A program made the position numbers and the translations under genes. Positions 1-64,000 of a stretch of 64,000 nucleotides of DNA are shown in pieces. How positions within the stretch are numbered: the first letter of the stretch is position 1; every line of letters starts with the position of its first letter. The stretch spans positions 62,001 through 126,000 of the forward strand of contig NZ_CP147505.1 of assembly GCF_037201915.1 (NCBI RefSeq). Direction: 5' to 3'. Under the pieces are notes generated by a model, which did not search any database, was not told where the DNA came from, and worked only from the letters and a program-made list of their open reading frames with translations. This DNA comes from Haloplanus sp. CK5-1 (GTDB lineage Archaea > Halobacteriota > Halobacteria > Halobacteriales > Haloferacaceae).

Positions 1-1
1 G

Positions 2-1126
2 TACATAGATGCAACAAGCGCCAGGTCAATCCTTGCCTGCGGAAAACGCGGAACCGGGAAAAGCTATGCACTCGGTGACATTGTAGAGGAGATCCACACC
101 GAAGGAATCGACGTTGTTCCTCTCGTGATTGACCCGATGGGGATTTACTGGACAATGGCGGAAGAAAATGAGGAACAACGGGACCTGCTTTGGGACTGGG
201 GGCTAAACGAAGAAGGTTTTCCTGTGAATCTGCTCGTTCCCGGTGAACCTGAAGAGCGGTTCGACGAAGAAGTTCTGAGAGAGTTTGAACGCCGCGGAAT
301 CGATATTAACCCGTTGCTGCTGAACCCGTCAGATATGTCTCCTGACGGGTGGTGTGACCTCTTTGACCTGAATATCAACAAGCCCATGGGGATTGCTCTG
401 TACCGGGCAGTCCGAAAGCTGAACGACGAATATGAGGATGGAGATTTCTATCTCGATGACATCATAAAGAAGATCGAGATGGATGGTGACGCGAACGAGC
501 GAACCCAAGAAGCCCTTCTAAACCGGTTAGAAATGGCTCATGACTGGGGGATTTTCGCTGATTCCTACCAGGACATCTTCCGGACTGTTGACGAAGATCG
601 AATCAATATCCTGGATGTCAGTGTCATCGAACCTGGAAAATACGGACTCCGAAACCTCGTTGTCGAGGTACTCGGAAAGGAACTGTTCCGTCGTCGCCAG
701 GCTGCTCGTCGGCGAGAAGAACTCCAGCTCGGTGTTGATATTCCGAAGGTGTGGCTGTTCATCGACGAAGCACACAACTTCGTGCCGAGCGGGAAATCAT
801 CACTGGCAAAGGACACAATTATCCGGTGGGTGAAAGAAGGCCGCCAACCGGGCTTGTCAATCGTCGTTGCAACGCAGCAACCATCGGCAATTGACAGCAA
901 TGTCCTGTCGCAATGCGACGTGATTCTGTGTCATAAGATCACGACGAGAGAGGACATTAAATCGCTCAACAAACTCAGTCAGGACTACATGAGTGGTGCG
1001 CTGAAGACCTACGTTCAGAACATCGATAATGTCGGAGAAGCGGTCTACGTGGACGACGAAGAAGAGACAGTGAAGATGGTACAGATTCGTCCGCGGAAAA
1101 GCAAGCATGGTGGTGGTGAAGCATGA
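2..1126 (+). CDS. HerA-like (DUF87-type) P-loop ATPase, 5' end outside window
   Basis: The reading frame is already open at the window edge, so the start codon lies upstream. A Walker A motif (GKRGTGKS) is visible about 14-21 residues into the fragment. A Walker B segment (VWLFIDEAHNF) comes about 230 residues later, followed by the sensor-like stretch VATQQPSAID. This order and the RxxGLS(I/V)VVATQ pattern fit hexameric HerA/FtsK-type DNA translocases. The family pumps or processes DNA ends, often with a nuclease such as NurA or with a defence partner. The partner is not visible here because the upstream gene is cut off. The stop codon overlaps the start of the next gene (ATGA), so the two are probably translated together. 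Whether this is a repair or a defence ATPase cannot be decided from this fragment. Confidence 0.8.
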   Translation, partial: YIDATSARSILACGKRGTGKSYALGDIVEEIHTEGIDVVPLVIDPMGIYWTMAEENEEQRDLLWDWGLNEEGFPVNLLVPGEPEERFDEEVLREFERRGIDINPLLLNPSDMSPDGWCDLFDLNINKPMGIALYRAVRKLNDEYEDGDFYLDDIIKKIEMDGDANERTQEALLNRLEMAHDWGIFADSYQDIFRTVDEDRINILDVSVIEPGKYGLRNLVVEVLGKELFRRRQAARRREELQLGVDIPKVWLFIDEAHNFVPSGKSSLAKDTIIRWVKEGRQPGLSIVVATQQPSAIDSNVLSQCDVILCHKITTREDIKSLNKLSQDYMSGALKTYVQNIDNVGEAVYVDDEEETVKMVQIRPRKSKHGGGEA

Positions 1127-1599
1127 CACAGCCAGCGAAATCAATTGCTGTTGAACAGGTCGTAGATGAGGATGATGTAGGTCGCGTCAACGACTTCTTT
1201 AATCTGCGACCGATCAAGCGGGATCTACACCAGTTCACGTATCGGGATACTCTCGATCGGGCATTCTGTCGAGATGATCGACGACTCTTCTACATTGAGA
1301 AGGACGCTACTATCATGGCTGCTCTGATGGTCTGGTGTGAATCACGGGTGCTGGATGACGATGAAGCGCAAATCCGACTAGTGGCGGTTAAACCAGAACA
1401 CCGTGGGCAGGGATTTGGCCGGGCTCTCTGTGAACGGGCTGAACAGTTCGCGTTTGAGTTCGGGGAGCAGAAGATGAGTGCTGATGTTATGGCGGAGTCG
1501 CAGGCTGTCGAGTTCTGGCAGTCACTTGGATATACGATTGAAGAGGAATGGACGACCGATAATGGCCGTTCAATGTATCGGGTTTCTAAGCCTATCTGA
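1123..1599 (+). CDS. GNAT-family N-acetyltransferase
   Basis: This 158-residue protein has the acetyl-CoA-binding motif A of the GNAT fold (VKPEHRGQGFGRAL, around residues 87-100). The usual late segment follows (AVEFWQSLGYTIEEEW), where the substrate side is built. It would transfer an acetyl group to an unknown amine. Its ATG overlaps the stop of the HerA-like ATPase gene, so it is the second gene of that operon. Such coupling suggests a shared process, but GNAT substrates cannot be read from sequence. No antitoxin-like ribbon-helix-helix or HTH gene lies beside it, so I do not call it a TacT-type toxin. About 170 bp of non-coding DNA follow, containing only short open stretches. Confidence 0.85.
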   Translation: MTQPAKSIAVEQVVDEDDVGRVNDFFNLRPIKRDLHQFTYRDTLDRAFCRDDRRLFYIEKDATIMAALMVWCESRVLDDDEAQIRLVAVKPEHRGQGFGRALCERAEQFAFEFGEQKMSADVMAESQAVEFWQSLGYTIEEEWTTDNGRSMYRVSKPI

Positions 1600-1771
1600 G
1601 TTTTTCGTGCGTTCGAACACTCGATCATAGGCCATCTATTTCTCCGATATAGAGTATTTGGCACCTGCGTGGTAGGGTAACTGCTCATAGTCAATTGAAT
1701 GACTTCTATAAGGCGACTACTTCGAGACGATCATAGAGAGATACGACGAGTTGGCTGAATCGGCTTCCTAA

Positions 1772-2047
1772 TCAGGAACGGCTTCGGTCAACTGTCTTGA
1801 CACCGACGAGTCGTCCGGACCAGTAGACCGCCTCAACGACCACCTCGTCCGCATCGTCAGTAGGTAATCCAATGGTCGTACTTCCACAGTCCGAACACCA
1901 CACGCGGCGAATGAGCCAGCCGTCGGCGTCGTAGTAGGTCGCGTAGACGACCGCCTTGTCACCCGTCCGAACCCGTCGGTTGCATCGGTCACAGATGTGG
2001 CCTGTCTCTACGCCGTTCAGAGCCGCCGCCGGAGACGGTCGGGTCAT
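1772..2047 (-). CDS. Small zinc-ribbon protein (91 aa)
   Basis: The protein has two CxxC knuckles (CDRC near residue 19 and CSDC near residue 53), which should bind one zinc ion. Between and after them is a short beta-rich body with no family I can name. It is the last gene of a three-gene minus-strand operon. Its ATG overlaps the stop of the 45-residue gene before it. Small zinc proteins of this kind are common on haloarchaeal plasmids and proviruses, where their roles are mostly unknown. The function stays hypothetical. Confidence 0.65.
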   Translation of the reverse strand: MTRPSPAAALNGVETGHICDRCNRRVRTGDKAVVYATYYDADGWLIRRVWCSDCGSTTIGLPTDDADEVVVEAVYWSGRLVGVKTVDRSRS

Positions 2048-2181
2048 TGACCCACCTCAAGCGACGAATAGGCGACGTTACACTCGTCACACGCCCATCC
2101 GCGTTGGCCGGTTACACAGTCCAACAACGCTCCGTATTCGAGACGCGAGCCGCAACGGAGACACGTCGGCGTATCCGTCAT
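2044..2181 (-). CDS. Very small zinc-ribbon protein (45 aa)
   Basis: This short gene begins at an ATG that overlaps the stop of the SWIM-finger gene and ends with a TGA overlapping the ATG of the next gene. The product has CLRC near residue 7 and CDEC near residue 31, a minimal one-zinc ribbon. The two tight overlaps and the paired CxxC motifs are the evidence that it is real. It is easily missed because of its length. No specific function can be assigned. Confidence 0.6.
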   Translation of the reverse strand: MTDTPTCLRCGSRLEYGALLDCVTGQRGWACDECNVAYSSLEVGQ

Positions 2182-2690
2182 TCGTCTTCACCCGTTGCGT
2201 GCGGGTTCGGTTCCTCGAAGCCGTCCCTGTAGCACGGCCAACAGCACAGCCCGAGGCCGTCGTTCCAATTGCCACAGTCGCAATCCTCGGGACGGTCGTC
2301 GTCGCGGTCGTCAGCACCGAACTCTTCGAGAGTCACGCCACCGTCGGTCGCGGCCACCTTCGGTGTCTCTTCGACGTGTTCCCCAAGTTGGGCGTCTACC
2401 TCGTCGGCGTCGACCCACGCGGGAGCAACGCGCTCGCCAGTAGCGAAGGCGACACGCCGGATGTGCTTACAGCGAGTCCCCCGGTATCGGTGGTCGGCAC
2501 AGGTACATCGACTCTTACGGGAATCGACGGCGTACTCTCCGTTCTGGTTCTGACCGACGACGGTGTAAATGTCTCCGCCCTTGGGGAGAACGGCCATATA
2601 CTCCGTTAGGGCGCGTACATCGCGCTGTTCGAGGTCGATACAACCAGCCGTTGCGGAAGATTCACCTTCCGCTGTCTCGAATTGACTCAT
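2178..2690 (-). CDS. SWIM zinc-finger protein
   Basis: This 170-residue protein carries a SWIM signature CxC...CxH (C62, C64, C74, H76), a zinc-binding fold used for DNA or protein contacts. A cysteine-rich tail follows (C-D-C-G-N-W, then GLCCWPC), probably a second metal site. I chose the ATG at 2690. An upstream ATG at 2756 would add a basic N-terminus unlike the acidic remainder and would run through the inverted repeat at 2708-2779. It is the first gene of an operon with two smaller zinc proteins. SWIM proteins of this size are frequent in haloarchaeal plasmids and proviruses, so the neighbourhood looks acquired. Confidence 0.8.
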   Translation of the reverse strand: MSQFETAEGESSATAGCIDLEQRDVRALTEYMAVLPKGGDIYTVVGQNQNGEYAVDSRKSRCTCADHRYRGTRCKHIRRVAFATGERVAPAWVDADEVDAQLGEHVEETPKVAATDGGVTLEEFGADDRDDDRPEDCDCGNWNDGLGLCCWPCYRDGFEEPNPHATGEDE

Positions 2691-2707
2691 GCCTTCTTGG
2701 CTCCGTT

Positions 2708-2779
2708 GAGAAGGCCTCGTCCGGTGTTGTCGCACCGGGCGTTTTCTGTGAATCACGCCCTAAGAGACGAGTCCTTCTC
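2708..2779. repeat. Nested inverted repeat, three-way-junction shape
   Basis: An outer inverted repeat pairs 2708-2721 with 2766-2779 (GAGAAGGCCTCGTC against the complement of GACGAGTCCTTCTC, 13 of 14 pairs). It encloses two smaller ones: CCGGTG/CACCGG (2721-2726 with 2733-2738) and GGGCG/CGCCC (2737-2741 with 2756-2760). The whole could fold as a stem with two hairpin arms. It lies just upstream of the SWIM operon and about 80 bp from the divergent winged-helix gene. It could be a leader RNA structure, an operator, or a small non-autonomous element. Confidence 0.7.
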
Positions 2780-2861
2780 TATCTATACCTTGGACGGCAC
2801 GGATATTAAGTCTGTCGCCTTAGACGGAATAGTTAACTGATTACGTATAGTAGAAGGCTGT

Positions 2862-3086
2862 ATGAGCGAAGATACGAAACCGGGGCCGACACCACGAATA
2901 AGCGACGACGAGATACTGGCCGTCTTTCGGGATACAGACGACCCCGTACTGTCTACAGCCGAAGTGACTGAACAGATACCGCTCAAACGACGAGCAACCT
3001 ACAATCGGCTCCGGTCGCTGGCCGACGAGGGTCGATTAGAAAGCAAGCAAATTGGGGGTCGTAACACGGTATGGTGGATAGCCTAA
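2862..3086 (+). CDS. Small winged-helix DNA-binding regulator (74 aa)
   Basis: The protein is little more than one winged HTH: an acidic N-terminus, a helix pair (PVLSTAEVTEQIPLKRRATYNRLRSL as two helices around residues 28-53), then a wing ending GGRNTVWW. This layout is typical of short haloarchaeal MarR/ArsR-like regulators. It is transcribed divergently from the SWIM zinc-finger operon, with the nested inverted repeat between them. It may regulate that operon or itself, but this is inference. Confidence 0.75.
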   Translation: MSEDTKPGPTPRISDDEILAVFRDTDDPVLSTAEVTEQIPLKRRATYNRLRSLADEGRLESKQIGGRNTVWWIA

Positions 3087-3141
3087 TCAGAGAAACTGGG
3101 GCCACGGTCGTTTTTTGAAGAGTAGTAAGATTAGTACGACC

Positions 3142-3271
3142 TGACGCCGACCAGAGCCGCGAGACGCCTGTCAGCGAGATCTATGCTAACATTCTATAGA
3201 ATTATCACGCCACAGGAAGCCGCTGAACGGCTTTGAGAGTGAATTAGACACGACAACCAAGACCACTCGCT
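3142..3271 (+). repeat. Diverged repeat copy R1 (partner at 45049-45180)
   Basis: About 130 bp match 45049-45180 in the same orientation, with roughly three quarters to four fifths of bases identical by eye. Shared landmarks include CGAGACGCC, TCTATGCTAACATT, TTATCACG and GCCGCTGAACGGCTTTGAGAG. One forward frame stays open and ends at the same TGA in both copies (3234-3236 here). Its peptides share RRL, ARSMLTFY and AAERL, so this may be the end of a lost gene. The hairpin AAGCCG-ctgaa-CGGCTT is conserved. The rest of 3087-3406 holds no gene that I recognise. Confidence 0.65.
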
Positions 3272-3406
3272 CGGGTGGCGGCTCCGCTCACGCCGCCAGC
3301 AGGCGGGTATATGACTTTACTGATGATCATTCGAAACCCGAAACAGAGAGTAGACGACCCAAATCTTTCGTTCATTGCGGAATAGGAAACGAAGAACCGA
3401 CCGGCG

Positions 3407-3547
3407 TTACCCTTCTTCGTCGGGTTCGAGTTCCTCGATTTCCTCACGGTGTTCGTTGGCCTCCTTGCCTTCCGTCTCGGCCAGCCTGTACTTGTCGTAG
3501 ATGGGGGTAGAGAACAAATCTCCGTACAGACCAGATTCCACATAGAA
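3407..3547 (-). pseudogene. C-terminal remnant of a degraded gene
   Basis: A 46-codon open stretch without a start reads into the stop at 3407-3409. Its last part ([20 protein letters not shown]) closely resembles the C-terminal coiled coil of the 329-residue protein encoded at 45944-46933. At DNA level about 54 bp align with around three quarters identity by eye. The upstream residues ([12 protein letters not shown]) do not match that protein, so this may be a related but different family, or a fusion scar. It sits between repeat R1 and uvrB, overlapping the uvrB upstream region on the other strand. Confidence 0.45.
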
Positions 3548-3613
3548 TCACTGTTCACCCCCTCACTTTCCAAGCGAACTGATAAAGTGAATCAGCCACT
3601 TAGAGAAGGTATT

Positions 3614-5665
3614 GTGAGCGATTCGAGTGGCCCCCTCTCTCCGGATAGACCGAATGCGGATCGCGCCTTTCGAGTTGACGCCCCCTTCGACCCGGCGGGC
3701 GACCAGCCCGAGGCCATCGAGGAACTGGTGAATGGGTATAATTCTGGTATGGAGAAACAGACCCTACTTGGCGTCACCGGGTCGGGCAAGACGAACACGG
3801 TGTCGTGGGTGGTCGAAGAACTCCAACAACCGACCTTAGTGATTGCGCATAATAAGACGCTGGCCGCGCAACTCTACGAAGAGTTCGGGAATCTTTTCCC
3901 GGATAATGCAGTAGAATATTTAGTATCCTACTACGACTACTACCAGCCCGAGGCCTACGTCGAACAGACGGACACGTTCATCGACAAGGACGCCTCGATC
4001 AACGACGAGATCGACCGCCTGCGCCACTCGGCCACCCGGTCGCTGTTGACCCGGGACGACGTGATCGTCGTCGCCTCGGTGTCGGCCATCTACGGGCTGG
4101 GCGACCCCGCGAACTACGTCGACATGTCGCTGCGCCTCGAAGCGGGGCAAGCGATCGACCGCGACGAACTGCTCGCCCGCCTAGTCGACCTCAACTACGA
4201 CCGCAACGACGTCGACTTCACGCAGGGGACGTTCCGGGTGCGGGGCGACACCGTCGAGGTGTTCCCCATGTACGGCCGCTACGCCGTCCGGGTCGAGTTC
4301 TGGGGCGACGAGATCGACCGCCTGACGAAACTCGACCCGCTCGAGGGCGAGGTCGTGAGCCGGGAGCCCGCGGTCCTGATCCACCCGGCGGAACACTATT
4401 CGATCCCGGAGGAGCGCCTCGACCGCGCGATCGGGGAGATCGAGGACCTGATGGAGGATCGGGTCTCGTACTTCGAGCGACAGGGCGACCTCGTCGCGGC
4501 CCAGCGGATCGAGGAACGAACCACGTTCGACTTGGAGATGCTGCGCGAGACGGGCTACTGCTCGGGCATCGAGAACTACTCCGTCCACCTCTCGGACCGC
4601 GACTCGGGCGAAGCGCCCTACACCCTGCTCGACTACTTCCCCGACGACTTCCTCACGGTGATCGACGAATCCCACCAGACCCTCCCGCAGATCAAGGGCC
4701 AGTACGAGGGCGACAAGTCGCGCAAGGACTCGCTGGTCGAGAACGGCTTTCGCCTCTCCACGGCCTACGACAACCGCCCGCTCACGTTCGAGGAGTTCGA
4801 GGCGAAGACGAGTCGGACGCTGTACGTCTCCGCGACGCCCGGCGACTACGAACGGGGCCACTCCGAGCAGGTGGTCGAACAGATCGTCCGCCCGACCTAC
4901 CTCGTCGACCCCGCGATCGAGGTGGCCGACGCGACGGGGCAGGTCGAGGACCTCATGGACCGCATCGACGGCCGCATCCAGCGGGACGAGCGCGTCCTCG
5001 TCACCACCCTCACCAAGCGTATGGCCGAGGACCTCACCGAGTACCTCTCGGAGGCGGGGGTGGCGGTGGAGTACATGCACGACGAGACGGACACGCTGGA
5101 ACGGCACGAACTCATCAGGGGGCTCCGCCTCGGCGAGTTCGACGTCCTCGTCGGGATCAACCTCCTCCGCGAGGGGCTGGACATCCCCGAGGTGTCGCTG
5201 GTCGCCATCCTCGACGCCGACCAGGAGGGCTTTCTCCGCTCGGAGACAACGCTCGTCCAGACGATGGGGCGGGCGGCCAGAAACGTCAACGGCGAGGTGG
5301 TGCTATACGCCGACGAGACGACCGACGCCATGCGGTCGGCCATCGAGGAGACGCGTCGCCGCCGCCGGATTCAACGGGAGTTCAACGAGGAACACGGCCA
5401 CGAACCGACGACCATCGAGAAGGACGTTGGCGAGACCAACCTGCCGGGGAGCGAGACTGACACCGAAAGCGTCACCGGGGACACACCGGAGAGTGACGAC
5501 GAAGCCCGCGCCCGGATCGAGGCACTCGAAGAGCGCATGGAGGCCGCCGCCGACAACCTGGAGTTCGAACTCGCGGCCGACATCCGCGATCGGATCCGCG
5601 AACTCCGCCAGGAGTTCGACTTCGACGACGACGGGATCGCCCCCGAAGTCGACTCCGACTTCTAG
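3614..5665 (+). CDS. uvrB: Excinuclease ABC subunit B
   Basis: UvrB is the damage-verifying helicase of nucleotide excision repair and works with UvrA and UvrC. The protein has Walker A (GVTGSGKT), the beta-hairpin region that clamps DNA ([11 protein letters not shown]), the DESH box (VIDESHQ), motif VI (QTMGRAARN) and a C-terminal UVR domain that contacts UvrC (ending DFDDDGI). I chose the GTG at 3614, which gives 683 residues, the usual family length; earlier in-frame starts add residues that read from the degraded region upstream. Codon use changes inside the gene: up to about 3950 it contains many A/T-ending codons, after that almost none. Confidence 0.95.
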
Positions 5666-5711
5666 CCGACGGCCCGGAACCGTTTTGTCGACGGGGCCAC
5701 ACCTCGACGCC

Positions 5712-6056
5712 ATGCTCGGGCGGGTGCTGGCGTGGCTCGGATCGGACGACCACGCCGAGGACGAGGTCGACGTCGACTGGGTCGATCCCGGAACGGAGTA
5801 CGGGGGCGACGGTCCCGTGCGGCGGTACGTCTGTGCCGAGTGTGGGGCGACGACGGAGGGCGTCGGCCCCGACGAACAGGTGGCGTGTCCCGACTGCGAG
5901 ACGGTGTTCAAGGGAGTACTCGTCCCCGACCACGCCGTCTGTCCACGGTGTGAGTCGCGCATCGACGACGCCGCCTTCTATCCGGAGACCCGCCGGGACA
6001 CCGAGTTCGCGGCGTGCGGGGCGTGTGACTATCGGTGGGAGAGCGACCCGCGCTAG
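5712..6056 (+). CDS. Multi-zinc-ribbon protein (114 aa)
   Basis: After an acidic N-terminus the protein has four CxxC knuckles: CAEC, CPDC, CPRC and CGAC. This is enough for two zinc ribbons, and the last is followed by YRWES as in many rubredoxin-like ribbons. The start at 5712 was chosen because upstream sequence in this frame reads through uvrB out of phase. It follows uvrB by 46 bp and may be co-transcribed. Its stop overlaps the stop of the convergent gene. The family is a conserved haloarchaeal hypothetical as far as I can judge. Confidence 0.75.
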   Translation: MLGRVLAWLGSDDHAEDEVDVDWVDPGTEYGGDGPVRRYVCAECGATTEGVGPDEQVACPDCETVFKGVLVPDHAVCPRCESRIDDAAFYPETRRDTEFAACGACDYRWESDPR

Positions 6057-6406
6057 TCCTCGCCCTCGATCAGCGTGGTCCCGTCGTCGTCGGCGTGGTG
6101 GAGCGCCACGTCGTGGCGGGTGTGGCGGGCGTGCGTCCGCGCCCAGCGCCGGGCCGCGTCCGCGGACAGGCGTTCGACGCCGTCCGGGCAGTTGTGACAG
6201 ACCGCCCGCCAGGTCGACACGCCGTCGGGGTAGTGGCCCGTGTGACGCTCGTGGTCGAGTGCGAACTGCTCGACTGCGCGGTTGCCCGCGTGCAGGTCGT
6301 CGAGTTCGTACGAGAGGTCCCACTCCCGGCCACACCGCTCGCAGCTCACGGTCGGCGCGTCGCCGGGTGGGTCGTCGCCGGTCGCGCCGTCGTCGGCGTT
6401 TGACAC
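6053..6406 (-). CDS. Cys/His-rich hypothetical protein
   Basis: The protein contains CERC, later CHNC, and a His-rich segment (HERHTGHYPDG, then ARTHARHTRHDVALHH), which suggests one or more zinc sites. I prefer the GTG at 6406 because the earlier ATG at 6481 would add about 25 basic residues unlike the acidic body. It converges on the zinc-ribbon gene after uvrB, with overlapping stop codons. No function can be named. Confidence 0.6.
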   Translation of the reverse strand: MSNADDGATGDDPPGDAPTVSCERCGREWDLSYELDDLHAGNRAVEQFALDHERHTGHYPDGVSTWRAVCHNCPDGVERLSADAARRWARTHARHTRHDVALHHADDDGTTLIEGED

Positions 6407-6567
6407 GGTCCCACTTAGGGCCCGGACGCCCTTGAACGTGGTCCGGTCGCTCCCCCCCGTTCGGCGACAGTTCCGTCCCACTCGTTCATCAGTTCACGAC
6501 TCCCGACTGCGGTTACACCGCCACTAGTGAAAACGTTCGAGAGTGGGGGCCGACGGGTGACTGCCTT

Positions 6568-6840
6568 CTACCCACGCCACACGTCGTCCCCGCCACAGTT
6601 CCGGCACTCGAGGATTATCGAGACGGTGTCCTGCCCGACCGTGTAATCGTCGAACAGGATGTCGGCGTTGCTCCCGCAGTTACTACAGAGTATCCAGATG
6701 TCGTTCCCCCCCTCGCCCGAGAATTTCAGCTGGTCGTTCAGATTACACGATTTGCATTCGAACAAGAACCCCTCGGGGCCGGCTCCAAGCGAGACATCGT
6801 TACTGTTGCACCGGCTACATTCGCAGTATATCGTCGTCAT
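6568..6840 (-). CDS. Zinc-ribbon protein with four Cys pairs (90 aa)
   Basis: Cysteines occur as CECSRC, CKSC, CSNC and CRNC, the pattern of two consecutive zinc ribbons. The gene is visibly more AT-rich and less acidic than its neighbours, hinting at a different origin. An AT-rich stretch just upstream (AAATATCAAA on the coding strand) could be the TATA region of its promoter. It stands alone between two unrelated genes. I do not recognise a specific family. Confidence 0.65.
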   Translation of the reverse strand: MTTIYCECSRCNSNDVSLGAGPEGFLFECKSCNLNDQLKFSGEGGNDIWILCSNCGSNADILFDDYTVGQDTVSIILECRNCGGDDVWRG

Positions 6841-6967
6841 CGCTCTGCCGTTACCGTAATCGTTTGATATTTTTTCCGGTCGTCCAACCCGTCACACACG
6901 GTCCGCTCGAACGTCTCCGTTCGGGGAGAAGCCGACTCCGTGGTCGGTTTGGCGCCGAACGGGGCGT

Positions 6968-8683
6968 TCAGAACAGGCCGGTGACGTTGCCGTCAGCGTC
7001 GACGTCCATCCCTTCGGCGGCGGGTTCGGCCGGCAGGCCGGGCATCGTGAGCACGTCGCCGGTGAGGACGACGACGAACCCGGCACCCGCGTCGGGGTAG
7101 CACTCGCGGACCGTGAGCGTCCAGTCGTCGGTCGGCGCGCCCTTCCGCGTCGGGTCGTCCGTGGTCGAGTGCTGGGTCTTCGACAGGCAGACGGGCATGT
7201 CGCCGTAGCCCTGTTCCTCCAACCGTTCGAGGTCGTCCTGGGCCTCCTCGGTGAAGTTGGCGTCCTCGGCACCGTACACCTCGGTCGCGACGGTCCGGAT
7301 CTTGTCCTCGAGGCTCTCGTCGAGGTCGTACAGCGGCTGGAAGTCGCCCTCGTCGCTATCCGCGAGGTCTTTCGCCGTCTCGGCCAGTTCGGCGGCCCCG
7401 GCCCCGCCGTCGGAGAACGCCTCGCTCACGACGACCGGGTAGCCCTGCTCCTCACAGTGGTCGACGATCGCCCGAATCTCCTCGTCGGTGTCCGTCGGGA
7501 AGCGGTTGATGGCGACGACGAAGGGGACGCCGAACTGCTCGATGATGCCGGCGTGGTGGTCGAGGTTCGTCGTGCCGTCCCGGACCGCCTCGGGGTCGGG
7601 CCCTTTCAGGCGGTCGTAGTCGGTCGGCCACATCTCCAGACCGTGGTACTTCATCGACCGGACGGCGGTCGTCAGGACGGCCGCGTCGGGCGAGACGCCA
7701 CGCCGGGAGACGATGTTGCCGAACTTCTCGAAACCCAGGTCGGCTGCGAAGCCGGCCTCCGTGACGAGGTAGTCGCCGAGTGCGAGGCCGAGTTTGTCGG
7801 CCACGAGCGAGTTCGTCCCGTGGGCGATGTTCGCGAAGGGGCCGCCGTGGACGAAGGCGGGCGAGCCCTCGATGGTCTGGACCAGATTGGGTCGGAGGGC
7901 GTCTTTCAACAGCATCGCCATCGCCCCCTCGATGCCGAGGTCCTCGACGGTGACCGGGTCGCCGTCCGTGTCGTAGGCGACGATCATCGTCGCCAGTCGC
8001 TCCTTGAGGTCGGCGAGCGAGTCGGCCAGACAGAGCACCGCCATCACCTCGGAGGCGGCCGTGATCTGGAAGCCGTCCTCGCGGGGCGGGCCGTTGGTCG
8101 ACCCGCCGAGACCGACGACGACGTCGCGGAGCGCGCGGTCGTTCATGTCCAGCGCGCGCTTCCACGCGACTTCGTCGACGTCGACGTCGAGGTCGTTGCC
8201 GTAGTGGACCTTCGTGTCGAGCGTCGCCGACACGAGGTTGTGAGCCGTCGTCAGCGCGTGGAGGTCGCCCGTGAAGTGGAGGTTGATGTCCTCCATCGGC
8301 AGGACCTGCGAGTGACCGCCGCCAGCGGCCCCGCCCTTGATGCCGAACACCGGCCCCAGCGAGGGTTCGCGCACCGCGACGACCCCCCGGTGGCCGAGGT
8401 GGTTCAGTCCCTGACCGAGACCGACCGTGGTGACGGTCTTGCCCGCCCCCTTCGGCGTCGCCGTCGTCCCCGTCACGAGGATCAGGTTCCCCTCGTCGGC
8501 GTCGGTCAGCGTCCGCTGGATCGCCTCCTGTTCGATCTTCGCGATGCCGTTGCCCTGCGGGTCGAGGTCCTCGGCGGCGAGGCCCAAGTCGCCGGCCACG
8601 TCCTCGATCGGCCGGGTCTCGGTCGCCGTCGCGATTTCCATGTCCGTCGGTACGTCGTCGGCGTCCGTCTCGTCCGAAGTCAT
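6968..8683 (-). CDS. fhs: Formate-tetrahydrofolate ligase
   Basis: Fhs joins formate to tetrahydrofolate with ATP, feeding 10-formyl-THF to purine and one-carbon metabolism in the cytosol. The signature ATP loop (TPKGAGKTVT, near residue 75) and the family blocks REPSLGPVFGIKGGAAGGG and EDINLHFTGD are all present. The length (571 residues) is close to the family's usual size. I prefer the ATG at 8683 to the one at 8704. A TATA-like box (TTACATAT on the coding strand) lies about 28 bases upstream of 8683, as expected for a leaderless haloarchaeal transcript. It is monocistronic here, downstream of the cgi121-hel308 pair. Confidence 0.93.
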   Translation of the reverse strand: MTSDETDADDVPTDMEIATATETRPIEDVAGDLGLAAEDLDPQGNGIAKIEQEAIQRTLTDADEGNLILVTGTTATPKGAGKTVTTVGLGQGLNHLGHRGVVAVREPSLGPVFGIKGGAAGGGHSQVLPMEDINLHFTGDLHALTTAHNLVSATLDTKVHYGNDLDVDVDEVAWKRALDMNDRALRDVVVGLGGSTNGPPREDGFQITAASEVMAVLCLADSLADLKERLATMIVAYDTDGDPVTVEDLGIEGAMAMLLKDALRPNLVQTIEGSPAFVHGGPFANIAHGTNSLVADKLGLALGDYLVTEAGFAADLGFEKFGNIVSRRGVSPDAAVLTTAVRSMKYHGLEMWPTDYDRLKGPDPEAVRDGTTNLDHHAGIIEQFGVPFVVAINRFPTDTDEEIRAIVDHCEEQGYPVVVSEAFSDGGAGAAELAETAKDLADSDEGDFQPLYDLDESLEDKIRTVATEVYGAEDANFTEEAQDDLERLEEQGYGDMPVCLSKTQHSTTDDPTRKGAPTDDWTLTVRECYPDAGAGFVVVLTGDVLTMPGLPAEPAAEGMDVDADGNVTGLF

Positions 8684-8739
8684 CCCGAAAATATACACGG
8701 CCATCCCATATGTAAGCCGCGGCGTGGGCGAGTTTCACA

Positions 8740-9249
8740 TCATTTTTCGACATCGAGCAGGGCGACCCGCTCCGCGATCAGGTCGGAGAGGTCGCCGTCG
8801 ACGGCGTCGAGTTCCGCCGCCGTCACGTCGAAAAACGCCCGTACGCGGCCCGAATCGGTCGAATCGAGCGTCCCCGTGGGGTCGAGTGCGAGTCGCTCCC
8901 GGAGGGCGTCGGCCGCGGCGGTCTCGCGGTCACCGTCGTCGTCCGCAGCCGTCACGACGACGGCGACGGGCAGCCGGCCCTCGGACACCCCCATCTCGAG
9001 TGCGTCGTCGATCTGTCGCCGGCCGGCGGCGTACAGCAGTATCTCGACACTCCGCTCGCGGGCGACGTTCTCGCCGCGAGCGAACGCGCGGTCGGTCAGG
9101 TCGACCGCACGGGCGAGGTGTCGGCGGTCGACGACGTAGCGTGCGTCGAACGCCTGGACGGTCACGTCGTGGTCGGCGGCGACGGCGTCCAGATCCGAGA
9201 GGAACGCGTCGAGATCGTCGACCGTCGCGACCCCTTCGACGACGATCAC
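8740..9249 (-). CDS. cgi121: KEOPS complex Cgi121-like subunit
   Basis: The 169-residue product matches the archaeal Cgi121 family in size, fold pattern and genome position beside hel308. Characteristic pieces are [37 protein letters not shown] and the internal VAVVV strand. Cgi121 is an accessory subunit of KEOPS, which makes the t6A modification on ANN-decoding tRNAs. It binds the Bud32 kinase and helps recruit tRNA. Its ATG overlaps the stop of hel308 (ATGA), so the two are translationally coupled. The family is fast-evolving, so the call rests partly on context. Confidence 0.8.
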
Positions 9250-11531
9250 TCGAAATCACCCAGGCTGGCCTGCTGGTCGGCCCCGGAGTCGGCCGACCGT
9301 CGGTCCGTGTCGGCATCGGCGTCGGCCGACTCGCCGTCGTCCCCCGCACTCCCCTCGGCCGGCGTCACGTCCGTCATCGAGGGATCACGGCGGCCGGCGT
9401 TTTCGAGGATGCGCTCGGCGGTCGCCTCGCGGCCCCGGAGCGCACCGAGGACGACGGACTTCTCCGCCTCGCGGAGGTCGGCCCGCGACTCGACGCCGGC
9501 CTCGTAGAGGCGGCGGGCGCGTTTGCGGCCGATCCCACGGACACCGGTCAGATCGAGCAGTTCCTCGCGGACGCCGTCCGCGACGCGCCGTTTCGCCTCG
9601 TTGACGGCGGCGACACAGTCCAGATCGAGTTCGACCGCGAGTTGCTCGGCCGCGCCGAGCAACCACTCGGCGGTGTCGACCTTGCCGCGCACGTCGCCGG
9701 GACCGACGCCGTAGCGCTCGGTGATCCGGTCCTCGTCGACCTCACTCGCCCAGTCCTCCAGCAGTTTCGCCGTCTTCAGCGCCGACAGCCACTCCTCGAA
9801 GCGCACGTCCTCGAACTCCGAGGGGACGCGGCCGAGGAACTCGGCCTCGCGCTCGTAGCAGAGTTCGGTGTACGTCTCCCGATCGCCCGACTTCAGGTAG
9901 AGTTCGTACATGTCGGGGGTGCGGGAGACGAGGTGGTAGAGCCCGAGGGCGGTGGGGTCCTCGGCCGCCCGCAGGCCGTCGACGATTTCGGCCGCGCTCA
10001 TCGGGTCGAGATACAGGCGGGAGACGGTGTGGCCGAGGGGAGTGGCGGTGATCCCGTCGCCGTCGCGTTCGACGAAGTCGTTGGCGACGAGATACTCCAA
10101 CACGTCGTCGACGACCGACTCCAAGTGACGCGTGTCGTCGGACTGGACGGCGTACAGCGTCCGGTCGAGGAACTCGAGCAGGCCGGATCGGGTGTGGGCA
10201 AATCCGGAGGCGACCGTCGAGAGTAGGTGGGTCCGCATCGCCGGTTCGCGGGCGAGTTTCGACCCCACGGGCTCCGAATCGGCCCACACGTACCTCTCGA
10301 ACAGTTCGTCCATCGTGTCGTGGTCCTTCGCGAGTAGGACGGCCTCGCCGTAGGGGTCGAGGCCCGGCCGCCCGGCGCGGCCGAACATCTGGTGGACCTC
10401 CAGCGTGTCGAGGGGTTTCATGCCGCCGAACTCGCCGTCGTAGCGCCGCCAGTCGCGGACGATCACCCGCCGGCTGGGCGTGTTGACCCCCGCCGCGAGT
10501 GTCGGCGTCGCACAGATGACTTTCAGCAGCCGGTCGCGGAAGGCGTCCTCGACGAGCGATCGGTGCTCGGCCGAGAGGCCGGCGTGGTGGAAGGCCGCAC
10601 CCTTCCGGACGACTCCGGCCAGGTCGTCGCTCGTCTCGGTGTCGGAGACGCCGGCCACCTCGTCGGCGACGGCGGCGAGTTCGTCGCGTTCGTCGTCGGA
10701 GAGTCGGTCCGCAGTCACGTCGGCCAGCCGCCGGGCCTCCGCCTCGGCGTTGCGCCGGGAGTTGACGAAGACCAGCGACGAGCCGTCCTCGTCGACGGTG
10801 TCGGCGACCAGGGCGGCGGTGGCCCGTTCGCCCTTCGCCACCGGCACCTCCCGCTGATCGCCGTCGGCGAAGGTGATTGCGTCGCCGAAGTGGACTCCCG
10901 TCCGGAGGTCGATCGGCCGCCAGTCGGACTCGACGAGTTCGGCGTCCAGCCAGTCGGCCACCTCGTCGGCGTTGTCGACGGTGGCCGAGAGCGCGACGAC
11001 CTGGAGGTCGGGGGTGATGCGCCGGAGTTTCGCCAGCGTCACCTCCAGCGTCGGCCCCCGGTTCGGATCGTCGACGAGGTGGACCTCGTCGGCGACGACG
11101 CAGGTGAGGTCCTCGAGCCACGGCGCGCCGTTGCGCACCAGCGAGTCCACCTTCTCGCTCGTGGCGACGACGATGTCGCGGTCGGCCAGCCACTCCTCGC
11201 TCGACTCGTAGTTGCCCGTCGAGATGCCCACCGACACGTCCGGCTCGTCGAGCTCGGCCCAGCGCTCGAACTCGGCTTTCTTCTCGCCGGCGAGCGCCCG
11301 GAGCGGGACGATGTACAGCGCCGTGCCGCCGCGGGCGACACTCGACAGCATGGCGAGTTCCGCGATCAGGGTCTTGCCGCTGGCCGTCGGCACGCTGGCG
11401 ACGAGGCTGTCGCCCCCGGTGACGCCGGCGTCGACGGCCGCGGCCTGTGGCGGGTAGAGTTCCTCGATCCCCGACTCGGCGAGACGGCCGGCGGCGCCCG
11501 ACGGGAGCCCGGGGATGTCGGCGGGGTTCAT
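9246..11531 (-). CDS. hel308: ATP-dependent DNA helicase Hel308
   Basis: Hel308 is a 3'-5' helicase that acts on stalled forks and recombination intermediates. The protein has Walker A (PTASGKTL), a DEVH box, motif III ([14 protein letters not shown]), motif VI ([10 protein letters not shown]) and a helix-hairpin-helix near the end ([13 protein letters not shown]). The last residues (QASLGDFE) fit a PCNA-interacting peptide, so it is probably tethered to the sliding clamp. Length (761) is typical. It heads a two-gene unit with cgi121. Confidence 0.95.
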
Positions 11532-11627
11532 CGGTCGTCGGTCCTTGGCGCGTCCCCGCGTTTAACCTGTCGGGTCGCGGGTCTCGGGCCCGGCGGATTT
11601 AGGGTGTGGGGCGTAGACGATGGAACG

Positions 11628-11864
11628 ATGACCACGCTAGAGATCGAACCGGGCGACTTGACCGCCGGCGAGATCATCGACGCCCTCGACGACGGCCAGC
11701 GGATCGTCGTTCGCCTGGAGATGCTCGGCGGCGTCCACGAGGTGACGCTCCGCCACGACGGCGACACGTACTACTGCGATACGCCGACCACGCTCCACAA
11801 ACACGACGACCCCGACGCGATGCGGACGTGCATCGAGGAGATGGGGTACGGGCGCAAGGAGTGA
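11628..11864 (+). CDS. Conserved small hypothetical protein (78 aa)
   Basis: The product begins MTTLEIEPGDLTAGEIIDAL and has a beta-rich centre (HEVTLRHDGDTYYCDTP) ending with a helix (MRTCIEEMGYGR). There are two cysteines but no zinc motif. The ATG at 11628 is the only start that avoids reading through hel308 on the other strand. It is divergent from hel308. I know no function; it looks like a short conserved haloarchaeal protein. Confidence 0.6.
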   Translation: MTTLEIEPGDLTAGEIIDALDDGQRIVVRLEMLGGVHEVTLRHDGDTYYCDTPTTLHKHDDPDAMRTCIEEMGYGRKE

Positions 11865-11910
11865 GGGCTGCGTGGCGCAGTTTTAACCCCGCCCGTCGAC
11901 AACGACACGT

Positions 11911-12279
11911 ATGGTCGACGCCCCCGACATCGACGAACTGGTCGGCGTCGAAGAGCCGAGCTTTCGACACGTCCTATCCTGCGTGTTCGGTATCCAGGAA
12001 CACGAGAGCCGGACGTATCTCGTCCTGTTGGACAACCCGGGCAGCACGGTGGCGGAACTCGCCGAGGACCTCGACCGCGACCGGAGCAACGTCAACCGAT
12101 CGCTGACGACGTTGCTCGACAAGCGACTGGTCGAACGGGAGCGTCGTCTCCTCGATCCGGGTGGCTACGTCTACCAGTACACCGCGACGCCGCTCCCGGA
12201 GGCCAAGGAACTGATGCACCACACGCTCGACGAGTGGGTCGCGCAGGTCCACGACGCGATCGACGAGTTCCAGCCGTAG
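11911..12279 (+). CDS. HTH regulator, TrmB/MarR-like
   Basis: This 122-residue protein has a winged helix-turn-helix (STVAELAEDLDRDRSNVNRS, then LLDKRLVERERR as the wing), followed by a C-terminal helix that probably dimerises (MHHTLDEWVAQVHDAIDEF). This is the compact TrmB-like type of haloarchaeal regulator. AGTTTTAACC, 30 or so bases upstream of the ATG, could be the TATA region. It lies just upstream of thrC, but there is no evidence that thrC is its target. Confidence 0.75.
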   Translation: MVDAPDIDELVGVEEPSFRHVLSCVFGIQEHESRTYLVLLDNPGSTVAELAEDLDRDRSNVNRSLTTLLDKRLVERERRLLDPGGYVYQYTATPLPEAKELMHHTLDEWVAQVHDAIDEFQP

Positions 12280-12321
12280 TGAACCCACTCGCTTTTTGTC
12301 CCACGGCCCTTCGCTCCGCCA

Positions 12322-13581
12322 ATGAGTATGGATCTGACCGCGGCCACCCCGTCGGAACCCGCCGCCGCCGACGACGGCGTCTGGCTCGCGTGTATCGAGT
12401 GTGGCGAGACGTTCGCGCCCTTCGACGAGATCAGGTACACCTGCGACCACTGTGACTGCCTGCTCGAAGTTCGGTACGCCGAACCGCCGACCTTCGACGA
12501 CTTCGAGGGACAAGGGGTCTGGCGGTACGCCGCCGCGCTTCCCTTCGAGACCGGCGTCAGCCTCCCCGAGGGCGACACGCCGCTGCACCACGTCCCGCGG
12601 CTGGAGGAGGAGTTCGGCGTCGAGCGCCTCCGGGTCAAACACGAGGGGATGAACCCGACGGGTGCGTTCAAGGACCGCGGCATGACCGTCGGCGTCCGCG
12701 TCGCACAGGAACTCGGAGTCGGGCGGTTGGCGTGTGCCTCGACGGGGAACACGAGCGCCGCCCTCGCGGCCTACGGCGCACGCGGCGGGATGGAGACGCT
12801 CGTCCTCCTCCCCGCGGGCAAGGTGGCCTCGGGCAAGATCGCGCAGGCCGCCCTCCACGACGCCCGAATCCTCGAGGTCGACGGCAACTTCGACGACTGC
12901 CTCGACATCGTGCAGGAACTCGCCACGGCCGGCGAGGTGTACCTGCTCAACTCGCTGAACCCCTTCCGACTGGAGGGACAGAAGACCATCGGCCTGGAAA
13001 TCTTAGAGGAGTTCGTGGCCGACCACGGCACCTATCCGGACCGTATCGTCCTCCCGGTCGGCAACGCGGGCAACACGGCGGCGCTCTACAAGTGCTTCCG
13101 GGAACTCGTCCAGAGCGGGGCGCTCGATCCCGAAGACGTGCCGAAACTCACCGGCGTACAGGCCGAGGGCGCGGCCCCGATGGTCGAAGCGATCGAGGAG
13201 GGAAACGACGAGATCCGCCGGTGGCCGGACGTCGAGACGGTCGCCACGGCCATCCGCATCGGCAACCCGGTGAACGCGCCGAAGGCGCTCCCGGGCATCC
13301 GGGCGACCGACGGTACCGCCGTCTCGGTCAGCGACGAGGCGATCACCGACGCACAGCGTGCGCTCGCGGGCGAGGGCGTCGGCGTCGAACCCGCCTCCGC
13401 GACGTCGATCGCTGGCCTCCGGAAACTCCGCGACCGGGGGGTCGTCGACGCCGACGAACAGGTGGTCTGTCTCACCACCGGTCACCTGCTGAAAGACCCC
13501 GAGGCCGCCTTCGAAGCGGGAGGCGATCCCGAACCGGTACCCAACGACGTGGACGCCGTCCTCGAACACATCGCGGAGTAG
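12322..13581 (+). CDS. thrC: Threonine synthase
   Basis: ThrC converts O-phosphohomoserine to threonine with PLP. The N-terminus carries a zinc-ribbon-like pair (CIECGE, CDHCDC) seen in archaeal and plant-type enzymes. The PLP lysine is in the motif GAFKDRGM (around residue 118), and the phosphate-binding glycine loop is VGNAGNTAAL. Length (419) is normal. Serine and methionine genes follow within a few kilobases, so this is an amino-acid biosynthesis neighbourhood. Confidence 0.93.
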   Translation: MSMDLTAATPSEPAAADDGVWLACIECGETFAPFDEIRYTCDHCDCLLEVRYAEPPTFDDFEGQGVWRYAAALPFETGVSLPEGDTPLHHVPRLEEEFGVERLRVKHEGMNPTGAFKDRGMTVGVRVAQELGVGRLACASTGNTSAALAAYGARGGMETLVLLPAGKVASGKIAQAALHDARILEVDGNFDDCLDIVQELATAGEVYLLNSLNPFRLEGQKTIGLEILEEFVADHGTYPDRIVLPVGNAGNTAALYKCFRELVQSGALDPEDVPKLTGVQAEGAAPMVEAIEEGNDEIRRWPDVETVATAIRIGNPVNAPKALPGIRATDGTAVSVSDEAITDAQRALAGEGVGVEPASATSIAGLRKLRDRGVVDADEQVVCLTTGHLLKDPEAAFEAGGDPEPVPNDVDAVLEHIAE

Positions 13582-13760
13582 ACGGCGCTATCGAGGTGAT
13601 CGTCCGAGAAGCGGGAGACGGGGCGTTGTGAGGGGGGCACGTAACCAGACGGTTCGTCGTCTCCCACTCCGAGGGTGGGGCGGAACGGTAATCAACCCCG
13701 CCGTTATCGTAATTAATTAATAGGGGCCACGGGAGTAACAGCGACCGGCGCGCCCTCGGT

Positions 13761-14066
13761 TCACGCTCCGATATCCGGATCGGCCGCCAGGTCGTCGAAC
13801 CCGGCGAGTCGGTAGGGCCGCGAGTCGGTGCAGTCCTCGTCGGCTGCCGCCAACTCCCCGATCGCGAGGTCGTACCGGTGGGCGAAGTCGTCGTAGTCGT
13901 CCGCCACGGCGACGGAGTCGATCAGTGCCTCGGCGGTCAGGTCCTCGTCGACCTCGTCGCGGAACGCCGCGGCCGTCGCTGCGGCCGCCGCCGCCGTCTC
14001 GGGGTCGGCACCGAACCGGTCCGCGAACGCCTCGGCGACCGTCGTCTCGAAGTCGTCGTCGTTCAT
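13761..14066 (-). CDS. Hypothetical acidic protein (101 aa)
   Basis: The protein starts MNDDDFETTVAEAFADRFG, contains an Ala-rich helix, and is strongly acidic. It has no cysteine pair, membrane segment or recognised motif. An ATG at 14162 would add 32 basic residues that overlap the divergent promoter region, so 14066 was chosen. The 180 bp between thrC and this gene contain an AT run (TAATTAATTAATA), probably regulatory, but no gene. Confidence 0.55.
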   Translation of the reverse strand: MNDDDFETTVAEAFADRFGADPETAAAAAATAAAFRDEVDEDLTAEALIDSVAVADDYDDFAHRYDLAIGELAAADEDCTDSRPYRLAGFDDLAADPDIGA

Positions 14067-14164
14067 GGTCGTCCGAAGGACCGGTCGCCACCTATACGTT
14101 GTGCCTTCTGCGTCCGACTGCCGTCTGACGGACGTTTTTGCGTGTGTGACCAGTACACACACAC

Positions 14165-14491
14165 ATGGCTCCGAGCGGCTTCCCGACCGGGACGGTCAGT
14201 AGTGGGCGAGACGACCCCTCGGCGTCGGTGCCGAGGCGAAGCGAGGTGTCCGAGGGCGACCCGCAAGCGCGCATCGCCGAACTGGAGCGCGAGAACGAGG
14301 CGTTGCGCGAGGCGGTGGCACAGCAACGCCGCGAGAACGAACGGATCGTCGAGCGCTACGAACGGTTGCTGGACGACTGCGACGCCGAGAACCCGGACCG
14401 GGACGCGATCGGTCCCGATCGGGAGGCGTCGAGCGACCCCTCGGACGGCGTCGTCGACCGGGTCGTCGGTCTGTTCACGAACCGGCGTTAG
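14165..14491 (+). CDS. Short coiled-coil protein (108 aa)
   Basis: The centre of the protein (ARIAELERENEALREAVAQQ and on to RYERLLDD, about residues 37-80) has clear heptads and should form a coiled coil. The ends are disordered and charged. An inverted repeat, TGTGTG...CACACA, sits directly before the ATG and may be an operator or leader hairpin. The stop overlaps the stop of the convergent serA gene. No function can be named. Confidence 0.6.
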   Translation: MAPSGFPTGTVSSGRDDPSASVPRRSEVSEGDPQARIAELERENEALREAVAQQRRENERIVERYERLLDDCDAENPDRDAIGPDREASSDPSDGVVDRVVGLFTNRR

Positions 14492-16080
14492 TCGTCCTCG
14501 CCGTCACCGAGGGTGATGCCGGTCACGTCGATGATCCGCTCGTCGGCCCGGATGGTCTCGACCGCCCCCTCGGGAACCGGATCGTCAAGGTTGTACACCG
14601 TCATGGCCTCGCCGCCGACCGTCTCGCGGCCGTTGAACATCCCCGCGATGTTGACCTCGTTGTCGCCGAGGACGGTCCCGATCAAACCGAGGACGCCGGG
14701 ACGGTCGTAGTTGCGGACGACGAGCATCTGTCCGTGGGGGACGGCGTCGACGCGGTAGCCGTCGATGCGGACGATGCGCGGGTCGTCGCCCGCGAACAGC
14801 GTGGTGCCGACGACGATGTCGTCGGTTCCGTCGCCGACAGTGACGGTGACGAGACTCTGGAAGTCGTCGCTCTGCCGGGTCTTCTCCTCGGTCACCTCGA
14901 TGCCGCGTTCCTCGGCGATATTGGGCGCGTTGACCGCGTTCACTTGCCACTCCAGAGGTTCGAACACGCCCTTGAGCGCGCTCGCGGTGACGAACTCCAC
15001 GTCCTCGTCGGCGATGTCACCCTCGTAGCGCACGCGGACCGTCGAGATCCGGCCCTCGAACATCTGGGCGGCGACTTTGCCGGCCGTCTCCGCCAGCCCG
15101 ATGTACGGTTCGACCCGCGGGAACGCACTCTCGTCGATCGAGGGAGCGTTCAGCGCGTTCGCGACGGGTTCGTCGGCGAACGCGGCGACGACCTGGTCGG
15201 CGATGCTCGTGGCGACGTGTTCCTGTGCCGCCTCGGTCGACGCCCCCAGGTGGGGCGTGACGACGACGTCGTCGACGGCCAGCAGGGGGTTGTCCGGCGA
15301 GACGGGTTCGTCCGCGAACACGTCGACCGCTGCGCCGGCGAGCGTGCCGTCCTCAACGGCCGCGGCGAGGGCCGTCTCGTCGACGACGCCGCCCCGAGCG
15401 CAGTTGATCAGGTAGCCACCCTCCATGTGTGTGAGTTCGTCCCCGGCGATCAGTCCCTCGGTCTCGGGGGTCAGCGGCGTGTGGACCGTCAGGAAGTCGG
15501 CGCGGTCGAGACACGCCTCGAAGTCGACGAGTTCGGCCCCGAGTTGGTCGGCGCGCTCCTGGCCGATGTAGGGGTCGTACGCGACCAACTCCATCCCGAG
15601 CGATCCCAACCGCTTTGCGACCTCCTGACCGACGCGCCCGAGTCCGACGACGCCGAGCGTCTTGCCGTTGAGTTCGGTCCCGAGGTAGTCGCCTTTCGCC
15701 CACTCGCCGTCCCGGAGGCGGGCGTGTGCCTGCGGGATGGAGCGGGCGGTCGCGAAGGCCATCGCGACGGTGTGTTCCGCGGCCGCGCGGACGTTCCCCT
15801 CCGGCGCGTTGGCGACGATGACGCCGTGGTCGGTCGCGGCGTCGATGTCGATGTTGTCGACGCCGATCCCCGCCCGGCCGACGATGACGAGGTCGGGGGC
15901 CGCCTCGAACACCGCTTCGGTCACGTCCGTTCCCGAACGCACGACGAGCGCGTGGGCGTCCGCGACGGCGTCGAGCAGGTCGGACCCCTCGGCGTCGTAG
16001 GCGGTCTCCACCTCGTGGCCCGCGGTACGAAGCCGGTCCAACCCCGCATCGGCGATCGGGTCCGTGACGAGTACCCTCAT
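14488..16080 (-). CDS. serA: D-3-phosphoglycerate dehydrogenase
   Basis: SerA oxidises 3-phosphoglycerate as the first step of serine synthesis. The Rossmann loop is GLGRVGQEVAKRLG (about residue 146). The substrate and catalytic region includes CARGGVVDE and HLGASTEAAQ. A long C-terminal part with an intervening domain ends in an ACT fold (VLGLIGTVLGDNEVNIAGM), which usually senses serine. The 530-residue length is that of the long archaeal/Bacillus-type enzyme. serB is encoded divergently 147 bp away. Confidence 0.95.
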   Translation of the reverse strand: MRVLVTDPIADAGLDRLRTAGHEVETAYDAEGSDLLDAVADAHALVVRSGTDVTEAVFEAAPDLVIVGRAGIGVDNIDIDAATDHGVIVANAPEGNVRAAAEHTVAMAFATARSIPQAHARLRDGEWAKGDYLGTELNGKTLGVVGLGRVGQEVAKRLGSLGMELVAYDPYIGQERADQLGAELVDFEACLDRADFLTVHTPLTPETEGLIAGDELTHMEGGYLINCARGGVVDETALAAAVEDGTLAGAAVDVFADEPVSPDNPLLAVDDVVVTPHLGASTEAAQEHVATSIADQVVAAFADEPVANALNAPSIDESAFPRVEPYIGLAETAGKVAAQMFEGRISTVRVRYEGDIADEDVEFVTASALKGVFEPLEWQVNAVNAPNIAEERGIEVTEEKTRQSDDFQSLVTVTVGDGTDDIVVGTTLFAGDDPRIVRIDGYRVDAVPHGQMLVVRNYDRPGVLGLIGTVLGDNEVNIAGMFNGRETVGGEAMTVYNLDDPVPEGAVETIRADERIIDVTGITLGDGEDD

Positions 16081-16227
16081 AGTCGAATCGACCCGAGGAC
16101 GGAGTTAAGCGTTTCCAAACGCTCGGGGCACCGGGGACCACACGCCGATCCGCGTCCGGACCGCCGGGACCCGTCGGCCGGTGTCGCGTGGCGGGGGATT
16201 CAAACCCTCGGCCGGCAACGGGTCGGT

Positions 16228-16878
16228 ATGCGACTCGTCGCCTTCGACTTCGACGGCACGCTCTCCGACTCGGAGATGACGGTGCTCCTTGGCGAACAGT
16301 GTGGCGTCGCCGACCGGATGGCCGAGGTCACGGAACGCGCGATGAACGACGAGATCGGATACGCCGAGAGCCTGCGCGAACGGGCTGCGCTGCTGGAGGG
16401 ACTGGACACGGAACGGGCCGACGACGCCTTCGACGGGGTGCGCCTGCGACCCGGCGCGGCCGACCTGCTCGAAGCCCTGAACGACGCCGGCCACCACACC
16501 GCCGTCCTCACGGGAGGGTTCGAACGGGGGGTCGAGCACGCCCTCGACCGCGCGGGCGTCGGCGTCGACACCGTGATCGCCAACCGCCTCCCCCGGGAGG
16601 GTGGCCACCTCACCGGCGACGTCGAGGGGCCGCTGATCGAGGGCACCAAAGACCGGGCGTTGGAGTCGCTGGCGGCCGATCTGGACTACCCACTCTCGCG
16701 AACCGTCGCCGTCGGTGACGGAGCGAACGACCTCCCGATGCTGGAAGTCGCGGGACTGTCGGTGGGCTTCCTCCCCAAGCCGGCGGTGCGGCCCGCCTGC
16801 GACGTCGTCGTGGCGTCGATGGACCGCCTCGGTCGAGCGTTCGAGGAACGGGGGCTGATCGACGCGAACCGAGCGTGA
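16228..16878 (+). CDS. serB: Phosphoserine phosphatase
   Basis: SerB removes phosphate from phosphoserine in the last step of serine synthesis. HAD motif I is FDFDGTLSDSE at the very N-terminus. Motif II is VLTGGF, and motif IV is VGDGANDLPML, all in the expected order over 216 residues. The ATG at 16228 was chosen because it places motif I directly at the start. It is divergent from serA, giving a compact serine pair. Confidence 0.93.
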   Translation: MRLVAFDFDGTLSDSEMTVLLGEQCGVADRMAEVTERAMNDEIGYAESLRERAALLEGLDTERADDAFDGVRLRPGAADLLEALNDAGHHTAVLTGGFERGVEHALDRAGVGVDTVIANRLPREGGHLTGDVEGPLIEGTKDRALESLAADLDYPLSRTVAVGDGANDLPMLEVAGLSVGFLPKPAVRPACDVVVASMDRLGRAFEERGLIDANRA

Positions 16879-16902
16879 CGCGGCGGGACGCGTCGCCGCC
16901 GG

Positions 16903-18201
16903 TCAGGTCGCGGCGTCGATGGCTCGATCCAAGTCGGCGACGATGTCCTCGACGTCCTCCAGTCCGACGGACAGACGGACCATGTCGGGCGTGACCCCCG
17001 CCGCGCGCTGTTCGTCCTCGGTCAACTGCTGGTGGGTGGTCGAGGCGGGGTGGATCACCAGCGTCTTCGCGTCGCCGACGTTCGCCAGCAGCGAGGCGAG
17101 TTCCACGTTGTTCACCGTCTCGCGGGCGGCCTCGTACCCCGCCTCGAGGCCGAAGGTGATCATGCCGCCGTAGCCGTCGTCGAGGTACTCGCTGGCGGCG
17201 TCGTGGGTCTCGTGGTCCGGGAGGCCGGGGTAGGTCACCCAGCCCACGTCGGGGTGGTCGGCGAGATGTTCCGCGACGGCCATCGCGTTCTCGCAGTGGC
17301 GGTCCATCCGCATCGGGAACGACTCCAGTTTCTGGAGGGTGACCCACGCGTCGAACGGCGACTGCTGGTCGCCCAGATCCCGCAGGCCGCGGGCGATGGC
17401 AGCGTAGGTGAAGCCCGCGGGCGCGAACGTCTCGTGGAAGTTGACGCCGTGGTAGGCGGGGTTGTCCGCGCCGATCTCGGGGTAGTCGTCGGCGTACGTC
17501 CCCCAGTCGAAGGTGCCGCCGTCGACCAGGACCCCGCCGACGGTCGACCCCGATCCGTGGAGCCACTTGGTCGTCGAGTTCCACACGAGATCAGCGCCGT
17601 GTTCGACCGGTCGGCACAGATACGGCGTCGCGAACGTGTTGTCGACGAGGAGGGGGACGCCGTTCTCGTGGGCGATGTCCGCGATGCGCTCGATGTCGGG
17701 GGTCACCAGCGCCGGGTTGCCGATCGTCTCGAGGTGGACGTACGCGGTGTCGTCGTCGATGGCGTCGGCGTAGGCGTCGTAGTCCAGCGTGTCGACGAAC
17801 CGGGTCGTAATCCCACGGCGCTCGACGGAGTGGGTGAGGTACGTGTAGGTGCCGCCGTACAGCGCCGAGGCGGTGACGACGTTGTCGCCCGCCTCCGCGA
17901 GCAGGAACGTCGCGAGGTCGAGGGCGGCCATCCCGGAGGCGGTGGCGACGGCCCCGACGCCACCTTCGAGCGAGGCGAGACGCTCCTGGAGGGTGCCGAC
18001 GGTCGGGTTCATCAGCCGCGAGTAGATGTGGCCCTCCGTCTCGAGGGCGAACTGCCCCGCGGCGTCGTCGGCGTCGTCGAAGACGTACGACGTGGTCTGG
18101 TAGATGGGCGGCGCGCGCGAACCCGTCGACGGATCGGGGCGCTGGCCGGCGTGCAGGCTTCGCGTGTGGAATCCGGGTGCGTCGGTCTCGTCGTCTGGCA
18201 T
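16903..18201 (-). CDS. metY: O-acetylhomoserine sulfhydrylase, first paralogue
   Basis: This PLP enzyme of the Cys/Met metabolism family makes homocysteine from O-acetylhomoserine and sulfide. The PLP lysine lies in NSTTKWLHGSGSTVGG, and SRLMNPTVGTLQERLASLEGG is the family's early block. Length is 432 residues. A second close paralogue, also starting [11 protein letters not shown]-like, is encoded at 24393-25658 beside metX. The intervening DNA is the liv transporter operon, so this copy may be the last gene of that transcript (81 bp downstream of livF). Confidence 0.88.
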   Translation of the reverse strand: MPDDETDAPGFHTRSLHAGQRPDPSTGSRAPPIYQTTSYVFDDADDAAGQFALETEGHIYSRLMNPTVGTLQERLASLEGGVGAVATASGMAALDLATFLLAEAGDNVVTASALYGGTYTYLTHSVERRGITTRFVDTLDYDAYADAIDDDTAYVHLETIGNPALVTPDIERIADIAHENGVPLLVDNTFATPYLCRPVEHGADLVWNSTTKWLHGSGSTVGGVLVDGGTFDWGTYADDYPEIGADNPAYHGVNFHETFAPAGFTYAAIARGLRDLGDQQSPFDAWVTLQKLESFPMRMDRHCENAMAVAEHLADHPDVGWVTYPGLPDHETHDAASEYLDDGYGGMITFGLEAGYEAARETVNNVELASLLANVGDAKTLVIHPASTTHQQLTEDEQRAAGVTPDMVRLSVGLEDVEDIVADLDRAIDAAT

Positions 18202-18282
18202 ATGGGTAGCGTTCGACGGCGACCATTCTAATAACGCTGTCGAACGTGTACGAGAACGGCGAACCGAGGAGGCGTTGCCCGA

Positions 18283-18999
18283 TCAGTCGGTGCCGAGGTA
18301 GAGTTCGGCCACCTCGTCGCTGTCGAGCAACTCCTCGCCGGTGCCCTGGAACCGATTCTCGCCCATATCGAGGACGATGCCGCGGTCGGAGCGCTTGAGC
18401 GCCGCCCGAGCGTTCTGCTCGACCATCAGGATCGGCGTGCCGGCGTCGTTGATCTCGACGATCTTCTCGAACATCTCCTCGACGAGTTGCGGGGCCAGCC
18501 CCGCCGACGGCTCGTCGAGGACGAGCAGATCGGGATCGAGGATCATCGCGGTCCCCATCGCGACCATCTGCTGTTGGCCGCCGCTGAGGGAGCCGGCCCG
18601 CTGGTCGGCGCGGTCCTCGAGGACGGGGAACTGGTCGTACACCTCCTCGAGTCGCTCGTCAAAGTCGAACCAGTCTTTCCCCTCGGCGGGCCACGCGCCC
18701 ATCTTCAGGTTCTCCATGACCGAGAGGTTCGGGAAGATGTTGTCGTTCTGGCGGACGTAACACATGCCGTACTCGACGATTTCCTCCGGCGGCTTGCCGG
18801 CCAGATCGGTGCCGTTGAAGTGGACCGAGCCCTCCCGGGCCTCGACGACGCCGACGATGGTCTTCAGCAGGGTCGACTTCCCGGCCCCGTTCGGGCCGAT
18901 GATCGTGACCACCTCGCCGTCTTCCATCTGCATGTCGACACCGTGGACGATGATCGCGTCGCCGTAGCCGCTGACGACGTTCTCGAGTTCGAGTAACAT
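18283..18999 (-). CDS. livF: Branched-chain amino acid ABC transporter, ATPase LivF
   Basis: This is the second ATPase of a Liv-type importer. Walker A (GPNGAGKSTLL), the LivF-type switch QNDNIFPNLSVMENL, the signature LSGGQQQMVAMG and Walker B (LLVLDEPSAGL) are all present in 238 residues. Its ATG overlaps the TAA of livG by one base (TAATG), a sign of translational coupling. The operon order is livK-livM-livH-livG-livF. Confidence 0.92.
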   Translation of the reverse strand: MLLELENVVSGYGDAIIVHGVDMQMEDGEVVTIIGPNGAGKSTLLKTIVGVVEAREGSVHFNGTDLAGKPPEEIVEYGMCYVRQNDNIFPNLSVMENLKMGAWPAEGKDWFDFDERLEEVYDQFPVLEDRADQRAGSLSGGQQQMVAMGTAMILDPDLLVLDEPSAGLAPQLVEEMFEKIVEINDAGTPILMVEQNARAALKRSDRGIVLDMGENRFQGTGEELLDSDEVAELYLGTD

Positions 19000-19763
19000 T
19001 AGACGTCACCTCCGAGGTACGCTTCGAGCATCCGCTCGTCGGACTGGACTTCCTCCGGGGTACCCTTCGAGAGCACCGCGCCGTCGTGCAGGCCGATGAC
19101 GGTGTCGGAGATGCGCATGATCGCTTCGATGTCGTGTTCCACGACGAGGAAGGTCATGTCGCGCTCGTCGCGCAACTCCATGATGCGCTGGAGGAGTCGG
19201 TCGGTCAGGTCCGGATTGACCCCAGCCATCGGCTCGTCGAGCAACAGGAGCTCCGGATCGGCCATCAGCGCCCGGCCGAGTTCCAGCAGCTTTCGCTGAC
19301 CGCCCGAGAGGTTGCCGGCGTACTCGTCGCGCAGGTCCCAGAGTTCGAGGAACTTCAGGAGTTCCTCGGCGCGGGCGCGGGCGTCCCGCTCAAACTCGCG
19401 GACCCCGCTGGTGTTCGCGGCCGCCGCGAGCACCTTCTCGCCGGGGTTGTTCTGCGACGCGAGCAGCATGTTGTCCATCACTCGCATCCCAGTGAGTTCC
19501 TGTGCGATCTGGAAGGTCCGCACCAGACCGCGTTGGGTCCGCTCGTTGGGTGGCAGTCCGGTTATGTTCTCGCCGTCGAACGTCACGGTCCCCTCGTCGG
19601 GGTGGTGGAAGCCCGCGAGCAGTTTGAACATGGTGGACTTGCCGGCCCCGTTCGGGCCGATGACGCCGACGATCTCCGTGCGCTCGACCTCGAAGGAGAC
19701 GTCGTCGACGGCGACGATGCCGCCGAACGTCTTCCGGAGGTTGTTGGCTTCGAGGAGCGTCAT
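18999..19763 (-). CDS. livG: Branched-chain amino acid ABC transporter, ATPase LivG
   Basis: Walker A (GPNGAGKSTMFKLL), the LivG marker RGLVRTFQIAQEL, signature LSGGQRKLLELG and Walker B (LLLLDEPMAGVNP) identify the first ATPase of a Liv importer. The protein (254 residues) pairs with LivF as the motor on the inner face of the membrane. Its ATG overlaps the stop of livH. Confidence 0.92.
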   Translation of the reverse strand: MTLLEANNLRKTFGGIVAVDDVSFEVERTEIVGVIGPNGAGKSTMFKLLAGFHHPDEGTVTFDGENITGLPPNERTQRGLVRTFQIAQELTGMRVMDNMLLASQNNPGEKVLAAAANTSGVREFERDARARAEELLKFLELWDLRDEYAGNLSGGQRKLLELGRALMADPELLLLDEPMAGVNPDLTDRLLQRIMELRDERDMTFLVVEHDIEAIMRISDTVIGLHDGAVLSKGTPEEVQSDERMLEAYLGGDV

Positions 19764-20623
19764 CGCGTCGCCTCCCCGAACAGGCCGTCCGGACGTGTGA
19801 GCAGACCGATGATCAGTGCAACGAGACCGACGCCGAACTTGTACTCCGAGGGGATGACGGCGACGCTCACTTCCTGTGCGACGCCGATGAAGTAGCCGCC
19901 GGCGACGGCACCCTTGGGGTCACCGATGCCGCCCAGGATGACCGCCGCGAAGATGGCGATCAGGGCGGTAAAGCCCATGTTCGGGCGGATCTGGGCGTCG
20001 AGTCCGAGCATAATGCCGCTGAGGCCGGCGATGGCACCGCCGATCAGCCAGACGTACAGGACGAGTTTCTCCGTGTCGACGCCGCGGATGCGCGAGAGCA
20101 TCCGGTCGTCGGACGCCGCGCGCATCGCGATGCCGATCCGGGTCCGACGGAGCATGGCGTAGACGCCGAGCAACAGGAGCAGGCTCACGACGATGATCGC
20201 GATCTGTTCGACGCTGAACCTGACCCCCGCAAAGGAGGGGTTGGCCTCCATCGGGAGGTCGTAGAAGTGCCCACTGGGCCCCCAGATCGCACGCAGCAGG
20301 TTCCGGATGAAGAAGGCCACGCCAATCGAGACGATGAGCAGCGTGATCGGGCTCCGGGTCCGGAAGTGCTGGAAGACCAGTTTGTCGAGGACCACCGAAC
20401 CGACGGACATGAAGAGGACGCCGGCGACGATGGCGACGCCGAGCGGCAGTCCGACCTGTGCGTTGACCGCCCAGGCGACGTACGCGCCGGCGGCCATGTA
20501 GTCGCCGTACGCGATGTTGATGAAGTTGAGGATGCCGAAGATGAGCGTCAGCCCCAACGCGGCGACGGAGATGATGCTTCCGACGACCAGTCCGTTCCAG
20601 ATGAGTTGTGGATCGAGTACCAT
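19760..20623 (-). CDS. livH: Branched-chain amino acid ABC transporter, permease LivH
   Basis: A polytopic membrane protein of 287 residues with the LivH-type start (WNGLVVGSIISVAALGLTL), the conserved NIAYGDYMAAGAY segment and the loop RAASDDRMLSRIRGV that docks the ATPase. It forms the channel with LivM. It starts six bases after livM ends. Confidence 0.92.
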   Translation of the reverse strand: MVLDPQLIWNGLVVGSIISVAALGLTLIFGILNFINIAYGDYMAAGAYVAWAVNAQVGLPLGVAIVAGVLFMSVGSVVLDKLVFQHFRTRSPITLLIVSIGVAFFIRNLLRAIWGPSGHFYDLPMEANPSFAGVRFSVEQIAIIVVSLLLLLGVYAMLRRTRIGIAMRAASDDRMLSRIRGVDTEKLVLYVWLIGGAIAGLSGIMLGLDAQIRPNMGFTALIAIFAAVILGGIGDPKGAVAGGYFIGVAQEVSVAVIPSEYKFGVGLVALIIGLLTRPDGLFGEATR

Positions 20624-20629
20624 CGATGA

Positions 20630-21571
20630 TCACTCCGAAGTGCCGGCCTGCAACCGCTCGGCGTCGCCGAGCAGGCCCTCCGGCCGGTAGTAGAGGACGA
20701 GGATCAACACCACTCCGACGACCATCAGTCGGATGTAGGAGAGTTGGTCGCCGAAGGGCACGTCGCCGGGGATGAACCGCGTGATCTGTCGGAGCCCCAC
20801 GATGACGCTGGCTCCGAGGATCGCGCCGCCGTAGCTCCCCGCCCCGCCGATGATGACGGCCGCCCAGATCAGGAACGTGATGCTGGGCAGGAACATGATC
20901 GACGAGATGGCGTAGACGTAGTGCGCCCAGAGGCCGCCGGCGAGGCCGGCGATGGCCGCGCCGATGCCGAACGACTTCAGCTTGAAGACGTAGGTGTTCT
21001 TGCCGAGTGCGAGGGGCACGTCGTCGTTCTCGCGGATGGCGTGGAGCACCCGCCCGAACGGACTGGTCGAGAGCCGTTCGAACAGCAGGTAGCAGACGGC
21101 GACGATGGCCCACACGAGAACGAAGTAGAAGAGGTCGTAGCTGAACGGGATCGCGCCGTCGAGCGGGCGGGGGATGTTCTTCAGCGTCTGGGCACCCGTC
21201 GTCAGCCACGCCTCGTTGTGGATCAGCAGTCGGATGAGCTCCGCGGCACTCAGCGTCACTATCGCCAGGTAGTCGCCCTCGAGCCGGACGCTCGGGAGGG
21301 CGATCAACACGCCGAAGACGCCGGCGAGGGCGGTCCCCGCGACGAGGCCGACGATGATCGGGAAGTCGAACCCGACGACCCGCGTCGCAAGACTGCCGGT
21401 CGCCGGCGGTGTCGTGAGTATCGCGGACGTGTACGCGCCGACCGCGAAGAACGCCGCGTGTGCGAAGTTCAACAGGCCGGTGTCGCCCCAGTGCATGTTC
21501 ATGCCGATCGCCAGCAGCGAGTAGACGCCGGCGATGATGCCGACGACCAGCAGTAGGTCTACAAGTGCCAT
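20630..21571 (-). CDS. livM: Branched-chain amino acid ABC transporter, permease LivM
   Basis: The 313-residue membrane protein has the LivM hallmarks GDTGLLNFAHAAFFAVGAY near the N-terminus and the ATPase-docking loop AIRENDDVPLALG, with multiple hydrophobic helices between and after. It lies directly downstream of the substrate-binding protein gene and upstream of livH. Confidence 0.92.
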   Translation of the reverse strand: MALVDLLLVVGIIAGVYSLLAIGMNMHWGDTGLLNFAHAAFFAVGAYTSAILTTPPATGSLATRVVGFDFPIIVGLVAGTALAGVFGVLIALPSVRLEGDYLAIVTLSAAELIRLLIHNEAWLTTGAQTLKNIPRPLDGAIPFSYDLFYFVLVWAIVAVCYLLFERLSTSPFGRVLHAIRENDDVPLALGKNTYVFKLKSFGIGAAIAGLAGGLWAHYVYAISSIMFLPSITFLIWAAVIIGGAGSYGGAILGASVIVGLRQITRFIPGDVPFGDQLSYIRLMVVGVVLILVLYYRPEGLLGDAERLQAGTSE

Positions 21572-21638
21572 GGTTCGATGTGGTTCATGTGTTGAATATT
21601 GGAAGTTGGTGTGCGTCTGCGGACGTTGCAGACGGGCC

Positions 21639-22955
21639 TCAAGCGGTCAGTTCCTCGGTCGAGAACGTCGTCAGCTCGGTCCACTCGCCGCCCTCGACTT
21701 CGAGGACGGAGAATGGTCCGACGGGGTCGCCGTCCTCGTCGAAGTCCTGCGGGTTCGACGCGCCCTGGTAGTTGATCTCGTTGCCGGCTTCGAGTTCCTC
21801 CTTGCCCTCGGAGAAGGTGGTGACCTCGGTACCCTCGGGGCGAGCGACCGGGTTGATGTTGTCCGTGATGGCCTGCCGGGTGGCCTCGCCGGCACGCTGG
21901 GCCGCCAGCGCGATGATGTTCATCGCGTCGTAGCCGGCGGCACCGAAGGTGCCGGGTGCCTGACCGTGCATGTCCTGGTGGGACTGCTGGAACTGGTCGT
22001 AGGCCGGGCCGGGCGCGGGAGCCTGTCCGAAGATGGGTGCCTCGGCCATCGCGTCGGCCCCGATGCGCTCGATGAAGTCGGCCGTGATGACGTCGTTCCC
22101 GATGAAGATGGGGATGTCGAGGTCGGCCTCGATGTAGTTGCGCATGAACAGCGCCGACACCTCGGTGCCGGCGGTCATGGAGATGACGTCCGCCCCGGAG
22201 TCGGCGATCTCTTGCATCTCGCTGCGGTAGGAGTCGGAGTTGATGGCGAGGGCCACGTCGGCGACCTGTTCGCCGCCCTGGCCGGTGAAGTAGTCGGCCA
22301 CCGCCGCCGAGAAGCTCTGTGATCCCTTGTCGTCCTTGTAGACGACCGCCATCTGGGTGTAGTCGTTGTCGAGGGCGTACTGCCCCTGTGCGCGCCCGGC
22401 GATGGCGTCGCTCGGGACCGTCCGCCACAGGTAGTCGTCGGGGCCACCCACGTCGTCCAGTTGGGTGGTCCCCGCGGAGACGGAGAGCATCGGAAGTTCC
22501 GCGTCCGCGACCGGCTGGAACAGGTTCGGAATCACCGTACTCGACGGGCCGAGCGTGGCCACCACGCCGGCCTCGTCGAGCGTGTTGAACCCCGAGACGG
22601 CCGCCTGTGGCGTCGTCTCCGTGTCCTGTTCGTTGATCTCCACCTCGCTGCCGAGGACGCCGGCGTCGTTGATGTCGGCGAGGGCGACGTCGCGGCCGCG
22701 GGCGGCGTTCGGGCCGACCCAGCCGAGACCCTGACTGAACGGCGCGAGGGTGCCGACGAGGATCGAATCGCCGCCACCACCACCGTCGCCACCGTCGCCG
22801 CCACCACCGCCGTCGCCGCCACCACCGCCGTCGCCACCGTCGCCACCGTCGCCGCCACCACCGCCGCCGGAGCATCCAGCGAGGCCGACGATACCTGCTG
22901 CACCTGCCGCCTTGACGAATCGACGTCGTCTCACGTTTCTGTCTGGCATCTTCAA
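21639..22955 (-). CDS. livK: Liv-type substrate-binding lipoprotein
   Basis: The N-terminus has a twin-arginine motif (RRRRFVK) followed by a lipobox (GLAGC), so the protein is probably exported folded by Tat and anchored by lipid outside the membrane. A very long Gly/Asp linker follows (about residues 30-62), built from a GC-rich trinucleotide repeat at about 22770-22870. The rest is a periplasmic binding fold of the amide/leucine-binding type (LAPFSQGLGWVGPNAARGRD, GPSSTVIPNL). It heads the liv operon. A second ATG two codons in (22949) is equally possible. Confidence 0.88.
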   Translation of the reverse strand: MKMPDRNVRRRRFVKAAGAAGIVGLAGCSGGGGGGDGGDGGDGGGGGDGGGGGDGGDGGGGGDSILVGTLAPFSQGLGWVGPNAARGRDVALADINDAGVLGSEVEINEQDTETTPQAAVSGFNTLDEAGVVATLGPSSTVIPNLFQPVADAELPMLSVSAGTTQLDDVGGPDDYLWRTVPSDAIAGRAQGQYALDNDYTQMAVVYKDDKGSQSFSAAVADYFTGQGGEQVADVALAINSDSYRSEMQEIADSGADVISMTAGTEVSALFMRNYIEADLDIPIFIGNDVITADFIERIGADAMAEAPIFGQAPAPGPAYDQFQQSHQDMHGQAPGTFGAAGYDAMNIIALAAQRAGEATRQAITDNINPVARPEGTEVTTFSEGKEELEAGNEINYQGASNPQDFDEDGDPVGPFSVLEVEGGEWTELTTFSTEELTA

Positions 22956-23169
22956 TCAAATCTGCAGGGATTTATCCCCATTAATGTTTGTGGAATAGTC
23001 GGGTGACAACATTGAACATGGGAATCGGGTCGGTAGTGCCGGGAAAAAATAATAGACGTACGTTATTTCCGACGTCGGCGGTGTCCCCGATCACACCGGT
23101 ATCGGGCTGACTGGGAGCGTGGGGACCCGGCTGCCGGGAGCGCCGCCGTCGATCCTGCGGTCCCGCGTC

Positions 23170-24396
23170 TCAGCCGCCGAACAGCGAGTTGTGGACGGGC
23201 GCGAAGTCGTCGGAGCCCTCGACATCCTCCTCCTCGGCCGTGTCGTGGATCGCGCGACCCGCCAGTCCAGCCGACAGGAAGTCCCGAATCGGCGGCCCCA
23301 CCTTCTCGGGTTCGACGAGGAAGGCGTCGTGGCCGTGGTCCGACTGGACGACGTGGTGGGCGACCGGGACGCCGGCCTCGCGGCTCGCCTCGGCCAGGGA
23401 TTCGGACTGCGCGACGGTGAAGTGCCAGTCGCCGGTGAAGGACATGATCAGTGCCTCGCCCTCGAAGGCGGCGAGGGCGTCGGCGTCGCTCTCGTATCCC
23501 TCGCTGAGGTCGTAGTCGTCCATGGCGCGGGTGAGGTAGAGGTAGGAGTTGGGGTCGAACCGGTCGACGAACTTCTCGGCCTGGTAGTCGAGGTACGACT
23601 CCACCTCCCGGTACGGGAAGAAGGCGGCGGCGCGGTCGGCGGGAAAGGATCGCACGGCGTCCCGGCCGGCCGCTCGACGACCGAAGCGATCCGCCATCGA
23701 AGCCTTCGAAAGGTACATGACGTGCCCGATCTGTCGGGCGAGCGCCAAGCCATCGGTGGGGGGGTCGCCGCCGTAGTAGTTCCCACCCCGCCAGTCGTCG
23801 TCGGCCGTGATCGCTCGGCGGGCGATGGCGTCCAAGGCGAGACACTGGGCGTCGAGGCGGGCGGCCGCGGCGACGGGGACGATCCGCGCAACGTCGTCGG
23901 GGTACTGCACCGCCCAGTCGAGGACGTTCATCCCGCCGGCGCTGCCACCGACGACGGCACGCAGGCGACCGACGCCGAGGTCGTCGAGCAGGCGGCGCTG
24001 ACTGCGCGTCCAGTCGCCGATCGTCACGGGCGGGAAGTCGGTCCCCCAGGGCTCGCCCGTCTCCGGGTTCTCGGCCGGCGGGCCGGACGACCCGTAACAG
24101 GACCCGAGCACGTTCGCACAGACGACGTAGTACTCGGTGGTGTCTATCGCCTTGCCGGGGCCGACGATGTCGTTCCACCACGCCCGCGCCTGGCCCGCCG
24201 TCTCGGCGACGCCAGCGCTGGCGACGTTCTGACTCCCGGTGAGCGCGTGACAGACGAGGACGGCGTTGCTCCCGCCGTCCGGGTCAGCCTCGAAGTCGCC
24301 GTACGCCTCGTAGGCGACCTGCAGGTCGTCGACCGACTCGCCACACTCGAAGGTGAACTCGCCGAGACTGCGCGTGCCGCTCTCGACGGACGTCAT
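23170..24396 (-). CDS. metX: Homoserine O-acetyltransferase
   Basis: MetX activates homoserine with acetyl-CoA for methionine synthesis. It is an alpha/beta hydrolase: the nucleophile serine is in [12 protein letters not shown], and the late acid and histidine are in TGDWHF and SDHGHDAFL. The early block [12 protein letters not shown] is typical. Length is 408. Its ATG overlaps the stop of the second metY (ATGA), so the two consecutive pathway enzymes are made from one transcript. Confidence 0.92.
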
Positions 24397-25658
24397 CGGA
24401 GCCCCCGTTCGAGGTCGTCGATGACGTCCTCGCTGTCCTCCAGACCCACCGAGAGGCGAACCATATCGGGCGTGACGCCCGCCGCACGCTGTTCGTCCTC
24501 GCTCAACTGCGAGTGGGTGGTCGAGGCGGGGTGGATCACCAGCGTCTTCGCGTCGCCGATGTTGGCGAGGAAACTCGCCAGTTCGACGGTTTCACACAAC
24601 TCCTTGGCCGCCTCGTAGCCGTCGGCGAGGCCGAACGTGACCATGCCGCCGTAGCCGTCGAGGTACTCGCTGGCGGCGTCGTGGGTCTCGTGGTCCGGGA
24701 GGCCGGGGTAGGTCACCCAGCCCACGGCCGGGTGGTCGGCGAGGAACTCCGCGACGGCGCGAGCGTTCTCGCAGTGGCGGTCCATCCGCAGGGGGAGTGT
24801 CTCCAGTCCCTGCATGGTGACCCACGCGTCGAAGGGGGACTGGCCGTTGCCGAGACTCCGAACCGAGCGGTAGCGGACGGCGGCCGCGAGCGCCCGGTCG
24901 CCGAACCGCTCGCCGAAGTCGAGGCCGTAGGCGGGGTTCTCGCCGGCGAGTTCGGGGTAGTCGGCGTCGGGATGGTCCCACGGGAAGGTGCCGCCGTCGA
25001 CCAGGATACCGCCGAGGGTCGTCCCCGACCCGTGGATCCACTTGGTCGTCGACTCCCAGACGAGGTCCGCGCCGTGTTCGATGGGGCGACAGAGGTAGGG
25101 CGTCGCGAACGTGTTGTCGACGAACAGCGGCGTCGCCCGGTCGTGGGCGACGTCGGCGAGACGGTCGAAGTCCGGCGTCACCAGCGACGGGTTGGCGATG
25201 CTCTCGACGTGGACGAACGCGGTGTCGTCGTCGATGGCGTCGGCGTAGGCGTCGTAGTCCAGCGTGTCGACGAAGCGAGTCTCGATTCCGCGGCGCGAGG
25301 CCATCTTCGAGAAGTACGTGCTCGTCCCGCCGTACATGTCGGAGGCAGCGACGACGTTGTCCCCCGCGGACGCGAGGACGCTCGTCGCGGCGTCGAGAGC
25401 GGCCATCCCCGCGGACGTGGCGACGGCGTCGGTACCGCCGGACAGCGAGGCGAGGCGGCGTTCGAGCGTTCGGGTCGTGGGGTTGGAGAACCGCGAGTAG
25501 ATGTTGTCCTCGACGTCGAGGCTGAACCGCTCGGCCGCGTCGTCGGCGTCGTCGAAGACGTACGACGTGGTCTGGTAGATGGGTGGCGCGCGCGAACCCG
25601 TCGCCGGATCCGGCTCCTGCCCGGCGTGGAGGCTGCGGGTGTGAAAACCGTCGGTCAT
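24393..25658 (-). CDS. metY: O-acetylhomoserine sulfhydrylase, second paralogue
   Basis: The 421-residue PLP enzyme uses the O-acetylhomoserine that MetX makes. The PLP lysine is in [16 protein letters not shown]. It is clearly similar along its whole length to the protein at 16903-18201 but not identical, for example in the loop between residues 235 and 270. The gene is first in a metY-metX operon. Having the acetyltransferase directly coupled suggests this copy is the dedicated methionine enzyme. Confidence 0.9.
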
Positions 25659-25712
25659 GTGCGTAGTGCATATTCCTGAAAGAACTTATAACCGGTAGTT
25701 ACGCGCGTGCGG

Positions 25713-26363
25713 TCACACCGGGTCGTGCTCGTCCATCTCCCACCGGCTCAGTCGGCGCAGGATCTCGTCGAGGTGGATCTGCACGGTCTCCCGGACGATT
25801 TCGTCCGGGATCGGCTCGTCCGACGACAGGCGGGTCACGTTCGACCGCACCGGGACGAGTTCGGCGTCGTAGTCGCTGACGAACAGTTGCCCCTGTTGTT
25901 CGAGGCGTGTGGGGAGCCTGTGGCGGAGAAAGGGGAGATTCGTCCGGCAGACGTACGGTGATCCCTCCTCGTCGAACTCCATCTCGCTGGTCGAAATCGG
26001 GTGGTACTGCGTGTAGTCCGACCCGACGATTTCGGCGACTAGGAGCGGAATCTTGACCCGTGACGCCCCCGAATCGGAGCGGTTCGGGTCGAGAGCGTCG
26101 CCCAACTCGTCGTACGTGCGTCCGGTGGCGAACCAGACTGCGAAGTCGGCGACTGTCGACCGGGTCTCGACCGTCAACCCACCCTCGCCGTCCGTCCCGA
26201 CGTCGAACGTCGTCCGAAACGGAACGTCGGCGCCGGCCTCGATGCCGTCGACGTAGTGCTCGTCTACCAAGTCCTCGCGGATTCTCCGCTCGATGTCGTG
26301 TGTCGCCAAGAAGGCCTCGACGGCGTCGACACACAGCGTCTGCAGTTCGGCCTTGGTGGTCAT
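25713..26363 (-). CDS. Hypothetical protein (216 aa)
   Basis: The protein starts MTTKAELQTLCVDAVEAFL and is soluble, acidic and mixed alpha/beta. It has no signal peptide or metal motif. The C-terminal end (VRETVQIHLDEILRRLSRWEM) is helical. An ATG at 26510 would add 49 basic residues reading through the divergent promoter region, so 26363 was preferred. It is divergent from the aminotransferase gene. I recognise no family. Confidence 0.6.
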   Translation of the reverse strand: MTTKAELQTLCVDAVEAFLATHDIERRIREDLVDEHYVDGIEAGADVPFRTTFDVGTDGEGGLTVETRSTVADFAVWFATGRTYDELGDALDPNRSDSGASRVKIPLLVAEIVGSDYTQYHPISTSEMEFDEEGSPYVCRTNLPFLRHRLPTRLEQQGQLFVSDYDAELVPVRSNVTRLSSDEPIPDEIVRETVQIHLDEILRRLSRWEMDEHDPV

Positions 26364-26527
26364 ACGGCGCTGTTCCGCCGCCGGGAGTAAGAGCGTGGGG
26401 ACCTGCGTCGACGTGTGGCCGAGAGTCCACCGGGGGGAGCCGGCACCGCCCGGACGCCGGTCCGTTGGACACCTCCACCCGGCATCAAAAGGACCATGCC
26501 GTCTCGCCACGCCATAGTCCCTACCGG

Positions 26528-27637
26528 ATGACGACTGAACGTGAGTACACGGGCGACTACCCCGACAAGACGCTGTACATCCCGGGTCCGACCGAGGTTC
26601 GCGACGACGTCATCGACGCGATGGCCGAACCGATGTTCGGACACCGCATGGATCGGATGACGGACCTCTACACGACCATCGTCGAGGACACGAAAGAGTT
26701 CCTCGGCACCGACAACGACGTGGTCGTCCTCACGGCGTCCGGGACGGAGTTCTGGGAGGCTTCGACGCTCAACCTCGTCGACGAGCACATCCTCTGTACC
26801 ACCTGTGGCAACTTCGGCGAGCGCCACGCGAAGGTGGCCGATCGACTGGGGAAAGACGTCGACCGACTGGCGTACGAGTGGGGGACGGCGGTCAAACCCG
26901 AGGACGTGCGCGGGCGACTCGAGGGCAGCGACACGGAGTACGACGTCGTCACCTGCGTCATGAACGAGAGTTCGACGGGGGTTCGCAACCCGATCGAGGA
27001 GATCGGCGACGTCGTCGCCGAGTATCCGGACACCCGATTCGTCGTCGACGCGGTGTCCGCCCTCGGCGGTGACTACGTCGACATCGACGCCCACGGGATC
27101 GACGTCATCTTCGCGTCGACGCAGAAGGCCTTCGCGATGCCGCCCGGACTGGCCGTCTGTGTCGTCAGCGAGGACGCCTACGACCAGGAACTCGAGAGCG
27201 ACGCCGCGTCTTGGTACGGCGGTTTCCAGCGGACGCTCGACTACTACGATCGGAAGGGACAGACCCACTCCACGCCGGCCATCCCGATCATGCTGGCGTA
27301 CCGCCAGCAGATGAAACACATGCTCGAGGAGGGCCACGAGGAACGCGACCGGCGCCACCGCGAGATGGCCGAGTACACCCGCGAGTGGGCACGCGAGTAC
27401 TTCGACGTCTACCCCGAGGAGGGGTACGAGTCCCAGACGGTGGCCTGCATCGAGAACACGCGAGGCATCGACGTCGCCGAGACCATCGAGACCGTCTCGG
27501 ACCGTCACGACATGGTGTTCTCGAACGGCTATGGCGATATCGCCGAGGAGACGTTCCGCATCGGCCACATGGGCGAACACACCGTCGAGAGCATCGAGAC
27601 GCTGACGGACGCCATCGAGGACGCGGCGGGGCTATAG
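26528..27637 (+). CDS. Class V PLP-dependent aminotransferase
   Basis: The fold and motifs match the alanine-glyoxylate/serine-pyruvate aminotransferase group. The start YIPGPTEVRDDV is typical, the substrate loop is FGERHAKVADRLG, the PLP aspartate region is VVDAVSALGGDYVDID, and the PLP lysine is in FASTQKAFAMPPG (about residue 200). Length is 369. In this group serine or alanine usually donates the amino group. With serA/serB nearby a role in serine metabolism is possible but not shown. The stop overlaps the stop of the convergent ABC permease gene. Confidence 0.85.
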   Translation: MTTEREYTGDYPDKTLYIPGPTEVRDDVIDAMAEPMFGHRMDRMTDLYTTIVEDTKEFLGTDNDVVVLTASGTEFWEASTLNLVDEHILCTTCGNFGERHAKVADRLGKDVDRLAYEWGTAVKPEDVRGRLEGSDTEYDVVTCVMNESSTGVRNPIEEIGDVVAEYPDTRFVVDAVSALGGDYVDIDAHGIDVIFASTQKAFAMPPGLAVCVVSEDAYDQELESDAASWYGGFQRTLDYYDRKGQTHSTPAIPIMLAYRQQMKHMLEEGHEERDRRHREMAEYTREWAREYFDVYPEEGYESQTVACIENTRGIDVAETIETVSDRHDMVFSNGYGDIAEETFRIGHMGEHTVESIETLTDAIEDAAGL

Positions 27638-28456
27638 ATCCGCCTCACGGAACCACAGGAGCCCCAACAGCGGCGGGACGAGGATCCACACGAGGAGCAT
27701 GAGCGTCGCCGACACCTGCATGTTCACGTCGCCGTCCGTGTACAGCGCCCCCTGCAGGAAGGCGTTGGAGACGATTTTGAACGAGCCGGTGGGGTTGATC
27801 AGCCTGAGCATCCGCAGCACTTCCTGTCCGGTGAGCGGGAGCCACGACGGTGCGCCGCCGGCCCCGAAGTAGAAACGAAGCGGGAACTGGACCGCCCCCC
27901 ACAGCGGGACGAAGAGGAAGTAGATACCGACCGCGCCGGCGATGGCCCGCCGACTCGACGACGCCGCCGTCGAGAAGCCGACGGCGATGCTGACGAAGGC
28001 GACGCCCAGGATGGCCGTCAACAGCGTGTATCCGAGATAGGACGCCGCGTCGAAGTTCACGGACGGGACGACGAGAAAGACCAGTGCCGGCAGGAGGAAG
28101 CCGACGGCGATGGGCGCAGCGATGGCACCCGACCGACCGATCACCTTGCCGAACACGACGTCGGCTCGCGAGTGAGGGAGCGAGAGCAGGAGCTTCAGCG
28201 ACCCCGACTCGCGCTCGCCGACGACGGCGTTGTAGGCGACGATCAGCGCGATCAGCGGCACGAGCGTCGTCACGAGGGCGTCGCGGATGAAGATGGAGTT
28301 GAGCACCGCGTTCGAGCTGAACGACTCGCCCGGAGCCGGCCGAACCAGGTAGGCCGCGGCCGCCACCAGCAGGACGAACAACACCGACAGTCCCGCGACC
28401 CACCGCGACCGAACCGCGTCCTCGAAGTCCTTGCGCGCGACAGCGCTCCACGTCAT
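27632..28456 (-). CDS. ABC-2 type permease
   Basis: The protein has about six hydrophobic segments and the block VVGERESGSLKLLLSLPHSR, shared by NosY-like and other ABC-2 permeases. It would form the membrane part of an exporter or membrane-protein assembly transporter with the ATPase encoded just upstream (the coding regions overlap, ATGA). The substrate is unknown; no copper or denitrification gene is near. Confidence 0.85.
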   Translation of the reverse strand: MTWSAVARKDFEDAVRSRWVAGLSVLFVLLVAAAAYLVRPAPGESFSSNAVLNSIFIRDALVTTLVPLIALIVAYNAVVGERESGSLKLLLSLPHSRADVVFGKVIGRSGAIAAPIAVGFLLPALVFLVVPSVNFDAASYLGYTLLTAILGVAFVSIAVGFSTAASSSRRAIAGAVGIYFLFVPLWGAVQFPLRFYFGAGGAPSWLPLTGQEVLRMLRLINPTGSFKIVSNAFLQGALYTDGDVNMQVSATLMLLVWILVPPLLGLLWFREADL

Positions 28457-29370
28457 ACCGACACCTCCTCTCCCTCGGTGTAGGCGATGAACAGGTCCTC
28501 CAGCGACGTCTCCTCGGTCTGGAAGTCTTTCACCGTCACGTCGGCCTCTTCCAGTGCGCCGATGACCGCCGTCTTCGCGTCGGCCTCACAGGAGACGGTG
28601 ACCGTCCCGCCGTCGGTCGACGCCGCGCTCACGCCGTCGAGGGCCCGCACCGCCGCGAGGTCGTCCTCGCTCGCGGCGTCGACGGTGACCGACAGCGTCT
28701 CGCCGCCGTCGACCGCCTCGCGAAGCCCTTCGATGCTGTCCTCGGCGACGAGTTCGCCCGCCCGCAGGATGCCGACCCGGTCACAGACGGCCTCGACCTG
28801 CCCGAGGACGTGACTGGAGAAGAAGACCGTCGCGCCACGGTCGGCCTCGGCGCGGACGATGTCGCGCATCTCGCGCGCGCCGCCGGGGTCCAACCCCGAG
28901 GAGGGTTCGTCGAGGATGAGCAGGTCGGGGTCGCCAACCAGCGCCATCCCGAGGACGAGTCGCTGGCGCATCCCCTTGGAGTAGCCGCCGGCCGCGCGGT
29001 CGGCGGCGTCGGCGATGCCGACTCGTTCCAGCAACGCGTCGGGGTCGGCGTCGACCTCCTTGGATCGCATGGCGAACTCGACGTGTTTGCGACCGGTGAG
29101 GCGGTCGTACACGTCGTACCCCTCGGGCAACACGCCGGTGCGTCGCCGCACCGCGACGCTGTTTCGCTCCGCGTCCAGACCGAGGACGCGTACCTCCCCG
29201 GCGCTGGGGCGGACGAAATCGAGCAACATGTTGATGGTCGTCGACTTCCCCGCACCGTTCGGGCCGAGGAAGCCGAACACCTCGCCCTCGGGGACCGTGA
29301 GGTCGAGGTCGGAGACGGCCGTGACGTCGCCGAACCGTTTGGTCACGCCGTCGAGTTCGATTGCGGCCAT
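28453..29370 (-). CDS. ABC-2 transporter ATP-binding protein
   Basis: Walker A (GPNGAGKSTTINMLL), the signature YSKGMRQRLVLG and Walker B (LLILDEPSSGLDP) identify an ABC ATPase of 305 residues with an extra C-terminal domain, as in the CcmA/NosF group. It is the first gene of the pair with the permease. Its start lies about 50 bp from the left end of the IS6-type element, so the island begins in the promoter region of this operon and could affect it. Confidence 0.88.
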   Translation of the reverse strand: MAAIELDGVTKRFGDVTAVSDLDLTVPEGEVFGFLGPNGAGKSTTINMLLDFVRPSAGEVRVLGLDAERNSVAVRRRTGVLPEGYDVYDRLTGRKHVEFAMRSKEVDADPDALLERVGIADAADRAAGGYSKGMRQRLVLGMALVGDPDLLILDEPSSGLDPGGAREMRDIVRAEADRGATVFFSSHVLGQVEAVCDRVGILRAGELVAEDSIEGLREAVDGGETLSVTVDAASEDDLAAVRALDGVSAASTDGGTVTVSCEADAKTAVIGALEEADVTVKDFQTEETSLEDLFIAYTEGEEVSV

Positions 29371-29869
29371 GGGAACCCCTTGGGGCAGTCCCCGTTAAAG
29401 GGTTTAGGTGTCGCTCGACGGTCGCGTTAAGTTAGAGGATGAGGCGGACGAGTTCTGAGTGCTTATGCCAGAATTCGACCGCCTCAACGGATGTATCGAG
29501 TGGATCGACTTGTCGTTTGTGGAGCGAAAGCGGACTCCCGAGTGGGCGATTCGAGTGGGCATCCGGTGTCATCTCGCCGGTATGTCAACAAGGGATGCCA
29601 GTCAGTTTCTCGATGAGTTGGGAGTCAAACGTAGTCACGTCGCGGTTCACAACTGGGTGCACAAGGCCGATCTACAGCCGATGTCGACGGTGAGTGCGGA
29701 TCAACTTGCGGTTGACGAGAAAGTGATCCGCATCAACGGCGACGACTACTGGCTGTACGGTGCCGTCGATCCCCAAACAAACGAAATCCTGCAGTTCAGG
29801 CTGTTTCCAGCGACGACGAAACAGACGACGCGATGGTTTCTGACCGAACTTCATCGACGATATCGGCTA

Positions 29870-30924
29870 TAGTAACCGTTAGAATTTTTTGCTCGGAGAC
29901 TGTTGTGGGTGGTAGTGGATCATCTCGACGAGATCTCCGTCGAGGAATTGCAAGACGCTCTCGACAACGTGGACGAAAAGAAGCCGACACAACGGCTCTT
30001 AGCGGCAATTGCGTACAAGAATGGTGTAACGCAGACCGAGCTAGCTGAGTGGTACGACGTTCAGCGACGGACCATCTACAGCTGGCTCAAGCGACTCGAC
30101 ACCGACGAGTCGCTTGAGCAAGCCGTGTCTGACGATAAACGAACTGGGAGAAAACGTAAACTTTTAGAATTACAGCAAGAAGAATTCGAGGAAACCGTTC
30201 ACGATCCACCTGAAAAGGTCGGGATCGACGCGCCGGCGTGGACGCCGGCGCTTGCCCAAGAGTATCTCGAAGAAACGTACGGCGTTGAGTATTCACTCCC
30301 GAGTTGTCGGCGGTTGCTGAAAGAAGCGGGATTGAGCTATCAAAAACCACGCCGTTCAGCCGCCGAGGCTGACGAAGACGAGCAAGAAGCGTTCCACGAC
30401 GAGCTCAAAAAAAGCGGCGGGAAATGGACGCCACCGTAGTTTGTATTGACCAAACCAAGAAATCCGTGCAAGTTGAGCCGCGTGCCGCGTGGTTTCCGCG
30501 CGGCACGCGGCCCTCGGTCGAGCTTTCAGGCCAACGTGATTGGACGTGTCTGCTGGGCGCGATCACCGAGGACGGTGATCGCTTCTTCTCTCGATTTACC
30601 GAGTACGTCACGGCCGAACACGCAAAGCATTTCATTTTAGCATTATGTGAAGAATTCGAAGATGACTTGATCGTCGTGTTGGACGGAGCGCCGTATTTCC
30701 AGGCGTCGGCCGTCACGGACCTAGCGGCCCGTGACGACCTCGCCTTCGTGACGTTACCCTCGTATTCACCGGAGTTGAATCCAGTCGAAGAATGCTGGAG
30801 ACAGCTGCAAAAGGCTCTGAGCAACCGCTTTTTTGACTCGCTTGATGAGCTAACAACAGCGATCGACACCGCTCTCGACAAACTCTCTGTTCCTAAAGTA
30901 AGCAATTACTTCTAATGCCTACTA
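29870..30924 (+). mobile_element. IS630-type insertion sequence A
   Basis: The ends are inverted repeats (TAGTAACCGTTAGAA at the left; the complement of TTCTAATGCCTACTA at the right). A TA dinucleotide flanks both sides (29868-29869 and 30925-30926), the usual target of this family. Two overlapping reading frames encode the HTH and the DDE parts of the transposase. The target was the IS6-type transposase gene. Confidence 0.85.
29915..30915 (+). CDS. IS630-family transposase, two frames with probable -1 frameshift
   Basis: Frame one (29915-30439) encodes the helix-turn-helix part (TQTELAEWYDVQRRTIYSWL). Frame two (to 30915) encodes the DDE part: VVCIDQTKK, VVLDGAPYF and YSPELNPVEECW. Frame one contains a run of seven A (30407-30413) just before its stop. 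A slip back by one base there joins the frames as DELKKKRREMDATVV. A strong stem (CCGCGTGCCGCG with its complement around 30479-30510) lies downstream and could stimulate slipping. The GTG at 29915 was chosen by analogy with the second IS630-type element, whose start aligns there. Confidence 0.8.
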
Positions 30925-31188
30925 TAGATGGCGTCGAATTTCTCGTCGATGACGCCGATTATCTAGTGAACGTCCTCGACGAAGACGGGTACCGATTCCA
31001 GATGGTTTCACATGGGAATCGGAATGCCATCGAACGTGTCTTTTGGGAAATAGAACGACGAACCTCCTCATTTGCAACTAGTTTCAGCCATGTCGAACCG
31101 CAGACAGCAGAATCGTGGCTCCAAGCCCTCGCCGTCCGGCACAACTCACGCCAAAGTTAACGCGACCTAGTCGGCCGCCATCGAAAAT

Positions 31189-32196
31189 TTATGGTAAGTG
31201 CTCACATGCACGTCCATCCCCATCTCCATCCAACCCGTCCCCCCCGTTGGACTCGTGATAGATTTGTGCTCCGGCTTGAGTGGCAAAGTCATCACAGTCA
31301 GCATTACCACTTGATCCCGAACGTTGTCGATCAGCTAAAATAGCCAGTTGTTTCCAGTCCGGTAACTCCACCGCGTTGGGCCCCAACTCAAACGTCCGAT
31401 GTAGCCTCACTGACTCTCCTGCAATTGTGGTCCGCAGCTGGATTGTTTTTATGAATCCGTCTTCTCGGATTCGGACAAAGCCGCTTGTCTCACTGTCTGG
31501 AACGGGACGATATGTATGATACGTATGATTCCGAATCGTTGAGACGTTCGTCCGAGTAAAATCTGATTTAAAAAAGGTATCGTATGCACGGAGCCGATAT
31601 TGAGTGAGCGTTAGCAGCGGGATAGCTGTCACATGTCTATCCATAAACTCAGTATTTTCCCACCGAGTAACCGTGTAGTAGACATCATGCGGTGACCCAT
31701 CTGGACCAACTGCACCGAATCGATAATACGTGATTGTATCTTCCGTGTATTCGGTCTTGTTCGTTACAGTCCCATCAGGCAACTCTTTTTCTTTGTCAAT
31801 AATCTGTTGTTTTGCCGTGTGATTACTCGCTATTATCCCAGATCGAGTCACATCGGTTGCATCCTCAACGTTCCCCTCTCTCAAATCATCTGGCCCCTGA
31901 TACCGGTACGTGACGACGTAATCGTGTTCTTCCAGTACGTCATAGTGTGCATTCAATAGTGTCTGAACATTATTGAGCGTGCTTGTGTTTGTGCCCGGTG
32001 GGGGCGAAGGAGTCGGTGTCGCTGTTGGTTCCGGAGTTGGTGATACCTGTGTGGAGGAGTTGGCCACTGATGGTTGTGGGGAGGGACTCTTAGCGATTGT
32101 CGTGTGAGTTTCATTTGTAGTTCCGCCACAGCCTGCTAACAAGAGACAGACAGTACAGATCAACAACACCTTCCTAAGCTGCGGCGGCATCGTCAT
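31189..32196 (-). CDS. Lipoprotein with C-terminal Excalibur-type calcium motif
   Basis: The N-terminus has a hydrophobic stretch ending in a lipobox (LLLAGC), so it should be lipid-anchored on the cell surface. A Pro/Ser/Thr linker follows (about residues 35-70). The central 200 residues resemble the outer-surface domains of haloarchaeal lipoproteins. The last 35 residues contain CDDF...YHESN and DGDGDGRACE, matching the Excalibur calcium-binding motif. The ATG at 32196 gives a normal-length signal; one nine codons earlier (32223) is possible. Codon use is AT-richer than in the core genes, as in the rest of the island. Confidence 0.7.
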   Translation of the reverse strand: MTMPPQLRKVLLICTVCLLLAGCGGTTNETHTTIAKSPSPQPSVANSSTQVSPTPEPTATPTPSPPPGTNTSTLNNVQTLLNAHYDVLEEHDYVVTYRYQGPDDLREGNVEDATDVTRSGIIASNHTAKQQIIDKEKELPDGTVTNKTEYTEDTITYYRFGAVGPDGSPHDVYYTVTRWENTEFMDRHVTAIPLLTLTQYRLRAYDTFFKSDFTRTNVSTIRNHTYHTYRPVPDSETSGFVRIREDGFIKTIQLRTTIAGESVRLHRTFELGPNAVELPDWKQLAILADRQRSGSSGNADCDDFATQAGAQIYHESNGGDGLDGDGDGRACEHLP

Positions 32197-32466
32197 TTCA
32201 GCTTGAGAGTCTTGACGCATCAATTCTTCTGTTCCATTGGAAACGGGGTAGTACAGCTAAATACACCAGCGTGTCGTAGTGAAACGCCGTTTCCCTTGTT
32301 GCCCTCTCTCGGAGCGAGGGATCCACAGCTGAGAACTGCTAGTAGGTCACCACAGCGGTGAATCAGATGTATACTGACTATCTGCCACGAATGGCGTGAC
32401 CGATACAGAGGCTAAACTCAGCACGCCGTCCAAATTGTATGATCCCATTCACCGTGTTTCAAGAGG

Positions 32467-32646
32467 ATGTCATCAGATGCGCCACGGCAGAAAGATATTC
32501 TGTGATTGCTATTCGCTGTACAGCTTTCTCTTGTTGCCGTGATAATCCCAAGAGCATTTCCACTATTCATAATATCCGTCATGATTACACTGGCAGTACT
32601 GGTCGAAGAAGCGGTCCGGCGTCTTGACGAATACTCCAAGGAATAA
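32467..32646 (+). pseudogene. Small membrane protein gene with in-frame TGA
   Basis: From the ATG at 32467 the frame reads MSSDAPRQKDIL, meets TGA at 32503-32505, then continues LLFAVQLSLVAVIIPRAF and on through a second hydrophobic stretch to EEAVRRLDEYSKE and TAA. The whole looks like a 59-residue protein with two membrane segments in which a tryptophan codon (TGG) mutated to TGA. The rest of 32224-32757 shows no other gene that I can support. Confidence 0.5.
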
Positions 32647-32757
32647 ATGCCGCTCACACAGTGGGAACGGGAGGCTGTCTCACCCTCGCTAGCGAGTGCT
32701 GGCTATGCGCCCTCAACTCAGCACGGATCGTGAGAGTTGAGGGATATTAGACCGCTT

Positions 32758-33462
32758 TCATCGATGGTGGACTTGCCGAAGAGCGTCAGCCGTGGCTCGC
32801 CCGGAGATGCGAATGTACTTCTGCGCTGTTGCCAAGTCGCTCCAACCCATGAGCGCTTGAAGTGGTACCGGCGCAACGCCCTGGTAGGCGTGGTAGCTGG
32901 CAGCGGTCGCACGGAGACAATGCGGATAGACTCGGCCATCGATGTCTGTTGCCTCGGCGGCAGCTGTCACTCGTCTATTGACAGTAGTACGGGACCGAGG
33001 GAACGCTTCGTACTGGTCAGTGAATCGCTCCAGACACAACTCCAGCCGGAGCGACAAATCAATCGGGATCGACCGGGCAGAAGCAACCGTCTTCGGGTGC
33101 CAGCGAGCTTCCATCGCTTCTTCCTGTGTAAGTTGCTCATTGTGAGTCGTCTCTTGTGCTGCTTGCCGACGACAATAGCCGCACTCGCAGGGTTCGTGTT
33201 GTGGAATGCGAAGCAGCATCCGATCCCAATCGATCCACTCTGCTCGGAAGTGCGCGATCTCGCCAGCCCGGAGTCCGAGTCGGCCAGCAGCCAGACATAC
33301 GAATCGTGCCTGCAAGTCTCGCGGTTCCGGCAGTGAACTACACGCTTCCAAGAGGAGTTCGAACTCCCGGTCCGTGAGTACATCCTCGTGAGTGTGCCGC
33401 GTCGTCAAGGATTGTCGGTGCTGCTGTGCCCATTCATTCGACTGATGATAGTCGTCCGTCAT
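32758..33462 (-). CDS. Tyrosine recombinase / integrase
   Basis: The 234-residue protein has the catalytic set of the tyrosine recombinase family: the first Arg in GRLGLRAGEI, a beta-strand region SARSIPID, the HxxR box (HCLRATAASYHAY), and the final Tyr in MGWSDLATAQKYIR. An N-terminal DNA-binding domain is short or absent, as in several haloarchaeal integrases. A Cys pair (CECGYC) may bind zinc. Such enzymes insert elements at tRNA genes; a tRNA-Pro gene forms the right edge of this island about 14 kb away. Whether this integrase used that site is unproven. Confidence 0.85.
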   Translation of the reverse strand: MTDDYHQSNEWAQQHRQSLTTRHTHEDVLTDREFELLLEACSSLPEPRDLQARFVCLAAGRLGLRAGEIAHFRAEWIDWDRMLLRIPQHEPCECGYCRRQAAQETTHNEQLTQEEAMEARWHPKTVASARSIPIDLSLRLELCLERFTDQYEAFPRSRTTVNRRVTAAAEATDIDGRVYPHCLRATAASYHAYQGVAPVPLQALMGWSDLATAQKYIRISGRATADALRQVHHR

Positions 33463-33653
33463 CTACCACAAGAGCGCTGTTCTCCCGAGTTGAAAGACAA
33501 CATATCGGTAACAAGTCAACCCAGTGCCGCTGAATATAGAGAGTCAGAGAGTGTATCTGACACACGCCGATCTGAAGTCCTCTAATCGTTCGATTCGTAG
33601 CATCCCCGAAACAAGATTATTAAACCAAGCAACATAAGACTGTATGGAACTAA

Positions 33654-35048
33654 ATGCCATTTTCCTTCGACACCACTTACAAACAGTTAGACTCGGGCCT
33701 CTATTCGAGAGTAACGCCGAAAAGTATCGCTACTCCCGAGATTTTGGTTCGTAACGACGAATTGTGTGCTGATCTCGGATTGGAGGCAGCGAGGCTCGAT
33801 GCTGACGTTCTCGCCGGCCAAAACCGCCTGGAAGAGCCAATCGCCCAGGCGTATGCAGGCCACCAGTATGGGAGTTTTACTGTCTTGGGTGATGGGAGAG
33901 CGATGATTCTCGGCGAACATGTTCACGATGATAATAGATACGATATTCAACTGAAAGGGGCCGGTCGAACCCCCTACTCCGGACGAGGCGATGGCAACGC
34001 AACTGTCAGTTCGATGCTCAGAGAGTATCTGTATTCGTACGCGATGCAGAATCTGAATATCAAAACATCTAGAAGTCTGGCAGTCGTCGAAACTGACGAG
34101 GCAGTCGAACGACGACGGACAGAACCCGGCGCCATCCTCGTTCGAGTGATGAACAGCCACATTCGCTACGGGACCTTCCAGTATGTTGCAGGCAAAGCAT
34201 CTGACAAGCTACAACGATTCACAGACTACGTTATTGAGCGGCACTACCCACAGCTAGAGGATACGGATCGTACATACCTGGAGTTCTTCGATGCAGTCAT
34301 GCAGTCTTCGATCGAGATGGTCGTTGACTGGCTGCGTGTCGGATTCGTCCACGGCGTCATGAATACGGACAACATGAGCATCGATGGAGAGACATTTGAC
34401 TACGGACCTTGTGCATTCATGAATTACTACGACGAGGAGGCGGTCTTCAGCTCGATCGATAAGCACGGGCGATATGCATTCGGAAACCAGCGACCCATCC
34501 TGCGGTGGAATCTCGAACGGTTCGCGAAGGCACTTCAACCGCTGTGTACACATTCGGCGCTCACGTACGACGAACTCGAAGTCAAGCTAGACGAATTCGA
34601 GGAGCGATTCGATGCGCGATACTACACGATGATGCGGAAGAAACTGGGGGTCGACTCAGATGGTACCCGAGAGCTGGTCGATGAATTTCTGGCGTGGCTT
34701 CGCGAATCGAACGCAGACTATACCAATACGTTCCTAGAACTAGAGACGCCTGGGACGTTCGACGACCCAGTGTTTGCAACTGCAGAGTTCGAACAGCTTC
34801 GGGATAGAGTGGCTGCTGTTGGTCTAGACGAGGAGTTGATGCAGGAAGCCAATCCGCGGTATATTCCCCGCAACTACCTGGTCGAAGAGGCACTGGACGA
34901 GTATCTCGAAACTGGGGAGCTATCCACATTCGAGGAGTTACTGACCGTGTTAGCAAACCCCTATACAGCAGAGGATATGGGTTCACGATTTCAACAACCG
35001 CCGCCACGAGAGTTCGATGCGGAGTATACAACGTACTGTAATACTTGA
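33654..35048 (+). CDS. selO: SelO-family protein adenylyltransferase
   Basis: SelO (YdiU, UPF0061) is a pseudokinase that attaches AMP to protein Ser/Thr/Tyr residues in redox stress in bacteria and mitochondria. The family blocks QLKGAGRTPYSGRGDG (nucleotide-binding loop) and FVHGVMNTDNMSIDG followed by DYGPCAFMNYY (metal and catalytic residues) are intact. Length is 464. The C-terminus has a Cys near the end (YTTYCNT), where many members carry a redox Cys or Sec. A TATA-like TTATTAAA lies about 40 bases upstream. It is the only apparently intact metabolic-type gene in this island and is AT-richer than core genes. Confidence 0.9.
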   Translation: MPFSFDTTYKQLDSGLYSRVTPKSIATPEILVRNDELCADLGLEAARLDADVLAGQNRLEEPIAQAYAGHQYGSFTVLGDGRAMILGEHVHDDNRYDIQLKGAGRTPYSGRGDGNATVSSMLREYLYSYAMQNLNIKTSRSLAVVETDEAVERRRTEPGAILVRVMNSHIRYGTFQYVAGKASDKLQRFTDYVIERHYPQLEDTDRTYLEFFDAVMQSSIEMVVDWLRVGFVHGVMNTDNMSIDGETFDYGPCAFMNYYDEEAVFSSIDKHGRYAFGNQRPILRWNLERFAKALQPLCTHSALTYDELEVKLDEFEERFDARYYTMMRKKLGVDSDGTRELVDEFLAWLRESNADYTNTFLELETPGTFDDPVFATAEFEQLRDRVAAVGLDEELMQEANPRYIPRNYLVEEALDEYLETGELSTFEELLTVLANPYTAEDMGSRFQQPPPREFDAEYTTYCNT

Positions 35049-35137
35049 CGGTGATCAGCAGGATGAGTATACGCATCAATCTCAATTGTCCAAAGCGGTT
35101 CCACCCCTCGATGCCATCGCAGACTGGCAGTAAGACT

Positions 35138-35474
35138 GACCGATCCGTGGCTCCGTGAGGAGTATGAGTGTCCTCACAGGGTGGATATTCTCCACTGCTC
35201 AGGCCGGAACGCTATCGTCGGGCTATAGTAGCGTTTGTAACTGTCCGCACACCTGATCGAACGCAGTCATGCGATCAGGTGTGTGATGACTTACAAAGGC
35301 TACTATAGCAAAGGTTGGTGTCGACGAGCTGTTGGGCATTGCAGATCGAGAGAGTCGTATCCGCACATGCAAGGCACGGTTGCCGGTGTCGAAGTGACTT
35401 ACCGAGAAACCGTCAGGAAGTACGTGCAAGATATAGAGCATGACGGCACCGTAGAAAGGGTAGTCGATAAGTGA
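35138..35474 (+). pseudogene. Broken hypothetical gene carrying a MITE
   Basis: Left of the MITE a frame reads LTDPWLREEYECPHRVDIL and then GRNAIVGL. Right of it the same frame continues AKVGVDELLGIADRES and then RIRTCKARLP. Removing the MITE and one TA joins them in frame. A further one-base frameshift near 35385-35395 is needed to reach VTYRETVRKYVQDIEHDG and the stop at 35474. The protein looks helical; I do not recognise the family. The 5' end is not found: frames upstream to selO are closed. The remaining gap to 35571 shows only AT-rich DNA before the next transposase gene. Confidence 0.45.
35226..35305. mobile_element. 80-bp palindromic MITE with TA target sites
   Basis: The sequence is almost perfectly palindromic. 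The ends TAGTAGCGTTTGTAA pair with TTACAAAGGCTACTA, and the core CACACCTGATCG pairs with CGATCAGGTGTG. TA flanks both sides (35224-35225, 35306-35307). The first bases (TAGTA) match the ends of the IS630-type element at 29870, so an IS630/mariner-type transposase could have moved it. It carries no gene. Confidence 0.8.
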
Positions 35475-35571
35475 CTAGAATCCATTGGATAACTCTGCTC
35501 TAACTTTGATCTATAATTTTCATAGGTTATTTACATCAGCGTCCCGTTAAATCAATAAACTGGTTGATAAC

Positions 35572-37338
35572 GTGTTTAAAGAAAATAACGAGTATCAACA
35601 GGAAAAGCTATTTTCGCCTGTAAAGAACCTTTCTACCAGTATTGAAGAGAAATTACAAAATCACTGGTCAACTCATTTTCATCAACATATATTTACTCAG
35701 ATAGATGAAACAAAGTTCGAGCGGCTATACCACGACGGGTATAGCCGTCCGAACAAGCCCGTCAATGAGCTTGTCTCACTGGAGATTATCAAACACCTGC
35801 TTGGTCTCTCTGACGAAGAACTTGAATACGCCTATATCTTCGATTTTCGCGTCAGAAACGCACTTGGGAAAGAAACACTCGGCGACAACATCTGCCAAAA
35901 GACGTTCACCAATTTCCGCCGGCGGTTGATGGAACACGAAGAAGAGACTGGTCAGGATCTGTTACACGAGGTTTTCGAAGATCATCGCAACTATTTCCAA
36001 GAAGAGTTTGAGATCGATGCCAGTACGCAGCGGATGGATTCAACGTTTATCGAGGCGAACATCAAGCAACTCTCCCGTGTTGATCTCTTCGCCAAAGTTC
36101 TCCACAACTTCCTGTGCGATCTCCCTGAGGAGATCGTACAGGAGTTGCCCGCTGGTATCGACGAGTTCGCAGACACCGATAACTTGGAACTGTCCTACCA
36201 GCTTGAACCAGGCGAGATTCCAGCAACCATGGAAACACTCGCTGAGCATACCGCGTGGCTTGTTGATCGGTTCGAAGATGACGATGAATACGCCGAGTTG
36301 GAGAGCTTTGCTCATCTTCAGCAGGTTCTCGACGAACAGTGTTATCGCATTGCTGAACTCGAAGATGACGATGATGAGGACGATTCTGCTGACCAACGCC
36401 AGCCCGGTGACGACTCGTCACCGGACTGGCAACCACTCCGAACGTACACCTCTCCCGAAGAGAGTACCAACACTGAACAAAATGAAGAAAACACAGGCTC
36501 ATCCGGAGAAAACGCCGATGACCAGTCCGATCACGTCGGGCTGAAAGAGCCCGACGAGATCGACAGTGGCACGATGCAAAACCCTCACGATGAGGACGCA
36601 ACCTACCGCTCGAAGAACGGTGAGGACTATCACGGATACAAGGCGAATGTAGCGGAGACGTGCAATGGTGAGAATCCATTCCGACTCATCACTGCGGTTC
36701 GGGTCGATACCAACAACACGGACGACGGCGACCTCCTTGACGAGGACGTAACGACCCTCTCAACTGAGACTGGGTTACGTGACCTGCTCGTGGATGGCGG
36801 GTACACGCACAAGGAAGTAGAGAAGCGCTGCCGTGATCAGGAGATCACGCAGCACTTCTCTGGAATCGTCGGTCAACGGCCTGGAGCGGAAAAGATGTCG
36901 CTGGCTGCGCCGGAGTGGGACGGGACGAGAATGGTTGCGTGTCCTGCCGGACACGAACCATTCGACCAGAACCACTACGAAACCGGTCGTATTTCTGGAA
37001 AGATGGAGAAGGAGTTCTGTGACGAGTGTCCGCACAGAGAGAGCTGTTTCGTCAAGGAACAACAGAAACACTATAGCTACGGTTTCAGAGAACGGCGGGT
37101 AGAAATTGCGCAGCGACGCAAGCGGTTAGATGACCCGGCTGAACAGGAGTTTCTGAAGTTACGTGCCGGCGCTGAGTCGTTGATCAACGAGATGTATCAC
37201 AAAGACGGGGAGAAAACGAAGTTCGCAGGAAAAATCAAGGTGAAAAACGGGTCAATAGCGAAAGCTATCGGGAGAAACCTGAAGCGAGCCTCCGGATTCT
37301 TGGAATCGGAGGCGAAGCAAGAGAAATCGGCGGGATAG
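35572..37338 (+). CDS. DDE transposase, probably IS1182 type
   Basis: The 588-residue protein has the DUF772-like N-terminal domain (NKPVNELVSLEIIKHLLGLS and FRVRNALG), an acidic insertion (about residues 265-320), the DDE core (GTMQNPHDEDATYRSK as the first Asp region, LLVDGGYTHKEVE as the second) and a Cys-rich end (CDECPHRESCF). These are features of IS1182-type transposases. The start is a GTG. I could not find convincing terminal repeats in the about 100 bp on each side, so element borders are not given. It may be intact. Confidence 0.8.
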   Translation: MFKENNEYQQEKLFSPVKNLSTSIEEKLQNHWSTHFHQHIFTQIDETKFERLYHDGYSRPNKPVNELVSLEIIKHLLGLSDEELEYAYIFDFRVRNALGKETLGDNICQKTFTNFRRRLMEHEEETGQDLLHEVFEDHRNYFQEEFEIDASTQRMDSTFIEANIKQLSRVDLFAKVLHNFLCDLPEEIVQELPAGIDEFADTDNLELSYQLEPGEIPATMETLAEHTAWLVDRFEDDDEYAELESFAHLQQVLDEQCYRIAELEDDDDEDDSADQRQPGDDSSPDWQPLRTYTSPEESTNTEQNEENTGSSGENADDQSDHVGLKEPDEIDSGTMQNPHDEDATYRSKNGEDYHGYKANVAETCNGENPFRLITAVRVDTNNTDDGDLLDEDVTTLSTETGLRDLLVDGGYTHKEVEKRCRDQEITQHFSGIVGQRPGAEKMSLAAPEWDGTRMVACPAGHEPFDQNHYETGRISGKMEKEFCDECPHRESCFVKEQQKHYSYGFRERRVEIAQRRKRLDDPAEQEFLKLRAGAESLINEMYHKDGEKTKFAGKIKVKNGSIAKAIGRNLKRASGFLESEAKQEKSAG

Positions 37339-37426
37339 TCGGGCAGACAATTCTGTTTGTCGCTGTCAGCTAGATCTTCTGTGGTGACGGCTCGCTTCCG
37401 GTGAGATATTCACTGGTGATTGGGGC

Positions 37427-37450
37427 GGGGTGTTCCCGGCGGAACACCCC
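37427..37450 (+). terminator. Perfect 10-bp hairpin
   Basis: GGGGTGTTCC and its exact complement GGAACACCCC flank a CGGC loop, followed on the plus strand by TTTCT. It lies between the end of the transposase gene (plus) and the end of the kinase remnant (minus), so it could terminate transcription from the left. It may instead belong to an IS end. Confidence 0.4.
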
Positions 37451-37473
37451 TTTCTACGGTGCCCTCAGAGCAT

Positions 37474-37856
37474 CTATTCACCAATGAACTCAACACCGGT
37501 AATCTCGAAACGAGCGCCGCCGACATCGCTCTCGGTTACGCGAACGTTCCATCCGTGGGCGGTCGCAATTTCTTTGACAATTTGCAACCCGTAACCGGTT
37601 CCCTCGCTGTCTGTCGAGTAGCCCGCTTCGAATATGCGTTCACGATCCTCTTCAGGAATTCCCGATCCGTCGTCTGCCACGTAGAAGCCGTTTTCTAGAT
37701 CTCCAAATGATACAGTCACGTTGTCGCCGCCGTGTTCAACTGCGTTCTTGAGTAAGTTCTCTATTACTTGCTTGAGACGACTGCGGTCTGCTTGAATCGT
37801 TTGTCCCATCTCAATAGAGATTGTGGCCTCTTTCGTCTCTACGGTTTCCCAACACG
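37474..37856 (-). pseudogene. Sensor histidine kinase, ATPase-domain remnant
   Basis: The open frame begins inside the kinase (WETVETKEATISIE, running out of the neighbouring IS) and contains the N box (QVIENLLKNAVEHGG), G1 box (VADDGSGIPEEDRERIFE) and G2 box (GTGYGLQIVKEIATAHGW) of a HATPase domain. The sensor and His-containing parts are missing; the frame is cut at 37857 by the IS. Its real C-terminus and stop are present. Confidence 0.8.
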
Positions 37857-38925
37857 GAGGGTGTCATAGAACTCTTCTCACACCGTGATGATTGTGCTTC
37901 CCGGATTGTCTCCGCGTTCGTAGTTGGTGATTGCGACGACGAGGCGCAGACACAACGCGAGGAACACCTGCGCTCGTGCATGGACGCGGCCTCGGGCGTG
38001 CGTTCGCCCGAGGCCGCAGCCCTTGACTGATTCGTTGGTTCGTTCGACGCCACTCCGGCGGTTGTACGTCTCGTCTAGCGTTGATTGCTTCAGCTGAACG
38101 TCGTTGCTGTGTTTTTCAATGCGGTCTTCTACCCTGTACTCGATATCTTTCGGGTCGTCGGTGTTTCGTGGATTGTACGGAGCGACTGGCACGACCCCTG
38201 CGGCCAGCAGGTGGTCGTGCCAGTCGAGCGTGTCGTAGGCACTGTCTCCAAGCATCCACATCGGTTTCCCGACGGCGAGCGCGTCACGCGTGACGCGCAT
38301 CGCCGTCTCTTCTGGTGCTTGTTTGCTCTCGGTGAACTCGGCTGCAATCGGGATCTTTTGCCCGGTTGAGACGATCGTGCAGCCGTAGCCGTAGTAGTAC
38401 TCGTCATCGGTTGGATCATAGCACTTCGATGCGTCTGGATCGGCGGGCATCGCTCTCACGTCGGTTGAATCGATAGAATACGTCAAGTCGAGCAGGCCCC
38501 GCAAGGCGGCCTGCTCGACGAGATGGTCGAAGACCCGGTCAACAACGTGCTCAAGATCAGTGAGGAATCGATCGACCGCGTCTCTCGACGGCGGTCGATC
38601 GAAGCTACAGCTGAGCCAGACAACGGTGTTGTTCAGTTCTCGTGCAACCGGACGGATACCGTAGATGTTCTTGTAATAGCAATGGAGAAAGCCACGCATC
38701 ATCTCGGGCGGCTCAAGATCTCGTGTTCGCCCCGTCTCCGCCGGGGCGAACACGTCGAACCCTTCAAGAAACTCGAAGGAGAGGTGCTCGAACAACGCCA
38801 ACGTCTCCGTTTCCACGGCATTGAAGAACGATTCTACCGAAGGATCATCTTGCAGGGTCGCTGAACTCATTCCACCTCAGCGTTCACCCTGCTCTTTGGT
38901 ATGCGAACTGTTCTATGACACCCTC
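37857..38925 (-). mobile_element. IS4/IS5-like insertion sequence
   Basis: Perfect 16-bp inverted ends (GAGGGTGTCATAGAAC at the left, its complement at 38910-38925) enclose one transposase gene. The flanks do not share a target duplication: the left flank is a kinase gene, the right flank is mid-hsdR. This suggests that DNA between two copies was lost by recombination, or an adjacent deletion. About 1.07 kb long. Confidence 0.8.
37878..38870 (-). CDS. DDE transposase (IS4/IS5 type)
   Basis: The 330-residue protein fills the element. The catalytic Asp residues are probably in YSIDSTDVRAMP and MLGDSAYDTLDW, and the Glu lies in YNRRSGVERTNESVKG, an IS5/IS4-like pattern. A start ATG lies 56 bp inside the right end. 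The reading frame looks complete, so the element may be active. Confidence 0.8.
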   Translation of the reverse strand: MSSATLQDDPSVESFFNAVETETLALFEHLSFEFLEGFDVFAPAETGRTRDLEPPEMMRGFLHCYYKNIYGIRPVARELNNTVVWLSCSFDRPPSRDAVDRFLTDLEHVVDRVFDHLVEQAALRGLLDLTYSIDSTDVRAMPADPDASKCYDPTDDEYYYGYGCTIVSTGQKIPIAAEFTESKQAPEETAMRVTRDALAVGKPMWMLGDSAYDTLDWHDHLLAAGVVPVAPYNPRNTDDPKDIEYRVEDRIEKHSNDVQLKQSTLDETYNRRSGVERTNESVKGCGLGRTHARGRVHARAQVFLALCLRLVVAITNYERGDNPGSTIITV

Positions 38926-40304
38926 ACCAAAGGCAAAACCTTCTCCGTCCAATGCGACGACGGTTCGACCGAGACGGTCTACGTTGACCTGATAGACCAC
39001 GACGACCCCGATAACAACCGCTTCCACGCCGTCAATCAGTTCTCCGTCTCCCGCGAGACGACCATTCGCCCCGACGTGAGTCTCTTCGTGAACGGGATTC
39101 CGCTGGTCACGATGGAACTCAAGAGTCAGGCCCAAGATAATGACTGGCACGACGCCGTGCGTGACCTTCGGAACTACGAGGAAGACGTTTCCCGGCTGTT
39201 CGTCCCCGGTCTGTTCAATATCGCCGCTGACACGTTTGAACTTCGCTACGGCTCGGTCGGGGCACCCAAGGAGTTCTATGAGCCATGGAACGACGCCCCC
39301 GAAGAGTACGAAGACAGCAACGACGTGAAGCAAGCGGTCAAGGCTCTCTGTAATCCGAACTCGATTCTCGACCTATTGAAGAACTTCGTCTTCTACGAGC
39401 GCCGAGCGGGTGGTGACGCAAAAATCGTCCCGCGCTACATGCAATACTACGCGGTGAACGCGATTCTCGAACGCGTCCATGAGGGCGTCCACAAGCGAGG
39501 ACTCATTTGGCATACCCAAGGGTCGGGCAAGTCGTTCACCATGCTCTACGCCGCCGAGAACTTGCTGTCACGTCCCACAGTCGCCCGCAATCCACAGGTG
39601 TTCATCATTGTCGATACGGACAAGTTGAACTCTCAAATGCGCGACCAGTTGGCGAATCTCTCGCTGGAAAAGTGGACTGAAGCCGAGAGTATCGACCACC
39701 TTGAGGAAATTATCGAACAGGGACAGAGCGAACTCGTCCTTACGACTATCCAAAAGTTCCAAGACGTAGAGCCGGACGAGCAAGGCAACGACGAGGTAGT
39801 CGTCATGAGCGACGAGGCGCACAGGTTTATGGAAGCCGACCTTGGAAGCCGCCTTGACGCCGCTCTTCCCGACTGTTACCACTTTGGCTTCACCGGGACG
39901 CCTGTCCGTGAGGGAGAACGTCACGAAGACCGCAACACATTCCGTGAGTTCTCACCCGAGAATGAGGACTACTTACATCGGTATTCGGTCAAGCAAGGGA
40001 TTGACGACGGTCTGATTCTACCTGTTTACTTCACCCTTCGTCACGAAATGGAATGGGAGATAGACGAGGCGGGCCTTGACGAAGAGTTTGAACAGGAATT
40101 TCGGGGATTGAGTACGGACGAGAAGCGCGAGTTCATCCAAAAGAACGTCACCGCTCGGACATTGGCTGAAATCGAACCTCGCGTAGATAGCGCCGTCGAA
40201 GAAATCGACCAGCACTACGACGAACACGTTTCACCGAATGGCTGGAAAGGCATGGTTGTCACACCGAGTCGCCGGTCAGCCGCAATGTATGGTGAGCGAC
40301 TCAT

Positions 40305-41451
40305 ACGGTCGTGCGAAAGTATTTACTACAGTAGTCGTATTCTCTCGTAATGGGCCGGCTGGACGATATTACTCTGGAAGAACTCCACGAGTTACGTGAG
40401 CAAACGGAAGGAGAGATCCCGCGAGAACGTGTTCTCGCGGCGATCGGCCGGAAGCAGGGTGATGAAATCGACAGACTCGCCGAACGCCACGATGTTGTCG
40501 AGAAAACGATCCGCAATTGGCTCGATCGGTTCGACGAAGAACCGATCGAGCAGGCACCCTACGACCAGTCTCGACCTGGACGGCCCTCGAAACTTGCAGA
40601 CAATCAGCGCGAGGAGTTGTTCGATCATCTGCAAGAGCCACCAACTGAGCGGGGCTACGATCAGCAAGCGTGGTCAACGAAGCTCCTGTTACACCACGTT
40701 AGAGAGGAGTATGATGTCGAATACAGCAAGGGTCATGGACGAAAGTTGATGGGGAAGGCCGGGCTGTCCTGCCGGACAGCACGGCCGCGCAATCACGAAG
40801 CTGACACAGAGAAAGAGGCCGAATTTCAACAGACAGTTCAAAAAAACGACCTGAACTGACCGAGAAAACCGTTGTTGTCGTCGATCAGTTTACCAAACGC
40901 GTCGGCACTGTTCAACGCCGTGGCTGGTACCCGATTGGGTCAAATCCGACGATAGAGACATCGAACTCATGGGATAAGGTGACAGTGCTTGGCGCTGTCA
41001 CCGACGACGGTGACAGCTTCTACTGTTGGACCGAAGAGAATCTCACGTCAAAACAAGGCATTTGGCTGCTTGGTGCGCTCCAAGAGAAATTCGGTGAAGA
41101 ACTGGTTGTGTTTCTTGACCGTGCTGGGTACTTCTACAACAGAGATCTCTGGGAGCATGTTAGTGATGAGCGCTCGACCGAGACTGTCGAAGACAGTTCG
41201 GTCGAGTGCGTGCGCGGAGATGAGGAAGGTGAAGAGCATCTCGATGTCTGGTACTTTCCGTCGAAATTGCCGGAACTCAACCCGATCGAAGGGTGCTGGG
41301 ATCGACTCAACGAATGGTTCAAGCATCGTCTCATTCCTGATCTCTCAGCGCTAAAACAGCAGATTCAACGAGGACTCTCTACAGTGTCTGAACCGAATAT
41401 CTGGAACTATCTCTGTCCATGAGTACCGGTAAAATTTAACGCACGACCGTA
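40305..41451 (+). mobile_element. IS630-type insertion sequence B, inside hsdR
   Basis: The left end reads ACGGTCGTGCG and the right end is its inverse (CGCACGACCGTA). TCAT occurs on both sides (40301-40304, 41452-41455). Removing the element with one TCAT restores hsdR exactly (GERLI-DRRGEDEI). A TA duplication, usual for the family, would leave hsdR out of frame, so the 4-bp reading fits better here. Two transposase frames lie inside. Confidence 0.8.
40350..41422 (+). CDS. IS630-family transposase, two frames with probable -1 frameshift
   Basis: Frame one (40350-40859) encodes the HTH part (DEIDRLAERHDVVEKTIRNW). Frame two encodes the DDE part: VVVVDQFTKR, VVFLDRAGYFY and LPELNPIEGCW. A run of seven A at 40840-40846 lies just before the first stop. 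Slipping back one base there joins QTVQK to the second frame (KKRPELTEKTVVVVDQ). The same arrangement is found in the IS630-type element at 29870, though the proteins are only moderately similar. A later ATG at 40979 inside frame two would miss the first catalytic Asp. Confidence 0.78.
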
Positions 41452-41786
41452 TCATTGACCGTCGCGGCGAAGACGAGATAGAAGTTCTCTACACCGCGAC
41501 CAACGACGACCCTGACCTGATTCAACAGTTCCATACCGATTCCGAAGAGCGCGACAGTATCATACAGTCGTTCAAACAGACCGACGAGGAAGCCGAGGAA
41601 GCCGAGGAAGAGACGCCGAAACTACTGGTCGTTCACAACATGCTCCTAACCGGGTTCGACGCCCCGATTCTGAAGACGATATACCTTGACCGCAACTTGA
41701 AGAACCACAACCTCATGCAAGCCATTGCCCGGACAAACCGGCCAGCCGAGGGGAAGGAGAACGGTGAGATTGTGGATTTCCAAGGT

Positions 41787-43298
41787 CGCTAGTTGTCCAC
41801 TCTGGCTCAAGAGACCAGTTTCTGACACGTAGTGATTAGAATGACGCGACTGAATCAGTCGCCTGATTCAGCCGCTGCCCGGATTCCTGTGTGTGATGGA
41901 GTTCCCAAGACTCAAACGCATCCTCACAGATCCGGACGAGTACATTTCGAGCAGCCAGTTGAAGTCTCTTAGCATGGAGTTGCTTGAGCTGATACCGATG
42001 GAAGGAATCGAGGGCTCCGGCCTCGATTCCGAGGAAATCATGGAAGTCGTCTTACGAGCTGCTGTTGACACAACCTCCGTCAACGGTGTCACGACGAACA
42101 CTGAGGACACGCCAAACCGCGAGCCAGTGATGGACTGGTTGCACACCTTGGAGAAAGAGCCGATGCTTGATGCTGTCAACGATATCCTCGCACTGGTGGC
42201 GATGACGGTTCTCGACCGCGGCGGGTCGAGAACCATCTGTCTGGACTTCATGGACAATCCGTTCCACGGTCATCCAGACGACGAGGACGAGTTCAGGAGA
42301 ATGGAAGCACGAGATGGAACCACGAAGTGTCACCGGTACTGTACTGCGTTCGTCATCGCGCAGGGAAAGCCACTCACACTGGCGGTTGAACCAGTTGACG
42401 GCGAGGACAGCAAGGCCGACGCGGTCGAGCGCGTGCTCGCCCGCGTCGAAACATACCCATTCGAGACCGACCAGATCCTCATGGACAGGGACGCCTTTGT
42501 CGGGGAGTTAATCGGTATTCTTCGGGAGACAGCACCGCCAGTCTTTCCGGTCATAACCCGGAAAGACTCGCTCCGGAAGAAACTCTCCAAGGCCGCGTCA
42601 CACATGACCGAAGAGACGATTTGCGAAGGGAAAGAGCACGAACAGACGTATCCACTGGCGGTGAACGTTACCTATCAGAACGGTGACCGCGGAAAGTCTG
42701 GTGTGAAAGCGACAGGATACGCGGCGTACGGTCTGGAAGACCGCACGCCCGCGCAAGTCGCTACGACCTACAACAAGCGTTCACGGATAGAGAAGAGCTA
42801 CGAGAAGTTCCGAGAAGCGCGTGCCCTGACAACAACGCCATCGACGACAATCCGGCTGTTCTACGTGGGCGTGGGGTTTCTGTTAGAGCAGTTGTGGCTC
42901 GTGTTACAGTGGGCCGTGCTCGCCCGACCACGGCGGGGCGGGCGAGCACTTCCGAAAACATTCGCGTTTGGTGACGCGTTTTTGCACGGGATCGAACGGG
43001 TGTTAGACGACGAACTCGGCTGGAAAGAGAAGTACCGGACTAACGGAGAAGGACTGCCAGCAGGATACGAACACGGACTCGGTTGAGCCGCCTCGCTTCG
43101 GCGAAGCGAGGCTGGCGAACAGCGACAGCTGTCTTCGGAGATCAGTCTGAACGACAACTACAGCCAAAACAATCCAGATTTGTGACTCTTCCTCAACTCT
43201 CCGTGGCGTCAGATGTGTACTTCGTCTCGTATCAGCGTCCTTACCGTGTTAGACCGGACTCTTGTTGCCGCCGCCATCAAGAGAGTGGACAACTAGCG
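41787..43298 (+). mobile_element. ISH3-type insertion sequence, inside hsdR
   Basis: Perfect 17-bp terminal inverted repeats (CGCTAGTTGTCCACTCT and its complement) are flanked by a 5-bp target duplication AAGGT (41782-41786 and 43299-43303). One transposase gene lies between. Removing the element and one AAGGT joins hsdR as VDFQG-VFENIDD. The clean duplication shows a simple, fairly recent insertion. The element is 1512 bp. Confidence 0.92.
41893..43086 (+). CDS. ISH3-family transposase
   Basis: The 397-residue protein has the ISH3-group layout. DDE residues are likely in CLDFMDNPFHG and QILMDRDAFVGEL, with the C-terminal helix YNKRSRIEKSYEKFREAR carrying the Glu; the end is the typical membrane-like stretch VGVGFLLEQLWLVLQW. 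ISH3 elements are specific to haloarchaea. The gene looks intact, with a start 106 bp inside the element. Confidence 0.88.
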   Translation: MMEFPRLKRILTDPDEYISSSQLKSLSMELLELIPMEGIEGSGLDSEEIMEVVLRAAVDTTSVNGVTTNTEDTPNREPVMDWLHTLEKEPMLDAVNDILALVAMTVLDRGGSRTICLDFMDNPFHGHPDDEDEFRRMEARDGTTKCHRYCTAFVIAQGKPLTLAVEPVDGEDSKADAVERVLARVETYPFETDQILMDRDAFVGELIGILRETAPPVFPVITRKDSLRKKLSKAASHMTEETICEGKEHEQTYPLAVNVTYQNGDRGKSGVKATGYAAYGLEDRTPAQVATTYNKRSRIEKSYEKFREARALTTTPSTTIRLFYVGVGFLLEQLWLVLQWAVLARPRRGGRALPKTFAFGDAFLHGIERVLDDELGWKEKYRTNGEGLPAGYEHGLG

Positions 43299-44282
43299 AA
43301 GGTGTCTTCGAGAACATTGACGACGCCCTTGATTACGACTCCGAGACGAAGGCTTACGCCGCCCGTGACAAGGACGAACTCTACGACGACCTGACCGACC
43401 AGTTGGAAACGGTTATGGACATTTTCGACGGCATACCGAAGGACGACACCCAAGAGGCCGCCTACGAAGCCGTCGAACGGATTAGCACCCATCCAGAACG
43501 CCGAAACTTCAAACAGGGCTTCCGCCGACTACAGAATCTCTACGAAGCCGTTGCTCCGGACAAGCGGCTCATTAACGAGGGAATAGAACGTGATTACAAG
43601 TGGTTGAGCCGGATTCATGTCGCGTTCAAGCGCACGACTGGCGGCGAGGACGACCCCGAAGACGACATGCGCGAGAAGACACGCGAGATAATCAACGAGA
43701 ACGTCGAAATTACTGAAATCAAAGACGATTTTCCGACCTACGAACTCGGGGGAGAATACCTTGAAGACGTAGAGGGATTGGATAACCCCGGCGTGAAGGC
43801 GTCACAGATTGCCCACGCCACCCGCGAACACTTACACCCACGGGAGAACCAGAACCCCCGATACAAGCGATTGAGCGAGCGCGTGACCGGCATTGTAGAG
43901 CGCTGGCAAGGTGACGAAATTAGTGACCCCGACGCCGTAGAGGCGCTCAAATCAGTCGAAAAAGAGGTTCTCGGCGTCGAAAAAGAAGCCGAAGAACAGG
44001 GAATGGACAAGGCGGAGTTCGCTATCTATACGCACCTGACTGAAGAGACACCAGACGCAATCGACTCTGACGACCAAGCCGAAGAAGTGGCGCAAGAAAT
44101 CGTCTCACAGTTCCGTGAGCGGGTCGACCGAGGATACTACGGTTGGAAGACCAATCAACAGACCACTTCTGAAATCACCCGGATTCTACTGGACGTACTG
44201 GCAAAAGAACACGACCTCGGACACCTGATTCTGGACGAGGAAGGGTTTGAGGATACGATTCGGACGTACTTAATTCAGAATC

Positions 44283-45005
44283 ATGGCTAAAGCCCGACGC
44301 CGAGAAATCGACCTGTTGGGCAACGCTGTTGAGTACGAAGTACAGCACAGTTCTAACGCTACTGAACCCCGCATTGACGTGGACATACACGGTGTGACAG
44401 TCGTCGTTCCTGAAGGCGAGGAAGTTCAGCCAACAGAGTTACTCAAGGAGAATGCGGCATGGGTCATAGACAAGCAACGGAACTACGACGCCTACCGTGA
44501 GCAAATTCCTGACCGTTCCTTTGAGGCTGGTGAGTCGTTCCCATTCCTCGGGCAAGACCGCGAACTCGTTATCGAACCAAGACAAAAACACGGGATAGAC
44601 GAGGATTCGATTCGACTCCGGAAGAGTGCCGTCGAACAATCCTCTATTAAGCAAGTTCTCGAAAACTTCTACCGGAGCCGGGCGCGGGAGTATCTCACCG
44701 AGCGTACTGACCACTACTCGGAACAGATGGGCGTCGAATACGAGAAACTCGAACTCCGAAACCAACGAACACGGTGGGGAAGTTGTTCGACCGGCGGGAC
44801 AATCAGTCTGAACTGGCGGTTGATAATGGCACCAGCCGACGTTGTTGACTACCTCGTCGTTCACGAACTCGCACACCTGACCGAACAAAATCATGGGACG
44901 GATTTCTGGCGGCTCGTCGGGGAGTACATCTCCGAGTACAAAGAGAAAGCCGAGTGGCTTGAACAGAACAGCGCGAAGTTGATTTTTAGCGAAGAAGACC
45001 TATAG
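44283..45005 (+). CDS. YgjP-like (DUF45) metallopeptidase, restriction-linked
   Basis: The 240-residue protein has the zinc-protease motif HExxH in VVHELAHLTEQNHGTDFW, with a preceding RWGSCSTGGTISLNWRL block typical of the YgjP/DUF45 family. Genes of this family often sit at the end of type I restriction operons. Here its ATG overlaps the last codons of hsdR. It appears intact although hsdR is broken; it may still be made if a promoter lies in one of the ISs. Its substrate is unknown. Confidence 0.85.
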   Translation: MAKARRREIDLLGNAVEYEVQHSSNATEPRIDVDIHGVTVVVPEGEEVQPTELLKENAAWVIDKQRNYDAYREQIPDRSFEAGESFPFLGQDRELVIEPRQKHGIDEDSIRLRKSAVEQSSIKQVLENFYRSRAREYLTERTDHYSEQMGVEYEKLELRNQRTRWGSCSTGGTISLNWRLIMAPADVVDYLVVHELAHLTEQNHGTDFWRLVGEYISEYKEKAEWLEQNSAKLIFSEEDL

Positions 45006-45048
45006 AATATCAGGTCTACTGTAGCGCGTCATTATCAGAGCAAGACAC

Positions 45049-45180
45049 CGACTCGTCGCCGCCCACAGCCACGAGACGCCTTCCAGCGCGGTCTATGCTA
45101 ACATTTTATAAGGTTATCACGGCACAGAAAGCCGCTGAACGGCTTTGAGAGCAAATCAGATACGACGCTAATACCACTCG
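45049..45180 (+). repeat. Diverged repeat copy R2 (partner at 3142-3271)
   Basis: Same-orientation partner of R1. It includes the conserved frame ending RSMLTFYKVITAQKAAERL and TGA at 45146-45148, and the hairpin AAAGCCG-ctgaa-CGGCTTT. It follows the metallopeptidase gene by about 45 bp. Beyond it (45181-45294) is another open stretch without a start (LTTTNEGPAEFIKKMLFREP) that ends in the ATGA of the next short ORF, so this interval looks like decayed genes. Confidence 0.65.
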
Positions 45181-45291
45181 TACCGACGACGACCGCGCTC
45201 ACAGCCTACTCACGTCGCTCACGACTACAAACGAAGGGCCAGCGGAGTTCATCAAGAAAATGCTATTCAGAGAGCCACAAGGTAAGGAAGT

Positions 45292-45393
45292 ATGACGGAA
45301 CAGCCGGAGTCTGGTGAACTTCTCGTTGGTCATATTTTGGACAATGGTCGCACAACAAAACAGATATATTATACTTTATTAAATCGCCAATAG
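45292..45393 (+). pseudogene. Short ORF, probably a truncated gene
   Basis: An ATG after a good ribosome-binding sequence (GGTAAGGAAG) starts a 33-residue frame reading MTEQPESGELLVGHILDNG and then RTTKQIYYTLLNRQ before TAG. It overlaps the stop of an open stretch upstream by ATGA. The size suggests the N-terminus of a lost protein, possibly with an HTH. No function is assigned. Confidence 0.35.
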
Positions 45394-45487
45394 CCCTATT
45401 ATAGCACTATTTCAAGCAATTCTCACAGTATCCATATCAGAAAACATAGCATTTACACTCCCCGCGCTCTTATGCTGAAGTGGAACA

Positions 45488-45820
45488 ATGGGAGAAGAAA
45501 CCATTACCGTAGACGGAGAACAGATTTCACTAACAACGAGCGAAACAAGATATTGTAGTAATTGTGAAGAGGACGTTGGCTCGTTCATGGATAGCACCTG
45601 TCCCGGTTGTGGTCGTGAAGATTCTGTCCGGGTCATTAGCGAGGACTACACGGAGCGGGGCAAGTTCCTCTATTACGGTACTGGCACGATAGAGGATATG
45701 GCGGAAGCCCTCGAAAAGCGGGCTAAGTTCTTGCGTGTAATGAAAGAGAACGGGTGGGAAAGAAGAGGTGTTGCCGGAGACGACTATTCCCGTCTCACGA
45801 AGACCAAAGAGGGTTTGTGA
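45488..45820 (+). CDS. Zinc-ribbon protein (110 aa)
   Basis: The protein has CSNC and CPGC pairs (residues about 23-42), one zinc ribbon, followed by a helical part with many charged residues (EDMAEALEKRAKFLRVMKENG). It lies between repeat R2 and the convergent 329-residue gene in the restriction-associated part of the island. It is complete, and the function is unknown. Confidence 0.65.
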   Translation: MGEETITVDGEQISLTTSETRYCSNCEEDVGSFMDSTCPGCGREDSVRVISEDYTERGKFLYYGTGTIEDMAEALEKRAKFLRVMKENGWERRGVAGDDYSRLTKTKEGL

Positions 45821-45943
45821 CCCCATCCCATCGGGGGCATCGCGCCAAGGCGTCCCGTGATTATTAACCAACAGTACACCCATGAACGCCAAGTCTGTTG
45901 GTTAACCACATAGCGGGATTCACAATCGAATCGGCCGTCTCCA

Positions 45944-46933
45944 CTACCCACCAGTAGCCGACTCGTGGAACGACCGACCCGAACGGAACTCGGTCAGTTC
46001 GTTGATTCGGTCTTCCAGTTGCTCAATCTCTTCGCGGAGTTCGTCGCCTTCCTCGCCCTCCGTCTCCGCCAACCTATCCTTGAGTCCCTGAAGCCGCGTC
46101 TCTTTCTCGTCTTCATTCACGTCGGCCTTGCGAACGTACTCGCTCTTCGATACGTCGTACACGTCTGTTTCGGAAATCTTGGTCACATCAAGCGCTTCGT
46201 CCACTTTGCCCGAATCGACGGTCGTCAGCCGTTCACGTTCAATCCCGGCGGCCTCAAACGTGTTCAACACTATCTCGTCGTCTTTCAGCGAGCGATTCTT
46301 CCGGCTTGTCCGTTGGACAGAACCGAACTGGCCGGATATAGGCCGGTCGTGGTGAAGCCGGTCAAGCAAGACACTCCGAATGTCCTTCCGTAGGTCGTTT
46401 GCATTCCGCTGAACATCCGATAGTAGTGTATAGAGGTTGACCAGCCCCGGTGTCTCTACGTCTTCAAGCGTGGTCACATCATGGCGTTCGAGGGCGTCGA
46501 TAAGCAAGAGAGAGTCGGCATAAACGTCCACGTCCGGCTCTTCACGCTCTTCGTCGGCGTCGTCAGTATCTCCTTGGGCTTCCACCAACGGCGAGCCGGT
46601 AGACTGGTCGCTTTCGGTAAGCGTCCCCTCACGGTCGTCCATCTCGAACCGTGGGTGGAGACTCATGACGGTCGCGTAAGGCTCCGCGTCCATAGGAAGA
46701 CGGTCAAGGTCAAACTCACCATGTGCGTCTTGGATACGACGATATAGCGTCTCGAATTGCTCTTTCTGAAGTGGAATCGTTTCATCGTCGTCCCGATACT
46801 GAATCAGAACTCGGTGTTCCTGTACGTCGGTGACGCGAAACACCTTCCGCGAAAGTGGGGTGACAAGAGTTGCGTCTGACGGGAGTTCTTCGACGTTTTC
46901 AATGAGATTGTGCCACGTCGAATCGAAAGTCAT
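45944..46933 (-). CDS. Hypothetical acidic protein with C-terminal coiled coil
   Basis: The 329-residue protein has a small beta-rich N-terminal domain (LSRKVFRVTDVQEHRVLIQY), an acidic linker, a helical middle (SLLLIDALERHDVTTLEDVE), and a coiled coil near the end (LKDRLAETEGEEGDELREE). I do not know the family. The coiled-coil DNA is similar to the remnant at 3407-3547. The location next to a ruined type I restriction locus suggests an accessory or defence island gene, but nothing in the protein proves that. Confidence 0.6.
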   Translation of the reverse strand: MTFDSTWHNLIENVEELPSDATLVTPLSRKVFRVTDVQEHRVLIQYRDDDETIPLQKEQFETLYRRIQDAHGEFDLDRLPMDAEPYATVMSLHPRFEMDDREGTLTESDQSTGSPLVEAQGDTDDADEEREEPDVDVYADSLLLIDALERHDVTTLEDVETPGLVNLYTLLSDVQRNANDLRKDIRSVLLDRLHHDRPISGQFGSVQRTSRKNRSLKDDEIVLNTFEAAGIERERLTTVDSGKVDEALDVTKISETDVYDVSKSEYVRKADVNEDEKETRLQGLKDRLAETEGEEGDELREEIEQLEDRINELTEFRSGRSFHESATGG

Positions 46934-47249
46934 GGGAGTAGATACGGAGAGGTGAGGTAAAGGTTTCAGGTACCGTCCAGAGAATAGCCAATACCCTTGT
47001 CTAATGCGGGTGCAATCTCGTTTTGTATATTCTGGTAGTGGCGATAAACAGACGTATAGAGCGCTCTACTCCTTAAAACATCCCCAAACAGGAGAAGACT
47101 GAAAGGTCTACAGCCCCTACGTATTCACAGAAGCCCATGACGGCGAGGGGGCGCACTTGCGCCGCAATTGGAATCAACAGTCAAGTTCCATACAGGATTT
47201 ATAAACGGTATACCGCCGTCTTGTGAATCCTGAACGAGTGCGGGAAAAG
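46934..47249. other. Gene-free junction between island and tRNA
   Basis: About 316 bp separate the last island gene from the 3' end of tRNA-Pro. I see no gene or clear repeat. An AT-rich TATA-like stretch (TTTATAAAC near 47200) is present. This is where a right attachment site would be expected. No second copy of the tRNA 3' end is evident in the window. Confidence 0.5.
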
Positions 47250-47322
47250 TGGGCCGGCACGAATTTGAATCGTGGTTACGGCCACCCGAAGGCCGAAGGA
47301 TACCAAGCTACCCCACCGGCCC
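47250..47322 (-). tRNA. tRNA-Pro (CGG)
   Basis: The minus strand folds as a full cloverleaf of 73 nt without encoded CCA: acceptor GGGCCGG/CCGGCCC plus A, D arm with GGTAGCTTGGTA, anticodon arm CGGCC-TTCGGGT-GGCCG (anticodon CGG, reading the proline codon CCG), and T arm CACGATTCAAATTCGTG. No intron is visible. Its 3' end faces the island, a typical integration target. TTAAAC about 35 nt upstream may be the TATA element. Confidence 0.9.
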
Positions 47323-47372
47323 GCAGGCGGAGCAACGCCAGCGCCGAGTTTAACAGTTGTGATTCGACCCAC

Positions 47373-47963
47373 TCAGTACGACCGGAACCCCTCGGTGTCG
47401 AGGTAGTTGTGGGTGACGGTGACGGCGTGATCGGCGTGGAGCGCTCGCGGGCCGAGGCGGAGACGCAGGTCGGCGCGGTCGGCGAGCAGGGTCGTCTCCC
47501 CGTCGGTGAAGTCGTGGTGGTCCGAGAGGACGAAGACGGGGTCGGTCGGCGGGTCGACGTCGACGACCGGCGTCCCCGCCTCGTGGAGGTGGACGACCGT
47601 GCCGTCGACGGCGTCAAGCGTCGGTTCGAGCCCCCGGCGTCGGATCGAGACGCCCGGACTCGACTCGACGGCCTGGTGGCCGATGGCGTCGTCGCGTCGC
47701 TCCAGCGCCCCCCGGATCAGCGCGGCCGTGCTCCGCTCGTCGGGGTTCAGGCGGCGGAGGTCGCTCCCCTCGAACGTGACGGTGAACGCGTCGGCGAGGA
47801 CGAGGTGGACGCGGACGTCCTCGCGGATGGCGTGGGAGAGAAAGAAGGCCGACGTGACACACCGACAGAGGACGTCGAGGCGACCGGCTCCGCCCGCGAG
47901 GTCGTCGAGGGTGAACTCGGGGGTCGTCGGGGTGTCGTGCCCGACGACGACGAACTGGCGCAT
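47373..47963 (-). CDS. trmY: tRNA pseudouridine-54 N1-methyltransferase
   Basis: TrmY methylates pseudouridine 54 in the T loop of archaeal tRNAs using SAM (SPOUT fold). The start MRQFVVVGHDTPTTPEFTLD, the block GGAGRLDVLCRCVTSAFFLS and the knot-forming end FVLSDHHDFTDGE are family markers. Length (196) is typical. It is upstream of the tRNA-Pro gene on the same strand, about 50 bp away, so read-through is possible. Confidence 0.93.
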   Translation of the reverse strand: MRQFVVVGHDTPTTPEFTLDDLAGGAGRLDVLCRCVTSAFFLSHAIREDVRVHLVLADAFTVTFEGSDLRRLNPDERSTAALIRGALERRDDAIGHQAVESSPGVSIRRRGLEPTLDAVDGTVVHLHEAGTPVVDVDPPTDPVFVLSDHHDFTDGETTLLADRADLRLRLGPRALHADHAVTVTHNYLDTEGFRSY

Positions 47964-48026
47964 GGGCGGAGTGGGAGGGCGTCGGCCTTGGGTCTTTCAC
48001 TCCGCGGCGGGACGGTGGGCGGGCAG

Positions 48027-49043
48027 TCAGGCGGGGGCGGGCGTCGACCGTGGGGTTCGGGGGGGCTCGGGCGGGGCATCCCCACCCGACTCAGTGGACC
48101 GGTCGGAGCCGGGTTCGGCGGGTGCGCCGGGCTCCTTGTCGCCGTCGACGAGGAAGTCGGCGAGGTTGCCGATGAGCACCTCGTTGTCGGCGTCGTGAGC
48201 GTTCTCCCGTGTGACGAACTCGGTGTCGCCGACCGCGGCCACGCCGCCGTTACGGACGACCACGGCGTACTGGCCGGTGTCGCGGGTCGTCGATAGCTGC
48301 GTCCCCCGAGAGGCGACGAGCACCCGCGTGGCGTCCCCGGTTCGGATCGGGGCGGCCTCGCGCATCACGACGCGGTCGACACCGTCGGTGAGGGCGGAAC
48401 CGCCGGCGGGCCGGGCGTAGATGCTCTGGAAGTTGTTGTCGTTCTCCTCCATGTTGTAGAGGTAGCCCGATCCGTAGGCGATGCCGTAGTTCGACCCGAG
48501 CGACGCCGTCTGGGGTCCGGTCTCCTGGAGGCCGCCGAGGCCGAGAAGCAGGCCGCCCGTCGCCTGGACGGAGGGCGGGTCGCCCATCACGAGGACGCGG
48601 CCGCCGGCATCGGTGAAGGCCTGGACGCCGGCGAGTTCGTCGCCCGTGAACCGCTCGCGGGGACTGACGACGAGGAACGCGTCGGCGGAGCGGAGCGACT
48701 CGTTGAGGCTCGCCCGCTCGCCGCGGTAGAAGCGGATCTGGTGTCCGTTCTCGGCGAGCGTCGACAGGAGGGGTTCGAGGTCCGTCTCCGAGACGCCGTT
48801 GGCGTGCCCGACGTCGACGAGGACGGTCTTGTCGCTCGCGTCGCTGTCCATGCGGACCTCGCCGTCTTCTGCCGTCCGGTCGGGGAGGGCCGAATCGGGG
48901 TGGAACTGCTGGTTCTCGACGGCGGGCGGGTCGTCGCCACCGTCACCCGAGCCGAGGGCGTACGGAGCGACGGCCGCGCCGCCGACGACGACGACCACGA
49001 TCACGACGAACACCACGGCGAGTCTGGACTTAGGCGCTGACAT
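48027..49043 (-). CDS. Membrane-anchored DUF4350-type protein
   Basis: One N-terminal membrane helix (LAVVFVVIVVVVVGGAAVA) precedes an extracellular or membrane-proximal alpha/beta domain of the amidotransferase-like type (VLVDVGHANGVSETDLEPLL, FLVVSPRERFTGDELAGVQ, GGRVLVMGDPP). The C-terminal tail is Pro-rich. The domain matches what I know as DUF4350. Its start overlaps the end of the S49 peptidase gene by 14 bp, so the two probably act together at the membrane. Confidence 0.65.
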   Translation of the reverse strand: MSAPKSRLAVVFVVIVVVVVGGAAVAPYALGSGDGGDDPPAVENQQFHPDSALPDRTAEDGEVRMDSDASDKTVLVDVGHANGVSETDLEPLLSTLAENGHQIRFYRGERASLNESLRSADAFLVVSPRERFTGDELAGVQAFTDAGGRVLVMGDPPSVQATGGLLLGLGGLQETGPQTASLGSNYGIAYGSGYLYNMEENDNNFQSIYARPAGGSALTDGVDRVVMREAAPIRTGDATRVLVASRGTQLSTTRDTGQYAVVVRNGGVAAVGDTEFVTRENAHDADNEVLIGNLADFLVDGDKEPGAPAEPGSDRSTESGGDAPPEPPRTPRSTPAPA

Positions 49044-49929
49044 TGCCGATCACCTCGTCTTCGGTTTCGACTTCTCCGTACACCATCAGATACGTCGGCG
49101 CGTCGACCGCGTCGTAGCCGACGGGACTCTCCTCGACGACGACCGTCCCCCCGTCCTCGGTGCTGAGAAGGAGAAGACCGCCGGTCGCCGGCGGTTCCTT
49201 GCGGACAACCTCGTAGTCCTCGAGGCCGGCTTCGTCGGCCGCGCGCTGGATGGCATCTTCGGAGGAGCCGATCTCGTCGGCCATCCCGTTGTCGACGGCG
49301 CTGGCACCGGTGTACACCTTGGCGTGTGCCACCTCGGTTCGACTGAGTTCGAGGTCGTCGCTCCGGTGTTTCATCACGCTCCCGACGAACGCGCGCTGGA
49401 GCGTTTCGATCTGGGCGCGACGCCGGTCGGCCGTGGAACTGGCCTTGTCCGGGCCGCTCTTGATCTCTCCGGGGATCGACGGACCGGGGGCCGCGCCGCG
49501 GACGCCGACGCTCCCGACGATGGAGGCCGGCGTGACGTAGATGGCGTCGGCAGGGAGCATCGCGTAGTAGGCCCCGGACGCGCCCGCGGATTTGACGGTC
49601 GCGACGACCGGCATCTCCTGGGCCGTCCGCTGGACCGAGAGGTAGAGTTGTTCGCTCGCGGCCGCGCCGCCGCCGGGACTATCGACGTTCAGGACGACCG
49701 CATCGATCGATTCGTTCTCGCGGGCCTCGCGGAGGTCCTCCTGGATCGGGGTCACGGTGTTCGAGGAGATCATCCCCTCGACCGTGACGACTGCGACCCG
49801 ACCGTCGGGTTGGGTCGCCCGATCGTAGGCGACCGGCGCGAGGATCGCACTCAACAGGACGGCCGCCGCGACGACGAGGGCGTACGACTGCACCCGCGTC
49901 AGCGAGAAACCGTCTGGGCTGTTCGACAT
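49030..49929 (-). CDS. S49-family (SppA-like) signal peptide peptidase
   Basis: The protein has one N-terminal membrane helix (residues about 16-36) and a single protease domain on the outside. Motifs are VVLNVDSPGGGAAASEQLY (substrate strand) and VKSAGASGAYYAML (nucleophile Ser in SGAYY), then ASIVGSVGV. SppA-type enzymes degrade cleaved signal peptides or membrane fragments. Length is 299. It is first in a two-gene unit with the DUF4350-type protein. Confidence 0.88.
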   Translation of the reverse strand: MSNSPDGFSLTRVQSYALVVAAAVLLSAILAPVAYDRATQPDGRVAVVTVEGMISSNTVTPIQEDLREARENESIDAVVLNVDSPGGGAAASEQLYLSVQRTAQEMPVVATVKSAGASGAYYAMLPADAIYVTPASIVGSVGVRGAAPGPSIPGEIKSGPDKASSTADRRRAQIETLQRAFVGSVMKHRSDDLELSRTEVAHAKVYTGASAVDNGMADEIGSSEDAIQRAADEAGLEDYEVVRKEPPATGGLLLLSTEDGGTVVVEESPVGYDAVDAPTYLMVYGEVETEDEVIGNVSA

Positions 49930-50029
49930 GGCGACTGGTCCTGGGATTGCCGCCGGCTAATAACTCCCCTTGGCGAAAACGTCGATTGTACCATGACACG
50001 CCGTCACGTAGGCCGCCGCCGTCGACGGC

Positions 50030-50797
50030 TCACTCCGTCAACCCGTAGCCACGTTTGAAGAGGAGGTAGTCGACCGCGAGAACGGCGGCCGTCACCGTCG
50101 AGAGGACGGCGAGCGAGGTGTTCGGGTCGATCTCGGTGACACCGATCATCCCGTATCTGACGCCGTTGACCATGTACACCATCGGGTTGAGCAGGGAGAT
50201 CTGCCGCCAGAGCGGTGGCAACACCGAAAGCGAGTAGAACACCGCACCGAAGAAGACCAGCGGACGGAGGATGAACTGGTTCATCACGGTGAGGTAGTCG
50301 AAGTCGTCGGCCCACAGGCCGCCGACGATGCCGAGGCCGCCGAACAGCGTGGTGATGACGACGACGTTCGCGACCAGGTAGAACGGGTGGGAGATGGGAA
50401 CGGACGTGAACACGAGGCCGACGCCGACGATCAGCAACGCCGTGACGATCCCCCGGGTCGCACTCGCGATCACGTACGACGCGACCATGTTGAAATTCGA
50501 CATCGGCGTGACGATCACGGCGTCAATGTAGTCGTTCCACCGGCCGTGGAAGATGGAGAAGGAGGCGTTCTCGAAGGCATCGGAGATAGCCCCGAGGACG
50601 ACCAGTCCCGGCAGGACGAACTGGATGTAACTCACGCCGGCGATGGAGCCGATGCGACTGCCGAGGATGACGCCGAAGACGGCGAAGTACAGCGTGTTGG
50701 TGATGATCGGCGGGAGGAACGTGTTGTACGGCCGCCTGACGAAGCGGAGAATCTCCCGGCGCACCAGCGTCCGGAGTTGGACGGTCGCTCGGCTCAC
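50030..50797 (-). CDS. ABC-2 type exporter permease
   Basis: A six-helix membrane protein of 255 residues beginning with a cytoplasmic helix (VRREILRFVRRPYNTFLPP), the usual start of ABC-2 permeases (YadH/DrrB group). The middle has SDAFENASFSIFHGRWNDYIDAV. Its ATG overlaps the stop of the ATPase gene. The substrate is unknown. Confidence 0.88.
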   Translation of the reverse strand: MSRATVQLRTLVRREILRFVRRPYNTFLPPIITNTLYFAVFGVILGSRIGSIAGVSYIQFVLPGLVVLGAISDAFENASFSIFHGRWNDYIDAVIVTPMSNFNMVASYVIASATRGIVTALLIVGVGLVFTSVPISHPFYLVANVVVITTLFGGLGIVGGLWADDFDYLTVMNQFILRPLVFFGAVFYSLSVLPPLWRQISLLNPMVYMVNGVRYGMIGVTEIDPNTSLAVLSTVTAAVLAVDYLLFKRGYGLTE

Positions 50798-51744
50798 GCC
50801 GTCCCCTCCTCGGCGACCGACGAGTCCGACCGGGTCAATTCGACGAACACCTCTTCGAGCGAGGTGCGGGAGACGTCCAGGTCGACAATTTCGTAGCCCG
50901 CGGCGTCGAGTTCGCGGACGAGATCCGGTGCGACGAGACCGCCTTGGGACGCGGAGACGACGAGTCGGCCGTCCCGGACCTCGACCGCCTCGACCTGTCC
51001 GTTGCCCGCGGCGATGGCGGGGGTCGATCGGATCGGATCGCGGAAGGTGACGGTGATGCGGTCGGTGCCCCGGTCCATCAGATCGTCCGGCGTGGCGACC
51101 GTGACGACCCGCCCCTGATCGAGGATCGCCACCTCGTCACAGAGGCGTTCGGCCTCCTCGATGTAGTGGGTGGTGAGGAGGATCGTCGTCCCGCCCTCGT
51201 TGAGGTCGGTGATCAACTCCCAGAGGTCGTGGCGGAGTTGGACGTCGACGCCGGCAGTCGGTTCGTCGAGGATCAGGAGGTCGGGATCGGTGACCAGGGC
51301 GCGAGCGATGAGGAACCGGCGCTTCATGCCCCCGGAGAGCCAGTCGAAGCGGGTGTCCCGCTTCTCGTAGATGCCGACCTGTTTCAGCGCTTCGTCGGCC
51401 CGTCGTCGAGCCTCGGGCCGCGGAATCCCGTGGTAGCCCGCCTTGTGTTCGAGTACCTCACGGATCGGGAAGAAGCGGTCGACGTTGAACTCCTGGGGGG
51501 CGAGGCCGACCCGGTCGCGGGCGGCGCGGTAGTCGGTCTCGACGTCGTGGCCGAACACGCGCGCCTCGCCGCCGCTCTTGCGGACGAGGCCGACGAGGAT
51601 GTTGATGAACGTCGTCTTTCCCGCGCCGTTCGGACCGAGCAGGCCGAAGAAACTCCCCTCGGGGACCGAAAGCGAAACGCCGTCCAGCGCCGTCACGTCG
51701 CCGTATCGTTTCCTGAGTCCGTCGATTTCGATAGCGGCTACCAT
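50794..51744 (-). CDS. ABC-2 exporter ATP-binding protein
   Basis: Walker A (GPNGAGKTTFINILV), signature LSGGMKRRFLIARAL and Walker B (LLILDEPTAGVD) are present, with the H loop TTHYIEEAERL. The pattern is that of the YadG/CcmA type (316 residues with a C-terminal regulatory domain). It pairs with the permease gene downstream. Confidence 0.9.
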   Translation of the reverse strand: MVAAIEIDGLRKRYGDVTALDGVSLSVPEGSFFGLLGPNGAGKTTFINILVGLVRKSGGEARVFGHDVETDYRAARDRVGLAPQEFNVDRFFPIREVLEHKAGYHGIPRPEARRRADEALKQVGIYEKRDTRFDWLSGGMKRRFLIARALVTDPDLLILDEPTAGVDVQLRHDLWELITDLNEGGTTILLTTHYIEEAERLCDEVAILDQGRVVTVATPDDLMDRGTDRITVTFRDPIRSTPAIAAGNGQVEAVEVRDGRLVVSASQGGLVAPDLVRELDAAGYEIVDLDVSRTSLEEVFVELTRSDSSVAEEGTA

Positions 51745-51810
51745 CTACCGGTACTGGGTGCCGGACGGAATTAAGGGCCGTGGAGTCGATGTGGGTGCTG
51801 GTAACACACC

Positions 51811-51875
51811 TCAATTAATGTAATTAATGTATATTGTCATTATAAATCATTAACTTTATTGTTCGATCGAGCGTC
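51811..51875 (+). promoter_or_regulatory. AT-rich promoter region with 9-bp tandem repeat
   Basis: ATTAATGTA occurs twice in tandem (51814-51822, 51823-51831), followed by further TAAT/ATTA words (TTATAAATCATTAAC) in otherwise GC-rich DNA. It lies between the divergent ABC ATPase gene and the small gene before isocitrate lyase. It is likely a promoter with a regulator site; isocitrate lyase genes are usually induced on acetate. Confidence 0.5.
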
Positions 51876-51961
51876 GGACCGAGTGCAATGCACGTACACG
51901 GCGACGCGTTCGAAGCGAACCGGATCGAGCGACGACCGACACGCGACCACTCACCACCGAC

Positions 51962-52216
51962 ATGGAACCGACGACCCGACCCGACGACGAACTAGCACAG
52001 CAAGCGCCGCTCGTCCCCGACATCGGCCGCGCGGACGACGCCCGTACCGACGGCGGGCGGACGACGACCGGTGACCGCACGGAGCGACGACGGCCCACGA
52101 CCGACGTCTCGACTCAACGCGAGTACGACGACGAACTGACACAGGAAGCGCCGCTCGTCCCCGACATCGGCCGCCCCGAGACGCGACCGATCGACGACAC
52201 GGAGCCCGGCCGATGA
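51962..52216 (+). CDS. Small protein with duplicated motif, coupled to aceA
   Basis: The 84-residue acidic, disordered-looking protein contains the same 16-residue motif twice: [16 protein letters not shown] (residues 8-23) and [16 protein letters not shown] (56-71). The DNA of the two copies is nearly identical over 48 bp. Its stop overlaps the ATG of isocitrate lyase. It may be a small partner or just a translational leader of aceA. I know no family for it. Confidence 0.55.
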
Positions 52217-53328
52217 CGCCCGACGAACTCGACACCGACGCGTACACTAGGGACGTCGACAACCCCGCGGCCGAGGAGTTCCGGGAGCGACTCGCCGACC
52301 AGCAGTTCGTCTTCGCGCCCGGACTCTACCACGCCCTCGACGCCCGCCTCGCCGAGATGACGGGCCACGACGCCGTCTACATGAGCGGCTACTCGACCGT
52401 CCTCGGCCAGTTCGGGTTCCCCGACCTGGAGATGGTGACGATGACCGAGATGGTCGAGAACGCCAAGCGCATCGCGGAGGCGACGACGCTCCCGGTGATC
52501 GCCGACTGCGACACGGGGTACGGTGGAATTCACAACGTCCGCCGGGCGGTTCGGGAGTACGAGAAGGCCGGCGTCGCCGCGGTCCACATCGAGGACCAGA
52601 CGACGCCCAAGCGGTGTGGGCACATCGCGGGCAAACGGATCGTCCCCCGCGAGGACGCCGAGGCCCGGTTCCGGGCGGCGGTCGACGCCAAGCAGTGCGA
52701 CGACACCGTGATCATCGCCCGCACCGACGCCTACGGCTCCGCCAACGGCGACTGGGAGGAACACCTCGAGCGCGGCCGGATCTACGCCGACGCCGGCGTC
52801 GACCTGGTGTGGCCCGAGATGCCCGACCCCTCCCGCGAGGACGCCGTCGACTACGCCGAGACCATCCACGAGACGCATCCGGATCTGAATCTGGCGTTCA
52901 ACTACTCCTCCTCCTTTGCGTGGTCCGAGGAGGAGGACCCGCTGACGTTCGCGGAACTGGGTGACCTTGGCTACAAGTACATCTTCATCACCCTCTTCGG
53001 CCTCCACTCCGGGGCCCACGCCGTCTACGAGGACTTCGAGGCACTCGCCGAGACGGACGAACGGGCGCAGTTCGACCTCGAAGACCGGTATCTCGGGCAC
53101 CCCACGGAGAGCCACCACGAGCTCTCCTTCGTGAGCGAGTATCAGGAGGTCGAAGCCGAGTTCGACCCCGAGGCCCGCCGCAGAATGGCGGAGTCCGCGG
53201 GGTTCGCCGACGACGAGACCGACCCCATCTCCACCGACGACGAGACCGACCCCATCTCCACCGACGACGAGACCGACCCCATCTCCACCGGCGACGAGAC
53301 CGAGACACCGCCGGCGAACGACGACTGA
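52213..53328 (+). CDS. aceA: Isocitrate lyase, haloarchaeal type
   Basis: AceA splits isocitrate to glyoxylate and succinate in the glyoxylate bypass. The protein belongs to the ICL/PEP-mutase superfamily: [19 protein letters not shown], the metal-binding [11 protein letters not shown], and the active-site loop [20 protein letters not shown] with the catalytic Cys. [18 protein letters not shown] is typical of haloarchaeal members. The C-terminus carries an added acidic tail made of DDETDPIST units. No malate synthase gene is in the window. Confidence 0.92.
53209..53304 (+). repeat. 27-bp tandem repeat in the 3' end of aceA
   Basis: Three perfect units (53209-53235, 53236-53262, 53263-53289), each encoding DDETDPIST, plus a partial fourth. 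The identical DNA suggests recent slippage or unequal exchange. The tail lies beyond the conserved enzyme fold and should not affect catalysis. Confidence 0.9.
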
Positions 53329-53370
53329 CGCCCGTCTCCGTCGGTGTGACGGTCACACCGACACCGACGC

Positions 53371-53709
53371 TCACAGCACCGCTCCGGCGAGCCACAGCGC
53401 CGCCATGCCGACGCCGATGGTGGCGAACACGTCCTCGGTGTACCACGCCACGGCCGCGGCGACGAGGCCCGCGACGAGGCGGTCGTCGGCGAGCGTCGCC
53501 GAAACCGTCGGTCCGGGGTCGACGACGGCCGGCGCCACCAGCGCCGCCAGAACCGCCGCGGGGACGTACCGGAGCGCCGCCTCGATCCGGGGTGGCATCC
53601 CGTCGATACGGCCGAACAGGTAGACGAAGGAGTACCGGATACAGAAGGTGAGGAAGCCGACGGCGAGGACGACCACCCAGACGGACGACGGCCCGTAGGT
53701 CGTCGTCAC
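53371..53709 (-). CDS. azlD: AzlD-type branched-chain amino acid exporter subunit
   Basis: A 112-residue protein with about four membrane helices. VVLAVGFLTFCIRYSFVYLF at the start and ALRYVPAAVLAALVAPAV in the middle are AzlD markers. It starts with GTG overlapping the azlC stop (GTGA). AzlC and AzlD together form an exporter of branched-chain amino acids or analogues. Confidence 0.85.
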   Translation of the reverse strand: MTTTYGPSSVWVVVLAVGFLTFCIRYSFVYLFGRIDGMPPRIEAALRYVPAAVLAALVAPAVVDPGPTVSATLADDRLVAGLVAAAVAWYTEDVFATIGVGMAALWLAGAVL

Positions 53710-54458
53710 GCGTTCACCCTCCCGTCGGCGACGACGCCGGCGACGACGCCCGCGAGTGCGCCGCCGACGAGTCCGAGGTTCAGGGGCCACCCCGCGCCGG
53801 CGACGGCGACACTTCCCCCCACGAGGGCGGCGAGGACGCGCGGCCGGTCGGTCAGATCGGGAACGAGTAGGGCGAGAAAGACCAGTGGCACGGCGAAGCC
53901 GACGCCCCAGCGGTCGGGGATCCGCGCGCCGACGACGACGCCGACGACGGTGGCGGCCTGCCAGACGAGCCACATGGCGACCGCCGCGCCGAGGTAGTAG
54001 CCACGGCGGTGTGTCGGATCGGCGGAATCGACCGTGGGGTCGTCTGAGTCGGTGTCGGACGTGTCGCCGTCCCCGCTCCGCTCCCCGCCGTCGGTGAACT
54101 CCGCGATGGCCAGCGCGTAGGACATGTCCGTCAACAGGTACGCACAGAGGATCCGCCACCGCCGGCGGAAGTCGGCGAAGTGTGGCGCGATCGACGCCGA
54201 GTACATGCTCATCCGGAGGTTGATGATCGTCGCCGTGAGGACCACGACGGCGAGCGAGGCGTCCCGGCCGAGGAGGTCGACGACGGCGAGTTGGGAAGCG
54301 CCGGCGAAGACGACGACCGAGAGTCCGACAGCCTGGAACGGTGAGAGTCCGGCGTCGACGGCGGCGACGCCGGCGACGAGGCCGAACGGAACCAGCCCGA
54401 GCAACAGCGGAAGCGACGCCCGAGCGCCGGCGAGGAGAGGCGCGTGGAGGCGGGACAT
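53706..54458 (-). CDS. azlC: AzlC-type branched-chain amino acid exporter subunit
   Basis: The 250-residue membrane protein has the AzlC pattern: ASLPLLLGLVPFGLVAGVAA, FAGASQLAVVDLL and NLRMSMYSASIAPHF. A charged insertion (about residues 120-150) is typical of halophilic versions. It is the first gene of azlCD. Confidence 0.87.
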   Translation of the reverse strand: MSRLHAPLLAGARASLPLLLGLVPFGLVAGVAAVDAGLSPFQAVGLSVVVFAGASQLAVVDLLGRDASLAVVVLTATIINLRMSMYSASIAPHFADFRRRWRILCAYLLTDMSYALAIAEFTDGGERSGDGDTSDTDSDDPTVDSADPTHRRGYYLGAAVAMWLVWQAATVVGVVVGARIPDRWGVGFAVPLVFLALLVPDLTDRPRVLAALVGGSVAVAGAGWPLNLGLVGGALAGVVAGVVADGRVNA

Positions 54459-54502
54459 GGCGTACCCTGTACCGTGGGCTAAAACGACCTTTCGGTTCCG
54501 GC

Positions 54503-55135
54503 CTACAGCTCCGCGACCAAGTCCGAGACGACGTCGATCTCGTCCCGGTTGACGGTGTGGGCCATCCCCTCGTAGATCCGCTCGGTCACGTCGGCGTCGA
54601 GGCGTTCGTAGGTCACGACCGACTCGTGGACCCGCTCTACGGGGATGTGGGGATCCACGTCGCTACACCCGAAGAAGGCGGGCGTGCCGTCGAGCGATCC
54701 GGCGTACCGGTCCGGATCGACCGACTCGCCGATCAGCCCGCCGCTCAGCGCGACCACGCCGCCGTAGCGAGTCGGGTTGCGGGCGGCGTACTCGGTCGCG
54801 AGACAGGCCCCCTGCGAGAACCCCAACAGCGCCGTCCGATCGGGGAGGATACCGGCGTCCGCGGCTCGGTCGAGTGTCGCACCGACTTTCGCCAGCGCGC
54901 CCGAGAGGTTCGGCTCGTTCGACTCGACGGGTTCGAGGAAGGAGCGTGGATACCACTCGCTGCCGTCGGCCTGTGGAGCGAGGAAGGCCACGCCAGCGTG
55001 CTCGAACTCGCTCGCCATGCCGAGGATGCTCCGCGCGCTCGCCCCGCGTCCGTGAAGGAGAACGACGGCGGCGTCGGCCTCGGCGGGGTCGGTGCCCGCG
55101 GTCAGTACCGGGCCGTCGGCGTGGACGTCGGTCAC
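54503..55135 (-). CDS. Alpha/beta hydrolase, carboxylesterase type
   Basis: The core has VVLLHGRGASARSI (oxyanion region), the nucleophile motif LGFSQGACLA (GFSQG, as in the YpfH/phospholipase-carboxylesterase group), the acid in GCSDVDPHIP and the histidine in EGMAHTVNRDE. It is a cytosolic esterase or thioesterase-like enzyme of 210 residues. I chose the GTG at 55135; frames upstream run into the next gene. It is the last gene of the minus-strand run from arcS. Confidence 0.82.
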   Translation of the reverse strand: MTDVHADGPVLTAGTDPAEADAAVVLLHGRGASARSILGMASEFEHAGVAFLAPQADGSEWYPRSFLEPVESNEPNLSGALAKVGATLDRAADAGILPDRTALLGFSQGACLATEYAARNPTRYGGVVALSGGLIGESVDPDRYAGSLDGTPAFFGCSDVDPHIPVERVHESVVTYERLDADVTERIYEGMAHTVNRDEIDVVSDLVAEL

Positions 55136-55214
55136 GGGTCCCTCCCGGAGTCGGTGTGGTCGGTCACGTCGGATCGGAGGGGACGCGACGACTTCAATAG
55201 CTCGCCACGCGCCG

Positions 55215-55580
55215 TCAGTGGCCGACGACGACCGCCTGCCGGATCTCCAGTGCCGTCTCGAACTCCTCGCGGCGGCCAGTGTCGGAGCCGATCCGTCGGA
55301 GCTGTTCGGCGTGGGTGCGGGCGACAGCCTCGGTCTCGCGGCGGCCGAAGTCGAGACGCTTGCCGACCGACTCCCAGTGGTCGGCCGGGACGAGAAACAC
55401 CTCCCGGTCGTCGTCGGCGGCGACGCGTTCGAACTCCCGACGGTAGGTGTCGGTGCGGTCGGCAAGGTCGCTCTGGACCCGCGCCAGCAAGTCCGACAGC
55501 GCGCCGGGGCCGACGCTCGCCTTCGCGGAGGCGAGCATGAACACCTGCCCGTCGATGGGGGAGTTCGGCGCGCCGGACAC
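55215..55580 (-). CDS. Hypothetical helical protein (121 aa)
   Basis: After a short N-terminus (VSGAPNSPIDGQVFMLASAK) the protein is helical, with FLVPADHWESVGKRLDFGRRE and HAEQLRRIGSDTGRREEFE. No motif is recognised. The GTG at 55580 lies two bases after the stop of the 90-residue gene, so it belongs to the SAMP operon. It probably cooperates with those gene products. Confidence 0.6.
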   Translation of the reverse strand: MSGAPNSPIDGQVFMLASAKASVGPGALSDLLARVQSDLADRTDTYRREFERVAADDDREVFLVPADHWESVGKRLDFGRRETEAVARTHAEQLRRIGSDTGRREEFETALEIRQAVVVGH

Positions 55581-55582
55581 CG

Positions 55583-55855
55583 TTACCCTCCGGCGCGCAT
55601 CGCCTTCCGGGCGAACCGCTCGATGAGTGCGTCGAGGCCATCGGGGTCGCCCTCGAAGACGAGGTCGACCTGCGTCAGCGACACCGACGGCCCGACGCCG
55701 ACGGTCTGTGAGGAGAGCGTCGCCGCCCAGTCGTCGGCCTCGACCCGGTCGTCGTCGACCCGTTCGGCCCCCAGATTTTCGAGATACTTGATAGCCAGGC
55801 GCTTCGAGATGCCACGGAAGGACCGCTCCCGCGTCACCCAGTCGTCGGTCGTCAT
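55583..55855 (-). CDS. MoaD-associated small protein ending in Gly-Gly
   Basis: The 90-residue product starts MTTDDWVTRERSFRGISKRL and ends ...FARKAMRAGG. Its ATG overlaps the stop of the MoaD/SAMP gene (ATGA). From memory it resembles the DUF1952-type domain fused to MoaD in some bacteria, but I cannot confirm this. The terminal Gly-Gly is notable because ubiquitin-like modifiers need it; here it may be coincidence. Confidence 0.55.
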   Translation of the reverse strand: MTTDDWVTRERSFRGISKRLAIKYLENLGAERVDDDRVEADDWAATLSSQTVGVGPSVSLTQVDLVFEGDPDGLDALIERFARKAMRAGG

Positions 55856-56133
55856 CCACCCGCCACCGGCGGGAACACCGAGAGCGTGTCGCCGTCCTCC
55901 ATGACCGTCGCCGGGCCCTCCATGTGGAGTACCTCACGGCCGTTTTTCAGGATGTTGAGGTTCGGTTGGAGTTCGCCCTCGTCGTCGAGCAGTTGCCCCT
56001 CCATGCCGACGTACTCGGTTTCCAGGGTCGAGAGAACGTCGCCGACGGTCGCCCCGTCCTCGAACTCACGTTCGAGAGTTTTCTGACCGACTGCCTCGCG
56101 GAACGTCGCGAAGAACCGCAGTTCCAAATCCAT
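55852..56133 (-). CDS. SAMP/MoaD ubiquitin-like modifier, SAMP3-like
   Basis: The 93-residue protein has the MoaD/ThiS beta-grasp pattern (MDLELRFFATFREAVGQK, GDVLSTLETEYVGMEGQL, LNILKNGREVLHMEG) and ends SVFPPVAGG. After activation of the Gly-Gly by a UbaA-type E1 it could be attached to lysines of proteins or carry sulfur for the pterin cofactor. The sequence resembles Haloferax SAMP3 as I remember it. The ATG at 56133 was chosen since the longer frame adds residues unlike the family. It lies downstream of an AOR-type gene, which needs such a pterin cofactor. Confidence 0.82.
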   Translation of the reverse strand: MDLELRFFATFREAVGQKTLEREFEDGATVGDVLSTLETEYVGMEGQLLDDEGELQPNLNILKNGREVLHMEGPATVMEDGDTLSVFPPVAGG

Positions 56134-56217
56134 ACCGTTCGAAGGACCGCCGCAGTGAAAAGTCACGCGGCACAGTGTGGGACGATGACACGACGGCTCG
56201 GGGCGGGACGGGGCGAC

Positions 56218-56604
56218 TCAGATGTCGCTCAGGCGGATGCCGTCGTCGACGGTGCGGTAGGTGCGCTCGCGGTCGAGATGGCCGGCGAGCCAGTCCACGT
56301 CCTGAATCTGCATGATGAGGTCCGCCTGCAGGTTGCGCCACGCGATGGCGTAGATGGGCGACTGCCCCCACGCCCGGAGTTCGGGGACGAACTCGTCGTA
56401 CTGTTCGAGTTGCTCCTCCAGTCGCTCCAAGCCGTCCGCGACGCCGCTGGCGGCCTCACGCTCAGTCTCGGCGGTCTCGACGGCCTCGTTGAGACGGGCT
56501 TCGAGTCCCGCCACGGCTCGCTGCATGTCCTGTCGGGCGGCCTCGTCGTCTTCGGGGAGCGATTCCAGAATCTGACGCGGAACACCGAGGTCGAACTCGT
56601 CCAT
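56218..56604 (-). CDS. Hypothetical helical protein in the AOR-SAMP run
   Basis: The 128-residue protein starts MDEFDLGVPRQILESLPEDD and is almost all helical with coiled-coil heptads (ARLNEAVETAETEREAASG). A Trp-rich end (WRNLQADLIMQIQDVDWL) is striking. It lies between a zinc ribbon and the SAMP gene on the same strand. No function is recognised. Confidence 0.6.
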   Translation of the reverse strand: MDEFDLGVPRQILESLPEDDEAARQDMQRAVAGLEARLNEAVETAETEREAASGVADGLERLEEQLEQYDEFVPELRAWGQSPIYAIAWRNLQADLIMQIQDVDWLAGHLDRERTYRTVDDGIRLSDI

Positions 56605-56654
56605 ACACGTGGAAGTTTCCGGAGAGGCAAAAGGCTCCCGACCCCGGCCGCACC

Positions 56655-56834
56655 TCACTCGAGGAAGTCCCGGAGCGCCGCGGCACAGCGTCGACAGAGC
56701 AACACCTGGAGTTCGCCGTCCGCGTCGAGCAGGTCGAGTGCGCCGTAGACGTGTCCCGGTTCGATCGTCTCGCCACACCGATAACAGGGGTGGGGCCGGG
56801 CGGGGTTCGACCCCGTCGACTGGCGGTCGGTCAC
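56655..56834 (-). CDS. Small zinc-ribbon protein coupled to the AOR-family gene
   Basis: The 59-residue product has CYRC and CRRC pairs around a short beta body. It starts at a GTG that overlaps the TGA of the AOR-family gene (GTGA). The tight coupling, together with the two Cys pairs, supports a real gene. It may assist or regulate the AOR-like protein; this is inference. Confidence 0.6.
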   Translation of the reverse strand: MTDRQSTGSNPARPHPCYRCGETIEPGHVYGALDLLDADGELQVLLCRRCAAALRDFLE

Positions 56835-58708
56835 GACCCTCGGCCGTGGCCGTTGTGGTGACGTCGGTCCACACCGTCACGGGCGCTCCGGCCGGGACGG
56901 TCGTCCCCGGCCGGCGCGCCGCCGAGTGGCGTCTCGCTATCGACGACATCCCCCAACCCGAGGCGGTCGACCGTGTCGACGGTCGGCACGCCGTCGGGGG
57001 ACCAGCCCCGGGCCGCGTAGTAGGCGTCGAGCATGGCGTCGAACGCCTCGCGGTCGACGGTCCGTCCGGCGGCCGGGCCGTCGGGGAGTGGCTCCTCGAA
57101 CAGGTCCGGGAGCGAGTCGTCGGCACGGTCGAACCCCTCCCGGACGTTGAACAGGCGCACGAGCGTCCAGACGCGTTCGCCGAGCGTCGCCAGCGACTCG
57201 CGGTCGTGGTCGAGTCCGGCTGCAGTCAGCCACTCTGCGCCGAGGTCGCCCCACATGGTCTCGCCGGCGAAGTCGTCGACGACGAGGCTCCAGAGCGTCG
57301 ATCGGACGTTCTGTGCGCCGACCACGGTGGCGACGCGGTCGGCGTCCGTCCACTCGTCGCGGGCGAACGCCTCGCGCTCGACCGGCCGAGCGCGGCGGTG
57401 ACAGCCCCCACGGTCGCTGGTGGCGTAGGCGAGCGCCATCCCCGCCGCTCCGCGGGGGTCGTACGACGGCAGTTCCATCGACTTCACCGTCGGGACAGCT
57501 CCACCGGCGTCTCGCCCCCCGGCGTGTGCCACGCCGTCGGCGAGACGGTCCCCGAGGTCGGTCGACCGGGTGGCGATGGCTTCGAGGAGCGTGGCGGCGT
57601 CGTCCGCGTCGCCGAACGAGAGGCCGTCGTCGGCCTCCGGCCGACTGCTCGTGGAGCGTGGCTCCACGCCGTCCGCTCGCATCGCCCACGCCACCGCGTT
57701 GCCGGCGCTGATGGCGTCCATCCCGAGGCGGTCACAGATCGAAGCCAGACGGACCACCGTCTCGGCGTCGTCGACGCCGAGGCCCGCGCCAAGCGACATC
57801 AGCGCGCCGCCGCGGGGGATCGACTCCCCGTCGTCGGTGTCGACGCGAAAACCCCCCGGAACGGGGTCGTCGGCGTTCTCCCGGCCGGTCGCGGCGTCAC
57901 GGATCGCCTCGATGCCGATGTCGCCGGCGTCGTCGAAGCGGCCGCCCTGCCACCCGCGGGTCGAGAGGACGCCCACCTCGTTGGCGAAGTCGACGCTCTC
58001 GACGGTCTCGCCGGCGGCCTGCCACCGCCCGGTGTCGTCGTCGCGGTAGGCGGCGCCGTAGCGGTCGCGGAGGTCGGCCAGGTCCTCGGAGGGCGTCGGC
58101 GGGTCGCCGCGGACGGCGACGGCCTTCAGCCGTTTGGCGCCCATCACCGCGCCGGCTCCGCCCCGGCCCGCGTGGTGGTCGCCGCCGTCGGAGGCGACCG
58201 TCGCGTACGCCACCCGGTTCTCGCCCGCCGGACCGATGCAGGCGACCGACCCCTCCAAGGCGGCGTCGGTCTCGGCGGCGTCGGCCCCCCACAGATCGGT
58301 CGCATCCTCGATTCGAACCGTACCGTCGGTGACGGTGATCGTCCGGGGGGTGTCGGCAACCCCCTCGATCACCAGCCCGAACGCGTCGGGGAGCGCGCCG
58401 GCGAGGGCGTCGGCGAAGGAGCCGCCGCTGTAGGAGTCCAGAAAGGTCCCGGTCAGCGGCGACTTGGTGATCGCCGCGTAGCGCGACTCGCCGGGGAGGT
58501 AGCCCGAGAGCGGGCCGAGAAGGAGACAGAGCCGATTCTCCGGACCGAGTGGATCGGTCCCGGCGTCGAGTTCGTCGTAGAGGTAGCGAGCGCCGAGCCC
58601 CTTCCCCCCCAGAAAGTCGCGCCGCCACGACGTCGGGACGCGGTCGCGAGTGACGGCCCCCACCGAGAGATCGACCCGGATCACGTCGCGCCGGAGGGGT
58701 GATGACAT
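56831..58708 (-). CDS. Aldehyde ferredoxin oxidoreductase family, iron-sulfur cysteines missing
   Basis: The 625-residue protein has AOR landmarks: GPLSGYLPGESRYAAITKSP, GSVACIGPAGENRVAYATV and HHAGRGGAGAVMGAKRLKAV (pterin and tungsten region), and LASICDRLGMDAISAGNAVA. True AORs bind a [4Fe-4S] cluster through CxxCxxxC before the ALGxNLG block, plus a later Cys. Here that region reads DDPVPGGFRVDTDDGESI before LMSLGAGLG, and the later site reads SLVVDDF; no Cys is left. It may have lost electron transfer or use another centre. The ATG at 58708 avoids a basic upstream extension. It follows arcS by 25 bp. Confidence 0.8.
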   Translation of the reverse strand: MSSPLRRDVIRVDLSVGAVTRDRVPTSWRRDFLGGKGLGARYLYDELDAGTDPLGPENRLCLLLGPLSGYLPGESRYAAITKSPLTGTFLDSYSGGSFADALAGALPDAFGLVIEGVADTPRTITVTDGTVRIEDATDLWGADAAETDAALEGSVACIGPAGENRVAYATVASDGGDHHAGRGGAGAVMGAKRLKAVAVRGDPPTPSEDLADLRDRYGAAYRDDDTGRWQAAGETVESVDFANEVGVLSTRGWQGGRFDDAGDIGIEAIRDAATGRENADDPVPGGFRVDTDDGESIPRGGALMSLGAGLGVDDAETVVRLASICDRLGMDAISAGNAVAWAMRADGVEPRSTSSRPEADDGLSFGDADDAATLLEAIATRSTDLGDRLADGVAHAGGRDAGGAVPTVKSMELPSYDPRGAAGMALAYATSDRGGCHRRARPVEREAFARDEWTDADRVATVVGAQNVRSTLWSLVVDDFAGETMWGDLGAEWLTAAGLDHDRESLATLGERVWTLVRLFNVREGFDRADDSLPDLFEEPLPDGPAAGRTVDREAFDAMLDAYYAARGWSPDGVPTVDTVDRLGLGDVVDSETPLGGAPAGDDRPGRSARDGVDRRHHNGHGRGS

Positions 58709-58733
58709 CGACACAGGTAGTCGGGAGGCGGTG

Positions 58734-60491
58734 TTAAGCGTTGTCCTCGCTCTCGACGTGGCGCATCTCGACGGCGACACCGCGGGTACTCGCTCGCATC
58801 TCGCGGCCGTGCATCGCCGCGCGGCCGACGCCGAAGGCGGCCGGCCCCTCGACGACCACTTCGTCGCCGACGCGGACGTCGTCGGCGGCGTCGACGACGC
58901 CCGGCGCGAGGACGCTGCCGTGTGGGACGAAGCCGTCTATCTCGACCCGTTTGGTCGGCGCGTCGCTCTCGGCCCAGTGGCGGGCGCCCGCGAGCGTGAA
59001 CGCAAGGACGCCGTACTGTGGCACCTGCGCCGCGAGTTGGGTCCCGTCGCCGTCGCGCACCTGCAGTTTGGGGTGGCGACTCGTCGTCGTCAGGTCCGGA
59101 AAGAGGTCGTCACCCGCACCGGGACCGAACTGGTAGTCCGCGATGGCTCGGATCGTGTTGTGTTGGCGCTCCCGCTTCGAGTACTTGAGTTCGCCCGACA
59201 GCGCGGAATCGAGGTTCGAGAGCGACGCCCCGGTCGTCGGGTGGTCGTCGACGGTGAACTCGAAGGGGGTGTCCACCCGGTCGGCGACGCGTTCGCAGAT
59301 GTCGCAGTAGCCCTCGCCGGGGACGTGAGCGATCACGCGGGGGTAGTCGTTGCGCGACAGATACCGCTCCAGGGCCGCGGCGACGAAGGCTTTCTCCCCC
59401 TCGGTCCAGTCGCCGGTGACCACCGCGTCGTAGTGCTGGGCGGGGTAGGTGCACTCCAACTCCTGGGGGACGACGCCGATTGGCGAGGTCATCGAGGCGA
59501 CGTGGCCGCGGTAGTCGATGGCGCGGTGGAACTGGGCGTGGCTCTGGGAGTCGCTGTAGGGTTTGCGCGCCGAACACGGGACGAGCACCAGCGGGTTCGA
59601 GAACCGATTCCGGTATCGCGTCGTCACCCGGTCGGCGAAGCGCTGGATCTCGACGCGGTCGAGTGTCTCCTCGCTGGCGGCGCTGATCTCCGCCTCCCGG
59701 ATCACGGGCGTCCGCCGTTCCAGATAGCGGTACTCGTGGTCGAACTCCCGGAACGCGGCGGTCAGCCAGTTCTCGTGGCGCGCCTGGCCTTCGAGGTAGT
59801 CCCGGAGGCGACCCCGTCGGATCCGCGTCCGGACGGTGGCAAGCGCCGACCGGAGGGCGGCGACGTTGTGGGCGACACAGGCCTTGCGGTCGAACTCGTC
59901 GAGCGGTGGGTCGGAGGGGAAGGCGCCGGGCAGTTCGTCGAGTTCGTCGAGGTGGTACTCGCCGTCCGTGGTGAGATAGCGCCCCTGCCGGCCCTTCACC
60001 CGCACGAGTTTCGTGTCGACCAGGTCGACGCCGGCGGCGACGAGGCTGGCGACGTTCGCCGGCGTCGCGACGCCCGCGAGGTAGAGCGCGGTGTCCGGGG
60101 GGATCGACTCCCGGACGTCGATCAGTTCGTCGCGAAAGGAGGCACCGTGACCGACGACGCCGGCGGCGTTCGCCAGAACGTAGGCGTCACAGCCGTAGTC
60201 GTCGGCCGTCCGAGCGGTGATCACGCCCGCACTCGGGTAGTCGACGTCGGGGTAATCGACGGCGAAGGAGTCCTGGACGGGCGACTCCGTCCCCGCGGGA
60301 AAGGCCCGATGGGGAAGGACCGTCAGTTCGGCGTCGCTCCCCTCGGGGTGGTCGCGGTCGGCGGCCCACAGGCTCCCGGCGTCGACGACGACGTCGTCGG
60401 CGACGGCGGGGGTCGTCACGGGGTCGCGCAGGCGGAGTTCGCCCAGGCGGGCGGCCCCGTCGCGCCCGTGGACCTCGAAGTAGTCGGTCAT
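58734..60491 (-). CDS. arcS: Archaeosine synthase ArcS (TgtA2)
   Basis: ArcS acts after TgtA to convert preQ0 at position 15 of tRNA to archaeosine. The N-terminal half is TGT-like but lacks the normal catalytic set (ADDYGCDAYVLANAAGV). The core motif LVPCSARKPYSDSQSHAQFH (around residue 315) and a C-terminal PUA domain (VRVGDEVVVEGPAAFGVGRA) are present. Length is 585. tgtA lies 1.4 kb away on the same strand. Confidence 0.92.
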   Translation of the reverse strand: MTDYFEVHGRDGAARLGELRLRDPVTTPAVADDVVVDAGSLWAADRDHPEGSDAELTVLPHRAFPAGTESPVQDSFAVDYPDVDYPSAGVITARTADDYGCDAYVLANAAGVVGHGASFRDELIDVRESIPPDTALYLAGVATPANVASLVAAGVDLVDTKLVRVKGRQGRYLTTDGEYHLDELDELPGAFPSDPPLDEFDRKACVAHNVAALRSALATVRTRIRRGRLRDYLEGQARHENWLTAAFREFDHEYRYLERRTPVIREAEISAASEETLDRVEIQRFADRVTTRYRNRFSNPLVLVPCSARKPYSDSQSHAQFHRAIDYRGHVASMTSPIGVVPQELECTYPAQHYDAVVTGDWTEGEKAFVAAALERYLSRNDYPRVIAHVPGEGYCDICERVADRVDTPFEFTVDDHPTTGASLSNLDSALSGELKYSKRERQHNTIRAIADYQFGPGAGDDLFPDLTTTSRHPKLQVRDGDGTQLAAQVPQYGVLAFTLAGARHWAESDAPTKRVEIDGFVPHGSVLAPGVVDAADDVRVGDEVVVEGPAAFGVGRAAMHGREMRASTRGVAVEMRHVESEDNA

Positions 60492-60569
60492 GGGAGAGCG
60501 TCGTGGCCGAGGCGGAACTACGTTGCGTTCCGACCGCGGCTTTTAGCCGTCCGCGTCCCAACGCGGCCC

Positions 60570-61031
60570 GTGACCGAGTACACCGGCGAGTGGGACCGCG
60601 AGGGCGTCGCGGCGTTCCTGTCGGAGGCCCGGGTGCCGATCCGACTGGCCTGTCGGACACCCGACGACGGTCTCTGGATGCTCTCGCTGTGGTACGGCTT
60701 CGACGCCGACGCCGAGCGGTTCGTCTGTGCCACCGCGGCGGACGCGGATATCGTGCGGTATCTCCGCGGCGACGACGGCGTCGCCTTCGAGGTGTCGACC
60801 AACGACCCGCCGTACCGCGGCGTCCGCGGGCGGGGGACGGCAACGATAACGCCCGACGAGGGGAAAACCGTCCTGCGGGACCTGCTGATCCGGTATCTCG
60901 GCGGGGCGGACTCGAAACTCGCCGACCGCCTCCTCTCGCCCGACCGGGACGAGGTGACGATCCGAATCGACCCCGGGCGGTGCTACTCGTGGGACTTCAG
61001 CGATCGGATGAGCGACTCGACCAGCGACTGA
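60570..61031 (+). CDS. Pyridoxamine 5'-phosphate oxidase-like flavin-binding protein
   Basis: The 153-residue protein has the split-barrel pattern of PPOX-type proteins: an early helix with FLSEARVPIRLACRTPDDG, then LWMLSLWYGFDADAERFVCA, and VAFEVSTNDPPYRGVRGRG (flavin or ligand contact). The GTG at 60570 is the best start. It is divergent from arcS. The substrate is unknown. Confidence 0.78.
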   Translation: MTEYTGEWDREGVAAFLSEARVPIRLACRTPDDGLWMLSLWYGFDADAERFVCATAADADIVRYLRGDDGVAFEVSTNDPPYRGVRGRGTATITPDEGKTVLRDLLIRYLGGADSKLADRLLSPDRDEVTIRIDPGRCYSWDFSDRMSDSTSD

Positions 61032-61112
61032 CGGCGAACGCGGTCGCTCGACGTGTAGCGTCGTGAAAACGAGCGTCTCGGTCGGTATCGCCGCGAGGCG
61101 ACCGTGTCGAGA

Positions 61113-61307
61113 TCAGTTACGAACGAGGTTCGTCGCGCGCGGACCCTTGGGGGAGTCCTCGATTTCGAAGTCTACGTCCTGTCCCTCTTCGAGGTCCGGA
61201 CCGCCAACGTCCTCCATGTGGAAGAACACGTCGTCGTCCGCGTCGTCAGTCTCGATGAAACCGTAGCCGCCTGTGTCGTTGAAGAAATCAACTTTACCGT
61301 TTGCCAT
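61113..61307 (-). CDS. cspA: Cold-shock domain protein
   Basis: The 64-residue single CSD protein starts MANGKVDFFNDTGGYGFIE, with RNP1 in GGYGFIE and RNP2 in VFFHM, and ends LVRN. It binds single-stranded RNA or DNA. The ATG at 61307 is the usual start for haloarchaeal CspA; one three codons upstream is possible. Confidence 0.93.
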   Translation of the reverse strand: MANGKVDFFNDTGGYGFIETDDADDDVFFHMEDVGGPDLEEGQDVDFEIEDSPKGPRATNLVRN

Positions 61308-61421
61308 TACGGACATACGTACGTCCCGGAAGGGGATAACCGTTCCGAGAGTCGCGGTACCACGGCGGTCGGTCGACGAACGGCCACCAGAGGAGTGACG
61401 CCGACGCGGGACGACCGCCGC

Positions 61422-61808
61422 TCAGCCGTATATCGCGCCGCTCGCCTCGCGGGTCACCGGCAACGCGTCCTCGTACAGGCACTCGAGCAGTTCGTACTGC
61501 GTGCGGGTCGCCGCGGCGTCGTCGGCGGCGGTCCGGAGTTCGGTGACGATTTCGCCGAGGGCGACGCGGCGGGCGACGAGACTCGCCTCGCCGTCGGCAG
61601 CCGTGCGTGCCGCCATGGCCGCCCGACGTGCGTGGTGTCGTGCGGGGCCGATCGACAGCGATCCGGCAAGGTCGTCGATCCGGTCCGCGACGGACCGGAG
61701 GTCCTCCGCGGTGTCGGCCGAAAGCGGGAAGTCACGCGCCACCTCGTCCGTCGACGGCGCGGCGCGGTCTCGGTCCGTCGGGCCACCCGAGTGCGATCGG
61801 TTGGACAT
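61422..61808 (-). CDS. Hypothetical helical protein (128 aa)
   Basis: A soluble, helix-rich, acidic protein starting MSNRSHSGGPTDRDRAAPST. It contains DTAEDLRSVADRIDDLAGSL and ARHHARRAAMAARTAADGE. No motif or family is recognised. It stands alone between cspA and tgtA. Confidence 0.55.
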   Translation of the reverse strand: MSNRSHSGGPTDRDRAAPSTDEVARDFPLSADTAEDLRSVADRIDDLAGSLSIGPARHHARRAAMAARTAADGEASLVARRVALGEIVTELRTAADDAAATRTQYELLECLYEDALPVTREASGAIYG

Positions 61809-61878
61809 CTGTCACTCGTACCGACGGTTCGCGTGTATATCAATGGTGGGTGGGCGTGTAGACCGACCGAACGAACGG

Positions 61879-63375
61879 TCAGTCTCGGTCGTCGCCAGCG
61901 GTCGGTCCGCTCAGGCGCTCGACGGTCACCGACTCGGGGATCGGTGTGAGCGCGGACGCCGACCAGTCGTCGTGGGCGAGGGTCACGCGCGTCCCGGGGT
62001 TCTCGGCGACGAGGCGAGCGACACCGCGGGCGGCGGCCTCCCGAGCGGCCGGGTCGACCCGATCGGGAAGTTCGGCGGTGAAGGGGTAGGTCTCGGAGAG
62101 CGCCCGCGGCACGGGGCCGAAGGGCGGCACGACCCGCCAGGCGGCGTCGAAGCGGTCGCCCGAGGGCGAGGACCCCTCGGTCAGCAGGAGGGTCGCTGGC
62201 GCGTCGAGACGGCCGAGGCGGTCGTGGTGACGGACCACTTCGGGCCGGCGCGCGCTCTCGGTCGAGCAGTAGAAGAAGGTCCCCTTGGAGGCGGGGTCGT
62301 GGCGCTCGATCTGTCCGGCGTGGTCCAGCAAGGTTCGGTAGCCGTCGAGCATCGCGGGGTGGGCGCGGGCGCGTGCCTCGACGAGTTCCAGCAGGTCTCC
62401 CTCCCGGATCGCCGCCTTGATTCGGCGGATCTCGGCGAAGGAGACGTGGAGGTTGTGCTCGGCCAGCAGGCGTTCCCGCTCGTCGTCGGCCGCGTCACGG
62501 AGGTCCTCGGGCGTGTGGGACGCACAGATCGGGCACGAACAGGGGAAGTAGTCGATGTCGGCGAGGTGCTTGGTTCCGCGGACGGTGAGATAGCGGTCGT
62601 CGCGGGCGTAGATGGCGTAGGCCGCGGAGTCGAAGAGGTCACACCCCATCGCGACCGCGAGCGCGAACATCATGGGGTGGCCCGCGCCGAAGAGGTGGAC
62701 GGGAGCGTCCGCGCCCAGACCGCGCTTCGCGGCCGCGACGACGTCGACGACGTCGGCGTAGCGGTAGTCGTTCATCAGGGGGACGACCGCGCCGACGGGG
62801 AACACGTCGAGGGCGGTGGCGTCGGCGTGGCGGGCGGCCGTCTCCCGCAAGTCGAGGTGGGTCGACCCCTGGATCGGCGCGTTGACCAGCATCTCGCCGG
62901 TGTCGACCGCCTCGGCGTCGGCGAGGGCCCGCTCGGTCGTCTCCAGGTCGGCCTCGGCGGTCTCGCGGGCGGCGTCGGGCGGCGTCGGCACGTCGACCGG
63001 CGTCGCCACGTCGGAGCCGATCGCTCGCTGGAACTCGAGGATCTCCCGGGTCGTCACGTCGATGTCGCCGTACTCGGAGAGCTGAAAGGAGCCGGAGTCG
63101 GTGACGACGACACCCGAGAAGTCGAGCATCTCGTGGAGCCCCACGTCGAGAGCGCGGGCGCGAAGGTCGTCGGTCCCGCGGATGATGTAGGCGTTGGTGA
63201 TGAGTGCCTCCGCGCCGAACTCGGCTTCGAGGCGGGCGGGCGACACCGTCAGGAGGTTGGGGTTGATCACGGGGAGGAGCGCCGGCGTCTCGACGGTTCG
63301 ACCGGCACGGGGGACGGTCAGTTCCCCGATCCGGGCGAGCCCGTCACCGCGCCGGAACTCGAAACGGTCGCGCAT
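61879..63375 (-). CDS. tgtA: tRNA-guanine(15) transglycosylase
   Basis: TgtA exchanges guanine 15 in tRNA for preQ0, the first step of archaeosine. The active-site block [18 protein letters not shown], the substrate loop [13 protein letters not shown], the nucleophile region [11 protein letters not shown] and the zinc site CSCPIC with a later Cys/His are all in place. The protein is 498 residues, without the PUA domain that is on ArcS here. Confidence 0.94.
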
Positions 63376-63422
63376 ACTCGGGGTTCCCCGGGCGCGGCGG
63401 TAAGCGTTCCGCTCCCGACCGG

Positions 63423-64000
63423 TCAGATGGGGAGCGCCGTCGTCGCCGCGAGAACGGCCGACGCTCCCTCCCGAGGGAGACCGCCCGTCTCGGAGAGCCG
63501 GATCGCCAAGTAGGCGAAGGCAAAGAGCGTCGCGTTGTACGCCCCGTGGACCAGCGACGGGACGACGAGGTTGTCGGTCAGTTCGTAGACGCCGCCGAAG
63601 ACGAGGGCGGGGAAAAAGAGGACCGTCACCGTCACGAGGCGGCCGCCGGCCCCGCCGGTCAGCGCGACGTAGTGGACGCCAGCGAAGAGGGCACTCGCGA
63701 GGACGACACCCGGAACGGCGTCGAACGTCTCGCGGAGGCGACCCTGAACGATGCCGCGAAAGAGGAGTTCCTCCCCGGGACCGATGAGCAGTATCGAGGC
63801 GGGGACGAGCCAGAGCAGGACCGTCGGGTCGGCGCTGGCGAACTCCGCGACCTGGTTCTCGCCGGCCGGCGCGCCGGTGACCGAGACGACGAGCGCCCCG
63901 GTGACGGCGGCCACGAACGCCGCCGCGTACCCGACGACGACGATCAGGACCTCGCGGACCGAGGGCACGCGGACGCCGAGATTCCGGAGCGACCGGTCGC
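63423..64000 (-). CDS. CPBP-family intramembrane protease, 5' end outside window
   Basis: The membrane protein has the EExxR motif ([13 protein letters not shown]), a later HY (AGVHYVAL) and a final His ([11 protein letters not shown]), the three sites of CAAX/CPBP-type intramembrane proteases. The frame is still open at the window edge ([16 protein letters not shown]), so the GTG at 63968 may not be the start. Members process prenylated or other membrane peptides; the substrate here is unknown. Confidence 0.85.

Follow-up and report, generated by a model that had tools for sequence, protein, structure and literature searches.

A cluster-less relative of aldehyde ferredoxin oxidoreductases in Halobacteriales and its association with YqeC and formate dehydrogenase

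A protein of the aldehyde ferredoxin oxidoreductase (AOR) family encoded by Haloplanus sp. CK5-1 has lost all four ligands of the [4Fe-4S] cluster together with catalytic residues, and we are highly confident that it is associated with a module of formate dehydrogenase (FDH), YqeC and a MobA-like protein. The protein is most likely not an aldehyde oxidase. Our leading reading, to which a probability of roughly 0.45 is given, is that an AOR-derived, cluster-less protein acts as a partner of FDH in cofactor assembly and not in aldehyde oxidation. Its co-occurrence with YqeC and FDH alpha among 195 Halobacteriales genomes is newly described here; no mention of the clade was found in the open-licence literature, and prior mention elsewhere is possible.

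Gene and protein assignment

The analyzed window was a stretch of 64,000 nucleotides (contig NZ_CP147505.1, positions 62,001 to 126,000). The earlier note had placed the gene at 56831-58708, which was correct; the strand is minus. The start was set at the ATG at 58708, as in the orthologues (the longest open reading frame opens at a GTG at 58780), and the stop codon occupies 56833-56831. Both Pfam domains, AFOR_N (PF02730, 219.5 bits, gathering score 29.8) and AFOR_C (PF01314, 282.2 bits, gathering score 27), were recognized in the protein. The AlphaFold2 model (pLDDT 89.5, pTM 0.91, 35 aligned sequences) was matched by Foldseek to 9mqx, 1b25, 9g7j, and 1aor with TM scores of 0.86–0.90, and all matches at E < 1e-20 were of the AOR family, whose enzymes are the closest solved relatives. 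By both Pfam domains and fold, the protein is a member of the AOR/WOR family, and the whole AOR fold is predicted by the model to be kept.

The features of the window are listed in Table 1. A functional link to an archaeosine operon (arcS/tgtA) was considered and rejected: the arrangement was found only in the Haloplanus loci and one close relative and in no other genera, and the adjacency of arcS is therefore taken as incidental. The gene of the ThiS/MoaD-like protein (bit score obtained with the conceptual protein, query residue 2 being N instead of D) is linked to the AOR-like gene in Haloplanus and Halomarina (neighbours at L006, L021, and L026). The 59-aa open reading frame had no Pfam match; it and the AOR-like gene share 4 bases at the stop of the latter, and it possibly encodes a translationally coupled zinc-ribbon protein.

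Table 1. Features of the AOR-like gene and its surroundings, in window positions
Feature	Position	Strand	Basis
Cluster-less AOR-family protein P0001, 625 aa	56831..58708	(-)	AFOR_N + AFOR_C, AF2 model, Foldseek
Kept loop GDHHAGRGGAGAVMG, residues 176-190	58139..58183	(-)	alignment
Former CxxCxxxC site, residues 280-287	57848..57871	(-)	alignment to PfAOR + 40 orthologues
R299-G300-G301, replacing PfAOR E311-Y312-E313 (catalytic Glu313 lost)	57806..57814	(-)	alignment; PMC12096430
First pterin motif kept, D326RLGMD331 (PfAOR D338-D343)	57716..57733	(-)	alignment
G435-C436-H437 (PfAOR G446-C447-H448)	57398..57406	(-)	alignment
W473...D478-D479-F480, replacing second pterin motif D489xxGLC494	57269..57292	(-)	alignment
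Small ORF, 59 aa, two CxxC pairs (zinc-ribbon-like)	56655..56834	(-)	ORF list
ThiS/MoaD-like small protein (WorX/SAMP-like), downstream	55852..56133	(-)	PF02597, 54.6 bits
arcS (archaeosine synthase alpha), upstream, 25 bp before the AOR-like gene	58734..60491	(-)	NF040592, 793.6 bits

Cluster ligands and active site

In the characterized AOR and WOR enzymes, electrons pass via a [4Fe-4S] cluster beside the pterin. In PfAOR, the ligands of this cluster are C288, C291, C295, and C494 (CxxCxxxC and a late cysteine). In the alignment, they are replaced by D280, V283, F287, and D478 of the window protein, in which RENADDPVPGGFRV stands opposite PfAOR RNKPCYACPIGCGRV at the former cluster loop, and WSLVVDDF opposite DSAGLCLF at the late-cysteine site. 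All four cysteines were likewise gone in 40/40 full-length haloarchaeal orthologues aligned (40 rows, 38 different sequences, window protein included), and the replacement claimed in the earlier note was thus borne out, as was its count of only four other cysteines in the protein (C61, C157, C325, and C436). Shifted or compensating cysteines were ruled out, since the stretch aligned to PfAOR 282-300 contained none in any of the 40 orthologues; the former loop is shortened rather than shifted. The comparison with a known AOR and with haloarchaeal paralogues, which that note had proposed, revealed no displaced cysteine, and the four other AOR-family genes of the window's genome all have CxxCxxxC...C. 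Because orthologues of many other genomes share the loss and the paralogues of the same genome keep their cysteines, neither chance nor sequencing error explains it. The 2026 family classification uses the [4Fe-4S] cluster in its Class I definition (PMC13328260); the ligands of one such cluster, CxxCxxxC and a late cysteine, were all replaced in 40/40 orthologues, which places the protein outside this class.

The C288 position is occupied by Asp or Glu in 34 of the 40 orthologues and the C494 position by Asp in all of them, as would be expected if a metal or Fe-S centre were held by other ligands, either these acidic residues or the remaining cysteines. However, neither the C288 nor the C291 position is constant, haloarchaeal loops are often rich in acidic residues, and the only invariant one of the remaining cysteines, C436, is located at the active site, so that a centre of this kind is considered very improbable.

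A further change, absent from the earlier note, affects the catalytic residues: E311-Y312-E313 of PfAOR is replaced by R-G-(A/G/S) in 40/40 orthologues, R299 and G300 (at the former E311 and Y312) being invariant across the clade, and the position of PfAOR Y452 is not Tyr. Acid-base roles have been assigned to Glu313, His448, Tyr427, Tyr312, and Tyr452 of PfAOR (PMC12096430). With Glu313 and Tyr312 lost and no Tyr at position 452, the protein is unlikely to oxidize aldehydes by the usual chemistry. The AOR second-shell set Thr243/Glu313/Tyr427/His448 is incomplete, with Glu313 lost in all 40. The pterin-binding glycine loops had been described as kept, which is true of GRGGxGAVMG and of D338-x-x-G-L-D343 and untrue of D489-x-x-G-L-C494. 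Aldehyde-oxidizing AORs have two pterin motifs DxxGL[D/C]; here the first is present and the second is lost, D489 being replaced by Trp in 40/40 and G492 by Val, Ile, or Pro. The residues W473 and D478 are invariant across the clade, the new invariant residues including R299, G300, and D478; as a guess, R299 and D478 may occupy the space left by the cluster.

Much of the remaining pocket is conserved. Across the clade, no exchange is seen at the equivalents of PfAOR R76, G95, T243, D343, C447, and H448, among them T235 (T243), C436, and H437 (H448) of the window protein, and the position of Y427 (window Y416) is Tyr in 38/40 and Phe in two. Near-invariance is also seen for the GRGGxGAVMG loop and, with R76, for the first pterin motif. 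A pseudo-enzyme that binds neither metal nor pterin, a subunit with a structural or regulatory task in FDH or in a maturation complex, would be compatible with the loss of the cluster, the catalytic Glu/Tyr, and the second pterin motif, and R299, G300, and D478 could then be packing or interface residues; yet such conservation of the first motif, R76, and the glycine loop is unexpected without a cofactor, and this explanation is regarded as unlikely.

Compared with Class I AOR/WOR enzymes (PfAOR, 1aor; WorL, 9mqx), the AOR-like protein shares the Pfam domains, the fold, the GRGG loop, the first pterin motif, and Thr243/Tyr427/His448, but is devoid of the [4Fe-4S] ligands, Glu313/Tyr312, and the second pterin motif. 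YdhV and the class II benzoyl-CoA reductase BamB also have an AOR fold without the usual second-shell residues (PMC12096430); unlike the AOR-like protein, they have a Cys metal ligand, Fe-S clusters, and partner subunits.

Distribution and evolution

The AOR-like protein was present in 97/195 Halobacteriales genomes at a criterion of at least 50% identity (orthology thresholds were set at identity gaps; genomes beyond the 40 aligned rows were assigned by identity only; the 195 genomes are a sample and some are incomplete). About half of the sampled Halobacteriales species keep a member of the clade. Two loci were left out of the set, L027, which is apparently frame-broken, and L010, with one stop in the frame used. 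A scan of public genomes added 26 haloarchaeal orthologues with 52–85% identity.

The cluster-less orthologues formed one clade (support 100/100). A rarer clade of haloarchaeal proteins from the same order (L049-L053, 42–47% identical, e.g., Natrialba magadii NMAG_RS18645) is sister to it and shares with it the equivalents of Y93, H178-H179 (R182-A183 in PfAOR), and R439. The second pterin motif is altered in the sister clade too, with an aromatic residue at 489. The sister proteins differ in retaining all four cysteines and E313, as well as in their neighbours, and two of the genomes that encode them, G071 and G155, are without YqeC. Since the sister clade keeps both, the cysteines and Glu313 were lost on the same branch, and this loss postdates the exchanges of R182-A183 and N93. 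Ten relatives outside the order but within the phylum, picked from the best matches, all had the cysteines. Haloferax volcanii WOR83 (9q1t) and the window-genome paralogue L001 are likewise haloarchaeal AOR-family proteins; L001, which is similar to WOR83, differs in that neither cluster ligands nor catalytic residues have been lost, and it is placed on a separate branch. One sister-clade gene (L049) adjoins amidase and FAD oxidoreductase genes.

The dN/dS ratio between close orthologues was about 0.09–0.25, indicating purifying selection. With the fold kept as well, the gene is not decaying, and a pseudogene or frameshift was rejected, as most orthologues have intact open reading frames and dN/dS is well below 1. 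Selection on a whole clade of cluster-less proteins shows that the AOR fold serves a function even when the cluster relay is missing.

Association with YqeC and formate dehydrogenase

YqeC (TIGR03172, above cut-off) was found in 96 of the 97 genomes with the AOR-like protein (195 genomes, odds ratio 313, p 7e-32); the lone exception, G133, is an assembly 77% complete. Species are not independent, and the test was therefore stratified by genus, which gave p 7e-9 with 12 varying genera. FDH alpha proteins were split into three types, which are not phylogenetically defined: type 1 (about 1,080-1,105 aa, NuoG-like N-terminus, NuoF-like partner), type 2 (about 717 aa), and type 3 (about 1,060-1,160 aa, with HdrA/FlpD-like and TorD-like proteins). 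The type 1 and 2 members tested exceeded the TIGR01591 cut-off; type 3 scored 451 bits against the cut-off of 666, has the motif ARICHS, and is annotated as FDH alpha in Haladaptatus. At least one of the three types occurred in 94/97 AOR-like genomes (odds ratio 139, p 1e-32), and the three remaining genomes had partial or more distant FDH-like genes.

The AOR-like protein is not essential for every FDH, as 18 genomes had types 1-3 without it. An obligate partnership with one FDH type was also rejected: within YqeC-bearing genomes, the link to types 1-2 alone was not significant (p 0.095), and the HdrA-linked type 3 covered most of the remaining genomes. YqeC accompanied FDH types 1-3 in 111/112 genomes, the exception again being G133. 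A short FDH-like type of about 760 aa often occurs without YqeC, which weakens a strict coupling of YqeC to FDH and shows that some FDH-like proteins do without it. These 760-aa proteins were considered as a control lacking the sulfur-ligand motif and rejected, because the motif RLCH was present where readable.

The association was also seen locally. FDH was located within 13 kb of the AOR-like gene in 66/97 genomes, in many cases accompanied by MobA-like and TorD-like genes, YqeC in 64/97, and one or the other in 84/97. Flanking-ORF clustering and family searches showed that the AOR-like gene of Haloferax, Haloarcula, Halovenus, and others adjoins YqeC and a MobA-like NTP transferase, and that of Natronococcus adjoins YqeC; the locus recurs, and its fullest form reads YqeC, MobA-like, AOR-like, DUF7124, two small ORFs, TorD-like, HdrA/FlpD-like, and FDH alpha. 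In the NCBI annotation of haloarchaeal plasmids, the same company surrounds the gene, with betaine transport and demethylation genes, formamidase, formate-THF ligase, and formaldehyde dehydrogenase in addition, a content that would fit one-carbon metabolism. The AOR-like gene of the window's genome lies apart from YqeC and MobA-like, which are located at about 755 kb, and from the type 2 FDH, located at about 2,926 kb.

A proposed role in cofactor assembly

The earlier proposal that an AOR relative without a cluster has taken on a new role is supported and strengthened by the clade-wide loss, the missing Glu/Tyr, purifying selection, and the near-obligate link to FDH and YqeC. Its alternative, another electron path, found no support: no new Cys cluster or fused redox domain was detected, and no constant redox partner gene lies directly beside the AOR-like gene.

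We favour a role in assembling or delivering the FDH cofactor on four grounds: the AOR fold binds a metal-bis-pterin, the parts for redox and acid-base chemistry have been lost, neighbouring genes serve the same cofactor, and FdhD is absent. An AOR/WOR tungstopterin paralogue would have lost its [4Fe-4S] cluster once, in haloarchaea, and would have turned into a partner of FDH; it probably keeps its metal-bis-pterin pocket and holds the FDH cofactor at an intermediate stage of assembly or delivers it, working with YqeC and the MobA-like nucleotidyl transferase in cells without FdhD. We infer that pterin is still bound and that the protein passes the cofactor on and is no catalyst, with the reservation that bis-pterin binding is not assured, the second pterin motif being lost.

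The invariant R76, T235, and H437 and the nearly invariant Y416 could equally belong to a surviving active site. The main rival is a W/Mo bis-pterin enzyme whose reaction needs no single-electron relay, with YqeC maturing its cofactor as it would that of FDH. Such an enzyme would work without a cluster, as DMSO reductase does; its reaction may be hydration or oxygen-atom or hydride transfer between two substrates, e.g., on formaldehyde or another C1 compound. The conserved equivalents of R76, T243, Y427, C447, and H448 fit such an enzyme, as do the nearby one-carbon genes on the plasmids, and its being optional relative to FDH is expected of an accessory pathway enzyme. However, Y312-E313 of the proposed acid-base relay and D489 are replaced throughout the 40 orthologues, Y452 is not kept, and a constant substrate-specific partner gene is lacking, which leaves this enzyme a possible but doubtful alternative.

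FdhD, the usual sulfurtransferase that activates FDH (PMC10609526) and is needed for W-FDH in Methylorubrum (PMC13197769), was found in 0/195 Halobacteriales genomes with PF02634 and in 0/12 genomes above the TIGR00129 cut-off, and the control genomes matched. In some other FDH-bearing organisms fdhD is also missing, and their FDH maturation has been left unresolved (PMC10609526), a question on which the link described here bears. FdhD resembles the AOR-like protein in its proposed handling of the FDH cofactor, but is unrelated to it in sequence and fold. YqeC is a candidate replacement for FdhD. The YqeC model of the window's genome (L081:8192-8914, G000:C1 about 755 kb) reached pLDDT 96.7; its best, weak fold matches were SIMIBI P-loop NTPases, e.g., the metallochaperone MeaB, and also MinD, and YqeC is accordingly predicted to be a SIMIBI-type P-loop NTPase with a GAGGKKST-like motif. 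That an AOR-derived metal-bis-pterin holder, YqeC, and MobA together assemble, perhaps sulfurate, the FDH cofactor in place of FdhD is a tentative proposal for which the odds are rather low.

YqeC is named a selenium cofactor protein. SelD was present in only 17/195 genomes, most YqeC-bearing haloarchaea being without it, and in 15 SelD genomes a separate YqeC adjoins SelD. As 81 of the 96 genomes with both the AOR-like protein and YqeC have no SelD, and SelD has its own YqeC beside it, the pair does not belong to the system of selenium-dependent Mo hydroxylases (SDMH), and a selenium-related role was rejected. The role of YqeC has been called 'uncertain' (PMC11448449), and YqeC gains here a second context besides selenium.

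Three local arrangements were recorded in addition. A conserved trio encoding a DUF7124 protein, an 89-aa membrane-like ORF, and a 114-aa ORF follows the AOR-like gene on its 3' side in many genera (L039:7767-9348). In the window's genome (G000:C1:2925819-2934228), FDH alpha lies about 5 kb from an AOR paralogue (L004) with intact cluster ligands. On Haloterrigena and Natrinema plasmids (L120 and L123), the cluster-less AOR-like gene is contained in an apparent betaine-demethylation cluster with a BCCT transporter or Rieske-type oxygenase, an FAD oxidoreductase, glyA, and FDH.
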